From positions 186,001-250,000 of the forward strand of contig JACRJB010000025.1 of assembly GCA_016215605.1 (NCBI GenBank): a DNA stretch of 64,000 nt, in the 5' to 3' direction. How positions within the stretch are numbered: the stretch's first letter is position 1; every line of letters starts with the position of its first letter. Below the pieces are notes generated by a model, which saw only the letters and a program-made list of their open reading frames with translations, was not told the DNA's origin and ran no database searches. This stretch comes from Rhodopseudomonas palustris (GTDB taxonomy: Bacteria > Pseudomonadota > Alphaproteobacteria > Rhizobiales > Xanthobacteraceae). This document shows, piece after piece, positions 1-64,000 of this stretch. The position numbers and the translations under genes are program-made.

Positions 1-426
1 TTGTCGTTGCACCGCGAAATGAACCGGCTGTTCGACGACGTCTTCCGTGGCTTCGACGCGCCTGCGCTGTCGAACCGCCTGGCGGCGTTCGGCAACGTCT
101 GGCCCAAGCTGGAAATCGCCAACACCGAGAAGGAGCTGAAAGTCTCCGCCGAAGTCCCCGGCATGGCGGAGAAGGACATCGAGGTGTTGCTCGACGACGG
201 CGTGCTGACGATCCGCGGCGAGAAGACCTCGGCGACCGAGGACAAGGACAAGCAGTTCAGCGAGCACTTCTACGGCAAGTTCGAACGCCGGGTGCCGCTC
301 GATGTCCCGGTCGCCGCCGACAAGGTCAGCGCCGCGTTCAAGAACGGCGTGCTGACGGTGACGCTGCCCAAGGCGGAGCCGATCCCGGCCACCTCGAAGC
401 GGATCGCGATCCAGCCCGGCCAATGA
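1..426 (+). CDS. Hsp20 family small heat-shock protein (5' end cut by window)
   Basis: This is an ATP-independent holdase chaperone of the alpha-crystallin family. The frame is open from base 1 and begins inside the usual N-terminal region (LHREMNRLFDDVF), so the true start lies left of the window; the TTG at base 1 is probably not the start. The alpha-crystallin domain covers about residues 35-130. It contains the family strand signature VPGMAEKDIEV, a conserved GVLTI and a C-terminal GVLTVTLPK, followed by the short tail that normally docks between subunits. Heat-shock control (for example a ROSE thermometer, common in rhizobial hsp20 genes) would lie outside the window and cannot be assessed. 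Confidence 0.93.
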   Translation: MSLHREMNRLFDDVFRGFDAPALSNRLAAFGNVWPKLEIANTEKELKVSAEVPGMAEKDIEVLLDDGVLTIRGEKTSATEDKDKQFSEHFYGKFERRVPLDVPVAADKVSAAFKNGVLTVTLPKAEPIPATSKRIAIQPGQ

Positions 427-472
427 TCGCCGGACCGATCGCAAGTAAGTCCTCGTTAATCATCGATCGCCC

Positions 473-507
473 GGCCCCCGTGCGCGGAGTGTCGCACCCG
501 GGGGCCG
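473..507. other. GC-rich stem-loop downstream of hsp20
   Basis: A left arm GGCCCCC-GTGCG pairs with a right arm CGCAC-CCGGGGGCC, with a small bulge and an 8-base loop. It lies 46 bases after the hsp20 stop. There is no T-tract, so it is at best a weak or Rho-assisted terminator or an mRNA-stabilising hairpin. Confidence 0.3.
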
Positions 508-628
508 AGCGCCGGATCGCGACACTTAGCAGCGACTCTCGCGTCAGCCTGCAAACAGGAAATTAACACGTCTAAGGTGCAATCCTCGGGTCCGTCGACT
601 TCGGCTTCGCAGACCTCGAGACCTTGCA

Positions 629-877
629 ATGACCCAACCGCGACGATTTGCACGTGTGCGCCCGAGTGGGCTGATATCAAGTGAAGCAAGCCTGATCGTC
701 GGCCCGAAACTGCCGGTCATCCCGTGCCGGATGGTGGACTACTCGGCCGGCGGCGCCTGCCTCGAGCTGAACAGCGAGACGACACTGCCGCCGCGGTTCG
801 AATTGCTGCACGGCGGCACCAAGAAGAAATGCCGGCTGGTGTGGAAGCGCGCCCGCCGGATCGGCGTGTCGTTCTGA
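629..877 (+). CDS. PilZ-domain protein, single domain
   Basis: An 82-residue protein made up of one PilZ domain, the usual receptor fold for cyclic di-GMP. The N-terminal arginine motif (RRFARVR, residues 5-11) and the downstream D-x-S-x-x-G motif (DYSAGGACLEL, about residues 38-48) are both present, so ligand binding is plausible. No effector domain is attached, so it would act by binding a partner. It faces the MotB-like gene at 911-1735 tail to tail with only 33 bases between. PilZ proteins and stator proteins are functionally linked in other bacteria, but a link here is only suggestive. Confidence 0.82.
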   Translation: MTQPRRFARVRPSGLISSEASLIVGPKLPVIPCRMVDYSAGGACLELNSETTLPPRFELLHGGTKKKCRLVWKRARRIGVSF

Positions 878-910
878 GATTTCACCTAAGCTCGTCTGAC
901 TAGCGGCTTG

Positions 911-1735
911 TCAGCGCTGCAGATCCGGCGGCAGCGGCGGGTTTTCGCGCAGCAGGCTGATGGTCACCCGGCGGTTGGCGGCGAGCGTCGGCGCTTCCGG
1001 AAACAGCGGTTCGCCGTCGCCCTTGCCCGCCACGGTCACCACCCGGCCGGCCGACAGGCCCTCCCGCTTCAGGATCTGGCGCACCGCATTGGCGCGGCTG
1101 GTCGACAGATCGAAGGCATCGAACTCGTCGCCGGCCTGCACCGGCGTGGCGGCGGTGTGACCGACGATGTTCAATTTAAGCGCGGTCGCGCGCAGCGGCC
1201 CTGCCAGTCGGGCGATCAGCATGCGGGTGCGCTCGTACGGCACCGCCGAGCCTTCCGGAAACATCGGCCGACCGTCCTGATCGGTGAGCTCGAGATTGAG
1301 CCCGGACGGTGTCTCCTCGAACACCACATTCTTGGACATCTCGGCCAGTTCCGGCACGTCCTGCAGCGCCTGGCGCAGCGACGCCGACGCCAGCGCGAAT
1401 TCGCGCTCGGCCTTGGCCTTGGCCGAACTCGCGGCATCCTGTGGACTGGCGGCCGCGTCGGACGAAATCGTGCTCTTGCTGCGGGGCTTGTCCTCGACCA
1501 TATGGCCGTCGGTTTCGACGATCCCCGAATAGCGCATCTCGCGCTGGACGCCGAACGCGTCGCGCATCGAGCCGGCGACGATCTGCAGCTTCTTGACGTC
1601 CTGGGTCGAGTACGACACCAGCACCACGAAGAAGGCGACCAGAAGCCCCATCAGGTCGGCGAAGGAGACGTACCAGCCATGACCCGAGTGCTCGTCCTCG
1701 AGCTTCTTCTTGCCGCAGCCCTTTCCGGTCAGCAT
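911..1735 (-). CDS. motB: MotB/OmpA-type peptidoglycan-anchored membrane protein
   Basis: A 274-residue protein with one N-terminal membrane helix at about residues 22-45 (SFADLMGLLVAFFVVLVSY). The helix includes the acidic residue (AD) that carries protons in flagellar stators. A low-complexity linker follows, then a C-terminal OmpA-like peptidoglycan-binding domain with GHTAATPV, an LSTSRANAV helix and a terminal NRRVTI. MotB normally pairs with MotA, but no motA is present in the window. The ATG at 1735 is chosen over the TTG nine bases upstream because the frame before it adds nothing conserved. It could be a flagellar stator subunit or a MotB-like protein of another energised complex. 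Confidence 0.8.
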   Translation of the reverse strand: MLTGKGCGKKKLEDEHSGHGWYVSFADLMGLLVAFFVVLVSYSTQDVKKLQIVAGSMRDAFGVQREMRYSGIVETDGHMVEDKPRSKSTISSDAAASPQDAASSAKAKAEREFALASASLRQALQDVPELAEMSKNVVFEETPSGLNLELTDQDGRPMFPEGSAVPYERTRMLIARLAGPLRATALKLNIVGHTAATPVQAGDEFDAFDLSTSRANAVRQILKREGLSAGRVVTVAGKGDGEPLFPEAPTLAANRRVTISLLRENPPLPPDLQR

Positions 1736-2007
1736 TGGCGACAATCCGGTGCGGTCAACATGCCAATCGGCAGGTCATAGTCGGGGTACATGAGCGGATC
1801 GCCGCTGATCGAAACAGGCGTCGCGATCGTCGGGCACTTCTGGAAGAAGGGGTCGCCGCGCAGCCTCTGCCGTTCTAGACGGGGCGCATGAAGAAACGGT
1901 TGTCGATCGCGGACAACTGATCCTTAACTCGCCGTCTCCACGTCAAGATCTCGTTGCGCATTTACCGCCAGTCGCCATCGTCCCCCGTTCCTGCTAGGTC
2001 GTCCCAC
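1736..2007. other. Divergent intergenic region with an ATG-less open frame
   Basis: This 272-base gap separates the MotB-like gene from the divergent HAD gene. On the minus strand a frame of about 64 codons stays open from about 1930 and ends in a TGA that overlaps the motB start (ATGCTGA). Its last 20 codons follow an ATG and read MYPDYDLP through to CRQC. No longer ATG or GTG start is available. It may be a relic of a removed upstream gene or a short leader peptide. No clear promoter was identified. Confidence 0.25.
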
Positions 2008-2634
2008 ATGACAACGACTCTCACACCCGGCGCGGCCGACGCGCTGCTGTTCGATCTCGGACGCGTCGTGATCGACTTCGATCTCGCACGCACGCTCAAA
2101 GCCTGGGCGGTCGAACTCGGCAGCGATCCGACCGCCATGGTCGCGGCGCTGGCGAGCAACCAGACCTTCCATCGCTACGAAACCGGCCACGTCACCGACG
2201 CGGAGTTCTTCGCCGCGGTGCGCGAGGCGCTGCGGCTCGACCTGTCCGACGAGCAGTTGCGCGACGGCTGGAACGCCATCTTCATCGGCGAGATGCCGGG
2301 CATCGCGCCGCTGCTGGAACGCGCCGCGCGGCATCTGCCGCTGTATGCGCTGTCCAACACCAACGACGCGCATATCGCGCATTTTTCGGAGCATTTTGCC
2401 GAGCTGCTCCGGCATTTCCGCGAATTGTTCCTGTCGTCGCGGATCGGGATGCGCAAGCCGAACGCGGAGGCCTATGATTTCGTCGTCAAGGCGATCGGCG
2501 TGCCGCCGGAACGCATTGTGTTCTTCGACGATCTGGCGGAAAACATCGCCGCCGCCCGCGAGCACGGGCTTCAGGCCGTCCATGTCCGCTCCAGCGCCGA
2601 CGTGGCGCGGGCGCTGGATCAACTCGGGCTGTAG
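2008..2634 (+). CDS. HAD-superfamily hydrolase (HAD-IA)
   Basis: A 208-residue haloacid-dehalogenase-fold hydrolase, probably a phosphatase on a small phosphometabolite. Motif I is LLFDLGRVVIDFD (residues 9-21), in which the usual second aspartate of DxD is replaced by Gly, giving DLG; many HAD-IA proteins carry DLGGV or DLGNV here. Motif II is LSNTND, with the conserved Ser/Thr. Motif III/IV is RKPNAEAYDF...VFFDDLAENI with the paired acidic residues. A helical cap lies between motifs I and II. The ATG at 2008 is preferred because the upstream in-frame ATG at 1954 adds a non-conserved segment. The substrate cannot be predicted. Confidence 0.87.
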   Translation: MTTTLTPGAADALLFDLGRVVIDFDLARTLKAWAVELGSDPTAMVAALASNQTFHRYETGHVTDAEFFAAVREALRLDLSDEQLRDGWNAIFIGEMPGIAPLLERAARHLPLYALSNTNDAHIAHFSEHFAELLRHFRELFLSSRIGMRKPNAEAYDFVVKAIGVPPERIVFFDDLAENIAAAREHGLQAVHVRSSADVARALDQLGL

Positions 2635-2664
2635 CCGCCCGCGAACGAGTGCTGACCGATTGCA

Positions 2665-3156
2665 ATGACCGGCGCCGCCACCGACCTCGCCTGGGACTAT
2701 CCAGACCCGTTCACGCTGACGATGGTGCCCGGCCCCGCCGACATCGACGGGCTCAACCACACCAACAATTCGGTCTATGTGCGCTGGTGCGACAGCGTCG
2801 GCTGGGCGCATTCCGAGGCGCTCGGTCTCGCGCTTGCCGACTGGCAGCGGATCGACCGCGCGATGGCGATCCGCCGCGGCGAATACGACTACCTGTTGCC
2901 GAGCCATCTCGGGGACGAATTGCTGCTAGGCACCTGGGTCTATGGCAGCGACGGCAAGCTGCTGATGGAGCGCCGCTTCCAGCTGATCCGCCTGCGCGAC
3001 CGCGCCACGGTGATGCGCGGGCGCTGGCAGCTGGTCTGCATCGAGATGTCGAGCGGCCGCCCGCGCCGCCTGCCGCCGGAATTCGCATCGGTGTATCTGC
3101 CGGTGATGGTGCGGCCGAACGACGACGCCGGCGCGGCCACGCCCGGCCCGGCCTGA
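2665..3156 (+). CDS. Acyl-CoA thioesterase, 4HBT hot-dog fold
   Basis: A 163-residue single hot-dog-domain protein of the 4-hydroxybenzoyl-CoA thioesterase / FadM group. The N-terminal signature D-I-D-G-L-N-H-T-N-N-S-V-Y-V-R-W matches the active-site block DxxGHxNNxxYxxW, with the aspartate and the Asn/His helix start visible. It probably hydrolyses acyl-CoA thioesters in the cytoplasm. It starts 30 bases after the HAD gene on the same strand, so the two may be co-transcribed. The final 15 residues (DDAGAATPGPA) are low-complexity. Substrate chain length is unknown. Confidence 0.85.
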   Translation: MTGAATDLAWDYPDPFTLTMVPGPADIDGLNHTNNSVYVRWCDSVGWAHSEALGLALADWQRIDRAMAIRRGEYDYLLPSHLGDELLLGTWVYGSDGKLLMERRFQLIRLRDRATVMRGRWQLVCIEMSSGRPRRLPPEFASVYLPVMVRPNDDAGAATPGPA

Positions 3157-3169
3157 GCGCGCCGAAACC

Positions 3170-3523
3170 TTACTGCGCCGGCGGCGTCCGGCAATCCATC
3201 GAATACACCAGCTCGCCCTTGGCAGTGCGGCCGATCGGCTGGCACGGGACGTAGTTGCGCGCAGCGGCCGACGCGGCGGCCGACGGCGCTGCTGCCGGCG
3301 GGGCAGCGGCGGCTGGCGCGCTCGCCTGCGGCGCGGGCGCGGCCGGCGGGGCTGCAGGTGCAGGCGTTTCCGGCAGGCTGACGGACGGCGGCGCATAGTC
3401 CGGGTTGGCGGACGGCATCCAGCCTTGGCTCCAATCGTGCCGGATCGCATAGGTGCTGCCGAACGCGATCAGTCCGACGACGCCGACGATCCGCAGCAGC
3501 CATTTCGCAAAGTCGTCACCCAT
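3170..3523 (-). CDS. Hypothetical single-pass membrane protein with Ala/Pro linker
   Basis: A 117-residue protein of unknown function. One hydrophobic helix lies at about residues 6-22 (WLLRIVGVVGLIAFGSTYAI). A periplasm-facing Ala/Pro-rich linker follows, then a short conserved-looking C-terminal module (residues 88-117) with two cysteines, CQPIGRTAKGELVYSMDCR, that could form a disulfide. The ATG at 3523 is chosen because the helix begins right after it; the ATG at 3559 would add a charged extension. Its end converges on the thioesterase gene. Similar small proteins with a disulfide-bounded tail occur in Bradyrhizobium relatives, but I know of no function. Confidence 0.7.
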   Translation of the reverse strand: MGDDFAKWLLRIVGVVGLIAFGSTYAIRHDWSQGWMPSANPDYAPPSVSLPETPAPAAPPAAPAPQASAPAAAAPPAAAPSAAASAAARNYVPCQPIGRTAKGELVYSMDCRTPPAQ

Positions 3524-3760
3524 CTGCGTACTCCCAGCCGTCCGGCGGACCAAACTCACCGCCCTCTCGTCCTACCGCCCGCTGCGCTATTCGGACAATT
3601 AGGATTTCGTTTGACCTCGGGATCATAGACGCGGCCGGGATGATGCCACTGATCTTGCGCAACCGGCGCGAGGCCCCTAAAGCCGAGTCATGACACGCCC
3701 GATGCCACGCCGTCCCAGCCCTGCCGGACCCGTGCGGTCCACCCGCTCCGGAGCGCCCCG

Positions 3761-4972
3761 ATGGCGCTGATGCCGGTCGCCGATGCGTTGGCCGCGGTGC
3801 TGGACGGCGCCTACGGCCTGCCCGAGGAAATGGTGATGCTCGACGACGCGCATGGCCGTGTGCTGGCGCGCGATCTCGCGGCGCTGCGGACCCAGCCGCC
3901 GCAGGCGATGTCGGCGATGGACGGCTACGCGGTGCGCGCGGCGGACGTCGCGACCGCGCCGGCCCGGCTCACCGTGATCGGCGAGATCGCCGCCGGCCGG
4001 CCGGCCACGCAATCGATCGGCCCCGGCGAGGCGCTGCGGATCTTCACCGGCGGCGTGATCCCCGACGGTGCCGACACCGTGGTGATCCAGGAAGACACCG
4101 TGCGCGACGGCGACCAGGTGACGATCACCGAGGCGGCGCGGCCCGGCCGCCACATCCGCCCCGCGGGCATCGATTTCACCGAAGGCGAGGTACTGCTGCG
4201 CGCGGGCTATCGACTCAGCGACCGCGACCTCGCGCTCGCCGCCGGGATGAATCATCCGGCGCTGCAGGTGCACCGGCGGCCGCGCGTGGCGATGCTCGCC
4301 ACCGGCGACGAGCTGGTGATGCCGGGCAGCGCGCTCGCGCCCGGCCAGATCGTCTACTCCAACGGCTACGCGCTGCGGGCGCTGGCGCGCGCCGAAGGCG
4401 CCGAGGTGATCGACCTCGGCATCGCCGCCGACACCGTCGAAGCCACCACCGCCGCGATCCGGCGCGCCCGCGACCTCGGCGTCGATCTGCTGGTGACCAC
4501 CGGCGGCGCATCGGCCGGCGACCACGATCTGGTCAAGCAGTCGCTCGAAGCCGAAGGCACCGCGATCGCGTTCTGGAAGATTGCGATGCGCCCCGGCAAG
4601 CCGATGATGCACGGCCGTCTCGGCCCGATGCGGGTGATCGGCCTGCCCGGCAATCCGGTGTCGTCCTATGTCTGCGCGTTCCTGTTCATGGTGCCGCTGA
4701 TCCGGGCGCTGTGCGGGATGCGCGAATCGATGCACCAGCGCCAGCCGGCGCGGCTCGGCGGCGACCTCGCCGCCAACGATCAGCGCGAGGACTATCTGCG
4801 CGCCCACCTCACGCTGCGCGACGACGGGCAATGGCTGGCGACGCCGGTCGACCGCCAGGATTCGTCGCTGCTGGCGCGACTTTCCGCGGCGCAGGGCCTG
4901 ATCATCCGCCCGCCGTTTGCGCCCGCCGCCGCCGAAGGGGCGCCCTGTCTCATCCTTAAGCTACCGCTATAG
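3761..4972 (+). CDS. moeA: Molybdopterin molybdenumtransferase MoeA
   Basis: A 403-residue enzyme that inserts molybdate into adenylated molybdopterin in Mo-cofactor synthesis. It shows the MoeA N-terminal signature SAMDGYAVRAADV (about residues 47-59), the GGVIPDGADTVV block, the MogA-like domain with VTTGGASAGDHDLV (about residues 246-259), and RPGKPMMHG followed by GLPGNPVSSYVCAF (about residues 289-302). The C-terminal barrel domain is complete. In many relatives moaC sits directly upstream; here no moaC is present, and the 237 bases before moeA hold only short frames. Confidence in function is high. Confidence 0.96.
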   Translation: MALMPVADALAAVLDGAYGLPEEMVMLDDAHGRVLARDLAALRTQPPQAMSAMDGYAVRAADVATAPARLTVIGEIAAGRPATQSIGPGEALRIFTGGVIPDGADTVVIQEDTVRDGDQVTITEAARPGRHIRPAGIDFTEGEVLLRAGYRLSDRDLALAAGMNHPALQVHRRPRVAMLATGDELVMPGSALAPGQIVYSNGYALRALARAEGAEVIDLGIAADTVEATTAAIRRARDLGVDLLVTTGGASAGDHDLVKQSLEAEGTAIAFWKIAMRPGKPMMHGRLGPMRVIGLPGNPVSSYVCAFLFMVPLIRALCGMRESMHQRQPARLGGDLAANDQREDYLRAHLTLRDDGQWLATPVDRQDSSLLARLSAAQGLIIRPPFAPAAAEGAPCLILKLPL

Positions 4973-5011
4973 CGATCGGCGAATTTGTTGACCTCAAATT
5001 AAGAGGTTGCG

Positions 5012-5026
5012 GAACACATACTGAAC
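5012..5026. promoter_or_regulatory. LexA operator (SOS box) of lexA
   Basis: GAAC-ACATACT-GAAC is a perfect GAAC-N7-GAAC, the reverse complement of the alphaproteobacterial SOS consensus GTTC-N7-GTTC. It ends one base before a good -10 hexamer TATAGT (5028-5033), so bound LexA would cover the promoter. The lexA start is 131 bases downstream, consistent with autoregulation. Confidence 0.88.
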
Positions 5027-5157
5027 ATATAGTGTCCGTTCATGATTTGTTTCGAGTCATCGCGCTTCGCCTGATCAATCACCGAGCGATGTTCACGGCG
5101 CGATGAACGGATGGCGCGACGAGACGGCGATCGTCGCCAGACTGGGGAATGGTCGAG

Positions 5158-5868
5158 ATGCTGACGCGCAAGCAATTTGAGCTTCTGAAGTTCATCAACG
5201 AGCGGCTGAAGGAAGCCGGCGTTCCCCCATCGTTCGACGAGATGAAGGACGCGCTGGACCTGCGCTCGAAGTCGGGCATTCACCGTCTGATAACGGCGCT
5301 GGAAGAGCGCGGTTTCATCCGCCGCCTGCCCAATCGCGCCCGCGCCATCGAGGTGATCAAGCTGCCCGATCTCGGCGGCAACAGCGGCGGCGGCCGCCGC
5401 GGCTTCACCCCGAGCGTGATCGAAGGCAATCTCGGCAAGGTCCGCCCGCCGAGCCCGCAACACGCCGACGACGATTCCGACCGCAGCGTCGTCGCCGTGC
5501 CGGTGATGGGCCGGATCGCCGCCGGTACGCCGATCGAAGCGCTGCAGACCCGAAGCCACACCATCAGCGTGCCGCCGGACATGCTCGGCTCCGGCGAACA
5601 TTACGCGCTCGAAGTGCGCGGCGATTCGATGATGGATGCCGGCATTCTCGACGGCGACATGGCGCTGATCCAGCGCAACGAAAGCGCCGAGACCGGCGAC
5701 ATCGTGGTGGCGCTGATCGACGAGGAGGAAGCCACGCTGAAGCGCTTCCGCCGCCGCGGCGCCTCGATCGCGCTGGAGCCCGCCAATTCCGCCTATGAGG
5801 TCCGCATCCTGCCGCCGAACCGGGTGCGGATTCAGGGCAAGCTGATCGGGCTGTACCGCAAGTACTGA
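5158..5868 (+). CDS. lexA: LexA repressor
   Basis: A 236-residue SOS repressor. The N-terminal winged helix-turn-helix ([16 protein letters not shown], then the recognition region around [17 protein letters not shown]) is followed by a long linker typical of alphaproteobacteria. The C-terminal S24 autoprotease domain has the Ala-Gly cleavage site in GRIAAGTP (about residue 121), the nucleophile Ser in RGDSMMD (about residue 155) and the general-base Lys in ATLKRF (about residue 193). The ATG at 5158 is chosen because the family begins MLTRKQ; a second ATG lies three codons earlier. It is autoregulated through the SOS box at 5012-5026. Confidence 0.97.
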
Positions 5869-5894
5869 GCGGCGAGCCGGACGCGCCGGGACGC

Positions 5895-8174
5895 TCAATC
5901 CTCGTCGTGCTGATCCGGCGGCGGCGGCGTGGCGTCGATCGGTGCGGGACGCGGCGTGGCGCGCGATGACGGATCGTCGACCGGCGGTTCGGCGGGCGCA
6001 GGCGACCACGGCCGGTCGAGGCCCTTGCGCCGAACCGGTTCGATCACGAATTCACCCCTGCCCGCGATCCTTCGCAGCGCCAGCGCGCCGCTGTCTTTCA
6101 GCATCTCGGCGTTGATCAGCCGCGCCGCGCAGTCCGGCGGCGGCTGCGCCAGCGCCACCACCAGCGTCGCCCGCGCGCAATCGTCGGCCACGCCATCGCT
6201 GCGCAGCGACAGCGCCACCAGCGCGCCATCGGCGAGCGCCGCGACGCAGCCGTCGGCATCGCAGGACACGCCGTCGCGCAGCGAGGCCGCGTCGAGCGCG
6301 CGCGCATCCGCGTCGGCCGCGAGCCACTCCTTCAGCTTGAAGCTGTCGGCGGCGCTCTGCATCACCCGCAGCCGGCCGTCGAGCCCGCGCAGCGCCATTT
6401 GCCGGCCGTCGCCGGCGATCAGGATCTCGGGCTGCCGCGTCAGCAGCGCCCAGCCGGTCGCGATCGTCAGCAGCAGCAGCCCGGCATAGCGTAGCGGCGT
6501 CCGCATCAGGCCGAGCAGGACGATGCCGAACGACGCCAGCAGCAACGGCCCGGTGCCGAACGAAGCGATCCGGCCGATCGCGCCCGGCAACGACGCGACC
6601 CACAGCGCCACCACGACCATCCAGTCGATGCCGATCTCCATGATCCGCCAGAACACGCCGTCGAGGCCGAAGGGCATGGCCGCGAGGCCGAGCAGGCCGG
6701 CGGGCATCACCACGGCGGAGACCATCGGCATCGCCAGCAGATTGGCGATCACGCCGTAGGGCGTGACGCGGTGGAAGTGATAGGCCGCATAGGGCGTGGT
6801 CGCGAGCCCTGCGACCAGCGATGCCAGCGCCAGGATCGCGATCTCGCGCCCACCCCACAGCGCCGCGCGCGCGGTCGCCGAACTGTCGGCGGAGGCGAAC
6901 AAAGCCGGCATTCCGATCTGCACCAACGCGACCAGCCCCAGCGTCGCCGCGAACGACATCTGAAAACTCGGATGCACCAGCGCTTCCGGCGCGATCAGCA
7001 GCACGATCAGCGCCGCGATCGCCAATGTGCGAAAGGTGATGGCGCGGCGGTCGACCATCACGGCGATCAGCACCACCGCCGTCATCAGGAACGAGCGCTG
7101 CGTCGCGACCTCGGCGCCGGACAGCAGCAGGTAGAATCCGGCGGCAACGAACGCCGCCGCGGCCGCGACCTTCTTGATCGGAAACGTCACCGTCAGCGCC
7201 GGGATCAGCGCCAGCAGCGCGCGCACCGCGAAGAACACCACGCCGGCGACCACCGCCATGTGGTAGCCGGAGATCGACAGCACGTGGCCGAGCCCAGAGA
7301 TGAACATCGCGTCGTTGACCGGCGTCGAGATCGCGTCGCGGCGGCCGGTCAGCAGCGCGGTGGCGATCGCGCGCTGGTCGCCGCCCAGCACGGCGCGGAT
7401 CCGCGCGTCGATCGCATCGCGCAGCCCCTGCATGATCGCCGCATAGCGCAGCCGCCAGCCGCCGTCGCCCGGCGGCGGCTGCGCGGTGATCGCACCGAGC
7501 GCGAAGCCCGACGCGGCGATGCCCTGGAAATACAAATCGCGGCCAAAATCGTAAGCGCCCGGCCGCAGCGGCGACAGCGGTGGCAACAGCCGCGCCTTCA
7601 GCGCGACGAAACTGCCGACCGCGGGCGCGGCGCCCTTGCGCACCGACAGCCGCACGCGCGGCAGCAACGGGGCGCGGCCGGCCGTGTCCATCTCGGTGAC
7701 GCGCAACACGAAGCGATCGGTGCGCTCGCGCTCCTCGCGGGTTTCGACGAAGCCCTTCAGCGTCGCCGCCTGCACCGGCTTGGCCAGCACCGGATGCGCG
7801 ATCCGCTGCGCCTTCAGCGAGACGGTGGCAAAGCCGGCCGCCAGCGCCGTGATCAGCACCGCGAGCGGAAACGCCCTGTTGCGGCGGAGCCCAAACGCCG
7901 CCACGCCGAACGCGCCAGCGGCCAGACAGGCGACCCAGGCGACCGGCTCGTGGTCGGCCGTAAAATACAGCGCGATGCCGGCGCCGAACGCCACCGGCAC
8001 GAACGGTAGCAGCCGGCCCGGGCCGGCCTCGGCGCGGGCCCATTCGCGGAGCGTCTCGGCCAGCGCCGGCCAGAACCACGCGCCCCACGGCGCCAGCGCG
8101 CCGGCCGTCGCCGAGGCGCGCGTCGGCCAGGTCCGTACCTTGGCCCGTGCGTTGGTCCGATCGCCCCGCTCCAC
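5895..8174 (-). CDS. comEC: ComEC/Rec2 family DNA-uptake channel, no nuclease domain
   Basis: A 759-residue polytopic inner-membrane protein of the ComEC/Rec2 family, which moves single-stranded DNA across the membrane during transformation. It has an N-terminal soluble OB-like (DUF4131) region at about residues 60-210, then the Competence domain with GLGHVLSISGYHMAVVAG at about residues 290-307 and multiple helices. After the last helices the C-terminal region lacks the HxHxDH metal-binding motif of the metallo-beta-lactamase nuclease found in Gram-positive ComEC. It ends in a Pro-rich tail. This shortened form is common in alphaproteobacteria. The gene converges with lexA. Whether the host is naturally competent is not shown. 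Confidence 0.9.
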   Translation of the reverse strand: MERGDRTNARAKVRTWPTRASATAGALAPWGAWFWPALAETLREWARAEAGPGRLLPFVPVAFGAGIALYFTADHEPVAWVACLAAGAFGVAAFGLRRNRAFPLAVLITALAAGFATVSLKAQRIAHPVLAKPVQAATLKGFVETREERERTDRFVLRVTEMDTAGRAPLLPRVRLSVRKGAAPAVGSFVALKARLLPPLSPLRPGAYDFGRDLYFQGIAASGFALGAITAQPPPGDGGWRLRYAAIMQGLRDAIDARIRAVLGGDQRAIATALLTGRRDAISTPVNDAMFISGLGHVLSISGYHMAVVAGVVFFAVRALLALIPALTVTFPIKKVAAAAAFVAAGFYLLLSGAEVATQRSFLMTAVVLIAVMVDRRAITFRTLAIAALIVLLIAPEALVHPSFQMSFAATLGLVALVQIGMPALFASADSSATARAALWGGREIAILALASLVAGLATTPYAAYHFHRVTPYGVIANLLAMPMVSAVVMPAGLLGLAAMPFGLDGVFWRIMEIGIDWMVVVALWVASLPGAIGRIASFGTGPLLLASFGIVLLGLMRTPLRYAGLLLLTIATGWALLTRQPEILIAGDGRQMALRGLDGRLRVMQSAADSFKLKEWLAADADARALDAASLRDGVSCDADGCVAALADGALVALSLRSDGVADDCARATLVVALAQPPPDCAARLINAEMLKDSGALALRRIAGRGEFVIEPVRRKGLDRPWSPAPAEPPVDDPSSRATPRPAPIDATPPPPDQHDED

Positions 8175-8252
8175 CGCGCCCGCCCCTCAAACAGCGCGGC
8201 GGCGAGACTGGAGCAGATCAACATCGCCGGCAATGATTGCCGACGATGAGCG

Positions 8253-9938
<1,686 letters not shown>

Positions 9939-10027
9939 GAATCGATCTTTCTGCCTGGTCGGAACCCGAGGGCGGTATCTGCCAAATCCGGGGCCCCGCG
10001 CCAACCCCCGAAGGCTGCGCGGAACAC

Positions 10028-10055
10028 TTTAGTTATGCGCCGATCCTGCTATACA
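10028..10055 (+). promoter_or_regulatory. Candidate sigma-70 promoter of gltX
   Basis: TTTAGT (10028-10033) and TATACA (10050-10055) are separated by 16 bases and lie 41 bases before the gltX ATG. The -35 match is weak, so this is a candidate only. Confidence 0.35.
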
Positions 10056-10096
10056 CCCTCCGCGCCGCTCCGGCGCGCTTCCAATCCAAGTTCAGA

Positions 10097-11518
10097 ATGA
10101 CCCGACCCGTCGTCACCCGCTTTGCGCCCTCGCCCACCGGCTTCCTCCATATCGGCGGTGGCCGCACCGCGCTGTTCAACTGGCTGTACGCGCGCAAGCA
10201 CGGCGGCAAGATGCTGCTGCGAATCGAAGATACCGATCGCCAGCGCTCGACCCAGCCGGCGATCGACGCCATCCTCGACGGGCTGAAATGGCTCGGCATC
10301 GAGTGGGACGGCGACACCGTCTACCAGTTCGCCCGCGCCGCCCGGCATCGCGAGGTCGCCGAGCAGTTGCTGGCCGCCGGCAAGGCCTATCGCTGCTACG
10401 CGACCGCCGAGGAACTGACGGCGATGCGCGACAAGGCCCGCGCCGAGGGCCGTTCGAAGCTCTACGACGGCAGCTGGCGCGATCGCGATCCGTCCGAGGC
10501 GCCGGCCGACATGAAGCCGACGATCCGGCTCCGGGCGCCGCTGACCGGCGAGACGGTGATCGAGGATCAGGTTCAGGGCCGCGTGGTCTGGCAGAACGAA
10601 AACCTCGACGATCTGGTGCTGCTGCGCGGCGACGGCACCCCGACCTACATGCTCGCGGTGGTGGTCGACGACCACGACATGGACGTCACCCACATCATCC
10701 GCGGCGACGATCATCTCATCAACGCCGCGCGGCAGAAGCAGATCTACGATGCGATGGGATGGGAGCTGCCGGTGATGGCGCACATCCCGCTGATCCACGG
10801 CCCGGATGGTTCGAAGCTCTCCAAGCGCCACGGCGCGCTCGGTGTCGACGCCTATCGGGCGATGGGCTACCTGCCGGCGGCGCTGCGCAACTATCTGGTC
10901 CGGCTCGGCTGGAGCCACGGCGATCAGGAAATATTTACCACGCAGGAAATGATCGACGCGTTCGATCTCGGCGCCATCGGCCGCTCCGCGGCGCGGTTCG
11001 ATTTCGCCAAGCTGGAAAGCCTCAACGGCCACTACATCCGCCAGACCGACGATCAATCTCTCGTGACCCTGCTCGAGGATCTGCTGCACTACGTCCCGCA
11101 GGGCCCGGCGATCGCCGCCCGGCTCACCGACACCACCCGCGCCCAGCTGGTCCAGGCGATGCCGGGGCTGAAGGAGCGCGCCAAGACGCTGCTCGAACTG
11201 CTCGACAATGCCGGCTTCATCTTCGCCGACCGACCGCTCGCGATCGACGCCAAGGGCCAGGCCGTGCTGACGCCGGAAACCCGCGCCCTGATCGGACGTC
11301 TCCGGACCGCGCTGGAGGACGTGTCGCCGTGGTCGGCGGCGACCGCTGAGGCGGCGATGCGGACCTTCGCCGAGCAGGCCGGGCTCAAGCTCGGCGCGGT
11401 CGCGCAGCCGCTGCGTGTGGCGCTGACCGGACGGACCACGTCGCCCGGGATTTTCGACGTCCTGGCGGTGCTGGGGCGCGAGGAATGCCTGTCCCGCCTC
11501 GCCGATCAGGCCGCGTAG
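10097..11518 (+). CDS. gltX: Glutamyl-tRNA synthetase
   Basis: A 473-residue class I synthetase charging tRNA-Glu. The HIGH motif [16 protein letters not shown] is at residues 9-24 and the KMSKS equivalent [10 protein letters not shown] at about residue 240. The catalytic core [11 protein letters not shown] and the C-terminal helical anticodon domain are complete. Because GlnRS is encoded next door, this enzyme may be discriminating (charging only tRNA-Glu) rather than also mischarging tRNA-Gln; sequence reading alone cannot decide that. Citrate synthase follows 149 bases downstream on the same strand. Confidence 0.96.
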
Positions 11519-11667
11519 CGCGCCCGGGATCGCCCCGGAGACCGGCCGTCTTGCGGTGCACACAGCAATAAGCTACCCATTCCGCGTGTGCTTTTAGGCC
11601 AACCAGTCTCGCTCGCATCTCCGGTGCGCCGCCGCTGGTTTCGACAACGAACATCGGGGACCACACG

Positions 11668-12969
<1,302 letters not shown>

Positions 12970-12993
12970 TCGCTCGCGCCTCGTCCAAAAAGA

Positions 12994-13024
12994 AACGGCG
13001 AACCGCCAGGCGGTTCGCCGTTTT
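12994..13024 (+). terminator. Rho-independent terminator of gltA
   Basis: A perfect 14-base inverted repeat (AACGGCGAACCGCC against GGCGGTTCGCCGTT, one base between) is followed by TTTT. It starts 24 bases after the gltA stop. This is the clearest intrinsic terminator in the window. Confidence 0.88.
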
Positions 13025-13094
13025 GCTTTGTGGCAAGCGTCCTAGATGGGTTGATCGCTTGATTGAAACGATCCGACCTTGCCGAAGGCCCTGA

Positions 13095-13203
13095 GTCCTC
13101 ATCCTGAGGAGCCCGGCGAAGCCGAGCGTCTCGAAGGATGGGGCAACGCAGTGGTTGCGGCGCATGGTACGAGACGGCGCTACGCGCCTCCTCACCATGA
13201 GGT
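13095..13203. repeat. Palindromic REP element pair (Rhizobiales type)
   Basis: Two inverted, diverged copies of one palindromic unit face each other. The left unit begins CCTCATCCTGAGGAG and ends GTCTCGAAGGATG. The reverse complement of the right unit begins CCTCATGGTGAGGAG and ends GTCTCGTACCATG. The outer stem bases differ between copies but stay paired within each (CATCCT with AGGATG; CATGGT with ACCATG), which is compensatory change supporting a real hairpin. It lies between the gltA terminator and the 3' end of the convergent deaminase gene. Confidence 0.8.
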
Positions 13204-13262
13204 CGTGCGTGTGGCAGGAGTTGCGGATCTTCAGCTCCGATTCGATCAGAAGCTGAATTGCT

Positions 13263-13907
13263 CTAGTAACGCGCATGATCCGGCAGCGCGCGGAATTCCT
13301 GCCAGACCTTCTGCGCGTCGCTCCGCATCATCTGAGCGATGCGAACTTTGCGCTTTGCGTAAGGGTGCTTCATATCCGCGCCGATGTTCGAATCGTCGAA
13401 CAGATCCGCATAGTCGGTCCACGACGCCGCGAAGAAGATCCGGTCGAGCCGCGCCCAATAGGCTGTCGCGTAGCACATCGGGCAACATTCGCAGCTCGTG
13501 TACATGGTGGCGCCGCGCAGGTTCGGCGCGCCGACCTTCTTGCAGGCGGCGCGGATCGCATTGACTTCGGCGTGCGCCGACGGATCGTTGTCGCGCAGCA
13601 CGCTGTTGCCGGTCGCCGCGAGCACTTCGCCATCGCGCACGATCACGGCGCCAAACGCGCCGCCGGTCTTTTCGATCACGCCGGCCTTGCGCATCAACGC
13701 GATCGCCTGGGTCATGTGCTTGCGATCCTGTTCGGTGATCGCGGCAGAAGCCGCCGGTTTGGCCTCCGCGACCGTCGCGCCTGCCGGCACCATGGCGGCG
13801 CCGAACGCCGCAGCGCCGGTCGTGAGGAAATTCCGGCGATGGACGACGGTCGCTGACGCGAACAACGTGTCGAGTGGCGATGCGGCTTCGATGGGGGATT
13901 TGGTCAT
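13263..13907 (-). CDS. Tat-exported cytidine/deoxycytidylate deaminase-family protein
   Basis: A 214-residue zinc hydrolase of the CMP/dCMP, guanine and tRNA-adenosine deaminase fold. The zinc signature is complete: His and Glu in SAHAEVNAI (H112, E114) and paired cysteines in CECCPMC (C142, C145). Its overall look, including YTSCECCPMCYATAYWARLDRIFF, resembles guanine deaminase (GuaD) types. Unusually, it carries a twin-arginine leader with HRRNFLTTG at residues 23-31, then a hydrophobic Ala-rich core and a likely cleavage near AEAKPAA (residue 48), predicting folded export to the periplasm. The ATG at 13907 gives exactly this leader. The substrate outside the cytoplasm is unknown. Confidence 0.86.
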   Translation of the reverse strand: MTKSPIEAASPLDTLFASATVVHRRNFLTTGAAAFGAAMVPAGATVAEAKPAASAAITEQDRKHMTQAIALMRKAGVIEKTGGAFGAVIVRDGEVLAATGNSVLRDNDPSAHAEVNAIRAACKKVGAPNLRGATMYTSCECCPMCYATAYWARLDRIFFAASWTDYADLFDDSNIGADMKHPYAKRKVRIAQMMRSDAQKVWQEFRALPDHARY

Positions 13908-14045
13908 GTCGGCGAACTCCGGTTGCCGCGATACGCATGCACTCCGATGCGCGGCGCGAACGGAGCTTCGGTGCGTCCGCACGCTAGTTCCGACAGATTG
14001 AGAATTGATTGCAACAACCCCGACCACAATCGGCGGGCGATCGTC

Positions 14046-15227
14046 TCAGTGTTTGCGCAGCACGCTCAGGACGATGTCGGCCGCCTGCGCGCTCGGGCTC
14101 TGCGCACCGGTCGACAGGATTTCGTCGATCCGGGCGAACGCCGCGAGCTGGCGCGCCCGCGCCGGCGTATCGGCCAGCACCTCGCGCAGCGCCGGCACGA
14201 GCTTGTCCGGCACGCAGTCCTCCTGGATGAATTCCGGAATGACGTTTTCGCCGACCACGAGATTGGCGAGGATCACCGAGGCCGAGCGGATCACCCGCTT
14301 GCCGATCCAGGCCTCCATCGCGCCGGCCTTGTAGACCGCGACCATCGGCACATGCGCCAGCGCCAGTTCGAGCGTCACCGTCCCCGACTTGGCGAACGCC
14401 GCGCGCGCGATCCGGAACGCCGCCTTCTTCTCGGCGTCGCCGACCACGATGCGCGGCTGCACCGGCCAATCGCGCACGCCGGCCTCGACCGCTTCGCGCA
14501 GATGCGGGACGGTCGGCAGGATCAGTTCGAGATCGCCCTGCTCCGCCTGCAGCCGCCCGAGCGTTTCGCCGAACACCGCCATCTGGTGAAAGATCTCGCT
14601 GCGCCGGCTGCCGGGCAGCACCACCAGCACCGGCGGCTCGGCGTCGCGCCGGGCCTGTTCGGCCGGGCTCGGTCGCAGCTGCTCGATCTGCTCGGTCAGC
14701 GGATGGCCGACATAGGTACACGGCGGACCGCGCAGCCGGCGATATTCCTCGGGCTCGAACGGCAGCAGCGCCAGCACGTGATCGACATAGGACCGCATCG
14801 CCCTTGCCCGGCCGGGCCGCCACGCCCACACCGTCGGCGACACGTAGTTGACGATCGCGATCGACGGATCGCGCGCGCGCACCCGCCGCGCGACGCGATG
14901 GGTGAAGTCGGGGCTGTCGATGATGATCAGCATGTCCGGTCGGGCGCGGTGCACGGCCTCGGCGGTGCTGCGGATTCGGCGCAGGATCGACGGCAGCCGC
15001 CGCACCACGGCGGAGATGCCGATGATCGACAATTCCTCGATCGGAAACAGCGAGACGAGGCCCTGCTCCGCCATCGCCCGGCCGCCGACGCCTTCGAACA
15101 CCACGCCGTCGCCGAGCCGCAGCTTCAGCGCCTGCATCAGCGCCGCGCCGAGCCGGTCGCCGGATTCCTCCGTCGCGATCACGAACACGCGGCGCGCCGT
15201 GCCGTGGGCCGAGCGCACGGCCGTCAC
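14046..15227 (-). CDS. lpxB: Lipid-A-disaccharide synthase LpxB
   Basis: A 393-residue GT-B glycosyltransferase that joins UDP-diacylglucosamine and lipid X to form the lipid A disaccharide on the inner face of the inner membrane. Family blocks seen include ATEESGDRLGAALM near the N-terminus, IDSPDFTHRVARRVR, NYVSPTVWAWRPGRA, VGHPLTEQI, LPGSRRSEI and AKSGTVTLELALAHVPMVAVYKA. The start is GTG at 15227, which overlaps the lpxI stop (GTGA). This fits the N-terminal family alignment and implies translational coupling. It is the last gene of the envelope operon. Confidence 0.95.
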   Translation of the reverse strand: MTAVRSAHGTARRVFVIATEESGDRLGAALMQALKLRLGDGVVFEGVGGRAMAEQGLVSLFPIEELSIIGISAVVRRLPSILRRIRSTAEAVHRARPDMLIIIDSPDFTHRVARRVRARDPSIAIVNYVSPTVWAWRPGRARAMRSYVDHVLALLPFEPEEYRRLRGPPCTYVGHPLTEQIEQLRPSPAEQARRDAEPPVLVVLPGSRRSEIFHQMAVFGETLGRLQAEQGDLELILPTVPHLREAVEAGVRDWPVQPRIVVGDAEKKAAFRIARAAFAKSGTVTLELALAHVPMVAVYKAGAMEAWIGKRVIRSASVILANLVVGENVIPEFIQEDCVPDKLVPALREVLADTPARARQLAAFARIDEILSTGAQSPSAQAADIVLSVLRKH

Positions 15228-16081
15228 GCCTCGACCCCGGTGACGAACAGTCCGGCCCTGTCGGCGGCGGCGATCATCGCCTGCGGCTCGGCGACCAGCG
15301 TGTTGCCGGCGGCCACCGCGACGCCGGCGAGCCCGGCGGCAGCGACGCCGTCGATGGTGCGCGGGCCGAGCGTCGGCAGATCGAAGCGCAGGTCCTGACC
15401 GCGCTTCGGCGCCTTGACCAGCACGCCGCGGCCGGGCTTGGCGGCGATCTTGCCCTGCGCCCGCAGCCGCGCCAGATTGGCGAGCAGCGCGTCGGTGCCG
15501 CCAATGTCCTCGACGGCCACCACATGGCCGTCGATCACCACCACGGCCTGGCCGATGTCGAACGGGCTCAGCGCCGCCAGCACCGCCTGCCCCTTGGCGA
15601 CGTCGGCGCGATGCCCGGGATCCGGCGCCGCTGTGGTGAGTTCGCCGGCCGGCATCAGCAGCTCCGGCGCGACATCCTTGACGCCGTACAGCCGAAAACC
15701 CTCGCCCTCGAAGATCCGGCCGATGCTGGTGAGCAGATGGTCGTCGCCGCCGCGATACGCGGCCATCACGCTCGGCAGCACCCGGACAGCGCCCCAGTCG
15801 AGCCGGACCGAGGTCAGCGACGGGCGCACCACCGAACCGATGAACATCACGTCGCGGCAATGCGCGGCGCGCAGCAGCCGCTTCAGGCGGCCGTATTGGC
15901 CGATCGAGATCCAGTGATGCTGGAAACGCGCGATCTCGTTCGGATCGCAGAAGCCGCGCAGCCCGATCAGCAGCGGCTCGATCTGCCGCGCCTGCATCGA
16001 GTCGGCGACCGCGAACGGCAGCACGCCGCCGCCGGCGATGACGCCGACCGGCGAGCCGATCTGCGGACCGGGAGCCGTCAT
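15224..16081 (-). CDS. lpxI: UDP-2,3-diacylglucosamine pyrophosphatase LpxI
   Basis: A 285-residue enzyme of the LpxI (DUF1009) family, the alphaproteobacterial alternative to LpxH, hydrolysing UDP-2,3-diacylglucosamine to lipid X and UMP. Family blocks include GVIAGGGVLPFAVADSM at the N-terminus, the DDHLLTSIGRIFEGEGF region, GQAVVVIDGHVVAVEDIGGTDALL and the C-terminal DLPTLGPRTIDGVAAAGLAGVAV. It lies between lpxA and lpxB as expected and overlaps lpxB by 4 bases. Confidence 0.94.
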   Translation of the reverse strand: MTAPGPQIGSPVGVIAGGGVLPFAVADSMQARQIEPLLIGLRGFCDPNEIARFQHHWISIGQYGRLKRLLRAAHCRDVMFIGSVVRPSLTSVRLDWGAVRVLPSVMAAYRGGDDHLLTSIGRIFEGEGFRLYGVKDVAPELLMPAGELTTAAPDPGHRADVAKGQAVLAALSPFDIGQAVVVIDGHVVAVEDIGGTDALLANLARLRAQGKIAAKPGRGVLVKAPKRGQDLRFDLPTLGPRTIDGVAAAGLAGVAVAAGNTLVAEPQAMIAAADRAGLFVTGVEA

Positions 16082-16099
16082 GGCGCGGCCGCCGCTGGT

Positions 16100-16942
16100 C
16101 TAGCCGTCGGTGTCAGTGTCGCTATCGTCGCTGGGAGCGCCGTCCGCCACCGAGCACAGCGGCCGGCGGCGCCGGCCGAGGCGCTTGCCGTCGTCGATGA
16201 AGGCGACGATCTCGGCAATGGCGGGATCTTCGATGGTGCGCGGTCGCACCCGCTCGAGCCGTTCGGCGAGCGAGCCCGGGCTGTAGAACAGGTCCTTGAA
16301 GAACGAGCGAACAAGGTTGAGCCGCTCCCTGGTGAATTTGCGGCGGCGCATGCCGACGATATTCAACCCGGAGAGCTTCGCATAGATGCCGTTGGCGAGC
16401 GCATAGGGAATGACGTCGTCGCGCACGCCGCTGATGCCGCCGAGCATGACCTGGGCACCGACGCGGGTGAATTGCTGCAGCACCGTCATGCCGCCGATGA
16501 AGGTGTAGTCGCCGATCTCGCAATGACCGCCGAGCGTCGCCGCATTGGCGAAGATCACGTCGTTGCCGACGATGCAGTCGTGGCCGACATGGCTGGCTGC
16601 CATGAAGAAGCCGCGGTCGCCGACCCGGGTCACCCCACCGCCGCCGACCGTGCCGGTGTTCATCGTCACGTTTTCGCGGATGGTGCAGCTGTTGCCGATC
16701 AGCAGCTTGGTCGGCTCGCCCTTGTAGCCGGTCGACTGCGGCGCGCCGCCGAGCGAGGCGAACGGGTGGATGGTGCAGCTCTCGCCGATCGTGGTGTGGC
16801 CGGTGAGGTTGACGTGGCTGATCAGGCGGGTGCCGGCGCCGATGGTCACATCGGGGCCGACGGTACAGAACGGCCCGATCGTCACGTCGGCGCCGATCGT
16901 GGCGCCGTCTTCAATTCGCGCGGTGGGGTCGATGCTGCTCAT
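16100..16942 (-). CDS. lpxA: UDP-N-acetylglucosamine acyltransferase LpxA
   Basis: A 280-residue left-handed beta-helix acyltransferase catalysing the first step of lipid A synthesis, using 3-hydroxyacyl-ACP. Hexapeptide repeats run from about residue 5 to 190 (for example GADVTIGPFCTVGPDVTIG). The catalytic His is in ASHVGHDCIVGND (H121). The C-terminal helical domain follows, ending in an Asp-rich tail (SDDSDTDTDG). It sits 10 bases after fabZ in the lpx cluster. Confidence 0.96.
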   Translation of the reverse strand: MSSIDPTARIEDGATIGADVTIGPFCTVGPDVTIGAGTRLISHVNLTGHTTIGESCTIHPFASLGGAPQSTGYKGEPTKLLIGNSCTIRENVTMNTGTVGGGGVTRVGDRGFFMAASHVGHDCIVGNDVIFANAATLGGHCEIGDYTFIGGMTVLQQFTRVGAQVMLGGISGVRDDVIPYALANGIYAKLSGLNIVGMRRRKFTRERLNLVRSFFKDLFYSPGSLAERLERVRPRTIEDPAIAEIVAFIDDGKRLGRRRRPLCSVADGAPSDDSDTDTDG

Positions 16943-16952
16943 GAAATCCGGG

Positions 16953-17408
16953 TCAATCCGTCAGCATCGCGCCGACATCGGCTTCCGCGACGGTCTGGCC
17001 GTCGACGATCGCATCGCCGTGGAACCACCACATCGTCTTGCGGCGGCCGATGCTCTTCATGTGATACTCGATCGTATCGCCCGGCAACACCGGCTTGCGG
17101 AACTTGCACTTGTCGATGGTGAGGAAATACACCGCGCGCGGCTTCTCGGTGCCGGTCACCGACATGATGCCGATCACGCCGGCGGTCTGCGCCATGCCCT
17201 CGATCATCAGCACACCGGGAAACACCGGCCGGTCCGGAAAATGCCCCTGAAACGCCGGCTCATTGACCGTGACGTTCTTGACGCCGATGCCGCTGTAGTC
17301 CTCGCGGATGTTCTTGACGCGATCGATCAGCAGAAACGGGAAGCGGTGCGGCAGGGTCTTGAGGATGGTGTTGATGTCCACATTCTCGAAACGTATCGGC
17401 GATTCCAT
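16953..17408 (-). CDS. fabZ: 3-hydroxyacyl-ACP dehydratase FabZ
   Basis: A 151-residue hot-dog-fold dehydratase of type II fatty acid synthesis that also sets the balance of 3-hydroxyacyl-ACP between phospholipid and lipid A. The catalytic His is in [20 protein letters not shown] (H56) with the paired Glu at the end of the block. Its ATG shares a base with the lpxD stop (TGATG), so the two are coupled. The location between lpxD and lpxA is the classical arrangement. Confidence 0.97.
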
Positions 17409-18487
17409 CAGCCCCGGTCCTCATCTTTGCCGTCGCCGGATTTCGGCGCCGTCCCCGCACCGCCCCGCAGCAATCGCTCGACCGCGACGATCTCGCGGAA
17501 CCACTGCTTGGTGGGCTTGGCGAAGTAGCCGCCCCAGCGCTCGCCGGCCGGCACGCTGTCCTTGACCGCGCTCATCGCGGTGATCTGCGCACCGTCGCCG
17601 ATCAGGACGTGATTGTTGATGCCGACCTTGGCGCCCAGCGCGACGTTGTCGCCCAGCGTCAGGCTGCCGGCAAGGCCGCATTGCGCTGCGATGACGCAAT
17701 GTCGACCAATTGTTACGTTGTGGCCGACCTGGACCTGATTGTCGATCTTGGTGCCCTCGCCGATCACCGTGTCGCGCAGGCCGCCCCGGTCGACCGTGGT
17801 GCCGGAGCCGATCTCGACGTCGTTCTGGATGATCACCCGGCCGACCTGCGGCACCTTCTGATGGGTGCGGGCGAAGATGAAGCGGAAGCCGTCCTGCCCG
17901 ATGTGGCAGCCGGAGTGGATCAGGACGTTGTTGCCGATCAGCGCGAACTGGACCGTGGTGTTCGCGCCGATGTTGCAGTCGCGGCCGATCTTGACCCCGC
18001 TGGCGATCATCGCGCCGGATCCGATCACGCTGCCGGCGCCGATCTCGACGTCGGGACCGATCACCGCCAGCGGATCGACGATCACGCCGTCCTCGAGCCG
18101 CGCGGTGGGATGGATCACCGCCGACGGGGCGATGCCGGCGCTGCCGAAGCCCGACATCGGCCGCATCGCGTCTTCGTGGATGTGGCGCGCAAAGGTGACG
18201 AACGCCCGGATCGGGCTCTTCACCCGCAACACGGCCACATGGGACGGCACGCGGTGTTCGTACCGCTCCATCACCAGGCATGCCCCGGCCTGGGTCTGCT
18301 CCAGTTCCGCGACGTAATTGAGGTTTTCGAAAAAGCCGAGATGCATCGGCCCGGCATCGTCGAGTGCGGCGATGCCGGTGATGACGCGGTCGCCCTGGGA
18401 AGGGTCGACCAGCTCTGCCTTCGTCAACGCGGCGATTTCAGCCAGCGTGGACGAAGGACGCGGTTTAAAGAACAAGGTCGAGGTCAT
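17408..18487 (-). CDS. lpxD: UDP-3-O-acylglucosamine N-acyltransferase LpxD
   Basis: A 359-residue acyltransferase for the third step of lipid A synthesis. It has an N-terminal uridine-binding domain (about residues 1-110), a left-handed beta-helix of hexapeptide repeats, and the catalytic His in [10 protein letters not shown] (about residue 254). The C-terminal region has the [21 protein letters not shown] motif-like stretch typical of LpxD, then an acidic tail. It begins 28 bases after bamA ends. Confidence 0.96.
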
Positions 18488-18515
18488 CCTGCGGTCGCAG
18501 TCCGGACCGCGGGAC

Positions 18516-21053
18516 TTAGAACGAAGTCCCGCCGCCGAATTTGAATTCCTGGACGCGGTCGTACTTACCCTTGGTGATCGGGATCGCGTAGTCGAACCGC
18601 AGCGGACCGAACGGCGAGGCCCAGATCAGGCCGACACCGACCGAGGTGCGAACCGTATTGGTGTCGTCGTAGTTCAGGCCGGAGCACGTACCGATCGTGG
18701 TCTGGCTCGCCGGGATACAGCCGGGCCTGTTGACCTCGTTGGTGACCGTCCACGACGTCGGGCCCTTGTAGTCGAACAGCGAACCGGCGTCGGCATAGAC
18801 GGCGCCCTTGAGCCCGACTTCCTTCGGCAGGAACCAGAACGGCATCTGCAACTCGAGCGAAGCGCCCCAATAATTGGTGCCGCCGAGGGCGTCGCCGCCG
18901 TAGCCGTAGAAGGCGTACTGGCCGATGTCGCGCGGACCGATGCCGTTCGGCGCGAAGCCGCGGACCAGGTTCGGACCCATCTGGAAGTGGTCCAGCATGC
19001 GCAGCTGATTGCCACCATAGGAGCTGAGGTTACCGGCCTGCAGATGGACGATACCGACCAGTTCGGACACCAGCGGGGTGTAGTACTTGGCGTCGAACGC
19101 GGTCTTGAGGAACTTCACGTCGCCGCCGACGCCGGCGAAGTCCTGGCGGAAGTCGACCAGCAGACCGTCGGTCGGGTTCCGGGTGTTGTCCAGCGTGTTG
19201 TAGGTCAGGGTGTAGCCGACCGACGAGGTCCAGTAGGCGCCATTGGACAGGCCGATACGGACCGGGAGCGAGGCTTCGCCGTCGCCGTAGCAGCCCAGCA
19301 CGCCGTAGCTGGTGCTGTTGCGGTTGCCGGCGGCGATGAACTGCGGCGTCGGGAAGTAGCTCGCCGAATTCAGGTTGTTGTTACAGTTGTTCAGGTACGA
19401 CGGCAGCGTGATTTCCTGCCGATACAGCGAATAGCGCAGCTGCAGGGTCAGGTCTTCGCGCAGCGAGAAGCCGAGCCGCGGGCTGATGCCGAGCGTCTTG
19501 GTGCCGTACGAGACGTAGCTGTTGGCCAGTTGCTCGCGCTGATACAGGTCGAGGCCGAGCGCGACGCGGTAGTCGAGCAGATAGGGCTCGACGAAGGACA
19601 GCGAGTAGCCGCGGGCGTACTGGCCGTACTGCACCGTCGCCTTGGCGAACAGGCCGCGGCCGAGGAAGTTGCGCTCCGAGACGCTGACCTCGCCCAGCGC
19701 ACCGTCGCTGGTCGAATAGCCGCCCGAGACCGAGAAGTCGCCGGTCGATTTCTCTTCGAGATTGACCACCAGGATGACGCGGTCGCTCGACGAGCCGGGC
19801 TCGGTGGTGATCTTCACGGACTTGAAGAAGTCGAGGTTCTTCAGCCGGCGCTCGGCGCGATCGACCAGCGCGCGGTTGTAGGCATCGCCTTCGGAAATAT
19901 CGAACTCACGCCGGATGACGTAATCGCGGGTCCGGGTGTTGCCGACCACGTTGATGCGCTCGATGTAGACCCGGGCGCCCTCCTCGATCGAGAACACGAT
20001 CGAGACGGTGTGGGATTCGAAGTTGCGATCGCCGCGCGGACGCACGGTCGCAAACGCATAGCCGCGCCGCGACATTTCGATCTGCATTTCCTCGACGGAC
20101 TTCTCAAGCGCCTCGGCATTGTAAAGCGAACCGACATTCACCCGCGAATAGCCGCGCAACGAAGTGGCGTCGAAGTTCGGAATGGTCGATTCGAAGGTCA
20201 CCGACCCGACGCGGTACTGCTGGCCTTCCTCGATCTTGAAGGACACCAGGAAGCCCTTGCGCTCCGGATCGTACTCGGTCAGCGCGGCGACGACCTGCAC
20301 GTCGGCATAGCCGTTCTTCAGATAGAAGCGGCGAATCAGGTCGCGATCGGCCTCGACACGGTCCGGATCGTAGACGTCGCCCGAGCCGAGGAAGCTCAGC
20401 AGGTTGGTCTCGCGGGTCTTGATGACGTCCTTCAGCCGGTACGACGAGAACGCCTGATTGCCGATGAATTCGATCGACTTGACGCCGGTCTTGGCGCCTT
20501 CGTTGACGACGAAGATCAGATCGACGCGATTGTTCGGCTGCTCGATGATCTGCGGGTCGACGCGGACGTCGTAACGGCCCGAGCGGCGATAGATTTCCGC
20601 GATGCGCAGCGCGTCGGACTGCACCGCCGGACGCGACAGCGTGCCCCGGGGCTTGGACTGGATTTCAGCCTGCAGCTGCTCGTCCTTGATCTTCTTGTTG
20701 CCCTCGAAAGCCAGCCGGCCGATCACCGGGTTTTCGACGACGCTGACGACCAGACGGCCACCGCCGCCCTGGTTGATCCGGACGTCCTGGAACAGGCCGG
20801 TCTCGATCAACGCCTTGAGGCCGTCGTCGATGCTGCCCTGATCGAGCCGCCCGCCCGGGCCCGGCTTGAAGTAGGAGCGAATGGTATCGGCTTCGACCCG
20901 GCGGTTGCCCTCGACCTGGATCGAGGAGGCAGACTGCGCGGCCGCAGGCGACGCCGTCAATACAGCGGTCGCCGTCGTGGCGACCGGTACGGCGAAAAAC
21001 ACCAGGGCGGCAGCAAGAAGTCCCCCCCGCAACACTCGCATTCCAGCATTCAT
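18516..21053 (-). CDS. bamA: Outer-membrane assembly factor BamA
   Basis: An 845-residue outer-membrane protein that folds and inserts beta-barrel proteins. It has a Sec signal peptide ([20 protein letters not shown], Ala-rich core, likely cut after SPAAAQ). Five POTRA repeats follow, about residues 40-430 (beginning [14 protein letters not shown]). The 16-strand C-terminal barrel contains the lid-lock motif region [13 protein letters not shown] and ends in the terminal Phe signature. The ATG at 21053 is chosen because the signal peptide begins there; the frame extends to 21152 without conserved sequence. It lies between rseP and lpxD. Confidence 0.97.
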
Positions 21054-21221
21054 GCGCAACGCGCCCTTGTCATTCCAGTGCCCACGCGCAGCCCCCGCGC
21101 CGGCAGAATCCCCAACTTGCCTTGCTTGTAGACAATTTTGCCAACGGGGCAAACGTCCTTTCGCAGTGCGATTTCAATTTCATTCCAACACGTTGCCCAT
21201 CGGCCACGATTGCAAGAAACG

Positions 21222-22373
21222 TTAAGACGAAGCGAGGTGCAGAATATCGTTGTAGGTCGCGAAAACCATCAACATCAGCACCAGCCCCAGCCCGATCCGG
21301 AAGCCCATTTCCTGCGCCCGCTCGGACAACGGACGACCACGGACCGCCTCGATCGCATAGAACATCAGGTGGCCGCCATCGAGCAGCGGTACCGGAAACA
21401 GGTTGAGCAGCCCGATCGAGATCGACAGCACCGCCGCCAGATGCAGCAGCGGCGTGAAGCCGATGGTCGCGACCTGCCCAGAGATCTGCGCGATTCGCAA
21501 CGGACCGCCGAGCTGGTCGGCCGCTTCCCGGCCGGCGAACAGGCCGCCGATATAAGAGAAGGTGCGATCGACGACGAACCAGGTCTCCTTGACGCCCATC
21601 CAGAGCGCGACCGCCGGGTTGACCCGCTCGGTCACCACCTCGTTGGCGGCGGTCGAGCGGCTGATTCCCAGCAGGCCGAGCCGCTGCACATTGCCGAACC
21701 GGTCCTTGATCTCGCGAAGCTGCGGGGTGGCTTTCAACTCAAGGGTTTCGGCGCCGCGCTTCACGGTGAACTTGAGCTCCCGGCCGGCCTCGCTGCCGAC
21801 GGTGCGCTGCATGTCCTGGAAATTGTGAATCGTGCTTCCGTCGATCGCGACGATGACGTCACCGGGCTTGAAGCCGGCGGTCTCGGCGGCGCTGCCCGGC
21901 TGGATGTTGTCGACCCGCGCCGAGGTGCTCGGCACCCCGAACACCGCGAACAGGAAGGTGAAGAGCACGATCGCCAGGATGAAATTGGCCAGCGGACCGG
22001 CCACCACGATCGCGGCGCGCGGCCCGACCTTCTTGTGGTGGAAGCTGACCGAGCGCTCCTCGGCGCTCATTTTCGACAGCGAATCGGACGACGGCGTGCT
22101 CGCCTCGCTGTCGTCGCCGAAGAACTTGACGTAGCCGCCGAGCGGGATCGCCGACAGCTTCCAGCGGGTGCCGTGGCGGTCGTTGAAGCCGGCGATCTCC
22201 GGGCCGAACCCGAGCGAGAACGTCAGCACCTTCACGCCATTCCAGCGCGCCACCAGAAAATGGCCGAGTTCGTGGAAGAACACCACAATCGTCAGCACGA
22301 ACAGAAACGGCACCACGTAACCCACGATTCCGTGGCTCAACGTGTTGAATCCGTTCATCAAAAGATCGGCCAT
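21222..22373 (-). CDS. rseP: RseP-type site-2 zinc metalloprotease
   Basis: A 383-residue intramembrane metalloprotease that cleaves membrane-embedded anti-sigma factors and leftover signal peptides. The zinc motif HELGH is at residues 34-38 in the first helix (VVFFHELGHFLVAR), and the third zinc ligand lies near the C-terminus in LLNLFPVPLLDGGHLMFY. One periplasmic PDZ domain is visible (VDNIQPGSAAETAGFKPGDV). It sits between dxr and bamA, as in most proteobacteria, linking it to envelope-stress control. Confidence 0.96.
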   Translation of the reverse strand: MADLLMNGFNTLSHGIVGYVVPFLFVLTIVVFFHELGHFLVARWNGVKVLTFSLGFGPEIAGFNDRHGTRWKLSAIPLGGYVKFFGDDSEASTPSSDSLSKMSAEERSVSFHHKKVGPRAAIVVAGPLANFILAIVLFTFLFAVFGVPSTSARVDNIQPGSAAETAGFKPGDVIVAIDGSTIHNFQDMQRTVGSEAGRELKFTVKRGAETLELKATPQLREIKDRFGNVQRLGLLGISRSTAANEVVTERVNPAVALWMGVKETWFVVDRTFSYIGGLFAGREAADQLGGPLRIAQISGQVATIGFTPLLHLAAVLSISIGLLNLFPVPLLDGGHLMFYAIEAVRGRPLSERAQEMGFRIGLGLVLMLMVFATYNDILHLASS

Positions 22374-22417
22374 CCCATTCCTCTCAAGCAGAACCGACGG
22401 CCCTGTTCCCGAAACCT

Positions 22418-23641
22418 CTAGGATGCCTTTGCGGCAATTTGAGGCAATAGGGTGGCAGCCATTTTTCGGGCGCTATGGTCAACGGCGATGGCGTCGTCGG
22501 CGCTGCCGAGCGGCGCCAGGTTGCCGGCCCGGATCCACTCGTTCAGGGTGTCCTCGACCAGCCGGGCGATCGCCCCGAACCGGATCTTCTGCGCGATGAA
22601 TGCCGCGACCGCAACTTCGTTCGCTGCATTGTAGACCGTGGTCGCGCCATGGCCGGTGCGCAGCGCGTCATAGGCCAGCCGCAGCCCGGGGAAACGCTCG
22701 AAGTCCGGCGCCTCGAAGGTCAGCTGGCCGATCTTGGCGAGGTCGAGCCTGGCGGCGCGGCCGACGATGCGGTCCGGCCAGCCGAGGCAATGCGCGATCG
22801 GGATCCGCATGTCCGGGGCGCCGAGCTGGGCGACCACCGAATGGTCGGCGAACTCGACCAGGCCGTGGACGATCGACTGCGGGTGCACCAGCACGTCGAT
22901 CTCGTCCGGCGACAGCGCGAACAGATACGACGCCTCGATCACCTCGAGGCCCTTGTTCATCATCGACGCCGAATCGATCGTGATCTTCTGGCCCATGCTC
23001 CAGTTCGGGTGCTTCAGCGCCTTTGCCAGCGTCGCCTGCTCGATATCGGCGGCGGCCCAGGTCCGGAACGGCCCGCCCGAGGCGGTGATGATCACCCGGG
23101 TCAGTTCGTGGCGGTTGCCGGACGCCAGCGCCTGGAACAGCGCATTGTGCTCCGAGTCGGCCGGCAGGATCCGGGCGCCCGCCTCAACCGCCCGCTTCAT
23201 GAAGAAGTCGCCGGCGCAGACAAGGCACTCCTTGTTGGCGAGCGCCACCGTGGTGCCGCGGTCGACCGCGGCCAGCGCCGGCTTGAGGCCGGCGGCACCC
23301 GAGATCGCCGCCATCACCCAGTCGGCCGGCCGCGCCGCGGCCTCGATCACCGCGCTCTCCCCGGCCCCGCAGGCGATGTCGGTGCCGGCGAGCGCCGCGC
23401 GCAATTCGCCGAGCCGGGCCGGATCGGCCACCGCGACGAATTTGGCGTTGAACTCGCGGGCGAGCTTGGCCAGCCCGGCGACGTTGGCGTTGCCGGTCAG
23501 CGCCTCGACCCGGTATTTCTCCGGCGCAGCGCGCACCAGATCCATCGTGCTGTCGCCGATCGAACCGGTGGCGCCGAGGACGCTGATGCTGCGCACGCCA
23601 TCATGGGCGGCGCCGTCGTTCTTCAGAGGGACTGCACTCAT
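22418..23641 (-). CDS. dxr: 1-deoxy-D-xylulose-5-phosphate reductoisomerase
   Basis: A 407-residue enzyme of the MEP isoprenoid pathway, converting DXP to MEP with NADPH. The nucleotide motif [13 protein letters not shown] is at residues 20-32. Metal and substrate blocks are [52 protein letters not shown] (given by its ends HPNWSMG and NKGLEVIEA) and [13 protein letters not shown]. The ATG at 23641 is chosen; the upstream extension is not conserved. It is four bases from the cdsA end, within the uppS-cdsA-dxr-rseP run. Confidence 0.97.
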
Positions 23642-23645
23642 CGGA

Positions 23646-24503
23646 TCACCACACCATAAGACCGCGGCCAATACCATCCAGCGATCCACGCGTCAGCCCG
23701 ATCAGGGCAGCCACCGCCACCGCCGCGACATAGCCGTCGAGCCGGTCGAGCAGCCCGCCATGGCCGGGAATGATGTGGCTGGAATCCTTCACGCCGAACC
23801 GGCGTTTGACGGCGGATTCGAACAGATCGCCGAGTTGGGAAACAGTTGAAAGAACCACCGCAAGGATCAGCAGCGGCAAGGCTTTTCCGAATCCGGCCAG
23901 GGCGAAGCCGAGCGCCACCACCAGGCTGAGGACGAGGCCGCCGACGGCGCCCGCCCAAGTCTTTTTCGGGCTGACGCGGGGCCACAGCTTCGGACCGCCG
24001 ATGCTGCGGCCGGCGAAATAGCCGCCGATATCGGTGCCCCAGACAATGAGAAGAATCAGGATCAGGGCGGCGAAGCCGTGGTCCGGATCGAGCCGGACCA
24101 GGATCGAGGCGATCAGCGCGATCGCCGCATAGCCGAGCCCCGACGCGGTCCAGCGCCGCGGCTGATCGCCGAGCACCACCAGGCCACCGACGCCGAGCAC
24201 GGCCGCCAGCGCCGCCGGCCCGGGCTTGTCGAACATCAGCCCGATGCCGCACACCAGCAGCGTCAGGCAGCCGATCACCAGCACGCGGAAGTCGCGGGCG
24301 GCGCCGACGATCGACAACCATTCCAGAAACAGACCGATCGCCACCAGCGTCGCAAGCACCGCCCACGCCCAGCCGCCGAAGTAAGCGATGGCGATCGCGG
24401 CCGGCGCCAGCACCACGGCGGCGGCGACACGCAGCACGAAATTCCGGGAGCCCTGCTCGGCCGCCGGCGCTGGCGCCGCCTTGTCCTGGCTCACGCGTGT
24501 CAC
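23646..24503 (-). CDS. cdsA: Phosphatidate cytidylyltransferase CdsA
   Basis: A 285-residue polytopic membrane enzyme making CDP-diacylglycerol, the branch-point precursor of phospholipids. About eight hydrophobic helices are visible. The family signature is intact near the C-terminus: [11 protein letters not shown], then [12 protein letters not shown]. The start is GTG at 24503, overlapping the uppS stop by 4 bases (GTGA). It sits in the usual uppS-cdsA-dxr-rseP-bamA order. Confidence 0.96.
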
Positions 24504-25258
24504 GATCCTGTTTTCGCGGCCAGACCGCCGAACCGGCGCTCGCGCCGGGCATATTCGGCGATCGCGCCTTCCAGCGCGGCCTTGTCGAAGTCCGGCCAGT
24601 GAATCGGCACGAACACCAGTTCACTGTACGCCGCCTGCCACATCAGGAAATTCGACAATCGTTGCTCTCCGCTGGTGCGGATGATCAGGTCGGGATCGGG
24701 GATGTCGGGGGCGTCGAGATAGCGCCCCAGCGTCTCGATATCGATCGTCGCCGGATCGCGCTTGCCCTCGGCGACCTCGCGCGCCAGCCGCTGCGCGGCA
24801 TTGGCGATCTCCTGCCGCGAGCCGTAGTTGAACGCGACCACCAGATTGAGCTTGGTGTTGTCGCGGGTCAGTTCCTGCGCTTCGTCGAGCATCGCGCACA
24901 GATCGCGGTCGAGCCGATCGCGTTCGCCGATCACCCGGACGCGGACGCCGTCGCGGTGCAGCGACGCCAGATCGTTGCGGATGAAGCGCCGCAGCAGGCC
25001 GAACAGGTCGCCGATCTCGCTTTTCGGGCGGGTCCAGTTTTCCGAGCTGAACGAGAAGATGGTCAGATACTGGATGCCGAGCTCGTTCGCCGCCCGGACG
25101 ACGCGGCGGAGCGCCTCGACGCCGCGGCGATGGCCCTCGGCCCGCGGCAGGCCGCGTGCGGCGGCCCAACGGCCGTTGCCGTCCATGATAATGGCGACAT
25201 GCGCCGGAATGGCGGGCGGATCCGATCGGTCAGTCGCGGTGGCGGCAGCTTTCGACAT
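24500..25258 (-). CDS. uppS: Undecaprenyl diphosphate synthase (isoprenyl transferase)
   Basis: A 252-residue cis-prenyltransferase making the C55 carrier lipid for peptidoglycan and O-antigen. The catalytic Asp is in [10 protein letters not shown] (D26), followed by [10 protein letters not shown]. The substrate-binding blocks [12 protein letters not shown] and [19 protein letters not shown] and the terminal [12 protein letters not shown] are all present. The first gene of the tightly packed uppS-cdsA-dxr-rseP block; it follows a 258-base gap after frr. Confidence 0.97.
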
Positions 25259-25484
25259 AGGTCAATTCCCGAAGCGTCATCCCGCGAAGAAGTACCCGTT
25301 CGCCGCCAGAAATTTTTCCAGATCAATAAGTTATGGCAGCGGTGATCACAAGACCCACGTCCGCCACGGTCGCACTAGGCCTGATTCTCTCATCATAGCG
25401 AATGCATTTTGCCGGGCTGTGATCGCCCGACGCAGGCTCCGGCCTCGCCGTCACCCTGCCCCGGCCGGTCGCAGGCGCGACCCC

Positions 25485-25505
25485 GGCGCCGCGCAAAGCG
25501 GCGCC
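25485..25505 (-). terminator. Stem-loop just after frr
   Basis: A perfect 8-base stem GGCGCCGC / GCGGCGCC with a 5-base loop lies 11 bases beyond the frr stop on the minus strand. No U-run follows, so it may be a weak terminator or a 3'-end stabiliser between frr and uppS. Confidence 0.4.
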
Positions 25506-25516
25506 GAGCGGAAAAC

Positions 25517-26080
25517 TTAGACGGTCAGGATTTCCTTTTCCTTGCCCGCGAGCAACTGATCGATCTCGGCGATCGCCGCATCGGTCACCTTCTGCACGTC
25601 CTGGTCCAGCCGCTTCTGATCATCCTCGGAGATCTCGTGAGCCTTCTCCAGCTTTTTGATCGTATCAAGGCCGTCGCGGCGGACGTGCCGGACCGCGACG
25701 CGGGCGGCTTCGGCGTATTTGTGCGCGACCTTCACCAGCTCCTTGCGGCGATCCGCATTGAGCTCGGGGATCCGGAGCCGCAGCACCTGCCCTTCGGTCG
25801 CCGGGCTGAGGCCGAGGTTGGAATCGACGATCGCCTTCTCGACGGCCTTGACCATCGACTTATCCCAGACCTGCACCGACAGCAGCCGCGGCTCGGGGAC
25901 CGAGACGGTGGCGAGCTGATTGAGCGGCATGTGCGTGCCGTAGGCGTCGACCTGAACCGGCTCCAGCATCGAGGCCGAGGCACGGCCGGTGCGCAGACCG
26001 TTGAGCTCGTGCTGCAGCGATTGCGACGCGCCCTGCATCCGGCGCTTCAATTCATTGATGTCGAACTTCTCGGACTGCAT
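25517..26080 (-). CDS. frr: Ribosome recycling factor
   Basis: A 187-residue factor that with EF-G splits post-termination ribosomes. The family start [13 protein letters not shown], the block [23 protein letters not shown] and the C-terminal helix [13 protein letters not shown] are intact. The start is ATG at 26080: an AAGGAG motif lies 8 bases upstream of it, whereas the GTG at 26089 overlaps that motif. It follows pyrH in the standard rpsB-tsf-pyrH-frr order. Confidence 0.97.
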
Positions 26081-26143
26081 GCCAGTCACTCCTTCCAGAA
26101 TTCTGATCCGTCATTGCCACGGCGCCCTGCGACGCCAGGCGCA

Positions 26144-26860
26144 TCAACCAGCCACGACGGTGGCCCTGCCCGCGCCGCCCAGCACGGCGCCGATCGAACC
26201 CGGCTCGGCGATCGAGAAAACGATGATAGGCAGCGAGGTTTCGCGGGCAAGCGCGAAAGCCGTCGCATCCATGACCTTGTAGCCGCCGGCCAGCGCTTCC
26301 GAATGCGTCAGCTTCTCGAACCGCTTGGCGTTCGGATCGCGTTTCGGATCGGCGGTATAAACACCGTCGACATTGGTCGCCTTCAGCACGGCGCCGGCGT
26401 CGATCTCGGCGGCGCGCAGCACCGCGGTGGTGTCGGTGGTGAAATACGGATTGCCGGTGCCGCCGGCGAGCAGCGCGATGCCGCCTTGCGCGAGCGTCTC
26501 GAGCGCCGCGGCCCGAGTGTAGAGATCGCAGACTTCCGGCATCAGCAGCGCGGAGAACGTGCGGGCGGGCTGGCCGTGGCGGCGCAGTGCTTCGCCGAGC
26601 GCCAGGCAGTTCATCACCGTCGCCAGCATGCCCATGGTGTCGCCGGTCGGGCGCGACACGCCGCGCGCCGAGACTTCGACGCCGCGGAAGATGTTGCCGC
26701 CGCCGACCACCACCGCGATCTCGACGCCGAGATTGCGGGCCGCGATCAGGTCGCCGGCGACGCGGTCGATGGTGGGCTGATCGATGCCGTAGCTTTGGGG
26801 GCCGGCGAAATACTCGCCCGATAGTTTGACCACCACACGACGATAGATCGGCTCACCCAT
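26144..26860 (-). CDS. pyrH: Uridylate kinase
   Basis: A 238-residue bacterial UMP kinase of the amino-acid-kinase fold, converting UMP to UDP. Key blocks are [14 protein letters not shown] near the N-terminus, [11 protein letters not shown] (about residues 50-60), [18 protein letters not shown] and [13 protein letters not shown]. It lies between tsf and frr; an 84-base gap from tsf holds a 10-base GC stem. Confidence 0.97.
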
Positions 26861-26887
26861 GATGCTGTCGCGTCCCCGGTGGGTTCG

Positions 26888-26910
26888 CTCCCGGCCGGAT
26901 CGGCCGGGAG
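26888..26910 (-). other. GC-rich hairpin between tsf and pyrH
   Basis: A perfect 10-base stem CTCCCGGCCG / CGGCCGGGAG with a 3-base loop. There is no U-tract on the minus strand, so it is more likely an attenuating or RNA-stabilising hairpin than a full terminator. Confidence 0.4.
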
Positions 26911-26944
26911 TCCGTCTCGTGAAAAGCGATTACTTCTGGCCCAA

Positions 26945-27871
26945 TTACTTCTGACCGGAGGCCGCGGCGACTTCCGCCGCGAAGTCCGACGTCTGCTTCT
27001 CGATGCCTTCGCCGAGCGCGTAGCGGACGAAGCCGGTGATCTTGATCGGCGCGCCGACCTTGCCCTCGGCTTCCTTCACCGCCTGGCCGACGGCCTTGCC
27101 CTTCTCGTCGTGGATGTAGGCCTGCTCGAGCAGGCAGACTTCCTTGTAGTAGGTCTTCAGGCCGTTCTCGACGATCTTCTCGATCATGTTCTCCGGCTTG
27201 CCCTGCTGGCGATACTTGTCGGCCATCACTTCGCGCTCGCGGCGGACGACGTCCGGGTCGAGCCCGGCCGGATCCAGCGCCTGCGGGTTGGCGGCGGCGA
27301 CGTGCATCGCGAGCTGGCGGCCGAGCGCCGCGAGTTCGTCGGTCTTGCCAGTCGATTCCAGCGCGACGATCACGCCCATCTTGCCGGCGCCGTCGATCAC
27401 GGCACCATGGACGTAGCTTGCGACCACGCCCTGCGACACTTCCAGCGCGGCAGCGCGGCGCAGCGTCATGTTCTCGCCGATGGTGGCGATCGCGTCCGAG
27501 ATCGCGGCCGCGACCGTCGAGGAGCCGACCGGCGCCGCGTTGATCGCGTCGACGCTGGCGCCGACCTTGAGCGCGACCTGGGCGATCATCTTGACCAGGC
27601 CCTGGAACTGCTCGTTGCGCGCGACGAAGTCGGTCTCGGAATTGACCTCGACGACGACGCCCTTGGTGCCGTCGGTGAGCGCGCCGATCAGGCCTTCGGC
27701 GGCGACGCGGCCGGCCTTCTTGGCGGCCTTCGACAGGCCCTTCTTGCGCAGCCAGTCGATCGCGGCTTCCATGTTGCCGTCGTTCTCGTTCAGCGCCTGC
27801 TTGCAGTCCATCATGCCGACGCCGGTGGTCTCGCGCAGCTCCTTGACCATCGCTGCAGTAATCGTTGCCAT
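26945..27871 (-). CDS. tsf: Elongation factor Ts
   Basis: A 308-residue nucleotide-exchange factor for EF-Tu. The N-terminal UBA-like domain contains [21 protein letters not shown] with the expected spacing. The [10 protein letters not shown] motif that contacts EF-Tu is at about residues 80-89. The core domain and C-terminal module are full length. It is coupled to rpsB across a 125-base spacer holding a strong hairpin. Confidence 0.97.
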
Positions 27872-27961
27872 GCTCGTAGTCCTTTGCCTGTCAGGGCGCG
27901 CTGCGCGGCTGAGGCGCGCGGCACGCGATCAGGAATGTCATTACAGATTCTGACGACGGAA

Positions 27962-27989
27962 CGTTGCGGCCGGATGTCCGGCCGCAACG
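27962..27989 (-). terminator. Strong hairpin in the rpsB-tsf spacer
   Basis: A perfect 13-base stem CGTTGCGGCCGGA / TCCGGCCGCAACG closes on a 2-base gap, 7 bases past the rpsB stop. Only a few U residues follow on the minus strand. This fits a partial terminator or attenuator that lowers tsf relative to rpsB, as known for rpsB-tsf in other bacteria. Confidence 0.55.
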
Positions 27990-27996
27990 GATCGCA

Positions 27997-28992
27997 TTAC
28001 TCCGCCTCGGCGACCAGACCCTTGGCCTGGGTGACCCAGCCGTCGGCCCGACCCGGCAGACCGACTTCTTCGCCGATCTGGTGCGCGGTGTCCGGGGTGA
28101 GCTCGGCCAGTTGCCAGTAGTGGAAGATGCCGAGGTCGTTGAACTTCTTCTCGATCGCACCGGACACGCCGGTGAGCTTCTTGAGGTCGTCCGGCGTGCC
28201 GCGCGGACCCGACAGGCCCTGGAAGCCGGTCGCCTGCGCGGCCGGCAGGTCTTCGCGCAGCGGACGCGACGCCGCGCCGATGTCGATGCCGGAATCGCCC
28301 TGGGCGCGCCCAATGCCGTCGATCACAGCGCGGGCGATCAGGTCGCAATACAGCGCGATGGCGCGGCCGGCGTCGTCATTGCCCGGCACCAGATAGGTGA
28401 TGCCCTTCGGATCGCAATTGGTATCGACGATCGCCGCCACCGGGATGCCGAGGCGCTGGGCTTCCTGGATCGCGATGTCTTCCTTGTTGGTGTCGATCAC
28501 GAAGATCAGGTCCGGCAGACCGCCCATGTCCTTGATGCCGCCGAGCGAGCGGTCGAGCTTGTCGCGCTCGCGCTGCAGCGTCAGCCGCTCCTTCTTGGTG
28601 TAGGCACTGGCGTCGCCCGAGTTCAGCACGTCGTCGAGATGACGCAGCCGCTTGATCGAGCCGGAGATCGTCTTCCAGTTGGTCAGCGTGCCGCCGAGCC
28701 AGCGCGAATTGACGAAGTACTGCGCCGAGCGCTTGGCGGCATCGGCGACGGCGTCCTGCGCCTGGCGCTTGGTGCCGACGAACAGCACGCGGCCGCCCTT
28801 GGCGACGGTGTCGCTGATCGCCTGCAGCGCGCGGTGCATCAACGGCACGGTCTGCGCGAGGTCGATGATGTGGATGTTGTTGCGGGCGCCGAAAATGTAC
28901 TCCGCCATTTTCGGATTCCAGCGGTGCGACTGGTGACCAAAGTGCACGCCAGCTTCGAGCAGCTGACGCATGGTGAATTCGGGAAGTGCCAT
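27997..28992 (-). CDS. rpsB: 30S ribosomal protein S2 with C-terminal extension
   Basis: A 331-residue S2 protein. The family core covers about residues 1-230 ([22 protein letters not shown] at its start, shown by [11 protein letters not shown], and [13 protein letters not shown]). It is roughly 80-90 residues longer than a typical S2. The extra C-terminal segment contains [20 protein letters not shown] and [17 protein letters not shown], which looks like a helix-hairpin-helix module of the type appended to other alphaproteobacterial proteins. It heads the rpsB-tsf-pyrH-frr run behind the promoter at 29119-29146. Confidence 0.96.
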
Positions 28993-29313
28993 AGGTTTAT
29001 TCTCCGGTTGGTCCTCCGGAAGCGTGTGAGCAACGAGCGTGGGGACAGGACAATCCTGCCTTCCGGCCCGGTGCCACCGGACGGCGATTAAGCCATGCTT
29101 CCGTGTGAGATGGCGCGGGTTATAGCCGGATTCCCCGATAACGCAAGGCGAACCGGCCGCTTCCGGCCCAGTCCGAGGCCGCGGCGCCGCCAGGCCCGCC
29201 CGGTCCGAAATCCGCCCAAGATGCTGCCGAAGCGGCGGCCCGGCAGATCGTGGCAGCTCCGCGCGCGGGGCATCGGGTCAAATCCCCTCCCCGCAACCGG
29301 ATGTTGCCCGGCC
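28993..29313. other. Intergenic region upstream of rpsB
   Basis: These 321 bases separate the end of the caspase-fold gene from rpsB (both leftward). They hold the rpsB promoter candidate at 29119-29146 and a leader of about 120 bases. The leader could carry S2 autoregulation, but no specific structure was resolved. Between 29150 and 29313 nothing else is recognised. Confidence 0.5.
29119..29146 (-). promoter_or_regulatory. Sigma-70 promoter candidate of rpsB-tsf
   Basis: On the minus strand TTGCGT (29141-29146) and TATAAC (29119-29124) are 16 bases apart. Both hexamers match the consensus well. It sits about 130 bases before the rpsB start and is the best promoter match seen in this gap. 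Confidence 0.55.
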
Positions 29314-31839
29314 TCAGCAGGTCTTCTCCTCCGGCCGGCACTTCTTGGGCGGACCGGCAGGCCGTGGCGGCGGGGCGGCTCTCGGCGGGGCCGGCGGCGG
29401 GGCGCCACGCGGCGGCGACGGCGGGGCGGCCATCCGTGGCGGGGCCGGCGGCGCCACATGGGGCGGCGGCGCCATCCGCGGCGCCGGCGGCGGAGCCACG
29501 CGCGGTTCGATCCGTGGGGGCGGCGAGGCCATCCGCGGCTCGGCGCGCGGCGGCGGAGCGACGCGGGGCGCGACATGCATCGGCGGCGGCACCGGCTTAG
29601 CCACCGTCGGCGGCGCCGGCCGCGTCAGCTGCGGAGCAGTCGGCCGCCGGTCCGCAGCACCGGCCGGCGGACCGGCAGGACGGGCGGGCGTCACCACCGT
29701 CGGCGTGCGTCGAAATGCGGCCGCAGCCGCCGGATTACCGGTCTCCGGCCTGGCCGCGGTGGCAGCGCCCGGCGGCGGCGCTTGCAGTTTCTGGCCCTGC
29801 GGCGGTCCCGCGCGCAACCCGGCAGCCCCTGCAGGACCAGGACCCGGCCGGCCAGCGTTCGGCACCGGCGACGCCACCCGCGCACCGGCAGCCGTGCCAC
29901 CGGGAGCCGGCGGCAGTCCTTTGGTGCCCGGCACCGGCAGCGCCTGGGCACCCGGCGTGGCGGTCCCCGGGGCGCCCGGACCCGGCCGCGCCGGACGGGC
30001 GAGCGGAGCCGCGCGTTGGCCGGGACGACCCAAGACGGTGCCCGGGGCCGACGACGGAGTTCCGGCCGGCGACGCGGCAGGTGCCGGAGTTGGCGTTGCC
30101 GAGGGAGTCGCGGCAGCGGGCTGCTGCACCAGTCGCGGCCCGCGCAGCTGCACGCCGGGCCGCGCCGCGAAGCCGCCCTGCGGCGCGGTGGCGATCGATG
30201 CGCTCGGCGGCAGCGGCGCCTTGCCCTGCTGGATCAGCGCGGCGCGGTGCATCACCGCAGCGGGCAGCGCCGCGCCGATGACGCCGCCGGCCAGCGCGGC
30301 CGACGCGACGCCGGCCCGGCTCGGCTCGACCGCCGGCGCAGCTCCGGGCGCGGCGGCAACCGGCGGCGCGACCAGCGGCGCCGCCGGATTGGCGGCGACG
30401 GCCGGCGGCTGATTGATCACCTGGTTGATCCCGGTGGTGTTGTGGATGTTGGCGAAGATGATGTTGTTCGGCGGCGGCTGCACATAGACCGGCGGCTGCA
30501 CATAGGCCGGGATCGGCACGAACAGCGGCCGCGGCAGATAGAACAGCCCGATCGGCGGCGGCGGGGGCGGCAGCACCACGAAATCCGGCGGCGGAGGCGG
30601 CAGGAAGTATACCGGCGGCGGCGGAGGCGGTGCGAAATCGAATTCGGGATCGCTGAACATCAGCACCGGCCGGTCGACATAGACGATCTCGTCCGGCGGC
30701 GGCGGCGGTACGTCGTAGTCGATCACGGTGAAGCTCGGCGGCGGCTCCAGCGCGGCGGCGAGGATCGCGAGGCGGCGGCGCGCGTCGGCCGCGTGCGGCC
30801 CGCGCGGATAGCGCCGTAGATACGACCAATAGGCGTCCGGCGTATCGACCCGATAGGTCCGGCGCCAGGTGATCGCCTCGCGGCGCGCCGCGACGATCGC
30901 CCTCACCCGCTTCGCCAGCGGATCATCCGGATACGCGGCGAGAAACTCTTCGTATCCCTGCAGGCTGTCGCGATCGAGCGCGGCGGCGTAGGCCTCCGCG
31001 GCGGCCATGTCGCGGATCGGCTTGCTGCGCAGCGCCTGATCCGGCGCCGGCAGCGGCGGCGCATCGGGCGCGCGATCGAAGAACATGAACGACGTCTCGA
31101 CGGTCCGTGTGTCCCACGGCACCTGCGCGCCCTTGGTGGTCTCGTTGACGCGGAGCCGGACGCGATCGAACAGTTGCGGCAGCGTCAGGCCGCCGCTGCG
31201 GATCATCTCGGCCAGCGCCTGCGCATAGACGCCGTAGGCGCCGCGCTCCTCCGGCGCGACCGTGCCCGGCGCGGCGTTGAAGGCGATCAGCATCTTCGGG
31301 TTCGGCTCGACCATCGCCAGACCGGAGGCGATCGAGCCGCCCGGCACGAACGGCTGCTCGCGCGCCAGATCGAGCACGACGACGCTGGTCTTCAGCGGCA
31401 GCGCCGCGAGCTGGCGCAGGTAGTCGCCGATCCGCAGGCCTTCGGTCGGAATGTCGGTGTCGCGCGCGATCCGCGAGTCGACCGGGATGAAGTAGTTCTC
31501 GCCGGCATATTGCACGCCGTAGCCGGCGAGATAGACCGCGGCGACGGTGTCGGGGCCGGCCTCTTCGGCCTTCTTCATGAAGTCGCGGAACGCGCCGCGC
31601 AACGTGTCGCCGTCGAGATCGCGCGCGCCGCTGACGTCGAAGCCGGCGGCCTGCAGGGTCTGCGCGATCAGGCCGCCGTCGTTGGCGGCGGTGGAGAGCG
31701 GCGCCTTGGCATAGGCGGCGTTGCCGATCACCAGCGCGATGCGCTTCTCGGACGGCTGCGCCGCGGCGCTGTCGACGACGAGCGCGCCGGCCAGAACCAG
31801 GGCGGCGGAGACGAGAGAGAGGAGCTGGGTAAGACGCAT
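29314..31839 (-). CDS. Secreted caspase-fold (peptidase C14-like) protein with lost catalytic dyad and Pro-rich tail
   Basis: An 841-residue exported protein. A signal peptide (residues 1-27, cut near DSAAAQ) precedes a caspase p20-like domain at about residues 30-260 beginning KRIALVIGNAAYAKAP. In active family members the catalytic His lies in a GHG motif and the Cys in DACR. Here the first reads YLAGYGVQ (Y107) and the second LDLAREQPF (A159), so both catalytic residues are replaced and protease activity is not expected. A 50-residue helical segment follows, then a Tyr/Pro-rich stretch with poly-Pro runs. The last ~350 residues are extreme Pro/Ala/Gly/Arg low complexity ending PPKKCRPEEKTC. 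A binding or scaffold role in the periplasm is inferred. The ATG at 31839 is set by the signal peptide. Confidence 0.82.
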   Translation of the reverse strand: MRLTQLLSLVSAALVLAGALVVDSAAAQPSEKRIALVIGNAAYAKAPLSTAANDGGLIAQTLQAAGFDVSGARDLDGDTLRGAFRDFMKKAEEAGPDTVAAVYLAGYGVQYAGENYFIPVDSRIARDTDIPTEGLRIGDYLRQLAALPLKTSVVVLDLAREQPFVPGGSIASGLAMVEPNPKMLIAFNAAPGTVAPEERGAYGVYAQALAEMIRSGGLTLPQLFDRVRLRVNETTKGAQVPWDTRTVETSFMFFDRAPDAPPLPAPDQALRSKPIRDMAAAEAYAAALDRDSLQGYEEFLAAYPDDPLAKRVRAIVAARREAITWRRTYRVDTPDAYWSYLRRYPRGPHAADARRRLAILAAALEPPPSFTVIDYDVPPPPPDEIVYVDRPVLMFSDPEFDFAPPPPPPVYFLPPPPPDFVVLPPPPPPIGLFYLPRPLFVPIPAYVQPPVYVQPPPNNIIFANIHNTTGINQVINQPPAVAANPAAPLVAPPVAAAPGAAPAVEPSRAGVASAALAGGVIGAALPAAVMHRAALIQQGKAPLPPSASIATAPQGGFAARPGVQLRGPRLVQQPAAATPSATPTPAPAASPAGTPSSAPGTVLGRPGQRAAPLARPARPGPGAPGTATPGAQALPVPGTKGLPPAPGGTAAGARVASPVPNAGRPGPGPAGAAGLRAGPPQGQKLQAPPPGAATAARPETGNPAAAAAFRRTPTVVTPARPAGPPAGAADRRPTAPQLTRPAPPTVAKPVPPPMHVAPRVAPPPRAEPRMASPPPRIEPRVAPPPAPRMAPPPHVAPPAPPRMAAPPSPPRGAPPPAPPRAAPPPRPAGPPKKCRPEEKTC

Positions 31840-32054
31840 GGTCGTGACCTGATGCAGGATCGCCATCGCGACGGCTTGACGTCGCGGCGGCATTTCGCGC
31901 GGCGCGAGCTGAACATCGATTGAATAAATCGCGCCGCAAATATGGCGCGGGCTTGGTGACGATCGAAGGACATCGCGCGGCGATGCCATTCACGTGATCG
32001 CCGTGCATCCGGCGGCGCGGCGCCGGCCAGGTTCGACGCGTTGCGCCGGCGGCG

Positions 32055-35000
32055 TCAGAGCGTCTCGACCAGCTCCACCCCGGACACCGCCTTGATGGCT
32101 CCGGCGATCTGCGGCGAGACCTGGAACCGGCCCGGCAGTTCGAATTCGACCTCGGTCTGCGGATCGAGCCGCAGCACCAGCGCGATGTTGCCGCCGGCGA
32201 CTTTCGAATCCGGCGGCTGCAGCCGCTTGGTGATCGACTCCAGCGGCTTGGTATCGCGCAGGAAGATCCGCAGGCCCTTCTGCGTCTTGGCAGCGGCGGC
32301 ATCGAGCGGTTCGGCGTGCAGCACGCGGGCGCGAACGTCCTCGCCCTGCAGTTCGGCGCCGAGCTGCAGCAGCACCGCGGCGCCCGGCTCCAGCACGTCG
32401 CGATATTGCGCCAACCCCTCGGAGAACAGCACCGCCTCGAAATGCCCGGTCGGGTCCGACAGGCCCATAATGCCCATCTTGTTGCCGGTCTTGGTGCGCC
32501 GCTCCATCCGCGACACCACGGTGGCGGCGACCTTGCCGGCGGTCGCGCCGGATTTCACCGCCTTGCAGAAATCCGCCCAGGACTGCACCCGCAGCCGCTT
32601 CAGCGCGGTGGCGTAGTCGTCGAGCGGGTGGCCGGACAGGAAGAAGCCGATCGCATCGTATTCACGGCGCAGCCGCTCCGCCGGCAGCCACGGCTCGATC
32701 TGCGGCAGCACGATCGACGGCGCGTCCGGCAGACTGCCGAACATGTCGTTCTGGCCGCTGGTGGCGGCCTCGTGGCTGCGCTGGCAGGCGGCGATGATCG
32801 CATCGGCACCGGCAAAGACTGCGGCGCGGTTTGGGTTGAGACAATCGAACGCGCCGGCGGCGGCGAGACATTCGATCACCCGCTTGTTGATCGCGCGCGG
32901 ATTGACCCGCGCGGCGAAGTCGGCGAGCGAGGCGAACGGCTTGTCGCCGCGCGCGTCGACGATCATCTGTACCGCGTGCAGGCCGACGCCCTTCAGGCCG
33001 GCGAGCGCGTAGTAGATGGTGTTGTCGCCGACCTCGAAGGTCGGACCGGAGCGGTTGACCGACGGCGGCTCGACCTTGATGCCGAGCCTCTGCGACTCGG
33101 CGCGGAATTCCGAAAGTTTGTCGGTGTTGTTGAGATCGAGCGTCATCGACGCGGCGATGAACTCGACCGGATAATGCGCCTTCATGTAGGCGGTGTGGTA
33201 CGACACCAGCGCGTAGGCGGCGGCGTGGCTCTTGTTGAAGCCATAGTCGGCGAACTTCGCCAAGAGATCGAAGATGGTGTCGGCGGAGTCCTTCGGCACG
33301 CCGTTCTTGGTCGCGCCCTCGACGAAGATCGCGCGCTGCTTCTCCATCTCGGCGCGGATCTTCTTGCCCATCGCGCGGCGCAGCAGGTCGGCTTCGCCGA
33401 GCGAATAGCCGGCCATCACCTGGGCGATCTGCATCACCTGTTCCTGGTAGATGATGACGCCGAAGGTCTCCTTCAGGATCGGCTCCAGCATCGGATGGAG
33501 ATATTCCGGCTCCTCGTCGCCGTGCTTGCGGGCGCAATAGGTCGGGATGTTAGCCATCGGGCCCGGGCGATACAGCGCGACCAGCGCGATGATGTCCTCG
33601 AACCGGTCGGGCCGCATGTCGACCAGCGCACGGCGCATGCCCTGACTTTCAACCTGGAACACGCCGACCACATCGCCGCGCGCCAGCATCTGATAGCTCG
33701 GCGCGTCGTCGATCGGCAGCGTCGGCAGGTCGACCGCGATGTCGCGCTGCTTCAAGAGCTTCACCGCGACGTCGAGCACCGTCAGCGTCTTCAGGCCGAG
33801 GAAGTCGAACTTCACCAGGCCCGCCGGCTCGACCCATTTCATGTTGAACTGGGTGACCGGCATGTCGGATTTCGGATCGCGATACATCGGCACCAGATCG
33901 CTCAGCGGCCGATCGCCGATCACGATGCCGGCGGCGTGCGTCGAGGCGTGCCGGGTCAGGCCCTCGAGCTTCTGCGCGATGTCGAAGGCGCGCGCCACCA
34001 CCGGGTCCTCGTCGCGAAACGCCTGCAGCTTCGGCTCGCTTTCGATCGCCTGCTTCAGCGACACCGGCGCGGCCGGATTCTGCGGCACCAGCTTGGTCAG
34101 CTTGTCGACCTGCCCGTACGGCATCTGCAGCACGCGGCCGACGTCGCGCAGCACGCCGCGCGCCTGCAGCGTTCCGAAGGTGATGATCTGCGCGACCTGG
34201 TCGCGGCCGTAGCGCTGCTGGACGTATTCGATCACTTCGCCGCGGCGGTCCTGGCAGAAGTCGATGTCGAAGTCCGGCATCGAGACGCGCTCGGGATTGA
34301 GGAAGCGCTCGAACAGCAGGCCGAACTGGATCGGATCGAGGTCGGTGATGGTCAGCGAATACGCCACCAGCGAGCCGGCGCCGGAGCCACGGCCCGGCCC
34401 GACCGGAATGCCGTGCGCCTTCGCCCATTTGATGAAGTCCGACACGATCAGGAAGTAGCCGGCGTATTTCATCCGGGTGATGACGTCGAGTTCGAAGGCC
34501 AGCCGCTTGTGATAGTCCTCCTCGGTCATGCCCTGCGACAGGCCGTGGACGCGCAGCCGCATCTCCAGCCCCTGCTCGGCCTGGCGCCGCAATTCGGCGG
34601 CTTCGGCGGCGGCCGCCTCCTCGGCGTCGCTGACGCCGGCGCCGACGGTGAACAGCGGCAGGATCGGCTTGCGGGTCAGCGGCCGGTAGGCGCAGCGCTG
34701 CGCGATCTCGACGGTGGAGGCCAGCGCCTCCGGCAGGTCGGCGAACAGCACCGCCATTTCGGCGCGGGTCTTGAAACGGTGGTCGGGGGTGAGCTGGACG
34801 CGATCGGTCTCGGCGATCAGCTTGCCGGAGGCGATGCACAAGAGCGCATCGTGCGCCTCGAAATCGTCGGCGGTGGCGAAATGCGGCTCGTTGGTCGCGA
34901 CCAGCGGCAGCCCCATGTCGTAGGCGACGTCGATCAGGCCGGCTTCCGCGCGCCGCTCGAAATCGGTGTTGTGACGCTGCAGCTCGACATAGAGCCGATC

Positions 35001-35510
35001 GCCGAACGCCTGCGCCAGCCGCTCGCAGCGCAGCCGGGCCAGCGCCGGATCGGTCAGCATCGCCAGCGAGATCGGCCCGTCCGGTCCGCCGGTCAGCGCG
35101 ATCACGTCCTCGGTCTCGCCGTCGAGCCAGTCGAATTTGATGTGCGGCGCCTGGTTCACCGGCGTCTCCAGGAACGCCCGCGAATTCAGCCGCATCAGGC
35201 TGCGATAGCCGCGCTCGCGCGTCGCCAGCAGCACGATCCGCGACGGCGCCGCCACCGCCGTGTTGCGCGAGGTCGGGTCCTGGTCGCCGAAATCGATCCC
35301 CAGTTCGAGGCCGACGATCGGCTGGATGCCGCTGCCGGCGAGCTTGTCGGAGAATTCCAGCGCGCCGAACATGTTGTCGGTGTCGGTCAGCGCCAGCGCC
35401 GGCTGGTGGTCCGCCTTCGCCAGCTCGGCGAGCTTGGCGATCTTCATCGACCCCTTCAGCAGCGAATACGCCGAATGAACGTGCAGATGGACGAATCCGG
35501 GTTGGCTCAT
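32055..35510 (-). CDS. dnaE: DNA polymerase III subunit alpha (replicative)
   Basis: An 1151-residue replicative polymerase of the DnaE1 type. The N-terminal PHP domain starts FVHLHVHSAYSLLKGSM (residues 7-23). The catalytic aspartates are in MPDFDIDFCQDRRGEV (about residue 410). The fingers domain with YRPGPMANIP, the helix-hairpin-helix region, and the C-terminal OB fold with beta-binding region are full length. The ATG at 35510 matches the family start; an in-frame extension to 35624 is not conserved. A 182-base leader separates it from the SOS-controlled microprotein gene, so read-through from that promoter could also raise dnaE. Confidence 0.97.
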   Translation of the reverse strand: MSQPGFVHLHVHSAYSLLKGSMKIAKLAELAKADHQPALALTDTDNMFGALEFSDKLAGSGIQPIVGLELGIDFGDQDPTSRNTAVAAPSRIVLLATRERGYRSLMRLNSRAFLETPVNQAPHIKFDWLDGETEDVIALTGGPDGPISLAMLTDPALARLRCERLAQAFGDRLYVELQRHNTDFERRAEAGLIDVAYDMGLPLVATNEPHFATADDFEAHDALLCIASGKLIAETDRVQLTPDHRFKTRAEMAVLFADLPEALASTVEIAQRCAYRPLTRKPILPLFTVGAGVSDAEEAAAAEAAELRRQAEQGLEMRLRVHGLSQGMTEEDYHKRLAFELDVITRMKYAGYFLIVSDFIKWAKAHGIPVGPGRGSGAGSLVAYSLTITDLDPIQFGLLFERFLNPERVSMPDFDIDFCQDRRGEVIEYVQQRYGRDQVAQIITFGTLQARGVLRDVGRVLQMPYGQVDKLTKLVPQNPAAPVSLKQAIESEPKLQAFRDEDPVVARAFDIAQKLEGLTRHASTHAAGIVIGDRPLSDLVPMYRDPKSDMPVTQFNMKWVEPAGLVKFDFLGLKTLTVLDVAVKLLKQRDIAVDLPTLPIDDAPSYQMLARGDVVGVFQVESQGMRRALVDMRPDRFEDIIALVALYRPGPMANIPTYCARKHGDEEPEYLHPMLEPILKETFGVIIYQEQVMQIAQVMAGYSLGEADLLRRAMGKKIRAEMEKQRAIFVEGATKNGVPKDSADTIFDLLAKFADYGFNKSHAAAYALVSYHTAYMKAHYPVEFIAASMTLDLNNTDKLSEFRAESQRLGIKVEPPSVNRSGPTFEVGDNTIYYALAGLKGVGLHAVQMIVDARGDKPFASLADFAARVNPRAINKRVIECLAAAGAFDCLNPNRAAVFAGADAIIAACQRSHEAATSGQNDMFGSLPDAPSIVLPQIEPWLPAERLRREYDAIGFFLSGHPLDDYATALKRLRVQSWADFCKAVKSGATAGKVAATVVSRMERRTKTGNKMGIMGLSDPTGHFEAVLFSEGLAQYRDVLEPGAAVLLQLGAELQGEDVRARVLHAEPLDAAAAKTQKGLRIFLRDTKPLESITKRLQPPDSKVAGGNIALVLRLDPQTEVEFELPGRFQVSPQIAGAIKAVSGVELVETL

Positions 35511-35692
35511 CGACGTCGCGGCTCTCGATCGGGCGTGGGGCAGATTGCGGTGAAGGTGCTCGGCCGGCGCGCGCTGCGCAGCCGACTCGGCCGGAATGGT
35601 GGTCCGCCGGGCACCGCCGCGCAAGGCGGCCGCGCGACCTTATCCCCGCTGTCTGCGCCGCGCCGGCTGCAACCGGCGCCGCCCTGCCCGGC

Positions 35693-35791
35693 TCAGAGCT
35701 GCGGCAGCACCTGGGCCCACACCGCCACCATGCCGATGAACAGCGCAATCGACGTCAACGCCGCAGCTTCCTGGATGAAGACCTTCAACAT
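35693..35791 (-). CDS. 32-aa SOS-regulated membrane microprotein, SidA-like candidate
   Basis: A 32-codon gene too short for most gene finders. It reads MLKVFIQEAA, then a hydrophobic helix at about residues 9-29 (ALTSIALFIGMVAVWAQVL), ending PQL. A ribosome-binding motif GGGAG lies 7 bases upstream of the ATG. Two perfect LexA sites at 35812-35826 and 35830-35844 overlap the promoter 21-53 bases upstream. Caulobacter SidA is a LexA-repressed inner-membrane peptide of about 29 residues that blocks division through the FtsW/FtsN machinery. Length, single membrane helix, SOS control and position beside dnaE suggest a functional counterpart. Homology is inferred, not demonstrated. Confidence 0.75.
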   Translation of the reverse strand: MLKVFIQEAAALTSIALFIGMVAVWAQVLPQL

Positions 35792-35811
35792 CGTCCGCTC
35801 CCTGACCACGT

Positions 35812-35826
35812 GAACATACGCAGAAC
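35812..35826. promoter_or_regulatory. LexA operator 1 of the microprotein gene
   Basis: GAAC-ATACGCA-GAAC, a perfect GAAC-N7-GAAC site (GTTC-N7-GTTC on the minus strand). It covers the probable -10 region on the minus strand, 21 bases before the microprotein ATG. Confidence 0.85.
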
Positions 35827-35829
35827 ATT

Positions 35830-35844
35830 GTTCTCATTTTGTTC
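35830..35844. promoter_or_regulatory. LexA operator 2 of the microprotein gene
   Basis: GTTC-TCATTTT-GTTC is a second perfect site in opposite orientation, three bases from operator 1 (18 bases start to start). It fills the spacer below the -35 hexamer. Paired perfect sites imply tight repression and possibly cooperative LexA binding. Confidence 0.85.
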
Positions 35845-35847
35845 TAG

Positions 35848-35853
35848 AGTCAA
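35848..35853 (-). promoter_or_regulatory. -35 hexamer of the SOS promoter
   Basis: TTGACT on the minus strand, 5 of 6 to consensus. The matching -10 (CAATGT or AATGTT near 35824-35830) is weak and lies within the LexA operators. Confidence 0.45.
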
Positions 35854-36038
35854 GGTAGCGGAGTCGGGGCGAACCGGAAGCGTTAACGAACCGTCTCTAT
35901 CCCCGTTGTTCGCGGCGGACTATTCGGCCCGCCAAGGCGTTGATGTACAAGGACCGCGGACGCACGGGATGCGCGTTCTGCGGTCGAGTCGGCGCTCGAC
36001 CTCGGCCCGATCGGGTTTGTCACCTCGCGGAGATTCGG

Positions 36039-36293
36039 ATGCGCGTTTCATCTCTCGTTCTGCTGGCTGCCACGGCCTTTCCGCTCGCTTTGCCCGCGGC
36101 GGCCGCGGTGCAGGCGCCTTACGACAACTATCCGGTCTGCCTGCAGGTCTACGGCCCGGTGCGGTTCATCGAATGCCGCTACGTTTCGATCGAGCAATGC
36201 CGGCCCGCCGCGCAGGGCATCGCCGGGCAATGCGTCACCAATCCGTGGTATCAACCGCCTGCGGGGCCGGCGCAGCGCCGCCGCGGGCGCTGA
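36039..36293 (+). CDS. DUF3551 family small secreted protein (copy 1)
   Basis: An 84-residue protein with a signal peptide (MRVSSLVLLAATAFPLALPA) and a mature part carrying the DUF3551 pattern: YPVCLQVYG, FIECRYVSIEQC, a further Cys, then CVTNPWY. Four cysteines are placed for two disulfides. Function is unknown; the family is abundant in Bradyrhizobiaceae. The ATG at 36039 is chosen for the signal peptide, although an upstream in-frame ATG at 35940 exists. It is the first of two tandem paralogues. Confidence 0.83.
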   Translation: MRVSSLVLLAATAFPLALPAAAAVQAPYDNYPVCLQVYGPVRFIECRYVSIEQCRPAAQGIAGQCVTNPWYQPPAGPAQRRRGR

Positions 36294-36320
36294 GCGCCGC
36301 GCGATCTGAAGGAGGTCGAG

Positions 36321-36569
36321 ATGCGCACATCATTGCTGGTCGCCATGCTGGCGCTGCTCGGGCTGACCGACGTCGCGGCGGCGCGGGACTATCCGGTCTG
36401 CCTGCGCGTCTATCACAACTACCGCGACTGGTACGACGAGTGCAGCTACGACACCATGCAGCAATGCCGGATGTCCGCCTCGGGCCGCGCCGCCGACTGC
36501 ATGACCAATCCGTGGTACACCGCGCCGCAACAGCGGGCGAAAAAGCGCAAGTATCGCCGCCAGCACTGA
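36321..36569 (+). CDS. DUF3551 family small secreted protein (copy 2)
   Basis: An 82-residue paralogue of the preceding gene, 27 bases downstream. A signal peptide (MRTSLLVAMLALLGLTDVAA) precedes YPVCLRVYH, YDECSYDTMQQC and CMTNPWY, the same cysteine framework. The C-terminus is strongly basic (QRAKKRKYRRQH). AAGGAGGTCGAG just before the ATG is a strong ribosome-binding site. Function unknown. Confidence 0.85.
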   Translation: MRTSLLVAMLALLGLTDVAAARDYPVCLRVYHNYRDWYDECSYDTMQQCRMSASGRAADCMTNPWYTAPQQRAKKRKYRRQH

Positions 36570-36596
36570 GGCCGCCCGCATCGTCCCCAGCCAAGT

Positions 36597-36717
36597 CATT
36601 CCGGGGCGCGCCGCTTGGCGCGAACCCGGAATCCCGAGGTTGTTTGGGGAAGCCGTGGCGCCGCGGTGCCCGCTTCAGATTCCGGGTTCGCTCGCTTGCG
36701 CGAGCGCCCCGGAATGA
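36597..36717. repeat. Inverted REP pair downstream of DUF3551 genes
   Basis: Two inverted units of about 37-39 bases flank a 44-base centre. The left reads CATTCCGGGGCGC...GCGAACCCGGAATC; the reverse complement of the right reads CATTCCGGGGCGCTCGC...GCGAACCCGGAATC. Each unit has its own inner hairpin with different but paired bases (GCC-GCTT-GGC versus TCGC-GCAA-GCGA). It lies between the converging DUF3551 pair and lolD and may serve as a bidirectional end-of-transcript structure. Confidence 0.8.
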
Positions 36718-36731
36718 CGCACTGAAGCCAT

Positions 36732-37448
36732 CTACTCCATCTCGACGATCACGCCGTTTTCGAGCGACACCCGGCGATCCATGCGGCCGGCCAGTTCCAT
36801 GTTGTGGGTGGCGATCAGCATCGCCACGCGGGTCGCGCGCACCAATTGCATCAGTGCCTGGAAGACGTGGTCGGCAGTGTGCGGGTCGAGATTGCCGGTC
36901 GGTTCGTCGGCGAACAGGACGCGCGGCGCGTTGGCGACGGCGCGCGCAATGGCGACACGCTGCTGCTCGCCGCCCGACAATTCCGCCGGCCGGTGGGTAA
37001 TCCGGTCCGCGAGGCCGAGATAGGCCAGGATCTCCTTGGCGCGGCTGACGGTCTCGCTGCGCTTCAGGCCGCGGATCATCTGCGGCATCATCACGTTTTC
37101 CAGCGCGGTAAATTCCGGCAGAAGCCGGTGCGACTGGTAGACGAAACCGATATCGGTGCGCCGGATCTGGGTGCGCTCGGCATCGGTCAGCGCCGAGGTC
37201 GCGGCGCCGCCGACATAGACCTCGCCGTCGTCGGGATGTTCGAGCAGGCCGGCGATGTGCAGCAGCGTCGACTTGCCGGAGCCGGACGGCGCCACCAGCG
37301 CCACCGACTGCCCCGCCCACAGCGCCAGCTTGGCGCCGTCGAGGATCGTCAGCGTGGCTTCGCCCTGCGTGTATTGCCGCTTGATGTCGTGCAGGTAGAC
37401 GACCGGGATGTCTTCCGCGTCCTGCTCCATGGCCCCGGCCTCACTCAT
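36732..37448 (-). CDS. lolD: Lipoprotein-releasing ABC transporter ATPase LolD
   Basis: A 238-residue ABC ATPase powering extraction of outer-membrane lipoproteins from the inner membrane. Walker A is APSGSGKST (about residues 49-57), the ABC signature [14 protein letters not shown], Walker [13 protein letters not shown] and the H-loop ATHNMEL. The start ATG at 37448 overlaps the lolC stop by 8 bases, giving coupling. It belongs to the MacB/LolD class; pairing with the adjacent LolC-type permease supports Lol over MacB. Confidence 0.92.
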
Positions 37449-38721
37449 AGCGGAGCGCATCGACGGGATCGAGCCGGGCCGCGCGCCACGACGGATACAG
37501 CGTCGCCAGGAACGACAGGGTCAGCGCCATGATCACCACCGCGCTGGTCTCGGCGAAATCGACTTCCGCCGGCAGCTTCGAGAGGAAATACAGTTCCGGC
37601 GAGAACAGCTCGGTGTTGGTCACCCAGGACAGGAACTGCCGGATCGATTCGATGTTCAGGCAGATCACCAGCCCGACCACGAAGCCGGTCAGGGTGCCGA
37701 CCACGCCGATCGCCGCGCCGGTGATCAGGAACACCCGCATGATCGAGCCCTGCGTCGCCCCCATGGTGCGCAGGATGGCGATGTCGCTGCCCTTGTCCTT
37801 CACCAGCATGATCAGGCCGGACACGATGTTCAGCGCCGCCACCAGCACGATCAGCGTCAGGATCAGGAACATGACGTTACGTTCGACCTGCAGCGCATTG
37901 AAGAAGGTCGAATTGCGCTGTCGCCAGTCGACCAGGAAGACAGGTCTGCCCGCGGCCTCGGTGACGCTCTTGCGGAAGGCGTCGATGCGGTCCGGATTGG
38001 TGGTGTAGACCTCGATCGCCGTGACGTCGTTGTTGCGGTTGAAGTAGGCCTGCGCCTCCTTCAGCGGCATGAACACGAAGGTCGAATCGTATTCCGACAT
38101 GCCGATCTCGAACACCGCAGTGATCTTGTACGGCTTGATCCGCGGCGTGGTGCCCATCGGCGTCACCGCGCCGCGCGGCGCCACCAGCGTGACGCTGTCG
38201 CCGGCGTGCAGCGACAGCTGATCGGCGAGCCGGCGGCCGATCGCGACGCCCTGCCCCTCGTCGAAGCCTTCGAGGGTGCCCTGCTTGATGTGGTTGGCGA
38301 TCGACGACAAATTGTTCAGGTCGTCGGCGCGGATGCCGCGCACGAACACGCCGGACGCGTTGAACGGCGACGACGCCAGCGCCTGGCCATCGACCACCGG
38401 CGCTGCGAGCTTGATCCCCGACACGCCGCTGATGCGGTCGGCGACCTCTTTCCAGTCGGTCAGCGGGCTTTCCAGCGGCTGCACCAGCAGGTGGCCGTTG
38501 AGGCCGAGGATCTTGTCGAGCAGTTCCTTGCGGAAGCCGTTCATCACCGCCATCACGATGATCAGCGTGGCGACGCCGAGCATGATGCCGAGGAACGAGA
38601 AGCCGGCGATCACCGAGATGAATCCCTCACGGCGGCGCGCACGCAAATAGCGCCCGGACAGGAGCCATTCGAATGGCGCGAAAGGAGGAGTTCGAACTGG
38701 CTCGTTCATGCTGTGATCCAT
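37441..38721 (-). CDS. lolC: Lipoprotein-releasing ABC permease LolC/LolE
   Basis: A 426-residue permease with the Lol layout: one N-terminal helix ([20 protein letters not shown]), a large periplasmic domain of about 220 residues, and three C-terminal helices with [21 protein letters not shown]. It ends with the conserved [12 protein letters not shown]. Only one permease is encoded, so the transporter is probably a homodimer of a LolF-like protein rather than LolC plus LolE. An alternative ATG lies at 38709. It is followed immediately by lolD. Confidence 0.92.
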
Positions 38722-38777
38722 GCTCCGAATTTCACACGATTCGGGCTAATTTCAGCCGAGCCGCCGGTGGATAAATC

Positions 38778-40097
38778 TCACGGCGTCAGCCGTGCGACCG
38801 CCTCCGCCAGCGCGATGGTCTCACGCGAACCGTCACTGCGGCGCTTCAATTCGACCTTGCCCTCGGCGAGGCCCTTCGGCCCGACCAGCACCTGCCACGG
38901 GATGCCGATCAGATCCGCCGTCGCGAATTTCGCGCCGGCGCGCTGATCGGTGTCGTCGTACAGCACGTCGACGCCCTTGGCGGCGAGCTCCTTGTAGAGC
39001 TGCTCGCAGGCCGCGTCGGTCGCCGCGTCGCCCTGCTTCAGGTTCAGGATCGAGACCCGGAACGGCGCGACTTCTTCCGGCCATTTGATGCCGTTCTCGT
39101 CGTGGCAGGCCTCGATGATCGCGCCGACCAGACGCGACACGCCGACGCCGTAGGAGCCGCCGTGGATCGGCGCATCGACGCCGTCGGGGCCGGCGACATT
39201 GGCTTTCATCGAGTCGGAGTATTTGGTGCCGAAATAGAATATCTGGCCGACCTCGATGCCGCGGGTGTTGAGCCGGTTGGCCTCCGGCACCTCGCGTTCG
39301 TAGCGCTCGGGCTCGTGGACGTCCTCGGTCGCCGCGTAGACCGAGGTCCACTGCTTGATGATCGGGGTCAGGTCGCCGTCGTAATCGACGGTCTCGTCCG
39401 GCACCGGCAGGTTCAGCACGTCACGGTCGATGAACACGCCGGACTCGCCGGTCTCGGCCAGCACGATGAATTCGTGGGACAGGTCGCCGCCGATCGGCCC
39501 GGTCTCGGCGCGCATCGGGATCGCCTTCAGGCCCATCCGCGCGAATGTCCGCAAGTAAGCGACGAACATCCGGTTGTAGGATTTGCGCGCCGCCGCCTCG
39601 TCGACGTCGAACGAATAGGCGTCCTTCATCAGGAATTCGCGGCCGCGCATCACGCCGAAACGCGGACGCTGCTCGTCGCGGAATTTCCATTGAATATGAT
39701 AGAGATTGAGCGGCAGGCTCTTGTAGGACTTCACATAGGCGCGGAAGATCTCGGTGATCATTTCCTCGTTGGTCGGCCCGTACAGCAGCTCGCGCTTGTG
39801 GCGGTCGGCGATCCGCAGCATCTCCGGACCGTAGGCGTCGTAGCGGCCGCTCTCGCGCCACAGGTCGGCGAGCTGCAGCGTCGGCATCAACAGCTCGATC
39901 GCGCCGGCGCGGTTCTGCTCCTCGCGCACGATCTGCTCGATCTTCTTCAGCACCCGATGGCCGAGCGGCAGCCAAGCATAGATGCCGGCGGCTTCCTGGC
40001 GCAGCATCCCGGCGCGCAGCATCAGCCGGTGCGAGACGATCTCGGCTTCCTTCGGGTTTTCCTTCAGGATCGGCAGGAAGAATCGCGACAAACGCAT
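38778..40097 (-). CDS. proS: Prolyl-tRNA synthetase, short alphaproteobacterial form
   Basis: A 439-residue class II synthetase. Motif 1/2/3 regions are present: [25 protein letters not shown] (shown by its ends SHRLMLRAG and GIYAWLPLG), the [21 protein letters not shown] block ([12 protein letters not shown]) and [13 protein letters not shown]. The C-terminal anticodon domain is intact. It lacks the ~180-residue INS editing insertion of typical bacterial ProRS (about 570 residues), as usual in this class, so Ala-tRNA-Pro clearance would need a separate trans-editing protein. It lies upstream of lolC-lolD. Confidence 0.96.
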
Positions 40098-40237
40098 GGG
40101 ATTTGCTCAAGAATCAGGGGAAAGCAGGTTTGCGCCAGTGAAACCGGATCAGGCAGCAAAACACAAGGGCGCGGCCGCGCAACTTTGCGAAAACTGCCGG
40201 AATTTGCGCCACTTTACGCTCATGATCGGGCGCATGA

Positions 40238-41854
40238 CTAGCGGATCACCACCGACGCCTCGATGCTCACTTTGTCGAAATCCGAGATCAGAATGCCGAG
40301 CTTCAGCATCCAGCGCCCGGGCAACGGCGCCGACATCCGCACCCGCCATTGCCCGTCGGGCTGACGCTGCGCCTCGGCGGAGGCGGGCTCGATCCCGGCG
40401 GCGGGATTGGCCAGCGTCACGGTCAGCGCCTGCGCCGCGAGCGGCGCCTCGTCGGCGGTCTGCAGCGCAACGGCGATGTCGATCGGCCCGGCGTGCCCCG
40501 GTGTCAGGGTGACGTTGGCCATCGCCCGCTCGGTGTGGAGATGGGCGAAGACGCTGTCGTCGACGGCAACGGCGGCCGCGCGAGGCGGCGGGGTGAACCG
40601 CCACAGTCCGACCACGCCGAGGATCGCGATCACCAGCACCAGTTCGGCGGCAATGGTCCGGCGCAGCGCCTGCGCGGCACGCGGCGCGCCGGCGGCGAGA
40701 AGCGGCGTCAGCCGCTGGCGATTCCACAGCGCGATCAGCAGCAGCAGCACGACCAGCGCGAGTTTGGCGATCAGGATGCGGCCGTAGTCCGACGTCCACA
40801 GCGCCGCGACGCGGCCGAGCTGCAGCGCGCCGAGCACCACGCCGCTGATCAGCAGCGCCGCGATCGCCACCGGGATCGCGCGCGAGAACCGCCGCAGCGC
40901 AGCGTCGGCCGCCGCGCGGTCGGTCCCGATCGCCACCGCCAGCGGCACCAGCGCGCCGATCCACAGCGCCAGGCTGACGCCATGGATCAGCACCGCCGAG
41001 GCCGCGAGCCAGCGCGGCTCGGCGGTCGCCGCATGACCGCTCGCGGCGAGCGCGGCGCCGACGCCGAGCACCGCGCCGAGCGACAGCAGCCGCGCCGGCG
41101 CGCCGCGGCCGAGCAGCGCCAGCAGCGTCAGGCCGAACGCGACGGCGGCCAGCGTTGCCGAGCGGCCGAACGAGCCGGACGCCCCTTCTCGCCACACCGC
41201 GGCGGCGCCGAGCCGCGCGAAAGGAAGGTCGAGGATGTCGAGGCCCTGCAGCCCGACCGACAGCGCCAGCGCGCCGAGCCCGGCGATCGCCGCGGCCGCA
41301 CAGCCGGCGACGACGACGGGCGCGGCCGCCGCCGTGGCGATCCAGGCCAGGAAGAACGCGCCGCCGGTGGCGGCGAGCAGCATCAATTCGCCGACGATGC
41401 GCGTCGCCCAGATCGCGGTCCGCCGCGCCGGATCGTCGGGCACGACGATCGCCGGCAGGCTGGCTCCGGGCGCGCCGATCCAGAACGTCAGCGAGCCGCC
41501 GACCGGATGGCCGTCGGCCGACACCACGCGCCAGCTCAGCACATGCCCGCCCGCCCCGAGCGGCATAGGCGGCGCGAAGCTCAGCCGGTCGCCGTCGCCG
41601 GCGATCTCGGTGATCGGGCTCGCGCGGCCCTTGGCATCGATCAGCTGCAGCGCCAGCAGCGTGACCGGCTCGTTGAAGGTCAGCGTCATCGTCGCCGGCG
41701 CGGCCGTCAGCACCGCCTCGGCGGCGGGATCGCTGGCGACCAGGCTGGCATGGGCCAGCGCGAGCGACGGCAACACGAGGACGGCGAGCGCCATGCCCCA
41801 TGCCAGCCATCGCCCGCACGCGCGTCCCATGGAGCGGACGCAGGCCGCGGTCAC
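40238..41854 (-). CDS. CopC-CopD fusion, copper resistance / import membrane protein
   Basis: A 538-residue protein joining a secreted CopC domain to a CopD membrane domain. After a signal sequence the mature CopC part begins HASLVASDPAAEAVL, with the N-terminal His that binds Cu(II), and includes SADGHPVGGSLTFWIG. About eight helices of CopD follow, with conserved His in SGHAATAEPRW and LIHGVSLALWIGAL. A C-terminal periplasmic domain of about 110 residues (VNVTLTPGHAGPIDI-like) resembles YtkA/FixH-type folds. The start is GTG at 41854, overlapping the upstream gene's stop (GTGA); an in-frame ATG lies at 41830. Its role in copper handling is inferred from the operon. Confidence 0.88.
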   Translation of the reverse strand: MTAACVRSMGRACGRWLAWGMALAVLVLPSLALAHASLVASDPAAEAVLTAAPATMTLTFNEPVTLLALQLIDAKGRASPITEIAGDGDRLSFAPPMPLGAGGHVLSWRVVSADGHPVGGSLTFWIGAPGASLPAIVVPDDPARRTAIWATRIVGELMLLAATGGAFFLAWIATAAAAPVVVAGCAAAAIAGLGALALSVGLQGLDILDLPFARLGAAAVWREGASGSFGRSATLAAVAFGLTLLALLGRGAPARLLSLGAVLGVGAALAASGHAATAEPRWLAASAVLIHGVSLALWIGALVPLAVAIGTDRAAADAALRRFSRAIPVAIAALLISGVVLGALQLGRVAALWTSDYGRILIAKLALVVLLLLIALWNRQRLTPLLAAGAPRAAQALRRTIAAELVLVIAILGVVGLWRFTPPPRAAAVAVDDSVFAHLHTERAMANVTLTPGHAGPIDIAVALQTADEAPLAAQALTVTLANPAAGIEPASAEAQRQPDGQWRVRMSAPLPGRWMLKLGILISDFDKVSIEASVVIR

Positions 41855-42378
41855 GGCGCCTTCGGCTTCAACCGCAGCCCCGGCGCCGGCTCCTTGAGGC
41901 CGTCGGGCGTCTGCCCGGCGGCCGGGATTTCGATCCAGCGATGCACGCCCTTCTCGCACTCCTGCACCACCGGGAAGTACAAGGTCTTTCCGGCCGCGTC
42001 GGGCAGCTTCATCACCAGGCCGAACGTGTCGTAGTACGCGTCGGGCAACGGCCCGCCGCGCCACGCCACCTCGTCGACCGTCTCGGTGATGGTCTTGCCG
42101 TGCAGCTTGGGCTGCTCGCCCTCGATCTTGCGGGTCTTGATCTCGATGCTCCAGCCGGGCTTCATCTGCGGCTTCACCGACAGCACGCCGTCCGGGATCT
42201 TGACCCGGACCGCGAGCGTGGCGGTGCCGTCGCAGCCATGCGGCACGCTGAGCGCCGTCTGGACGTAATTCCCGGCCACCGCCTCGTTGGGCTGCAGCGA
42301 GACGTGCGCAACGGCCGGTCCGGCGATCGACGCTGCGACCGCAGCGGCGGCCGCGTACTGACAGATCCGCCGCATCAC
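41851..42378 (-). CDS. YcnI/DUF1775 periplasmic copper-binding protein
   Basis: A 175-residue protein. A signal peptide ends in AGPAVA, leaving a mature N-terminal His in HVSLQPNEAVAGNY (H25). In characterised YcnI proteins this His and a conserved Trp hold one Cu(II). The candidate Trp lies in VDEVAWRGGPLPDA. The protein ends in a short polar tail and lacks the membrane anchor seen in Gram-positive versions. It is coupled to both neighbours by 4-base overlaps (PCu(A)C upstream, CopCD downstream). Confidence 0.9.
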   Translation of the reverse strand: MMRRICQYAAAAAVAASIAGPAVAHVSLQPNEAVAGNYVQTALSVPHGCDGTATLAVRVKIPDGVLSVKPQMKPGWSIEIKTRKIEGEQPKLHGKTITETVDEVAWRGGPLPDAYYDTFGLVMKLPDAAGKTLYFPVVQECEKGVHRWIEIPAAGQTPDGLKEPAPGLRLKPKAP

Positions 42379-42902
42379 ATCTTCATCCCGGAATGACCCT
42401 TGTGGTCCATCTTCATCATGCTGCCGCCGGTGTCGCCCGGCGCCTTGGCGCCGACGCCGGCGACGTCGAGCGTGACCTGCACCTTGCCGGCCTTCTCGAA
42501 CTGCAGCGTCACCGGCACCTTCTCGCCTTCCTTCAGCGGGCCCTTCAGGTCGATCAGCATGACGTGATAGCCGCCGGGCGCGAGCTTGACGGTCTTGCCG
42601 GGCTCGATCGCCAGGCCCTTGTCGAGCTGGCGCATCTTCATGACGCCGTTGTCCATCGACATCTCGTGGATCTCGAATTTGCCGGCGATGTCGGCAGAAC
42701 CGGCGACCAGGCGGTCGGCCGTCGTGCCCTTGTTCTCGATGGTCAGGAAACCGCCGGCGACCTTGGCGCCGCCCGGCGTGGCCCGGCTCCAGGCCTCGGT
42801 GATCACCAGATCGCCGGCCTTGATCTCGGCCGCCTGGGCGGCGGCGACGGACAGCAGGCTGACGAAGGCGGCGGAGGCGAAGCTACGGAAGAGTCTGTTC
42901 AT
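42375..42902 (-). CDS. PCu(A)C-type periplasmic copper chaperone
   Basis: A 175-residue protein with a signal peptide (cut near AAQAAEI) and a PCu(A)C fold. Copper(I) ligands follow the H-x(10)-M...H-x-M pattern: H79 (EIHEMSM), M90, H113 and M115 (GYHVM). The C-terminal tail MMKMDHKGHSGMKM adds a further Met/His-rich binding segment. Such chaperones feed copper to cytochrome oxidase CuA/CuB assembly. It is the first structural gene after the DUF2946 frame, with 131 bases between. Confidence 0.93.
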   Translation of the reverse strand: MNRLFRSFASAAFVSLLSVAAAQAAEIKAGDLVITEAWSRATPGGAKVAGGFLTIENKGTTADRLVAGSADIAGKFEIHEMSMDNGVMKMRQLDKGLAIEPGKTVKLAPGGYHVMLIDLKGPLKEGEKVPVTLQFEKAGKVQVTLDVAGVGAKAPGDTGGSMMKMDHKGHSGMKM

Positions 42903-43019
42903 GGTGGGATCCTCATGGGAGTGGTTGGAAGATGCGGGCCGATCGCAGGCGACGATGCGCGAGGCATCCGTCGCCGTCCGGTCCGATAGGCAGTTGGGAA
43001 AGCGGCAGCGCGACGCTGC

Positions 43020-43035
43020 GACGGCTCAGGCCGTC
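43020..43035 (-). other. Hairpin at the end of the DUF2946 frame
   Basis: GACGGC-TCAG-GCCGTC, a 6-base GC stem that overlaps the DUF2946 stop codon on the minus strand. A structure placed right where a stalled ribosome would sit could take part in coupling or Rho access. This role is inference. Confidence 0.35.
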
Positions 43036-43411
43036 AGACGGCGAATCGCGACGGCGGCGCCCGGGCCTGGGCGTTGACGCCCGCGCGCGCGGCGGGCGGC
43101 GCCTGTTCGGTCAGCGACCAGGTCAGCCGCTGGTGGACCCGGGCGATGGTCGCAAAGTCCCCCGGCGACGCGGCGGGCGCCGGTCCGCCGCCCAGCCCGA
43201 CGGCGCAGATCGCGCAGCAGCCGCCGTCATGCGGCAGGCTCGCGGGCGCCTCGTCACGATCGGCGGACGCCATCGCGGCACAAAGGTGGACGGAGGAATG
43301 CGGATCGGCGATCGCGGCGGCGACGAAGCGGAACGCGCCGATCGGCGCCAGGAGTTGCACCAGAAGCGCGACCGCGAAGATCGGAATCATCCGCCCGAGA
43401 CGTCGGCGCAT
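43034..43411 (-). CDS. DUF2946 protein, candidate CruR-like copper-responsive upstream ORF
   Basis: A 125-residue frame heading the copper operon. An N-terminal hydrophobic segment (MIPIFAVALLVQLLAPIGAF) acts as signal or anchor. Cysteines follow at C44, C65, C66 and C69, the last forming a C-A-I-C (CXXC) motif, and the C-terminus reads NAQARAPPSRFAV with RAPP at residues 117-120. DUF2946 frames with CXXC and a terminal RAPP have been described as copper-responsive upstream ORFs (CruR in Bordetella, from memory), where nascent-chain stalling controls the genes behind. The position ahead of the PCu(A)C gene fits. An ATG at 43444 is an alternative start. Confidence 0.78.
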   Translation of the reverse strand: MRRRLGRMIPIFAVALLVQLLAPIGAFRFVAAAIADPHSSVHLCAAMASADRDEAPASLPHDGGCCAICAVGLGGGPAPAASPGDFATIARVHQRLTWSLTEQAPPAARAGVNAQARAPPSRFAV

Positions 43412-43938
43412 CACGGCCTGTCCTCCATCCTGGCGAAATAACATGCAGTATTACCGCTGTCGACCGCCGTCCCTGTCACCCCCACCTGAGCGAGCAATGT
43501 CAGGCGCAAATGACAATTGCCATCAAATGGTGAGTTTTCGTTCATTTCGCATCGCGCCTTAAATTTGAACATTCGTTGCCGAAAATGGTGACAAGTCGAA
43601 AAACTTCGGCTACCAATATGACAACAGGCATAGCCCTACGGCGAAAGTCTGGTGGTCCAAGTCTCGGGAGGAACCCTGACGCGCAAAAATGCAGCGTCGC
43701 CCGTCAAACAAAATAATAAGTCCAGCTCCGACGGGAAAATATTAGGGTCGACACAGTTTTCAGCAGGGCACCCGCCCTGCTTTTTCTTTTTCAGAACACG
43801 TTCAGCCTCGTTGGTCTCGCGCGCGCACTTCGTTTCGAGCGAGCGTCCGTTCGGCGGAGCGACTGCTCGGCGATTCGCGCAGCCGGCCAGGCCGACTCAT
43901 CGTCGGATCAAATCAGCGAATCGCTCCATGCGAATCGA
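43412..43938. other. 527-base gap between pncB and the copper operon
   Basis: The stretch is more AT-rich than its surroundings, especially 43500-43760. It must contain the leftward copper-operon promoter, but no confident hexamers were found. On the plus strand it holds a strong terminator (43763-43791) with no convincing gene before it; a 32-codon frame at 43618-43716 lacks a ribosome-binding site. The rest (43800-43938) is featureless. A short plus-strand non-coding RNA is possible. Confidence 0.4.
43763..43791 (+). terminator. Orphan Rho-independent terminator
   Basis: GCAGGGC-ACCC-GCCCTGC forms a perfect 7-base stem with a 4-base loop, followed by TTTTTCTTTTT. On the plus strand no coding gene precedes it within 500 bases, so it implies an unannotated short transcript. 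Confidence 0.8.
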
Positions 43939-45255
43939 TCAAACGTCGACGGCGTGATCCGTCATGCCTTCCGTCCCGAAGATTCCGACATAGCGCCGGA
44001 CTTCTGCGGCGGGACCGGTGGCCTTGGTGGGATTATCGGACAGCTTCACGGCCGGGCGACCGGCCGCCTCGACGACCTTGCACACCAGCGAGATCGGATC
44101 GAGCGCGTTGCCGCCGTTCGGTGCGCAACCGCGGAAATCGTTGGTGAGGTTGGTGCCCCAGCCAAAGCTGACCCGGACGCGATCCTTGAAGTGCCGGAAC
44201 GATTGTTCGATCGAGTCGATATCCATACCGTCGGACAGCACGAGCAGCTTCTCCTTGGGGTCTCGCCCCTTGGCTTGCCACCACGCGACGAATTCGTCGC
44301 CGCCCTCGATCGGCGGCTTGCTGTCCGGACGCGCGCCGGTCCAATCGGAAATCCAGTCGGGCGCATTGCGCAGGAACGACGTCGTACCGTAGGTATCTGG
44401 AAGAATGACCAGCAGGTTGCCGTCATAAAGATTGCGCCAATCGTCGAGCACCGCGTAGCGCGATGCCGCGACGCGCTGATCGTCATCGCCGGCCAGCGCC
44501 GCATAGACCATCGACAATTCGTGCGCGTTGGTGCCGATCGCCTCGGAGCCGATTTCCATCGCGACGTGGACGTTGCTGGTGCCGATGAAGGCGTCGCCGA
44601 TTCCTTCCTGCAAGGCTTCGCAGCACCACCTCTGCCACAGATAGCCATGCCGGCGACGGGTGCCGAAATCACCGACCTTCAACCGCCCGGTCGCCTTCAG
44701 CACCTGCAATCGCTCGACCTTGCCCCACAGCTTCGCCTTGGCGCGTGCGTACAGGACGTCGAGTTCGAAGCGCCCCATATTGCGCATCGCCTTGCGCGCG
44801 CGCAGCTCGTTGATGATCGAGAGCGCCGGAATTTCCCACATCGTCGTGAGCGACCACGGCCCGGCGAACCGAAGTTCGTACTGACCGTCGCGAACTTCGA
44901 TCTCGTAGTCCGGGAGCGCGAAGTGCTCGAGCCATGACAGGAATTCGGGCCGGAAGATCTGCTTCTTGCCGTAGAACGTATTGCCGGCGAGCCAGATCAT
45001 CTCCCGCTTCGAGAAGCGCAGCGTCCGCGCATGGTCCAGCTGCGCGCGCAGCTCGCCGATCTCGATCTCGTCGGCGATGCGGATCGCCTTCGACCGATTG
45101 ATCACCCCGAACGTGACCGGCGTCTCCCGGTGCTTCATCCAGATCAGCTGCAGCATCAGCAGCTTGTAGAAGTCGGTGTCGAGCAGCGTCCGGACGACCG
45201 GGTCCATCCGGTAATTGTGGTTGTGAACCCGGGTGGCGATATCGGTGAAACTCAT
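43939..45255 (-). CDS. pncB: Nicotinate phosphoribosyltransferase
   Basis: A 438-residue enzyme of NAD salvage that makes nicotinate mononucleotide from nicotinate and PRPP. Family blocks are [16 protein letters not shown] (about residues 25-40), the GTRRRHG motif with [43 protein letters not shown] and [13 protein letters not shown]. Length is normal. It is isolated, with a 215-base promoter region upstream and no coupled partner. Confidence 0.96.
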
Positions 45256-45470
45256 CTCGGAAAACTCTTGAAAGTGGGCTGACGCCGGCGCTCGGAAAAC
45301 AATTCGATGGGCGACGAGAGGATCTTTGAGACCGGCCGCCCCTGACCGTTTTTTCAGGGAGGCGATCCGGTCCGGCTATTCAGCCGAGTCATATCATGCC
45401 TGGCAAACGGAGATTTAGGCCGTTGGTATCAGTTGGCGCGCTGCGATCGCGACGCGCCGCCATGCCGGCG

Positions 45471-45755
45471 CTACAGCGGGAATCCCATCAGCTTCGACAG
45501 CCGCTCGATGCCGAGCCATCCGGAGCGATAGGCGTACAGCGCGACGGCGAACAGGACCGCCGAAATCACCGTGGTCCACAGCGCCTTGCGTGCCAGCAGC
45601 GTCGCGACCGGCGCACCAGGATCGCTGCCGGGAACCTCGTCGCCGGTCTCACCGACCTCGGCGCGATTGCGGACGCCGAACGGCAGGGTCATGAAGAACA
45701 CGACCCACCACACCACGAAGTAGATCGCCAGCAGACTGCCGATCTGGCTGAACAT
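45471..45755 (-). CDS. DUF1467 family small membrane protein
   Basis: A 94-residue protein with two helices: residues 7-28 (SLLAIYFVVWWVVFFMTLPF) and about 62-80 (VISAVLFAVALYAY). A polar loop between them contains the family's LPFGVRNRAEVGE motif. Function is unknown. It follows the epimerase gene by 4 bases and closes the nuo-birA-rnj-mce operon, an arrangement I recognise from other Rhizobiales. Confidence 0.85.
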   Translation of the reverse strand: MFSQIGSLLAIYFVVWWVVFFMTLPFGVRNRAEVGETGDEVPGSDPGAPVATLLARKALWTTVISAVLFAVALYAYRSGWLGIERLSKLMGFPL

Positions 45756-45759
45756 CGCC

Positions 45760-46164
45760 TTAGGACTGCTCGATCTCGACCAGCGCGCCCGAGAAATCCT
45801 TCGGATGCAGGAACAACACCGGCTTGCCGTGGGCGCCGATCTTGGGCTGGCCGTCGCCGAGCACGCGGGCGCCTTCCTTGATCAGCGTATCGCGCGCCGC
45901 GATGATGTCCGGCACTTCGTAGCAGACGTGATGGATGCCGCCGTCGGCGTTGCGATCGAGAAACTTGGCGATCGGCGAGGCTTCACCGAGCGGCTGAATG
46001 AACTCGATCTTGGTGTTCGGCAGCGTCACGAACACGGTGATGACGCCATGATCCGGCAGCGGCACCGCGTCGGAAATCTCGGCATTGAACGCAGCGCCGT
46101 AGATCTTCGCCGCCTGCTCCGCATCCTTCACCGCGATCGCCACGTGATTGAGCCGGCCCAGCAT
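45760..46164 (-). CDS. mce: Methylmalonyl-CoA epimerase
   Basis: A 134-residue vicinal-oxygen-chelate metalloenzyme that interconverts methylmalonyl-CoA epimers in propionate metabolism. Metal-ligand regions are LNHVAIAVKD (His at residue 6), the IEFIQPLGEASPIAKFL block and GGIHHVCYEVPDI, ending LHPKDFSGALVEIEQ with the Glu ligand. The ATG at 46164 is set by this N-terminus; the longer frame to 46245 reads through the spacer. It begins 35 bases after rnj. Confidence 0.94.
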   Translation of the reverse strand: MLGRLNHVAIAVKDAEQAAKIYGAAFNAEISDAVPLPDHGVITVFVTLPNTKIEFIQPLGEASPIAKFLDRNADGGIHHVCYEVPDIIAARDTLIKEGARVLGDGQPKIGAHGKPVLFLHPKDFSGALVEIEQS

Positions 46165-46199
46165 GATACGTCTCCGTCGTTGTTTCTTGTTGTTGTCGC

Positions 46200-47873
46200 T
46201 CAAACCTTCAGCACGTGCACGAAGCACAGCGGCTTCTTGCCCCACTCCGCCTGCACAGTCGAGCGCACCGTTCGCCGCACCGATTCCGCGACCGCATCCG
46301 GATCGCGCCGGCGCGCCTTCGGCAGGCCCTCGACGGTCGCCACCACGGCATCGAACACGATGTCGTCGAGCGGCTCGCCCGCGCTATTATTTTCCGGAAT
46401 GCCGATCAATTCGACTTCCGGATCGTCGACCATCTCGCCGGCCTGAGTCAGCGCCAACGCCACGAAGGCGCATCCGGCGAACGCCATCTTCCGGCGTTCG
46501 ACGACCGCACGCGACTTCTCCTCTTCGAGGATGGTCCCATCCTTGTAGAGACGGCCAGACGGCAATTGGTCGATGACCGCCGGATCGCCCGGCCCGAGCC
46601 GGACCAGATCGCCGTTGCGGATCGTCATCACTTTGGGCACGCCCATCTGGCGCGCCAGCTTGGCGTGCTCGTTGAGATGCAGCGCCTCGCCATGCACCGG
46701 GATCAGCAATTGCGGCCGCACCCAGGAGATCATCTCGCGCAGTTCTTCGCGGCGCGGATGGCCGGAGACGTGCACCAGATGATCGCGGTCGGTGATCACC
46801 TCGATGCCCTGATTGACCAGCCCGTTGATGATGCTGCCGACCGCCCGCTCGTTGCCGGGGATGGTGCGCGAGGAGAAGATCACGCAGTCGCCCTTGTTCA
46901 GCGTGACTTCGGGATGATCGTCGCGCGCGATGCGCGACAGCGCGGCGCGCGGTTCGCCCTGGCTGCCGGTGCACAGCGCCAGCACCTTGTCGGGCGGAAA
47001 GTGCCCGTAATATTCGGGCCCGCGGAAGCCCTGGACGCCGTCGAGATAGCCGCATTCGCGCGCCACGTTCGACACCCGGTCCATCGCCCGACCGACCAGC
47101 ACCACTTCCCGGCCCGCCGCCTTCGCGGCGTCGGCGACGGCGCGGATACGGCCGACATTCGACGCGAAGGTCGTCACCGCGACGCGGCCCTTGGCCGACT
47201 TGATCAGACCGGTGAGCGAGACCCCGACCTCGGATTCGGACGGCGAACGGCCGTCGCGCACCGCGTTGGTGGAATCGCCGATCAGCGCCAGCACGCCCTC
47301 GTCGCCGAGCTCACGCAGCCGCTTCTCGTCGGTCGGGGGACCGACCACGGGGGTCGGATCGATCTTCCAGTCGCCGGTGTGCAGCACCAGGCCCGCCGAA
47401 GTGCGGATCGCCAGCGCGTGGGATTCCGGAATCGAATGCGCGACCGGGATGAACTCGACGTTGAACGGACCGAGATCGATCCGGCCGCCGGACGGCACTT
47501 CGGTGATCGGGATCTTCAGCGTGGTGCGTTCGGCCGCGAGCTTGGCGGCGAACAGCGAGGCGCTGAACTTGGTGGCGTAGATCGGGCAGCGCAGCTTCGG
47601 CCACAGATCGATGATCGCGCCGAAATGATCCTCGTGGGCGTGGGTCAGCACCAGCCCGACCAGGTTCTTCTTCTCTTTCTCGAGGAAGCGGATGTCCGGC
47701 ATGATCAGATCGATGCCCGGCAGATGCTCCTCGTCGCCGAAGGAGACGCCGAGATCGACCGCCAGCCAGCTCCGCTGCTGGCGGTTGCCGAGGCCGTAGA
47801 TCGACAAATTCATGCCGATCTCGCCGACGCCACCCAGTGGCGCAAAAGTCAGTTCGTCCGGCCGCGCCATCAT
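46200..47873 (-). CDS. rnj: Ribonuclease J
   Basis: A 557-residue metallo-beta-lactamase/beta-CASP nuclease with 5'-3' exo- and endonuclease activity on RNA. The zinc motif THAHEDHFGA is at residues 77-86. The beta-CASP region contains GDSTNAVRDGRSPSE and FSSRTIPGNE, followed by HVSGHPRREEL and the VHGEALHLNEHAKLA motif. The C-terminal domain is present. Its start overlaps the birA stop. In E. coli RNase E does this work alone; RNase J beside complex I genes is typical of Rhizobiales. Confidence 0.95.
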   Translation of the reverse strand: MMARPDELTFAPLGGVGEIGMNLSIYGLGNRQQRSWLAVDLGVSFGDEEHLPGIDLIMPDIRFLEKEKKNLVGLVLTHAHEDHFGAIIDLWPKLRCPIYATKFSASLFAAKLAAERTTLKIPITEVPSGGRIDLGPFNVEFIPVAHSIPESHALAIRTSAGLVLHTGDWKIDPTPVVGPPTDEKRLRELGDEGVLALIGDSTNAVRDGRSPSESEVGVSLTGLIKSAKGRVAVTTFASNVGRIRAVADAAKAAGREVVLVGRAMDRVSNVARECGYLDGVQGFRGPEYYGHFPPDKVLALCTGSQGEPRAALSRIARDDHPEVTLNKGDCVIFSSRTIPGNERAVGSIINGLVNQGIEVITDRDHLVHVSGHPRREELREMISWVRPQLLIPVHGEALHLNEHAKLARQMGVPKVMTIRNGDLVRLGPGDPAVIDQLPSGRLYKDGTILEEEKSRAVVERRKMAFAGCAFVALALTQAGEMVDDPEVELIGIPENNSAGEPLDDIVFDAVVATVEGLPKARRRDPDAVAESVRRTVRSTVQAEWGKKPLCFVHVLKV

Positions 47874-48676
47874 TTCGCTCCTGCTGATGCAGCCGTTCTG
47901 AAATACACATCGCCAGCCGAGACCGGCACGCGCCTGCCGTCGGAGGTGCGCACGATCAGGCAGCCTGTTTCGTCGATCGTATCAAAAATGCCGTCGATAG
48001 TCGTTGATCCGGATTGGATCGACACCGGCTCGCCCAGCCTCGCGGCGCGCGCCAGCCATTGCTTGCGGATCTCGCCGAAGCCGCGTCCCTCGTCCCAGAT
48101 GCCGCGGACCTCCGCCCAGGCGTCGGACAGCGCCGCGAACAGATCCTCGGCGCCGACCTCGATGCCGAGCCCGCGCAGCGACGCGGCGGGATACGGCGTA
48201 TCGTCGGGCGCAGCGACCACATTGGTGCCCATGCCGATCACGACCGCGAGCCGGTCTGGGCCGACGCTCTCGGCCTCGAGCAGGATTCCGGTGAGCTTCT
48301 TGCCGTCGGCCAGAACGTCGTTCGGCCATTTCAGGCGGAAGTCGACATCGGCGCCGCCGCGCGCGCGGGCCTCGAGGCTGACCTGCTGCAGCGCCCGTTC
48401 CAGCGCCAGACCGGCGGCGAAGCTGAGCGTCGCGGCGACGCCGGGCGGCACGCGCAACACTTCGAGAACGGTGGCTGCGAGATTGCCGCGCGGCGCGATC
48501 CAGGCCCGCTGCCGGCGGCCGCGCCCCGCGGTCTGTTCGGTGGTGACGAACCACATCGGGCCCGCCTCCCCGGCGCGCGCTTGCGCCAGGGCCTCGGAAT
48601 TGGTCGAGCCGATCGCATCGAAGGCGGCGAGCCGATAACCCGCCGCCCTGGCTTTTGGCCCGAGTTGAAGCGCCAT
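47870..48676 (-). CDS. birA: Biotin-[acetyl-CoA-carboxylase] ligase
   Basis: A 268-residue monofunctional biotin protein ligase. The adenylate-forming loop TAGRGRRQRAW is at about residues 49-59. The KWPNDVLADGKKLTGILLEAE block and VIGMGTNV are intact, with a C-terminal SH3-like cap. There is no N-terminal DNA-binding domain, so it is not a biotin repressor. It is directly adjacent to nuoN and overlaps rnj. Confidence 0.94.
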   Translation of the reverse strand: MALQLGPKARAAGYRLAAFDAIGSTNSEALAQARAGEAGPMWFVTTEQTAGRGRRQRAWIAPRGNLAATVLEVLRVPPGVAATLSFAAGLALERALQQVSLEARARGGADVDFRLKWPNDVLADGKKLTGILLEAESVGPDRLAVVIGMGTNVVAAPDDTPYPAASLRGLGIEVGAEDLFAALSDAWAEVRGIWDEGRGFGEIRKQWLARAARLGEPVSIQSGSTTIDGIFDTIDETGCLIVRTSDGRRVPVSAGDVYFRTAASAGAK

Positions 48677-50113
48677 CTAGAACAGCGACTTGGCTGCCGC
48701 CGTCGCGGCGTTCACCAGCGGCGCCGGATAGATGAAGAACAGCATGTTGAACAGGCCGGCGATCGCCAGCACGCCGCGCAGCTCCAGCCGGACGCGGTCG
48801 ATGCCGGGCGCCGGCTCGTCGAAATACATCACCTTGATGATCGCCAGATAGTAGTACGCGCCGACCACGCTGGTGACGACGCCGATCACCGCCAGCGCGA
48901 ACAGCCCGGCCTTGATGGCCGCCATGAACACGTAGAACTTGGCGAAGAAGCCGGCCAGCGGCGGGATGCCGGCCATCGAGAACAGCAGCATCGCGAAGAA
49001 GAACGCCAGCAGCGGATTGGTGCGGGACAGGCCGGCGAAATCGCTGATGTTCTCGACGTGCAGGCCGTTGCGCCGCATCGCCAGGATCACCGAGAACGCG
49101 CCGAGCGTCATCGCGACGTAGATCGAGATGTAGACGATCACGCCCTGGGCGCCTTCGACGGTGCCGGCCGACAGCCCGACCAGCGCGAAGCCGATATGGC
49201 CGATCGCCGAATACGCCATCAGGCGCTTGATGTTCTTCTGGCCGATCGCCGCGAACGAGCCGAGCGCCATCGAGGCGATCGCGACGAACACCACGATCTG
49301 CTGCCATTGCGGCACGATGCCGGGGAACGCGGTCAGCGTCACGCGGGTGAAGATCGCGAGGCCAGCGACCTTCGGCGCCGAGGCGAAGAACGCGGTGACC
49401 GGGGTCGGCGCGCCTTCGTAGACGTCCGGCGTCCACATGTGGAACGGCACCGCCGAGACCTTGAAGCACAGGCCGGCGAGCAGGAACACCAGGCCGAACA
49501 CCAGGCCGATATTGCCGTCCTTGGCGGCGGCCGCGATGCCGGCGAACTGCACCGTGCCGGTGAAGCCGTAGATCAGCGAGGCGCCGTACAGCAGCATGCC
49601 CGACGACAGCGCGCCGAGGATGAAATACTTCATGCCGGCTTCGTTGGACTTGGCGTCTTCGCGGTTGCTGGCGGCGACGACATAGAGCGCCAGGCTCATC
49701 AGTTCGAGGCCGAGATACAGCATGATCAGGTCGCCGGCCGAAATCAGCAGCATCATGCCGGCCGACGACAGCAGCACCAGGATCGAATATTCGAACATCC
49801 GCCGCGTCGGATTGGCCATGATTTCCGCCGACAGCACCAGCGTCACCGCCGAGCCGATCAATGCCAGCACCTTCAGGAAGCGGGCGAAGTCGTCGACGAT
49901 GAAGCTGCCGCCGAAGGTGACGAGCTTGCCGGCCGGCAGCATCAGCACCAGCGCGCCGGTGGCCACCAGCAGCACGACGGCGAGCGTGGTGACGAGGCCG
50001 GTGGTGCGCTGCCCGCGATAGGCGCCGAGCATCAGCAGCAGCATCGCGCCGATCACCAGCACGAGCTCCGGCAGGATCGGTTGCAGCGAATAACCGGCGG
50101 TTTCGAAGTTCAT
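48677..50113 (-). CDS. nuoN: NADH-quinone oxidoreductase subunit N
   Basis: A 478-residue antiporter-like membrane subunit of complex I with about 14 helices. Conserved family segments are GLELMSLALYVVAA (with the key Glu before the helix), SLIYGFTGT, the Lys/His-bearing VSAVPFHMWTPDVYEGAPTPVTAFFA region (shown by VPFHMWTPDVYEGAPT) and KRLMAYSAIGHIGFAL. It ends directly before birA and follows nuoM by 19 bases. Confidence 0.96.
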   Translation of the reverse strand: MNFETAGYSLQPILPELVLVIGAMLLLMLGAYRGQRTTGLVTTLAVVLLVATGALVLMLPAGKLVTFGGSFIVDDFARFLKVLALIGSAVTLVLSAEIMANPTRRMFEYSILVLLSSAGMMLLISAGDLIMLYLGLELMSLALYVVAASNREDAKSNEAGMKYFILGALSSGMLLYGASLIYGFTGTVQFAGIAAAAKDGNIGLVFGLVFLLAGLCFKVSAVPFHMWTPDVYEGAPTPVTAFFASAPKVAGLAIFTRVTLTAFPGIVPQWQQIVVFVAIASMALGSFAAIGQKNIKRLMAYSAIGHIGFALVGLSAGTVEGAQGVIVYISIYVAMTLGAFSVILAMRRNGLHVENISDFAGLSRTNPLLAFFFAMLLFSMAGIPPLAGFFAKFYVFMAAIKAGLFALAVIGVVTSVVGAYYYLAIIKVMYFDEPAPGIDRVRLELRGVLAIAGLFNMLFFIYPAPLVNAATAAAKSLF

Positions 50114-50132
50114 AGCGTGCGGTCCTTGCCGG

Positions 50133-51650
50133 TTACGGAAGCGCGGCTGCCTTCACGGCAGTCACGGCGGCGGCGTATTGGTTGACGAGCTGCTGGACCG
50201 AGGCGGCCGACATGTCCAGCACCGGCTTCGGGTAGAAGCCGAACAGGATGGTCAGCACCACCAGCGGCGCGAGGATGATCCCCTCCCGCCAGGTCAGGTC
50301 CTTGATGGTGGCGAGCGACGGCTTGGTCAGCGCGCCGAACACCACCTTGCGGTAGAGCCACAGCGCGTAGGCCGCCGACAGGATGACGCCGAGCGTGGCG
50401 AAGGTCGCGGTCGGGATGTTGACGCGGAAGGTGCCGAGCAGCGTCAGGAACTCGCCGACGAAGCCCGAGGTGCCCGGCAGGCCGACATTGGCCATGGTGA
50501 ACACCAAGAACACGAAGGCGTAGATCGGCATCCGGTTGACGAGGCCGCCATAGGCGGCGATCTCGCGGGTGTGCAACCGGTCGTAGATCACGCCGACGCA
50601 GAGGAACAGCGCGCCCGACACGATGCCGTGGGAGATCATCTGGAACACGCTGCCGGCGACGCCCTGGGTGTTGCCGGCGAAAATGCCCATGGTGACGAAG
50701 CCCATATGCGCGACCGAGGAGTAAGCGATCAGCTTCTTGATGTCCTCCTGCATCAGCGCGACCAGCGACGTGTAGACGATCGCGATCACCGACAGGCTGT
50801 AGATCAGCGGCGTGAAATACACCGAGGCATCCGGGAACATCGGCAGCGAGAACCGCAGGAAGCCGTAGCCGCCCATCTTCAGCATGATCGCGGCCAGCAC
50901 CACGGAGCCCGCGGTCGGCGCCTCGACGTGCGCGTCGGGGAGCCAAGTGTGCACCGGCCACATCGGCATCTTCACCGCGAACGAAGCGAAGAAGGCGAGC
51001 CACGCCCAGGTCTGCAGGTTGCGCGGCACGGCGGTGTGCATCAGCGTCGGGATGTCGGTGGTGCCGGCGGTCCAGTACAGCGCCATGATCGCCAGCAGCA
51101 TCAGCACCGAGCCGAGCAGCGTGTAGAGGAAGAACTTGAACGAGGCGTAGACCCGGCGCGGACCGCCCCAGACGCCGATGATCAGGAACATCGGGATCAG
51201 GCCGCCTTCGAAGAACAGATAGAACAGCACCAGATCCAGCGCCGAGAAGGTGCCGATCATCAGCGTTTCCAGCACCAGAAACGCCATCATATATTCGCGC
51301 ACCCGCATCGTGACCGACTTCCAGCTCGCGAGGATGCAGAACGGCATCAGCGCGGTGGTCAGGATCACGAACGGCAGAGAAATGCCGTCGACGCCCATGT
51401 GATAGGTGATGGTGGCGCCGAGCCACGGCGCTTTTTCGACGAACTGGAAGCCGGGGTCGGCGGCGTCGAAGCGCGCCACCAGGATCAGCGACACCGCGAA
51501 GGTGATCAGCGTGGTCCACAGCGCGATCCAGCGCGCATTGCCGCGCGCCGCGTCGTCGTCGCCGCGGCTGAGATAGACCAGCGCCGCGCCGACCAGCGGC
51601 AGGAAGGTGACGACCGACAGCACCGGCCAGGTCATGATTGAAGCCGACAT
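50133..51650 (-). CDS. nuoM: NADH-quinone oxidoreductase subunit M
   Basis: A 505-residue antiporter-like proton-pumping subunit. It shows [23 protein letters not shown] (given by [16 protein letters not shown]), [20 protein letters not shown] and [15 protein letters not shown], including the conserved Glu and Lys residues of the proton path. The start shares a base with the nuoL stop (TAATG). A second in-frame ATG five codons in is also possible. Confidence 0.96.
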
Positions 51651-53740
51651 TAGCGGCCTCCCCCGCCGAGCATGAACCAGGTGATCAGACCGGCCACGCC
51701 GATCAGCATCGCGAAAGCGTAGTGATAGAGATAACCGGTCTGCAGCTTGACGACGCCGCGGGTGACGTCGAGCACGCGGGCGGACACGCCGTCCGGCCCG
51801 AGACCGTCGATCAGCATGCCGTCACCCTTCTTCCAGAGCTGCCGCCCGATCCACTTCGCCGGCCGCACGAAGATCACGTCGTACAGCTCGTCGAAGTACC
51901 ATTTGTTGAGCAGGAAATTGTACAGCAGCGGATGCTGGGTCGCGAGTTCGACCGGCAGATAAGGCCGGCGGATGTAGAACATCCACGACACCAGGAAGCC
52001 CAGCACCATCATCACCGTCGGCAGGTAGGCGATGCCGGCCGGGATGTGGTGCATCTCCTCGATGATGCCGGGATGCATCTTCAGCGAGGCGCGGAAGAAC
52101 TCCTCGATGCCGTGGCCGGCGAACAGCTCCTTGAACGGATAGCCGGCGGCGAGCGCACCGACCGCGAGGACGAACAGCGGGATCGTCATCGTCAGCGGGC
52201 TCTCGTGCGCGGCTTCATAGTGCTTCTGGTCGTGCGGCTCCCCGTGGAAGGTCTTGAAGATCAGACGCCACGAATAGAACGAGGTCAGCAGCGCGGCGAC
52301 GACCGTCATCAGGAAGCCGTAGAACGCCATCGGATTGTGCGAGACGTAGGCCGCCTCGATGATCGCGTCCTTGGAGAAATAGCCGGCGGTCAGCGGGAAG
52401 CCGGTCAGCGCCAGCGTGCCGATCACCATCACGATGTAGGTGAAGGGGATCTTGTCCTTCAGCCCGCCCATGTGACGGATGTCCTGCTCGTGGTGCATCG
52501 CGTGGATCACCGAGCCCGCGCCCAGGAACAGCAGCGCCTTGAAGAAGGCGTGCGTGAACAGATGGAACATGCCGACCGAATAGGCGCCCGCGCCCATCGC
52601 CACGAACATGTAGCCGAGCTGCGAACAGGTCGAATACGCCACAATCCGCTTGATGTCGTTCTGCACCAGACCGATCGTCGCGGCGAACAGCGCGGTGGTG
52701 CCGCCGATCAGCATCACGAAGGCCTGCGCGGTCGGCGCCAGTTCGAACAGCGGCGACAGCCGGGCGACCATGAAGACGCCCGCGGTGACCATGGTGGCGG
52801 CGTGGATCAGCGCCGACACCGGGGTCGGGCCTTCCATCGCGTCCGGCAGCCAGGTGTGCAGCAGGAACTGCGCCGACTTGCCCATCGCGCCCATGAACAG
52901 CAGCAGGCAGCACAGCGTCAGAGCATCGGCCTGCCAGCCGAAGAAGTTGATGGTCTTGCCGGTCAGCCCCGGCGCGGCGGCGAAGATGGTGTCGAAATCG
53001 GTCGAGCCGACCAGCATGAACACCGCGAAAATGCCGAGCGAGAAGCCGAAATCGCCGACGCGGTTGACGACGAAGGCCTTGATCGCGGCGGCGTTGGCCG
53101 AGGGCTTCTGGTACCAGAACCCGATCAGCAGATAGCTCGCCAGACCGACGCCTTCCCAGCCGAAGAACAGCTGCACCAGATTGTCGGCGGTCACCAGCAT
53201 CAGCATCGCGAAGGTGAACAGCGACAGATAGCCGAAGAACCGCGGCCGATGCGGGTCCTCGTGCATGTAGCCGATCGAATACAGATGGACGAGGCACGAC
53301 ACCGTCGTCACCACCACCAGCATCACCGCGGTCAGGGTGTCGACGCGCAGCGCCCACGCGACCTGCAGGTCGCCCGAATTGATCCACGGGAACAGCGCGA
53401 CGCGGGCGTCGTGGTGCATGAAGCCGACATCGACCAGCGTCACCCAGGACAGCGCGCAGGAGATCAGCAGCAGCGCGGTGGTGATCACCTCGGTGGTGCG
53501 CGAGCCGAACGCCGCCGGCTCGACCGGGCCGTGGCCGTGATCGTCGTGGCCGTCGTCGTGCCCCGCATGGGCGTGGGCATCGTGACCGTGGGCGTCATGG
53601 CCGTGCGCGCCGTGGCCGTGGCCATGGTCGCCGTGCTCGACGGTGTCGCCGCTCGGGTTGCGGGCATGGGCGCCGGCCAGAGCGATCAGCGCTGCGATCA
53701 GCGCGCCGATCAGCGGCAGGAATACGATAGCCTGGATCAT
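51650..53740 (-). CDS. nuoL: NADH-quinone oxidoreductase subunit L with His-rich insertion
   Basis: A 696-residue antiporter-like subunit with the long lateral helix at its C-terminus. Conserved pieces are [41 protein letters not shown] ([14 protein letters not shown]) and [15 protein letters not shown]. Unusually, the loop after helix 1 (about residues 24-74) is a His/Asp/Gly run with about 15 histidines ([16 protein letters not shown] and onward), absent from typical NuoL. The loop lies outside the pumping core. Confidence 0.95.
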
Positions 53741-53805
53741 GCGCGCGCCTTCGCTTCGAGCCGGATCGCGCCGCGGGTCCGCGGCGGTTGATGGACGATC
53801 ATGCC

Positions 53806-54117
53806 CTAGCCCTTCATCAGGTTGATATCTTCAACCGCGATCGTGCCGCGGTTGCGGAAGAACACCACGAGCACCGCCAGGCCGATCGCGGCCTCGGCCG
53901 CGGCGACGGTCAGCACCAGCAGCGCGAACACCTGGCCGACGATGTCGTTGAGATAGATCGAGAACGACACCAGGTTGATGTTGACGGCGAGCAGGATCAG
54001 CTCGATCGACATCAGGATGATGATGACGTTCTTGCGGTTGAGGAAGATGCCGAGGATGCCGAGCGTGAACAGCACGGCGGCGACCGACAGGAAGTGACCC
54101 AGACCGATCTCGTTCAT
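53806..54117 (-). CDS. nuoK: NADH-quinone oxidoreductase subunit K
   Basis: A 103-residue three-helix subunit. Helix 2 carries the conserved Glu in [11 protein letters not shown] and helix 3 the second Glu in [11 protein letters not shown]. The ATG at 54117 is chosen because it gives the standard N-terminus ([10 protein letters not shown]) and overlaps the nuoJ stop (ATGA). nuoL follows after 65 bases. Confidence 0.96.
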
Positions 54118-54752
54118 CGCACCCACTCCGCGGCGTCGCTGTCGGACAGTCCCTGCCCCGGCTTGACCTGACGGATCGCCATCGCGGCCTCCTTGGTCCG
54201 GGCGTTCTGCTCGGCGATGTTCTGCCGCTTCACCGACTTCTTGTGGCGCAGCGTCAGCACGATCGCGCCGATCATCGCCACCAGCAGGATCATGCCCGAG
54301 ATCTGGAAGTAGTGGATGTAGCGGGTGTACAGCACCAGGCCGAGCGCCTCGGTGTTGCTGACGCCCGCCGGGATCGGCGCCGTGATCGTCTTGGTGACGG
54401 TCGGCGTGATCACCCAGCCGCCGGCGAGCAGCAGCAGCTCGGCGAGGAAGATGAAGCCGATCAACAGGCCGAACGGCAGATATTCGAGGAAGCCTTCGCG
54501 CAGCCGGCTGAAGTCGACGTCGAGCATCATGATCACGAACAGGAACAGCACGGCGACGGCGCCGACATAGACCACGATCAGGATCATCGCCAGGAATTCG
54601 GCGCCCATCAGCACGAACATGCCGGCGGCGTTGACGAACACCAGGATCAGGAACAGCGCGGAGTGCACCGGGTTGCGCGCGAACACCACCATCACCGCGG
54701 CGGCGATCGCGGCCCCGGCGTAGAGATAGAAGAACAGGACAGGCATGGACAT
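54114..54752 (-). CDS. nuoJ: NADH-quinone oxidoreductase subunit J
   Basis: A 212-residue five-helix subunit. Helix 3 contains the pi-bulge region [20 protein letters not shown], typical of NuoJ/ND6. A polar C-terminal tail ([12 protein letters not shown] onward) follows the last helix. It is coupled to nuoK by a 4-base overlap. Confidence 0.95.
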
Positions 54753-54761
54753 GGCGTCAGC

Positions 54762-55250
54762 TCACCGGTACGGCGCGTCGAGTTCGATCGACTTTGCGAT
54801 CTCGCGCTCCCAACGATCACCGTTCGCGAGCAGCCGAGCCTTGTCGTAATACAGCTCTTCGCGGGTCTCGGTGGCGAATTCGAAGTTCGGCCCCTCGACG
54901 ATCGCGTCGACCGGGCAGGCCTCCTGGCACAGCCCGCAATAGATGCACTTCACCATGTCGATGTCGTAGCGCACGGTGCGGCGGGTGCCGTCGTTGCGCC
55001 GCGGACCGGCCTCGATGGTGATCGCCTGCGCCGGGCACACCGCCTCGCACAGCTTGCAGGCGATGCAGCGCTCTTCGCCGTTGGGATAGCGGCGCAGCGC
55101 GTGCTCGCCGCGGAAGCGGGGCGAGATCGGATTCTTCTCGAAAGGATAATTGATCGTCGGCTTCGGCTTGAAGAAATAGCGCATGGCGAGGAAGAACGCC
55201 GATACGAATTCCGTCAGCAGCAGCGAACGGGCGGTTGCGTTGATATTCAT
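54762..55250 (-). CDS. nuoI: NADH-quinone oxidoreductase subunit I
   Basis: A 162-residue peripheral-arm subunit with two 4Fe-4S clusters (N6a/N6b): [16 protein letters not shown] and [19 protein letters not shown], with all eight cysteines present. The N-terminal amphipathic segment and [17 protein letters not shown] lead-in are normal for alphaproteobacteria. Confidence 0.97.
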
Positions 55251-55257
55251 GACGGCC

Positions 55258-56283
55258 TCATTTCGGCGCGAGCCCCGCGAATTGCAGGACGGCGGCGACG
55301 ATCACCACCATCGCCAGCGACAGCGGCAGGAACACCTTCCAGCCGAGCCGCATCAGTTGGTCGTAGCGGTAGCGCGGCACGATCGCCTTCGCCATCGCGA
55401 ACAGGAAGAACATGAAGAACGCCTTGAGCAGGAACCAGACGACTCCCGGGACCCAGGTGAAAGGCGCGTACGGCACCGGCGGCAGCCAGCCGCCGAGGAA
55501 CAGGATCGTCGCCATCGCGCACATCGTGGCGATCGCGACGTATTCGCCGAGCACGAACAGCATGTAGGGCGTGGCGCTGTACTCGACCATGAAGCCGGCC
55601 ACCAGTTCGGACTCGGCTTCGACCAGGTCGAACGGCGGGCGGTTGGTCTCGGCCAGCGCCGAGACGTAGAACACCACGAACATCGGGAACAGCGGCAGCC
55701 AGTACCAGCCCAGCATGCCCCATTTCGAGTTCTGCGCCTCGACCACCGCGGTCAGGTTCAGCGAACCGACGCAGAGCAGCACGCAGATCACCACGAAACC
55801 GATCGAGACCTCGTAGGACACCATTTGCGCCGCCGAGCGCAGCGCGGCGAGGAACGGGTATTTCGAGTTCGACGCCCAGCCGGCCATGATGATGCCGTAG
55901 ACCGACAGAGACGACACCGCGAGGATGTAGAGCACGCCGACGTTGATGTCGGCGATCACCCAGCCGGCGTTGACCGGGATCACCGCCCAGGCGGCGAGCG
56001 CCAGCACGCAGGTCACCAGCGGCGCCAGCAGGAACACGCCCTTGTTGGCGCCGGACGGGATCACCGGCTCCTTCACCACCATCTTGATCAGGTCGGCGAA
56101 CGACTGCAGCAGCCCCCACGGGCCGACCACGTTCGGGCCGCGCCGGATCTGCACCGCCGCCCAGATCTTGCGGTCGGCGAGCAGCACGTAGGCGATGGTG
56201 ATCAGCAGGATGGTCAGCAGCAGGAAGCTCTGACCGATCACGATCAGCAGCGGCAGCAGGTTGGTCATGAAGAAATCAGCCAT
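55258..56283 (-). CDS. nuoH: NADH-quinone oxidoreductase subunit H
   Basis: A 341-residue eight-helix subunit forming part of the quinone chamber. Diagnostic segments are [22 protein letters not shown] ([14 protein letters not shown]), [20 protein letters not shown] (with the conserved acidic residues) and the C-terminal [18 protein letters not shown]. It lies between nuoG and nuoI. Confidence 0.97.
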
Positions 56284-56292
56284 GGGTCCCGC

Positions 56293-58368
56293 CTACTCCG
56301 CCGCCGTCAGCATCTGTCCCGACGCGAGGCGGGAGCATTCCGCCATCACGGCGGAGGCCCGCGCGATCGGGTTGGTCATGTAGAAATCGGCAATCGCCGG
56401 CTTGAGCGGCGCCTTGTCGACGCTGCCGCCGGCGGCGGCGAGCGTGCGCACGGCGCCGGCGTCACCGGCCTCGATCTGGTCGACCCGCATCAGATGCGGC
56501 ACGGCGGCGAAGATCGCCTTGCGCAGCGCCGCCAGCGAATCGTAGGGCAGCTTCTGGCCGAGCGCGTCCGACAGCGCCCGGATGATCGACCAGTCCTCGC
56601 GCGCCTCGCCCGGCGGGAACGACGCGCGGTTGGCGATCTGCACCCGGCCCTCGGTGTTGACGTAGATGCCCGACTTCTCGGTATAGGCCGCGCCCGGCAG
56701 GATGACGTCGGCGCGATGCGCGCCGCGGTCGCCATGGGTGCCGATATAGACCACGAAGGCGCCGTCCGGCAGCTTCACCTCGTCGGCGCCGAGCGAGAAC
56801 AGCACGTCGACCGCGCCGGCGGTGCTCATCTGCGCCGCGTCGATGCCGTCGGTGCCCGGCACGAAGCCGATGTCCAGCGCGCCGACGCTGGAGGCCGCCG
56901 GGTGCAGCACGGCGAAGCCGTTCCAGCCGTCCTTCAGCGCGCCGACATCGACCGCGAGCTTGGCGGCCGCCGCCAGCAGCGCCGCGCCGTCGCGGCGCGA
57001 GGTCGCAGCCGCGCCGATCAGCACGATCGGGTTCTTGGCGTTCTTCAGCGTCTCGGCGAACGAATGCTTGCCCGACGCGATGTCAGCCAGCGTGTCGGCG
57101 CCGGCGCCGAGATACTCGGTCGGATAGGTCAGATCGGCCTGCTCGCCGATCACGCCGATCGGCAGGCCGCCGGCGCGCCAGCGCTTGCGGATGCGGGCGT
57201 TGAGGATCGCCGCTTCCTTGCGCGGGTTGGAGCCGATGATCAGCAGCGCGTCGGCCTGTTCGATGCCGGCGATGGTCGGATTGAAGATGTAGGACGCCCG
57301 CCCCGCCTTCGGGTCGAACGACGCGACGTTCTGCGCCGCCAGGTTCGACGAGCCGAGCGCCGCCAGCAATTGCTTGAGCGCGAACATCTCCTCGACCGCG
57401 GCGAGATCGCCGGCGATCGCGCCGATCTTGTTGCCATTGACGCCGGCGAGCTTCGCCTTGATCGCCGCGAACGCTTCCGGCCAGCTCGCCGGACGCAGCT
57501 TGCCGCCGTCACGGACGTAAGGCCGGTCGAGCCGCTGGGTGCGCAGCCCGTCGATGACGTGGCGGGTCTTGTCGGAGATCCACTCCTCGTTGATCGCCTC
57601 GTTGACGCGCGGCAGGATCCGCATCACCTCGCGGCCGCGGGTGTCGACCCGGATCGCCGAGCCGACGCCGTCCATGACGTCGACCGACTGGGTCTTGCCG
57701 AGCTCCCAGGGCCGCGCCGCGAACGCGTACGGCTTCGAGGTCAGCGCGCCCACCGGGCAGATGTCGACCAGATTGCCCTGCAGCTCCGAGGTCAGCGCAT
57801 TCTCGAGATAGGTGGTGATCTCCATGTCCTCGCCGCGGCCGGTCGCGCCCATCTCCGGCACGCCGCAGACTTCGGCGGCGAAGCGCACGCAGCGGGTGCA
57901 CTGGATGCAGCGGGTCATCGAGGTCTTGACCAGCACGCCGAGATACTTGTCCTCGACCGCGCGCTTGTTCTCGGCGAACCGGCTGGTGTCGACGCCGTAG
58001 CCCATCGCCTGATCCTGCAGGTCGCACTCGCCGCCCTGATCGCAGATCGGGCAGTCGAGCGGATGGTTGATCAGCAGGAACTCCATCACGCCCTCGCGGG
58101 CCTTCTTCACCATCGGAGACTTGGTGTTGATCTCCGGCGGTTCGCCGTTCGGGCCGGGCCGGCAATCGCGCACGCCCCAGGCGCAGCTCGCCACCGGCTT
58201 CGGCGTGCCCTTGAGCTCGACCAGACACATCCGGCAGTTGCCGGCGATCGACAGCCGCTCGTGATAACAGAACCGCGGAATCTCCGCGCCGGCCGACTCG
58301 CAGGCCTGCAGCAGGGTGTATTCCGGCGGAACCTCGACTTCCTTGCCGTCGACGATGATCTTGATCAT
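56293..58368 (-). CDS. nuoG: NADH-quinone oxidoreductase subunit G
   Basis: A 691-residue iron-sulfur subunit. The N-terminal 2Fe-2S domain has FCYHERLSIAGNCRMCLVE, the next 4Fe-4S sites are DCPICDQGGECDLQDQ and RCIQCTRCVRFAAEVC, and a further set surrounds GNLVDICPVGALTSKP. The molybdopterin-like C-terminal domain is present without cofactor. The order F-(69 aa)-G-H is interrupted only by the small coiled-coil gene at 58402-58611. Confidence 0.97.
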   Translation of the reverse strand: MIKIIVDGKEVEVPPEYTLLQACESAGAEIPRFCYHERLSIAGNCRMCLVELKGTPKPVASCAWGVRDCRPGPNGEPPEINTKSPMVKKAREGVMEFLLINHPLDCPICDQGGECDLQDQAMGYGVDTSRFAENKRAVEDKYLGVLVKTSMTRCIQCTRCVRFAAEVCGVPEMGATGRGEDMEITTYLENALTSELQGNLVDICPVGALTSKPYAFAARPWELGKTQSVDVMDGVGSAIRVDTRGREVMRILPRVNEAINEEWISDKTRHVIDGLRTQRLDRPYVRDGGKLRPASWPEAFAAIKAKLAGVNGNKIGAIAGDLAAVEEMFALKQLLAALGSSNLAAQNVASFDPKAGRASYIFNPTIAGIEQADALLIIGSNPRKEAAILNARIRKRWRAGGLPIGVIGEQADLTYPTEYLGAGADTLADIASGKHSFAETLKNAKNPIVLIGAAATSRRDGAALLAAAAKLAVDVGALKDGWNGFAVLHPAASSVGALDIGFVPGTDGIDAAQMSTAGAVDVLFSLGADEVKLPDGAFVVYIGTHGDRGAHRADVILPGAAYTEKSGIYVNTEGRVQIANRASFPPGEAREDWSIIRALSDALGQKLPYDSLAALRKAIFAAVPHLMRVDQIEAGDAGAVRTLAAAGGSVDKAPLKPAIADFYMTNPIARASAVMAECSRLASGQMLTAAE

Positions 58369-58401
58369 ATCGTTCCAGTCACTCTCATAGTCGGCGAACG
58401 A

Positions 58402-58611
58402 TCAGTGCGGCTGATCGGATAGTTCGAGACGACGCTCGATCCGATCGACTCGTTCTTCCAGGCGATCGAGCCGGCGGTTGACGCCAGCCAGACCTCCCTC
58501 CACTCCAGTCAGTCGGACCTTCACGTCCCGCAGATCGTCCGCCATGCGTTCGGTACGCTGGTCGATCTTGCGAAGCATCGCGAGCAGGAGATTGTCCGGA
58601 CCCTGTTCCAT
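58402..58611 (-). CDS. Small coiled-coil protein inside the nuo operon
   Basis: A 69-residue acidic/basic helical protein (MEQGPDNLLLAMLRKID at its start). From about residue 17 to 65 it shows heptad repeats (LTGVEGGLAGVNRRLDRLEE and VDRIERRLEL), predicting a coiled coil. It lies 9 bases after nuoF and 33 before nuoG, so it is co-transcribed. It resembles short DUF-type coiled-coil proteins scattered in alphaproteobacteria. It could be an accessory factor of complex I or an unrelated insertion; no function is known. Confidence 0.72.
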   Translation of the reverse strand: MEQGPDNLLLAMLRKIDQRTERMADDLRDVKVRLTGVEGGLAGVNRRLDRLEERVDRIERRLELSDQPH

Positions 58612-58620
58612 TTCGACCCC

Positions 58621-59946
58621 CTACTCCGCCGCGACCATGTGCGCCGGATCGAGCACGCCCTGATCGTCGAGCGTGGCCTTGCGCGAGAAATCGTCGATGC
58701 GGCGCTCGATCTCCGGACGGAAGGCGCGGATCAGGCCCTGGATCGGCCAGGCCGCGGCGTCGCCGAGCGCGCAGATGGTGTGGCCTTCGACCTGCTTGGT
58801 GACTTCCAGCAGCATGTCGATCTCGCGCTTGTGCGCGCGGCCGTGCACCATCCGGTCGAGCACGCGCCACATCCAGCCGGTGCCTTCGCGGCACGGCGTG
58901 CACTGGCCGCAGCTCTCGTGCTTGAAGAAATAGCTGATGCGGGCGATCGCGGCGACGACGTCGGTGGACTTGTCCATGACAATGACGCCGGCGGTGCCGA
59001 AGCTCGACTTCACCGCGCGGGTGCCGTCGAAATCCATGATCAGGTCCTGGCAGTCTGCCGCCGGGATCAGCGGGCACGACGCGCCGCCGGGAATGATCGC
59101 CAGCAGATTGTCCCAGCCGCCGCGGATGCCGCCGCCGTGCTTCTCGATCAGCTCGCGGAACGGAATGCTCATCGCCTCTTCGACGACGCAGGGCGTGTTG
59201 ACGTGGCCGGAGATGCCGTAGAGCTTGGTGCCGACGTTGTTCGGGCGGCCGATGCCGGCGAACCACGACGCGCCGCGGCGCAGGATGTCCGGCGCCACCG
59301 CGATCGACTCGACGTTGTTGACCGTGGTCGGGCAGCCGTACAGGCCGACATTGGCCGGGAACGGCGGCTTCAGCCGCGGCTGGCCCTTCTTGCCTTCGAG
59401 GCTCTCGAGCAACGCGGTCTCTTCGCCGCAGATATAGGCGCCGGCGCCGTGCGCGACGTAGAGGTCGAACGGCCAGCCGTGGACGTTGTCCTTGCCGATC
59501 AGCTTGGCCTCGTAGGCCTCATCGATCGCCGCCTGCAGATGCTCGCGCTCGCGGATGAACTCGCCGCGGACGTAGATGTAGCCGACATGGGCGCCCATCG
59601 CGCAGCCGGCGATCAGGCAGCCTTCGACCAGCGTGTGCGGATCGTGCCGCATGATCTCGCGGTCTTTGCAGGTGCCCGGCTCGGACTCGTCGGCGTTGAC
59701 GACGAGGTAGCTCGGCCGGCCGTCGGCATTGTCCTTCGGCATGAAGGACCATTTCAGACCGGTCGGGAAGCCGGCGCCGCCGCGGCCGCGCAGGCCCGAC
59801 GCCTTCATCTCGCTGATGATCCAGTCACGGCCCTTGTCGATGATCGCCTTGGTGCCTTCCCATTGGCCGCGACGGCGCGCGCCTTTGAGGCCCCAGTCGT
59901 CGAGCCCGTACAGGTTCCGGAAGATGCGGTCCTTGTCGTCCAGCAT
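58621..59946 (-). CDS. nuoF: NADH-quinone oxidoreductase subunit F
   Basis: A 441-residue NADH-binding subunit with FMN and cluster N3. The FMN loop is [20 protein letters not shown] (about residues 52-71). The NADH region is [20 protein letters not shown], and the 4Fe-4S motif is [19 protein letters not shown] with the fourth Cys in [12 protein letters not shown]. Length and order are normal. Confidence 0.97.
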
Positions 59947-59964
59947 GGCTTGCGGCGTTCCCTG

Positions 59965-60180
59965 TCAGCGATTGGATTGCATGTAAGCGAGCCCGGCAGC
60001 GCATCCACCGAAGGTGAGCGCCCAGATCAGGCTCGATTCAAGTGTCGCACTCAACGCGTAGCGCTGCAGCAGAAAAATGAATCCGGCAGCGACCACCGCG
60101 TGCATCGCGATATAGACCGGCTGGCGCATCGTTTCGGCCCTCTCGACGCGGCCCAAGGCCGCTTTGTTCGGCGCGGTCAT
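59965..60180 (-). CDS. Small membrane protein between nuoE and nuoF
   Basis: A 71-residue protein with two hydrophobic stretches: residues 22-40 ([20 protein letters not shown]) and 50-66 ([18 protein letters not shown]). Its ATG overlaps the nuoE stop (ATGA), so translation is coupled, and it ends 18 bases before nuoF. No family is recognised. It could be an assembly helper or supernumerary subunit of complex I, but nothing beyond context supports that. Confidence 0.75.
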
Positions 60181-60929
60181 GATGGCGGGTTCTTTTCGCT
60201 GGCGTCCGCAGCCGGCGCTTTCGGCGCCGGGCGTTCCTGAACATTCGCCGCCTCGGTCGCCTTCTTCGGCTCCTGATCGGTCAGCGCCGGACCGTCATGG
60301 GTGTCGGTGGCGACGTTGATACCACCGTGCTTCAGCGTGGTCGGACCGGTACTCGGCGCAGCGTACTGACGGCCGTTCTGCGGACCGGGCTTCGGCGGGT
60401 TTCCGGCGGCGAAACCGTCGAGCACCTTGTTGAGGCTCTCCGGCGTGAGATCCTCGTAGGTATCCTTCCAGATCTGCACCATCGGGGCGTTGACGCAGGC
60501 GCCAGCGCACTCGACCTCTTCCCACGAGAAGTCGCCGTCGGCGGAGAGGTGGAACGGATCGTGATGGATGCGGCTCTTGCAGACCTCGATCAGCTCGCCG
60601 GCGCCGCGCAGCCGGCACGGCGTGGTGCCGCAGACCTGGACGTGCGCCTTTTTACCGACCGGATTGAGCTGGAACATCGTGTAGAAGGTCGCGACTTCGA
60701 GCGCGCGGATGTGCGGCATCTCCAGCATGTCGCTGATCGCGCGGATCGCCGCTTCCGGCAGCCAGCCGCCGCACTGCTCCTGCGCCCGCCACATGATCGC
60801 GATCACCGCCGAGAACTGGCGGCCGGGCGGGTATTTGGTGATCTCGCGCTTCGCCCAGGCGAGGTTTTCCTCGGTGAAGGCGAAGCTCTCGGGTTGCAGC
60901 TCCTTGGGAGCCAGACGACGAACGGACAT
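60177..60929 (-). CDS. nuoE: NADH-quinone oxidoreductase subunit E with C-terminal tail
   Basis: A 250-residue thioredoxin-fold 2Fe-2S subunit (cluster N1a). The four cysteines are in [15 protein letters not shown] and [15 protein letters not shown]. The core ends near residue 175. The remaining ~75 residues (from [13 protein letters not shown]) are polar, Pro/Ala/Lys-rich and probably disordered, longer than E. coli NuoE. It follows the FkbM methyltransferase gene by 2 bases. Confidence 0.96.
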
Positions 60930-60931
60930 GA

Positions 60932-61903
60932 TCAGTTTCTCATCGCGCGTTTGGCCGCGCTCGCATTCAGATTTTCGATCCGGGACTGCCAGAACGCGCT
61001 CGCAGTGCCGACGACGTTGTAGCCGACATTCGACGCGACCTTGATGCGGTCGAGGATGGACAGGTCGACGACGGCCTCGAACCGGTTGCTGCCGGGGTCG
61101 TAGACCACCAGCTTCAGCGGCGTGTGGTCGAGGATGAAGCGCGACACGGTGTGATCGCGATCGCTGCCGTGCTCCTCGCAGAGGATGGCGGTGTCTTCCT
61201 TCAGCAGCCGCTCGCCGCCGCGGATCGCGTCGATCTCGACGCCTTCGACGTCGAGCTTGACCAGATACTTGCCGCCGACGGCGATCTTGCCGTCGTCGAG
61301 CAGATCGTCGAGCCGCATCACCGGAACGTCCTCACCGGCGGCGTCGGACTTGCCGACGATGCTGAACGCCTCGTGCTTGGTGCCGGACAGCCGCGCGGTG
61401 CCGCGGGCGGCGCCGATCGCGCATTTCATCGTCTCGAAGCGATTGCCGTTGACCCGGGCGTTGTGCGTCAGCCGGGCGAAATTGTCGCGCGACGGCTCGA
61501 TCGCGATCGCGCGGTGCGCGCCGAACGGCTTGCTCGATACCAGCACCGACCAGTAGCCGTAATTGGCGCCGCAATCGACCAGCGTGTAGTCGACGTCGAC
61601 GGAATCCGCGAACAGCAGATCGAGCTCGATCTCGTAGCGATACGAGCGTTCGAGCAGCTTGCTCCAGTAGCCGTCGGCGTACGGGAACACGAAGGTCGCG
61701 TCGGGATTGAGCTTGATGGCAATGTCGCGCTGCGGCAGCGCCTTGCGCATCAAATTCGCCGCGGCGTTGTAGCCGCGATACGAGAACGTCGAGGACACCC
61801 GTGCGCCCATCACCAGCGCGTACGCCGCCGCCCGCTCGAGGGCGGTTGCGCCCTCGAGCGCGCCGGTGGCGCGGTCGAACTGGATGGGCGGAGGCGCGAT
61901 CAC
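60932..61903 (-). CDS. FkbM-family SAM-dependent methyltransferase inserted in nuo operon
   Basis: A 323-residue Rossmann-fold methyltransferase of the FkbM family. SAM motif I is [14 protein letters not shown] (about residues 108-121). Next come [14 protein letters not shown] and the FkbM-type [16 protein letters not shown] near residue 222. The GTG start at 61903 overlaps the nuoD stop (GTGA), and nuoE begins 2 bases after its end, so it is wholly integrated into the operon. FkbM enzymes usually O-methylate sugars or polyketides. The substrate here is unknown; no membrane helix is evident. This gene is not part of standard complex I operons. Confidence 0.88.
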
Positions 61904-63120
61904 CGATCGACCTCTCCGAACACGATGTCGAGCGAACCGAGGATCGCCGAGACGTCGGCGAGCAGATGGCCGCGGCAGATGAAGTCCATCGCCTGCAGAT
62001 GCGCGAAGCCCGGCGCGCGGATCTTGCACTTGTACGGCTTGTTGCTGCCGTCCGAGACCAGATACACGCCGAACTCGCCCTTCGGCGCCTCGACCGCGAC
62101 GTAGACCTCGCCTTCCGGCACGCGGAAGCCTTCGGTGTAGAGCTTGAAGTGATGGATCAGCGATTCCATCGAACGCTTCATCTCGCCGCGGCGCGGCGGG
62201 AAGATCTTGTTGTCGTCGACCGCGACGCGGCCCTGGCCGGCGGGCTCGCGCAGCTTGGCGATGCACTGCTTCATGATCTTGACCGACTGCCGCATCTCTT
62301 CGACGCGGATGCAGTAGCGGTCGTAGCAGTCGCCGTTCTTGCCGATCGGAACGTCGAAATCCATCTCGGCGTAGCATTCGTAGGGCTGCGATTTGCGCAG
62401 GTCCCAGGCGGCGCCCGAGCCGCGCACCATCACGCCGGAGAAGCCCCACTCCCACGCCTGCTCCAGCGTCACCACGCCGATGTCGACGTTGCGCTGCTTG
62501 AAGATGCGGTTGTTGGTCAGCAGCGTCTCGAGATCGTCGACCGTCTGGATGAAGTTGTCACACCAGGTGTCGATGTCGGCGACCAGCTGCGGCGGCAGGT
62601 CCTGGTGGACGCCGCCGACGCGGAAATACGCGGCGTGCATCCGGCTGCCGGAGGCGCGCTCGTAGAACATCATCAGCTTTTCGCGTTCCTCGAAGCCCCA
62701 CAGCGGCGGCGTCAGCGCGCCGACGTCCATCGCCTGCGTGGTGACGTTGAGGAGATGCGACAGGATGCGGCCGATCTCGCAATACAGCACGCGGATCAGC
62801 TGGGCGCGGCGCGGCACTTCGATGCCGAGCAGCTTCTCCGCCGCGAGGCAGAACGCGTGCTCCTGATTCATCGGCGCGACGTAGTCGAGCCGGTCGAAAT
62901 ACGGGATCGCCTGTAGATAGGTCTTCTGCTCGATCAGCTTCTCGGTGCCGCGATGCAACAGGCCGATATGCGGATCGACCCGTTCGACCACCTCGCCGTC
63001 GAGCTCCAACACCAGCCGGAGCACGCCGTGCGCGGCCGGATGCTGCGGCCCGAAATTGATCGTGAAGTTGCGCAGGCCCGGGGCCGAGCCTTCGTGAGCG
63101 GCGACGGCGGCATCAGCCAT
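61900..63120 (-). CDS. nuoD: NADH-quinone oxidoreductase subunit D
   Basis: A 406-residue 49-kDa-type subunit lining the quinone site. Diagnostic segments are [21 protein letters not shown] ([14 protein letters not shown], with the quinone-binding His), [31 protein letters not shown] and [20 protein letters not shown]. It is followed immediately by the FkbM gene through a 4-base overlap. Confidence 0.97.
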
Positions 63121-63140
63121 GGGACAAGCTCCGAAGATGG

Positions 63141-63170
63141 GCGAGTAGCGAATGGCGAATAGCGAATGGG
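63141..63170. repeat. Short tandem AGCGAATGG-type repeat in the nuoC-nuoD spacer
   Basis: The spacer reads GCGAGTAGCGAATGGCGAAT then AGCGAATGGG, three or four imperfect GCGAAT-x units. It may come from replication slippage. No regulatory role is evident. Confidence 0.5.
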
Positions 63171-63171
63171 A

Positions 63172-63786
63172 TCACGGCTTCACCCCTGCCTTCTCGTCAC
63201 CCGGCAGGATCGGATAGTCCGCGCCTTCCCACGGCGACAAGAAGTCGAACTTGCGGAATTCCTGGTTGAGCCGCACCGGCTCGTAGACCACCCGCTTCTG
63301 GTCGTCGTCGTAGCGGACCTCGACGAAGCCGGTGAGCGGGAAATCCTTGCGCAGCGGATGGCCGTCGAAGCCGTAGTCGGTCAGCAGCCGGCGCATGTCG
63401 GGATGGCCGGTGATGACGATGCCGTACAGATCGTAGACCTCGCGCTCGAACCAGTCGGTGCCCGGAAACACGTCGATGATCGACGGCACCATCGTGGTCT
63501 CGCCGACCTCGGCGCGCAGCCGAATGCGCGCGTTCAGCGTCGGCGACAGGAAGTGGTAGACCAGATCGAACCGCGGCACCCGGCCGGGATAGTCGACCGC
63601 GGTGACGTCGACGATGTTGACGAAGCGGCAGCGCGGATCGTCACGCAGGAAGCGCGCGACCTCCACCACCTTCGCGGCGTCGATCGTCACCGTCAGCTGG
63701 CCGTACGCGACCGCGTGCCCGATCGCGGCGCCCGGCAAGGCGCCGACGATCGTCTGACCCAGGGTGTCGAGCCCGTTGTCGTCCAT
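63172..63786 (-). CDS. nuoC: NADH-quinone oxidoreductase subunit C
   Basis: A 204-residue 30-kDa-type subunit. The signature ERE(V/A)YDLYGI is present as [20 protein letters not shown], followed by [18 protein letters not shown] and [15 protein letters not shown]. Separate from nuoD (no C-D fusion). Confidence 0.97.
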
Positions 63787-63816
63787 GAAGCAGCTTTCTT
63801 CTTCAGCGTTCGCGGT

Positions 63817-64000
63817 TCAGCGTTCGATCGTGCCGGTCCGACGGATCTTCTTCTGCAGCAGCATCACGCCGTACAGCAGGGCTTCTGCGGTCGGCGGGCA
63901 TCCCGGCACGTAGATGTCGATCGGGACGATGCGGTCGCAGCCGCGCACCACGGAGTACGAATAGTGATAATAGCCGCCGCCGTTGGCGCAGGATCCCATC
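63817..64000 (-). CDS. nuoB: NADH-quinone oxidoreductase subunit B (C-terminal part only)
   Basis: The window ends inside this gene; about 60 C-terminal codons are seen. The two cysteines of cluster N2 that fall in this part are present in [16 protein letters not shown] and [15 protein letters not shown]. The N-terminus with the tandem-Cys motif lies beyond base 64000. The spacer to nuoC repeats TTCAGCGTTCG twice (63802-63826 region). Confidence 0.95.

Follow-up and report, generated by a model that had tools for sequence, protein, structure and literature searches.

How rhizobial-type Alphaproteobacteria halt division after DNA damage is a question on which a locus of Rhodopseudomonas palustris bears. 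In the window analysed here (the whole stretch of 64,000 nucleotides), two LexA boxes are situated upstream of dnaE, and between the boxes and dnaE lies an open reading frame (ORF) of 32 codons. A sequence-only reading of this DNA took the ORF for an SOS-controlled membrane microprotein and for the counterpart of the division inhibitor SidA of Caulobacter. The analysis described below leads to the same view: the conserved LexA-linked microprotein is very probably a division inhibitor of the SidA type. The full reading, in which the ORF is a SidA homologue acting as a LexA-controlled SOS division inhibitor at the septal synthase, is given a probability of about 0.8.

The reading frame and its promoter

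The coding sequence of the predicted SidA-like membrane microprotein is located on the minus strand at 35693..35791 (codons 35696-35791, stop 35693-35695), and translation of 35696-35791 gives a protein of 32 aa, MLKVFIQEAAALTSIALFIGMVAVWAQVLPQL. The motif GGGAG, read from the sequence as a ribosome-binding motif, is found on the same strand at 35798..35802, 6 nt 5' of the ATG, and a GGAG within 22 nt of the ATG was counted by eye in 36 of 38 same-family loci. Upstream of this motif are the two LexA boxes, a proximal one at 35812..35826 on the minus strand (GAACATACGCAGAAC; coding strand GTTCTGCGTATGTTC), which ends 20 nt before the ATG, and a distal one at 35830..35844, matched by pattern on the plus strand (GTTCTCATTTTGTTC; coding strand GAACAAAATGAGAAC). 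Both are perfect GTTCN7GTTC sites on one or the other strand, spaced by 3 bases. The frame with its ribosome-binding motif and the two perfect LexA sites three bases apart had been claimed beforehand, and all were found in place. A TTGACT stretch just 5' of the boxes (35848..35853, minus), picked by eye, may serve as -35 hexamer, and TTGAC-like stretches could also be seen by eye in several same-family promoters. A generic promoter and terminator scan of the locus found neither, including no terminator between the ORF and dnaE.

The next gene downstream, about 180 bp away on the same strand, is dnaE, encoding the DNA polymerase III alpha subunit (32055..35510, minus, ATG at 35510; NF004226, TIGR00594); a second DnaE-type gene is present elsewhere in the genome. 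AlphaFold, run on the single sequence, predicted one helix over residues 2-31 with a mean pLDDT of 93.9. This agrees with the hydrophobic helix with a Trp near its end that was described in the sequence-only reading, and the residue in question, Trp25, is kept in 30 of 30 aligned family sequences. None of the Pfam and NCBIfam models matched the 32-aa peptide at E≤1.

Other features of the surroundings were noted as well. The gene lexA, encoding the repressor of the same regulon, is situated in the same window about 30 kb from the microprotein (5149..5868, plus), with a LexA box upstream at 5012-5026 and a second box at 5221-5235 inside its coding region, which may be due to chance. Divergent from the microprotein are two adjacent genes for small DUF3551 proteins (PF12071; 36039-36293 and 36321-36569), apparently a tandem duplication. 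The spacer between the ORF and dnaE contains a TTATCCCCGC stretch (35640-35649, plus) that looks like either a DnaA box or an element of a promoter, and similar TTATCCCC or TTTTCCCC stretches occur in several same-family spacers.

Conservation of the reading frame

By tblastn with the 32-aa peptide, a search that had been proposed as a check of conservation, 146 of 198 genomes of the same family (its own included) were matched at E≤4.4e-4. At E≤1 the number was 151 of 198, and the five matches at E 0.5-0.93 were counted as misses. The matches at E≤1 reach 38 of 47 genera, three of the 38 through weak matches alone. The 29 next best family sequences show 69-97% identity to the window peptide and align without gaps. 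When the 30-sequence family alignment was used as query, 14 genomes from other families of the order matched at E<1e-4, out of 297 searched. Across 38 family sequences, pN/pS was 0.21 in the frame of the ORF versus 1.26 and 3.7 in the shifted frames, and the entropy by codon position was 0.45/0.10/1.01, with variation mostly at third positions. Judged by this pattern of substitutions, the 32-codon ORF is a real, conserved gene under purifying selection. The sequence-only reading had named, as an outcome that would speak against it, operators kept in relatives without the frame; this is not what was found, since purifying selection acts on the frame, and frame and box tend to be present in the same loci.

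Association of the LexA boxes with the peptide

The GTTCN7GTTC pattern is common in the genome (148 occurrences, versus 54 for the reversed control), so that a single box carries little meaning and significance comes from conservation. The box pair was surveyed in the 16 of 30 same-family loci that could be viewed in gene orientation, the promoters of the 14 reversed loci being left out, and a GAACN7GAAC / GTTCN7GTTC pair was present in all 16, with a gap of 3 bp in 15 and of 1 bp in one.

A wider comparison took in the DNA upstream of dnaE from 91 genomes of the window's order (its own included) and from 87 of other orders of the class, 178 in all. These loci are part of the genomes in which dnaE was found (196 for the order, 227 for the class), and the class sample was made up of the 30 best matches and 60 larger genomes among the matches listed. 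An exact LexA box was located within 600 bp upstream in 74 of the 178 dnaE loci. With a leave-family-out profile (best hit 40-650 bp before dnaE, E<1), the peptide was found in 59 of the 91 order loci: box and peptide occurred together in 53, box only in 6, peptide only in 6 and neither in 26 (Fisher p=1.1e-11, a value that overstates independence as the loci are related). Five of the loci counted as box only (L199, L215, L240, L241, L244) hold a small or extended hydrophobic ORF by eye, and L201 does not. In L213 and L243 the peptide is present beyond the interval used for counting.

The absences were followed in the window's own family, where 47 genomes gave no tblastn match. Twenty of these were listed and 17 of the 20 yielded a dnaE match. 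In 16 of the 17 neither an exact box (up to 1000 bp upstream; 214 bp only in one) nor a profile match at E<1 was found, so the arrangement is not universal even among same-family dnaE loci. The remaining one, G053, carries the boxes and a diverged peptide (E 0.15). By this co-occurrence, the putative LexA operators and the ORF form one unit.

A first alternative, which we hold improbable, is that the operators induce dnaE in the SOS response and that the ORF either arose by chance or acts as a leader that tunes dnaE expression. It can point to dnaE being the next same-strand gene with no terminator detected in between, and to box-bearing loci in which the profile detected no peptide (6 of the 91). 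In C. crescentus, dnaE is listed among the reported SOS-regulated genes and was again identified in a comparative study of 2012 (PMC3323433). In the Caulobacteraceae loci described below, the peptide lies only about 33-68 bp before the start of the DnaE match, and read-through into dnaE is therefore plausible there. In other loci, too, dnaE may be transcribed together with the peptide. Selection at the amino acid level, however, argues against an incidental ORF or a leader. Two loci also speak against it: in L243 a reverse-strand Imm50 gene (PF15594, 32.7 bits, cut-off 27.1) is situated between peptide and dnaE, and in L241 boxes and peptide are inverted together, on the strand opposite to dnaE. 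Where the peptide is absent the boxes are usually absent too, and copies of the peptide occur far from dnaE. From box to ORF start the distance is short (median 33 nt, sd 19), whereas the dnaE match lies a median of 158 nt from the peptide (sd 66; n=52). This argument is weak, since in relative terms the two distances vary to a similar degree and closeness to a box was one of the grounds on which the peptides had been chosen.

Because LexA box and peptide co-occur across the 91 order loci, it is probably the peptide that the LexA operators serve, and not dnaE, although LexA control has been ascribed to the latter. This suggests that part of the SOS signal reported for C. crescentus dnaE belongs to the peptide. 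The sequence-only reading had seen replication (dnaE), DNA damage and division tied together at this locus. The link to damage is supported by the operators; the link to replication turned out weaker than claimed, because the operators follow the peptide more than they follow dnaE.

Relationship to SidA

SidA is an SOS-induced inner membrane protein of 29 aa that interacts with FtsW and, by two-hybrid, with FtsN (PMC4211646). It is encoded by CCNA_02004 (PMC10769358), and the dnaE gene of C. crescentus is CC1926 (PMC1839093). The sequence-only reading had suggested, as a point to be checked, that sidA also lies beside dnaE. A CtrA comparison (25 genomes, best 85% identity) pointed to no Caulobacteraceae genome; PopZ was then used, giving 80 loci, and 25 genomes were taken, belonging to Caulobacter, Phenylobacterium and one 'CAULO1'. 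A dnaE match was obtained in 24 of the 25, the exception being a C. vibrioides metagenome bin, and all 24 loci have an ORF of about 29 aa just before dnaE (29 aa in C. vibrioides OR37, for example, and up to 33 or more in a few others if an earlier start codon is taken). Exact LexA boxes are present in 14 of the 24, and every one of the 24 has two or more boxes when up to one mismatch is tolerated. All six Caulobacteraceae peptides scanned pass the model NF033228 ('cell division inhibitor SidA', cut-off 35 bits) with 35.3-72.7 bits, one of them barely at 35.3 bits. The suggestion was therefore correct for these relatives, and from their loci the adjacency of sidA and dnaE would follow for the type strain as well.

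The window peptide itself gave no match to NF033228 up to E 10 and does not belong to SidA as curated. Of the 24 sequences in alignment A2 that come from outside the Caulobacteraceae, a single one matches this model at E≤0.1, namely the L193 peptide from the window's own family (13.2 bits, E 0.067, below the cut-off). Searches of PHROGs and Pfam returned no convincing family for 28 A2 members (best E 0.0088 and 0.024).

Homology was assessed by profile. A profile of 41 peptides of the window's order, with no Caulobacteraceae among them, was compared with 111 loci, 24 from Caulobacteraceae and 87 others from the class, in the form of 5437 six-frame fragments. The 29 best hits all correspond to the same-strand peptide before dnaE, and the next hit has E 1.6. 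Twenty-four of the 29 are the Caulobacteraceae ORFs (E 4e-4 to 0.24) and the other five come from other families of the class. In all 24 Caulobacteraceae loci the top hit of this order-only profile was the SidA ORF, versus 0-19 of 24 for 30 column-shuffled control profiles of the same composition (19 once, otherwise at most 11), and the median top score was 14.1 bits versus 1.1-4.3 bits after shuffling. The likeness to SidA hence goes beyond hydrophobicity. The reverse search was weak. With the narrow Caulobacteraceae SidA profile, 42 of the 91 order loci gave their top hit in the upstream interval, a number that includes chance hits; the window locus reached 7.7 bits (E 0.7), and the highest score of all (10.5 bits) did not fall on the peptide. 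The window peptide is 28-34% identical to four Caulobacteraceae peptides, and it speaks against homology that a helix of 30 residues carries little information. In its predicted nature as a single-pass membrane protein of about 30 aa, its location directly upstream of dnaE and its putative LexA operators, the window protein agrees with a wider SidA-like family. By its profile likeness it is a remote homologue of SidA outside the family as NCBI curates it, so termed because NF033228 does not match it. The proposal of a SidA counterpart is in this way supported by homology, synteny and operators.

A second alternative, which we regard as quite improbable, would make the peptide a type I toxin like TisB or DinQ, induced in the SOS response and harmful to the membrane, and not a divisome inhibitor. 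A small hydrophobic peptide behind LexA boxes would suit such a toxin, and DinQ of E. coli is an SOS-regulated toxic single-transmembrane peptide (PMC3567139), but the homology and the common synteny with SidA argue against it. No Rfam family was found in the 801 bases around the ORF (35300-36100); this bears on described RNAs only, and an antisense RNA of an undescribed kind may be present.

Distribution and variants

In a search of the class with the window-family profile (289 genomes), nothing better than E 0.02 was found besides the own genome, and the wider family became visible only by the synteny route, with the DnaE N-terminus as query. Outside the order the distribution is patchy. An exact box is present in 15 of the 87 class loci and is accompanied by a small hydrophobic ORF in 11 of them; the profile finds 5 of the 87, four of them among the 11, which brings the loci with box and hydrophobic ORF or with a profile hit to 12 of 87. 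A phylum search with a broader profile (299 genomes) gave nothing better than E 0.021 outside the class, a result that does not prove absence. In plasmids, tblastn with the peptide gave only six weak matches, all from Paracoccus (E 0.5-2) and two of them inside cysW, and in phages it gave none.

Second copies distant from dnaE and without LexA boxes were observed in a few genomes. The copy at L431:6967-7053 (G140) has phage-type surroundings with an integrase, a CI-like repressor and a DNA methyltransferase, and so has the weakly scoring copy at L432:5582-5665 (G022; E 0.33), with a DNA methyltransferase, a repressor, a helicase loader and a helicase. These two may be phage-borne division inhibitors. 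More box-free second copies are L424 (G114) and L426 (G1000; weak, E 0.51), and the neighbourhood of the G114 copy (L433) is not prophage-like by eye. In family f11 (L208, L228, L240, L241) the protein is lengthened at its N-terminus to about 93-114 aa. Where exact boxes are present, in three of the f11 loci, the likely start codon is placed 16-24 nt past the LexA box, and the C-terminal part corresponds to the SidA-like helix. The L228 protein, the one f11 member scanned, had no Pfam match.

These observations can be brought together in a broader picture, to which we incline with some reserve. SidA would not be peculiar to Caulobacter but would be a checkpoint of division in the SOS response, old within the Alphaproteobacteria, linked to dnaE in most cases and left unannotated for its small size, and the LexA box credited to dnaE would be its operator. 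One family would have fused a longer N-terminal part to it, and prophages would have acquired copies without LexA boxes, with which to halt division of the host at a time of their own.

Proposed mode of action

From the gene, the selection on it, its coupling to the operators, the synteny and the SidA homology observed in this analysis, we infer the following course in vivo. As long as there is no damage, LexA bound to the paired operators would repress the promoter; upon DNA damage, RecA* would trigger LexA cleavage and the peptide would be made. It would enter the inner membrane as a single helix, probably with the N-terminus inside and the C-terminus outside, because the N-terminus is basic. 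There it would hold the FtsW/FtsI/FtsN septal synthase inactive, so that division would be delayed until repair is complete. For the window peptide, SOS control is backed by the operators and the membrane location by prediction, and the remaining steps would hold by homology. Of SidA itself it is established that it is under SOS control, is located in the membrane, contacts FtsW and FtsN and is suppressed by mutations in FtsW and FtsI (PMC4211646).

Residues A31, F145 and A246 of FtsW are named among the sites of SidA/DidA suppressors (PMC4211646), and the numbering of C. vibrioides OR37 FtsW gives the same three residues. The FtsW of the present genome has A, F and A at the aligned positions. 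Among seven genomes compared, A31 is kept in four, F145 in six and A246 in six, with G at A31 in C. segnis. The agreement says little because FtsW is conserved anyway.

Growth from one pole is found in many members of the window's order. A SidA homologue whose target has shifted in this lineage (e.g. to FtsN, to FtsI or to a protein of elongation or polar growth) would fit this common polar growth, the low identity to the Caulobacteraceae peptides, the differences in the Trp and the C-terminal end and the variable suppressor site A31, but we consider it very improbable in view of the A, F and A of FtsW here, though FtsW is generally conserved.

The presence of a homologue across much of the order makes it a direct candidate for post-damage division arrest in rhizobial-type Alphaproteobacteria, and suggests that the LexA operator credited to dnaE belongs to another gene. 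Its natural variants could be used to map how a helix of 30 residues turns off FtsW. In the accessible parts of the open literature, with the original SidA paper outside this scope, SidA is described only in Caulobacter and the present peptide nowhere; the string 'sida' in PMC9638019 refers to the Holm-Sidak test. The kind of protein is already known from SidA, and the interest lies in how widely it is spread.

Comparison with known division inhibitors

SulA of E. coli is a soluble protein, and an SOS-induced block of division is what the window peptide would have in common with it. SulA differs in its mode of action, as it disrupts FtsZ polymerisation (PMC4211646). Closer in kind are YneA, SosA and ChiZ, which are damage-induced small membrane proteins blocking late division, and low-confidence models put these three and SidA on TM7 of FtsW (PMC13396833). 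They come from other bacteria, however; ChiZ and YneA both contain a LysM domain (PMC13396833), and sidA, yneA and chiZ have been called unrelated genes (PMC4211646). DidA of Caulobacter, likewise a small membrane protein with a single helix, also inhibits division by way of the FtsW/I/N complex, but by its description it is set apart as a protein of 71 aa that is SOS-independent and controlled by DriD (PMC4211646). With its LexA boxes and its length of 32 aa, the window peptide does not fit the description of DidA.

The closest system is SidA of Caulobacter. With it the window protein shares a size of about 29-32 aa, one predicted transmembrane helix, LexA boxes, dnaE directly downstream and profile homology. 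It differs in giving no match to the curated SidA model, in its distance from the four Caulobacteraceae peptides compared, in lacking the FVWMM motif of Caulobacter and in its C-terminal end, which has VWAQ.
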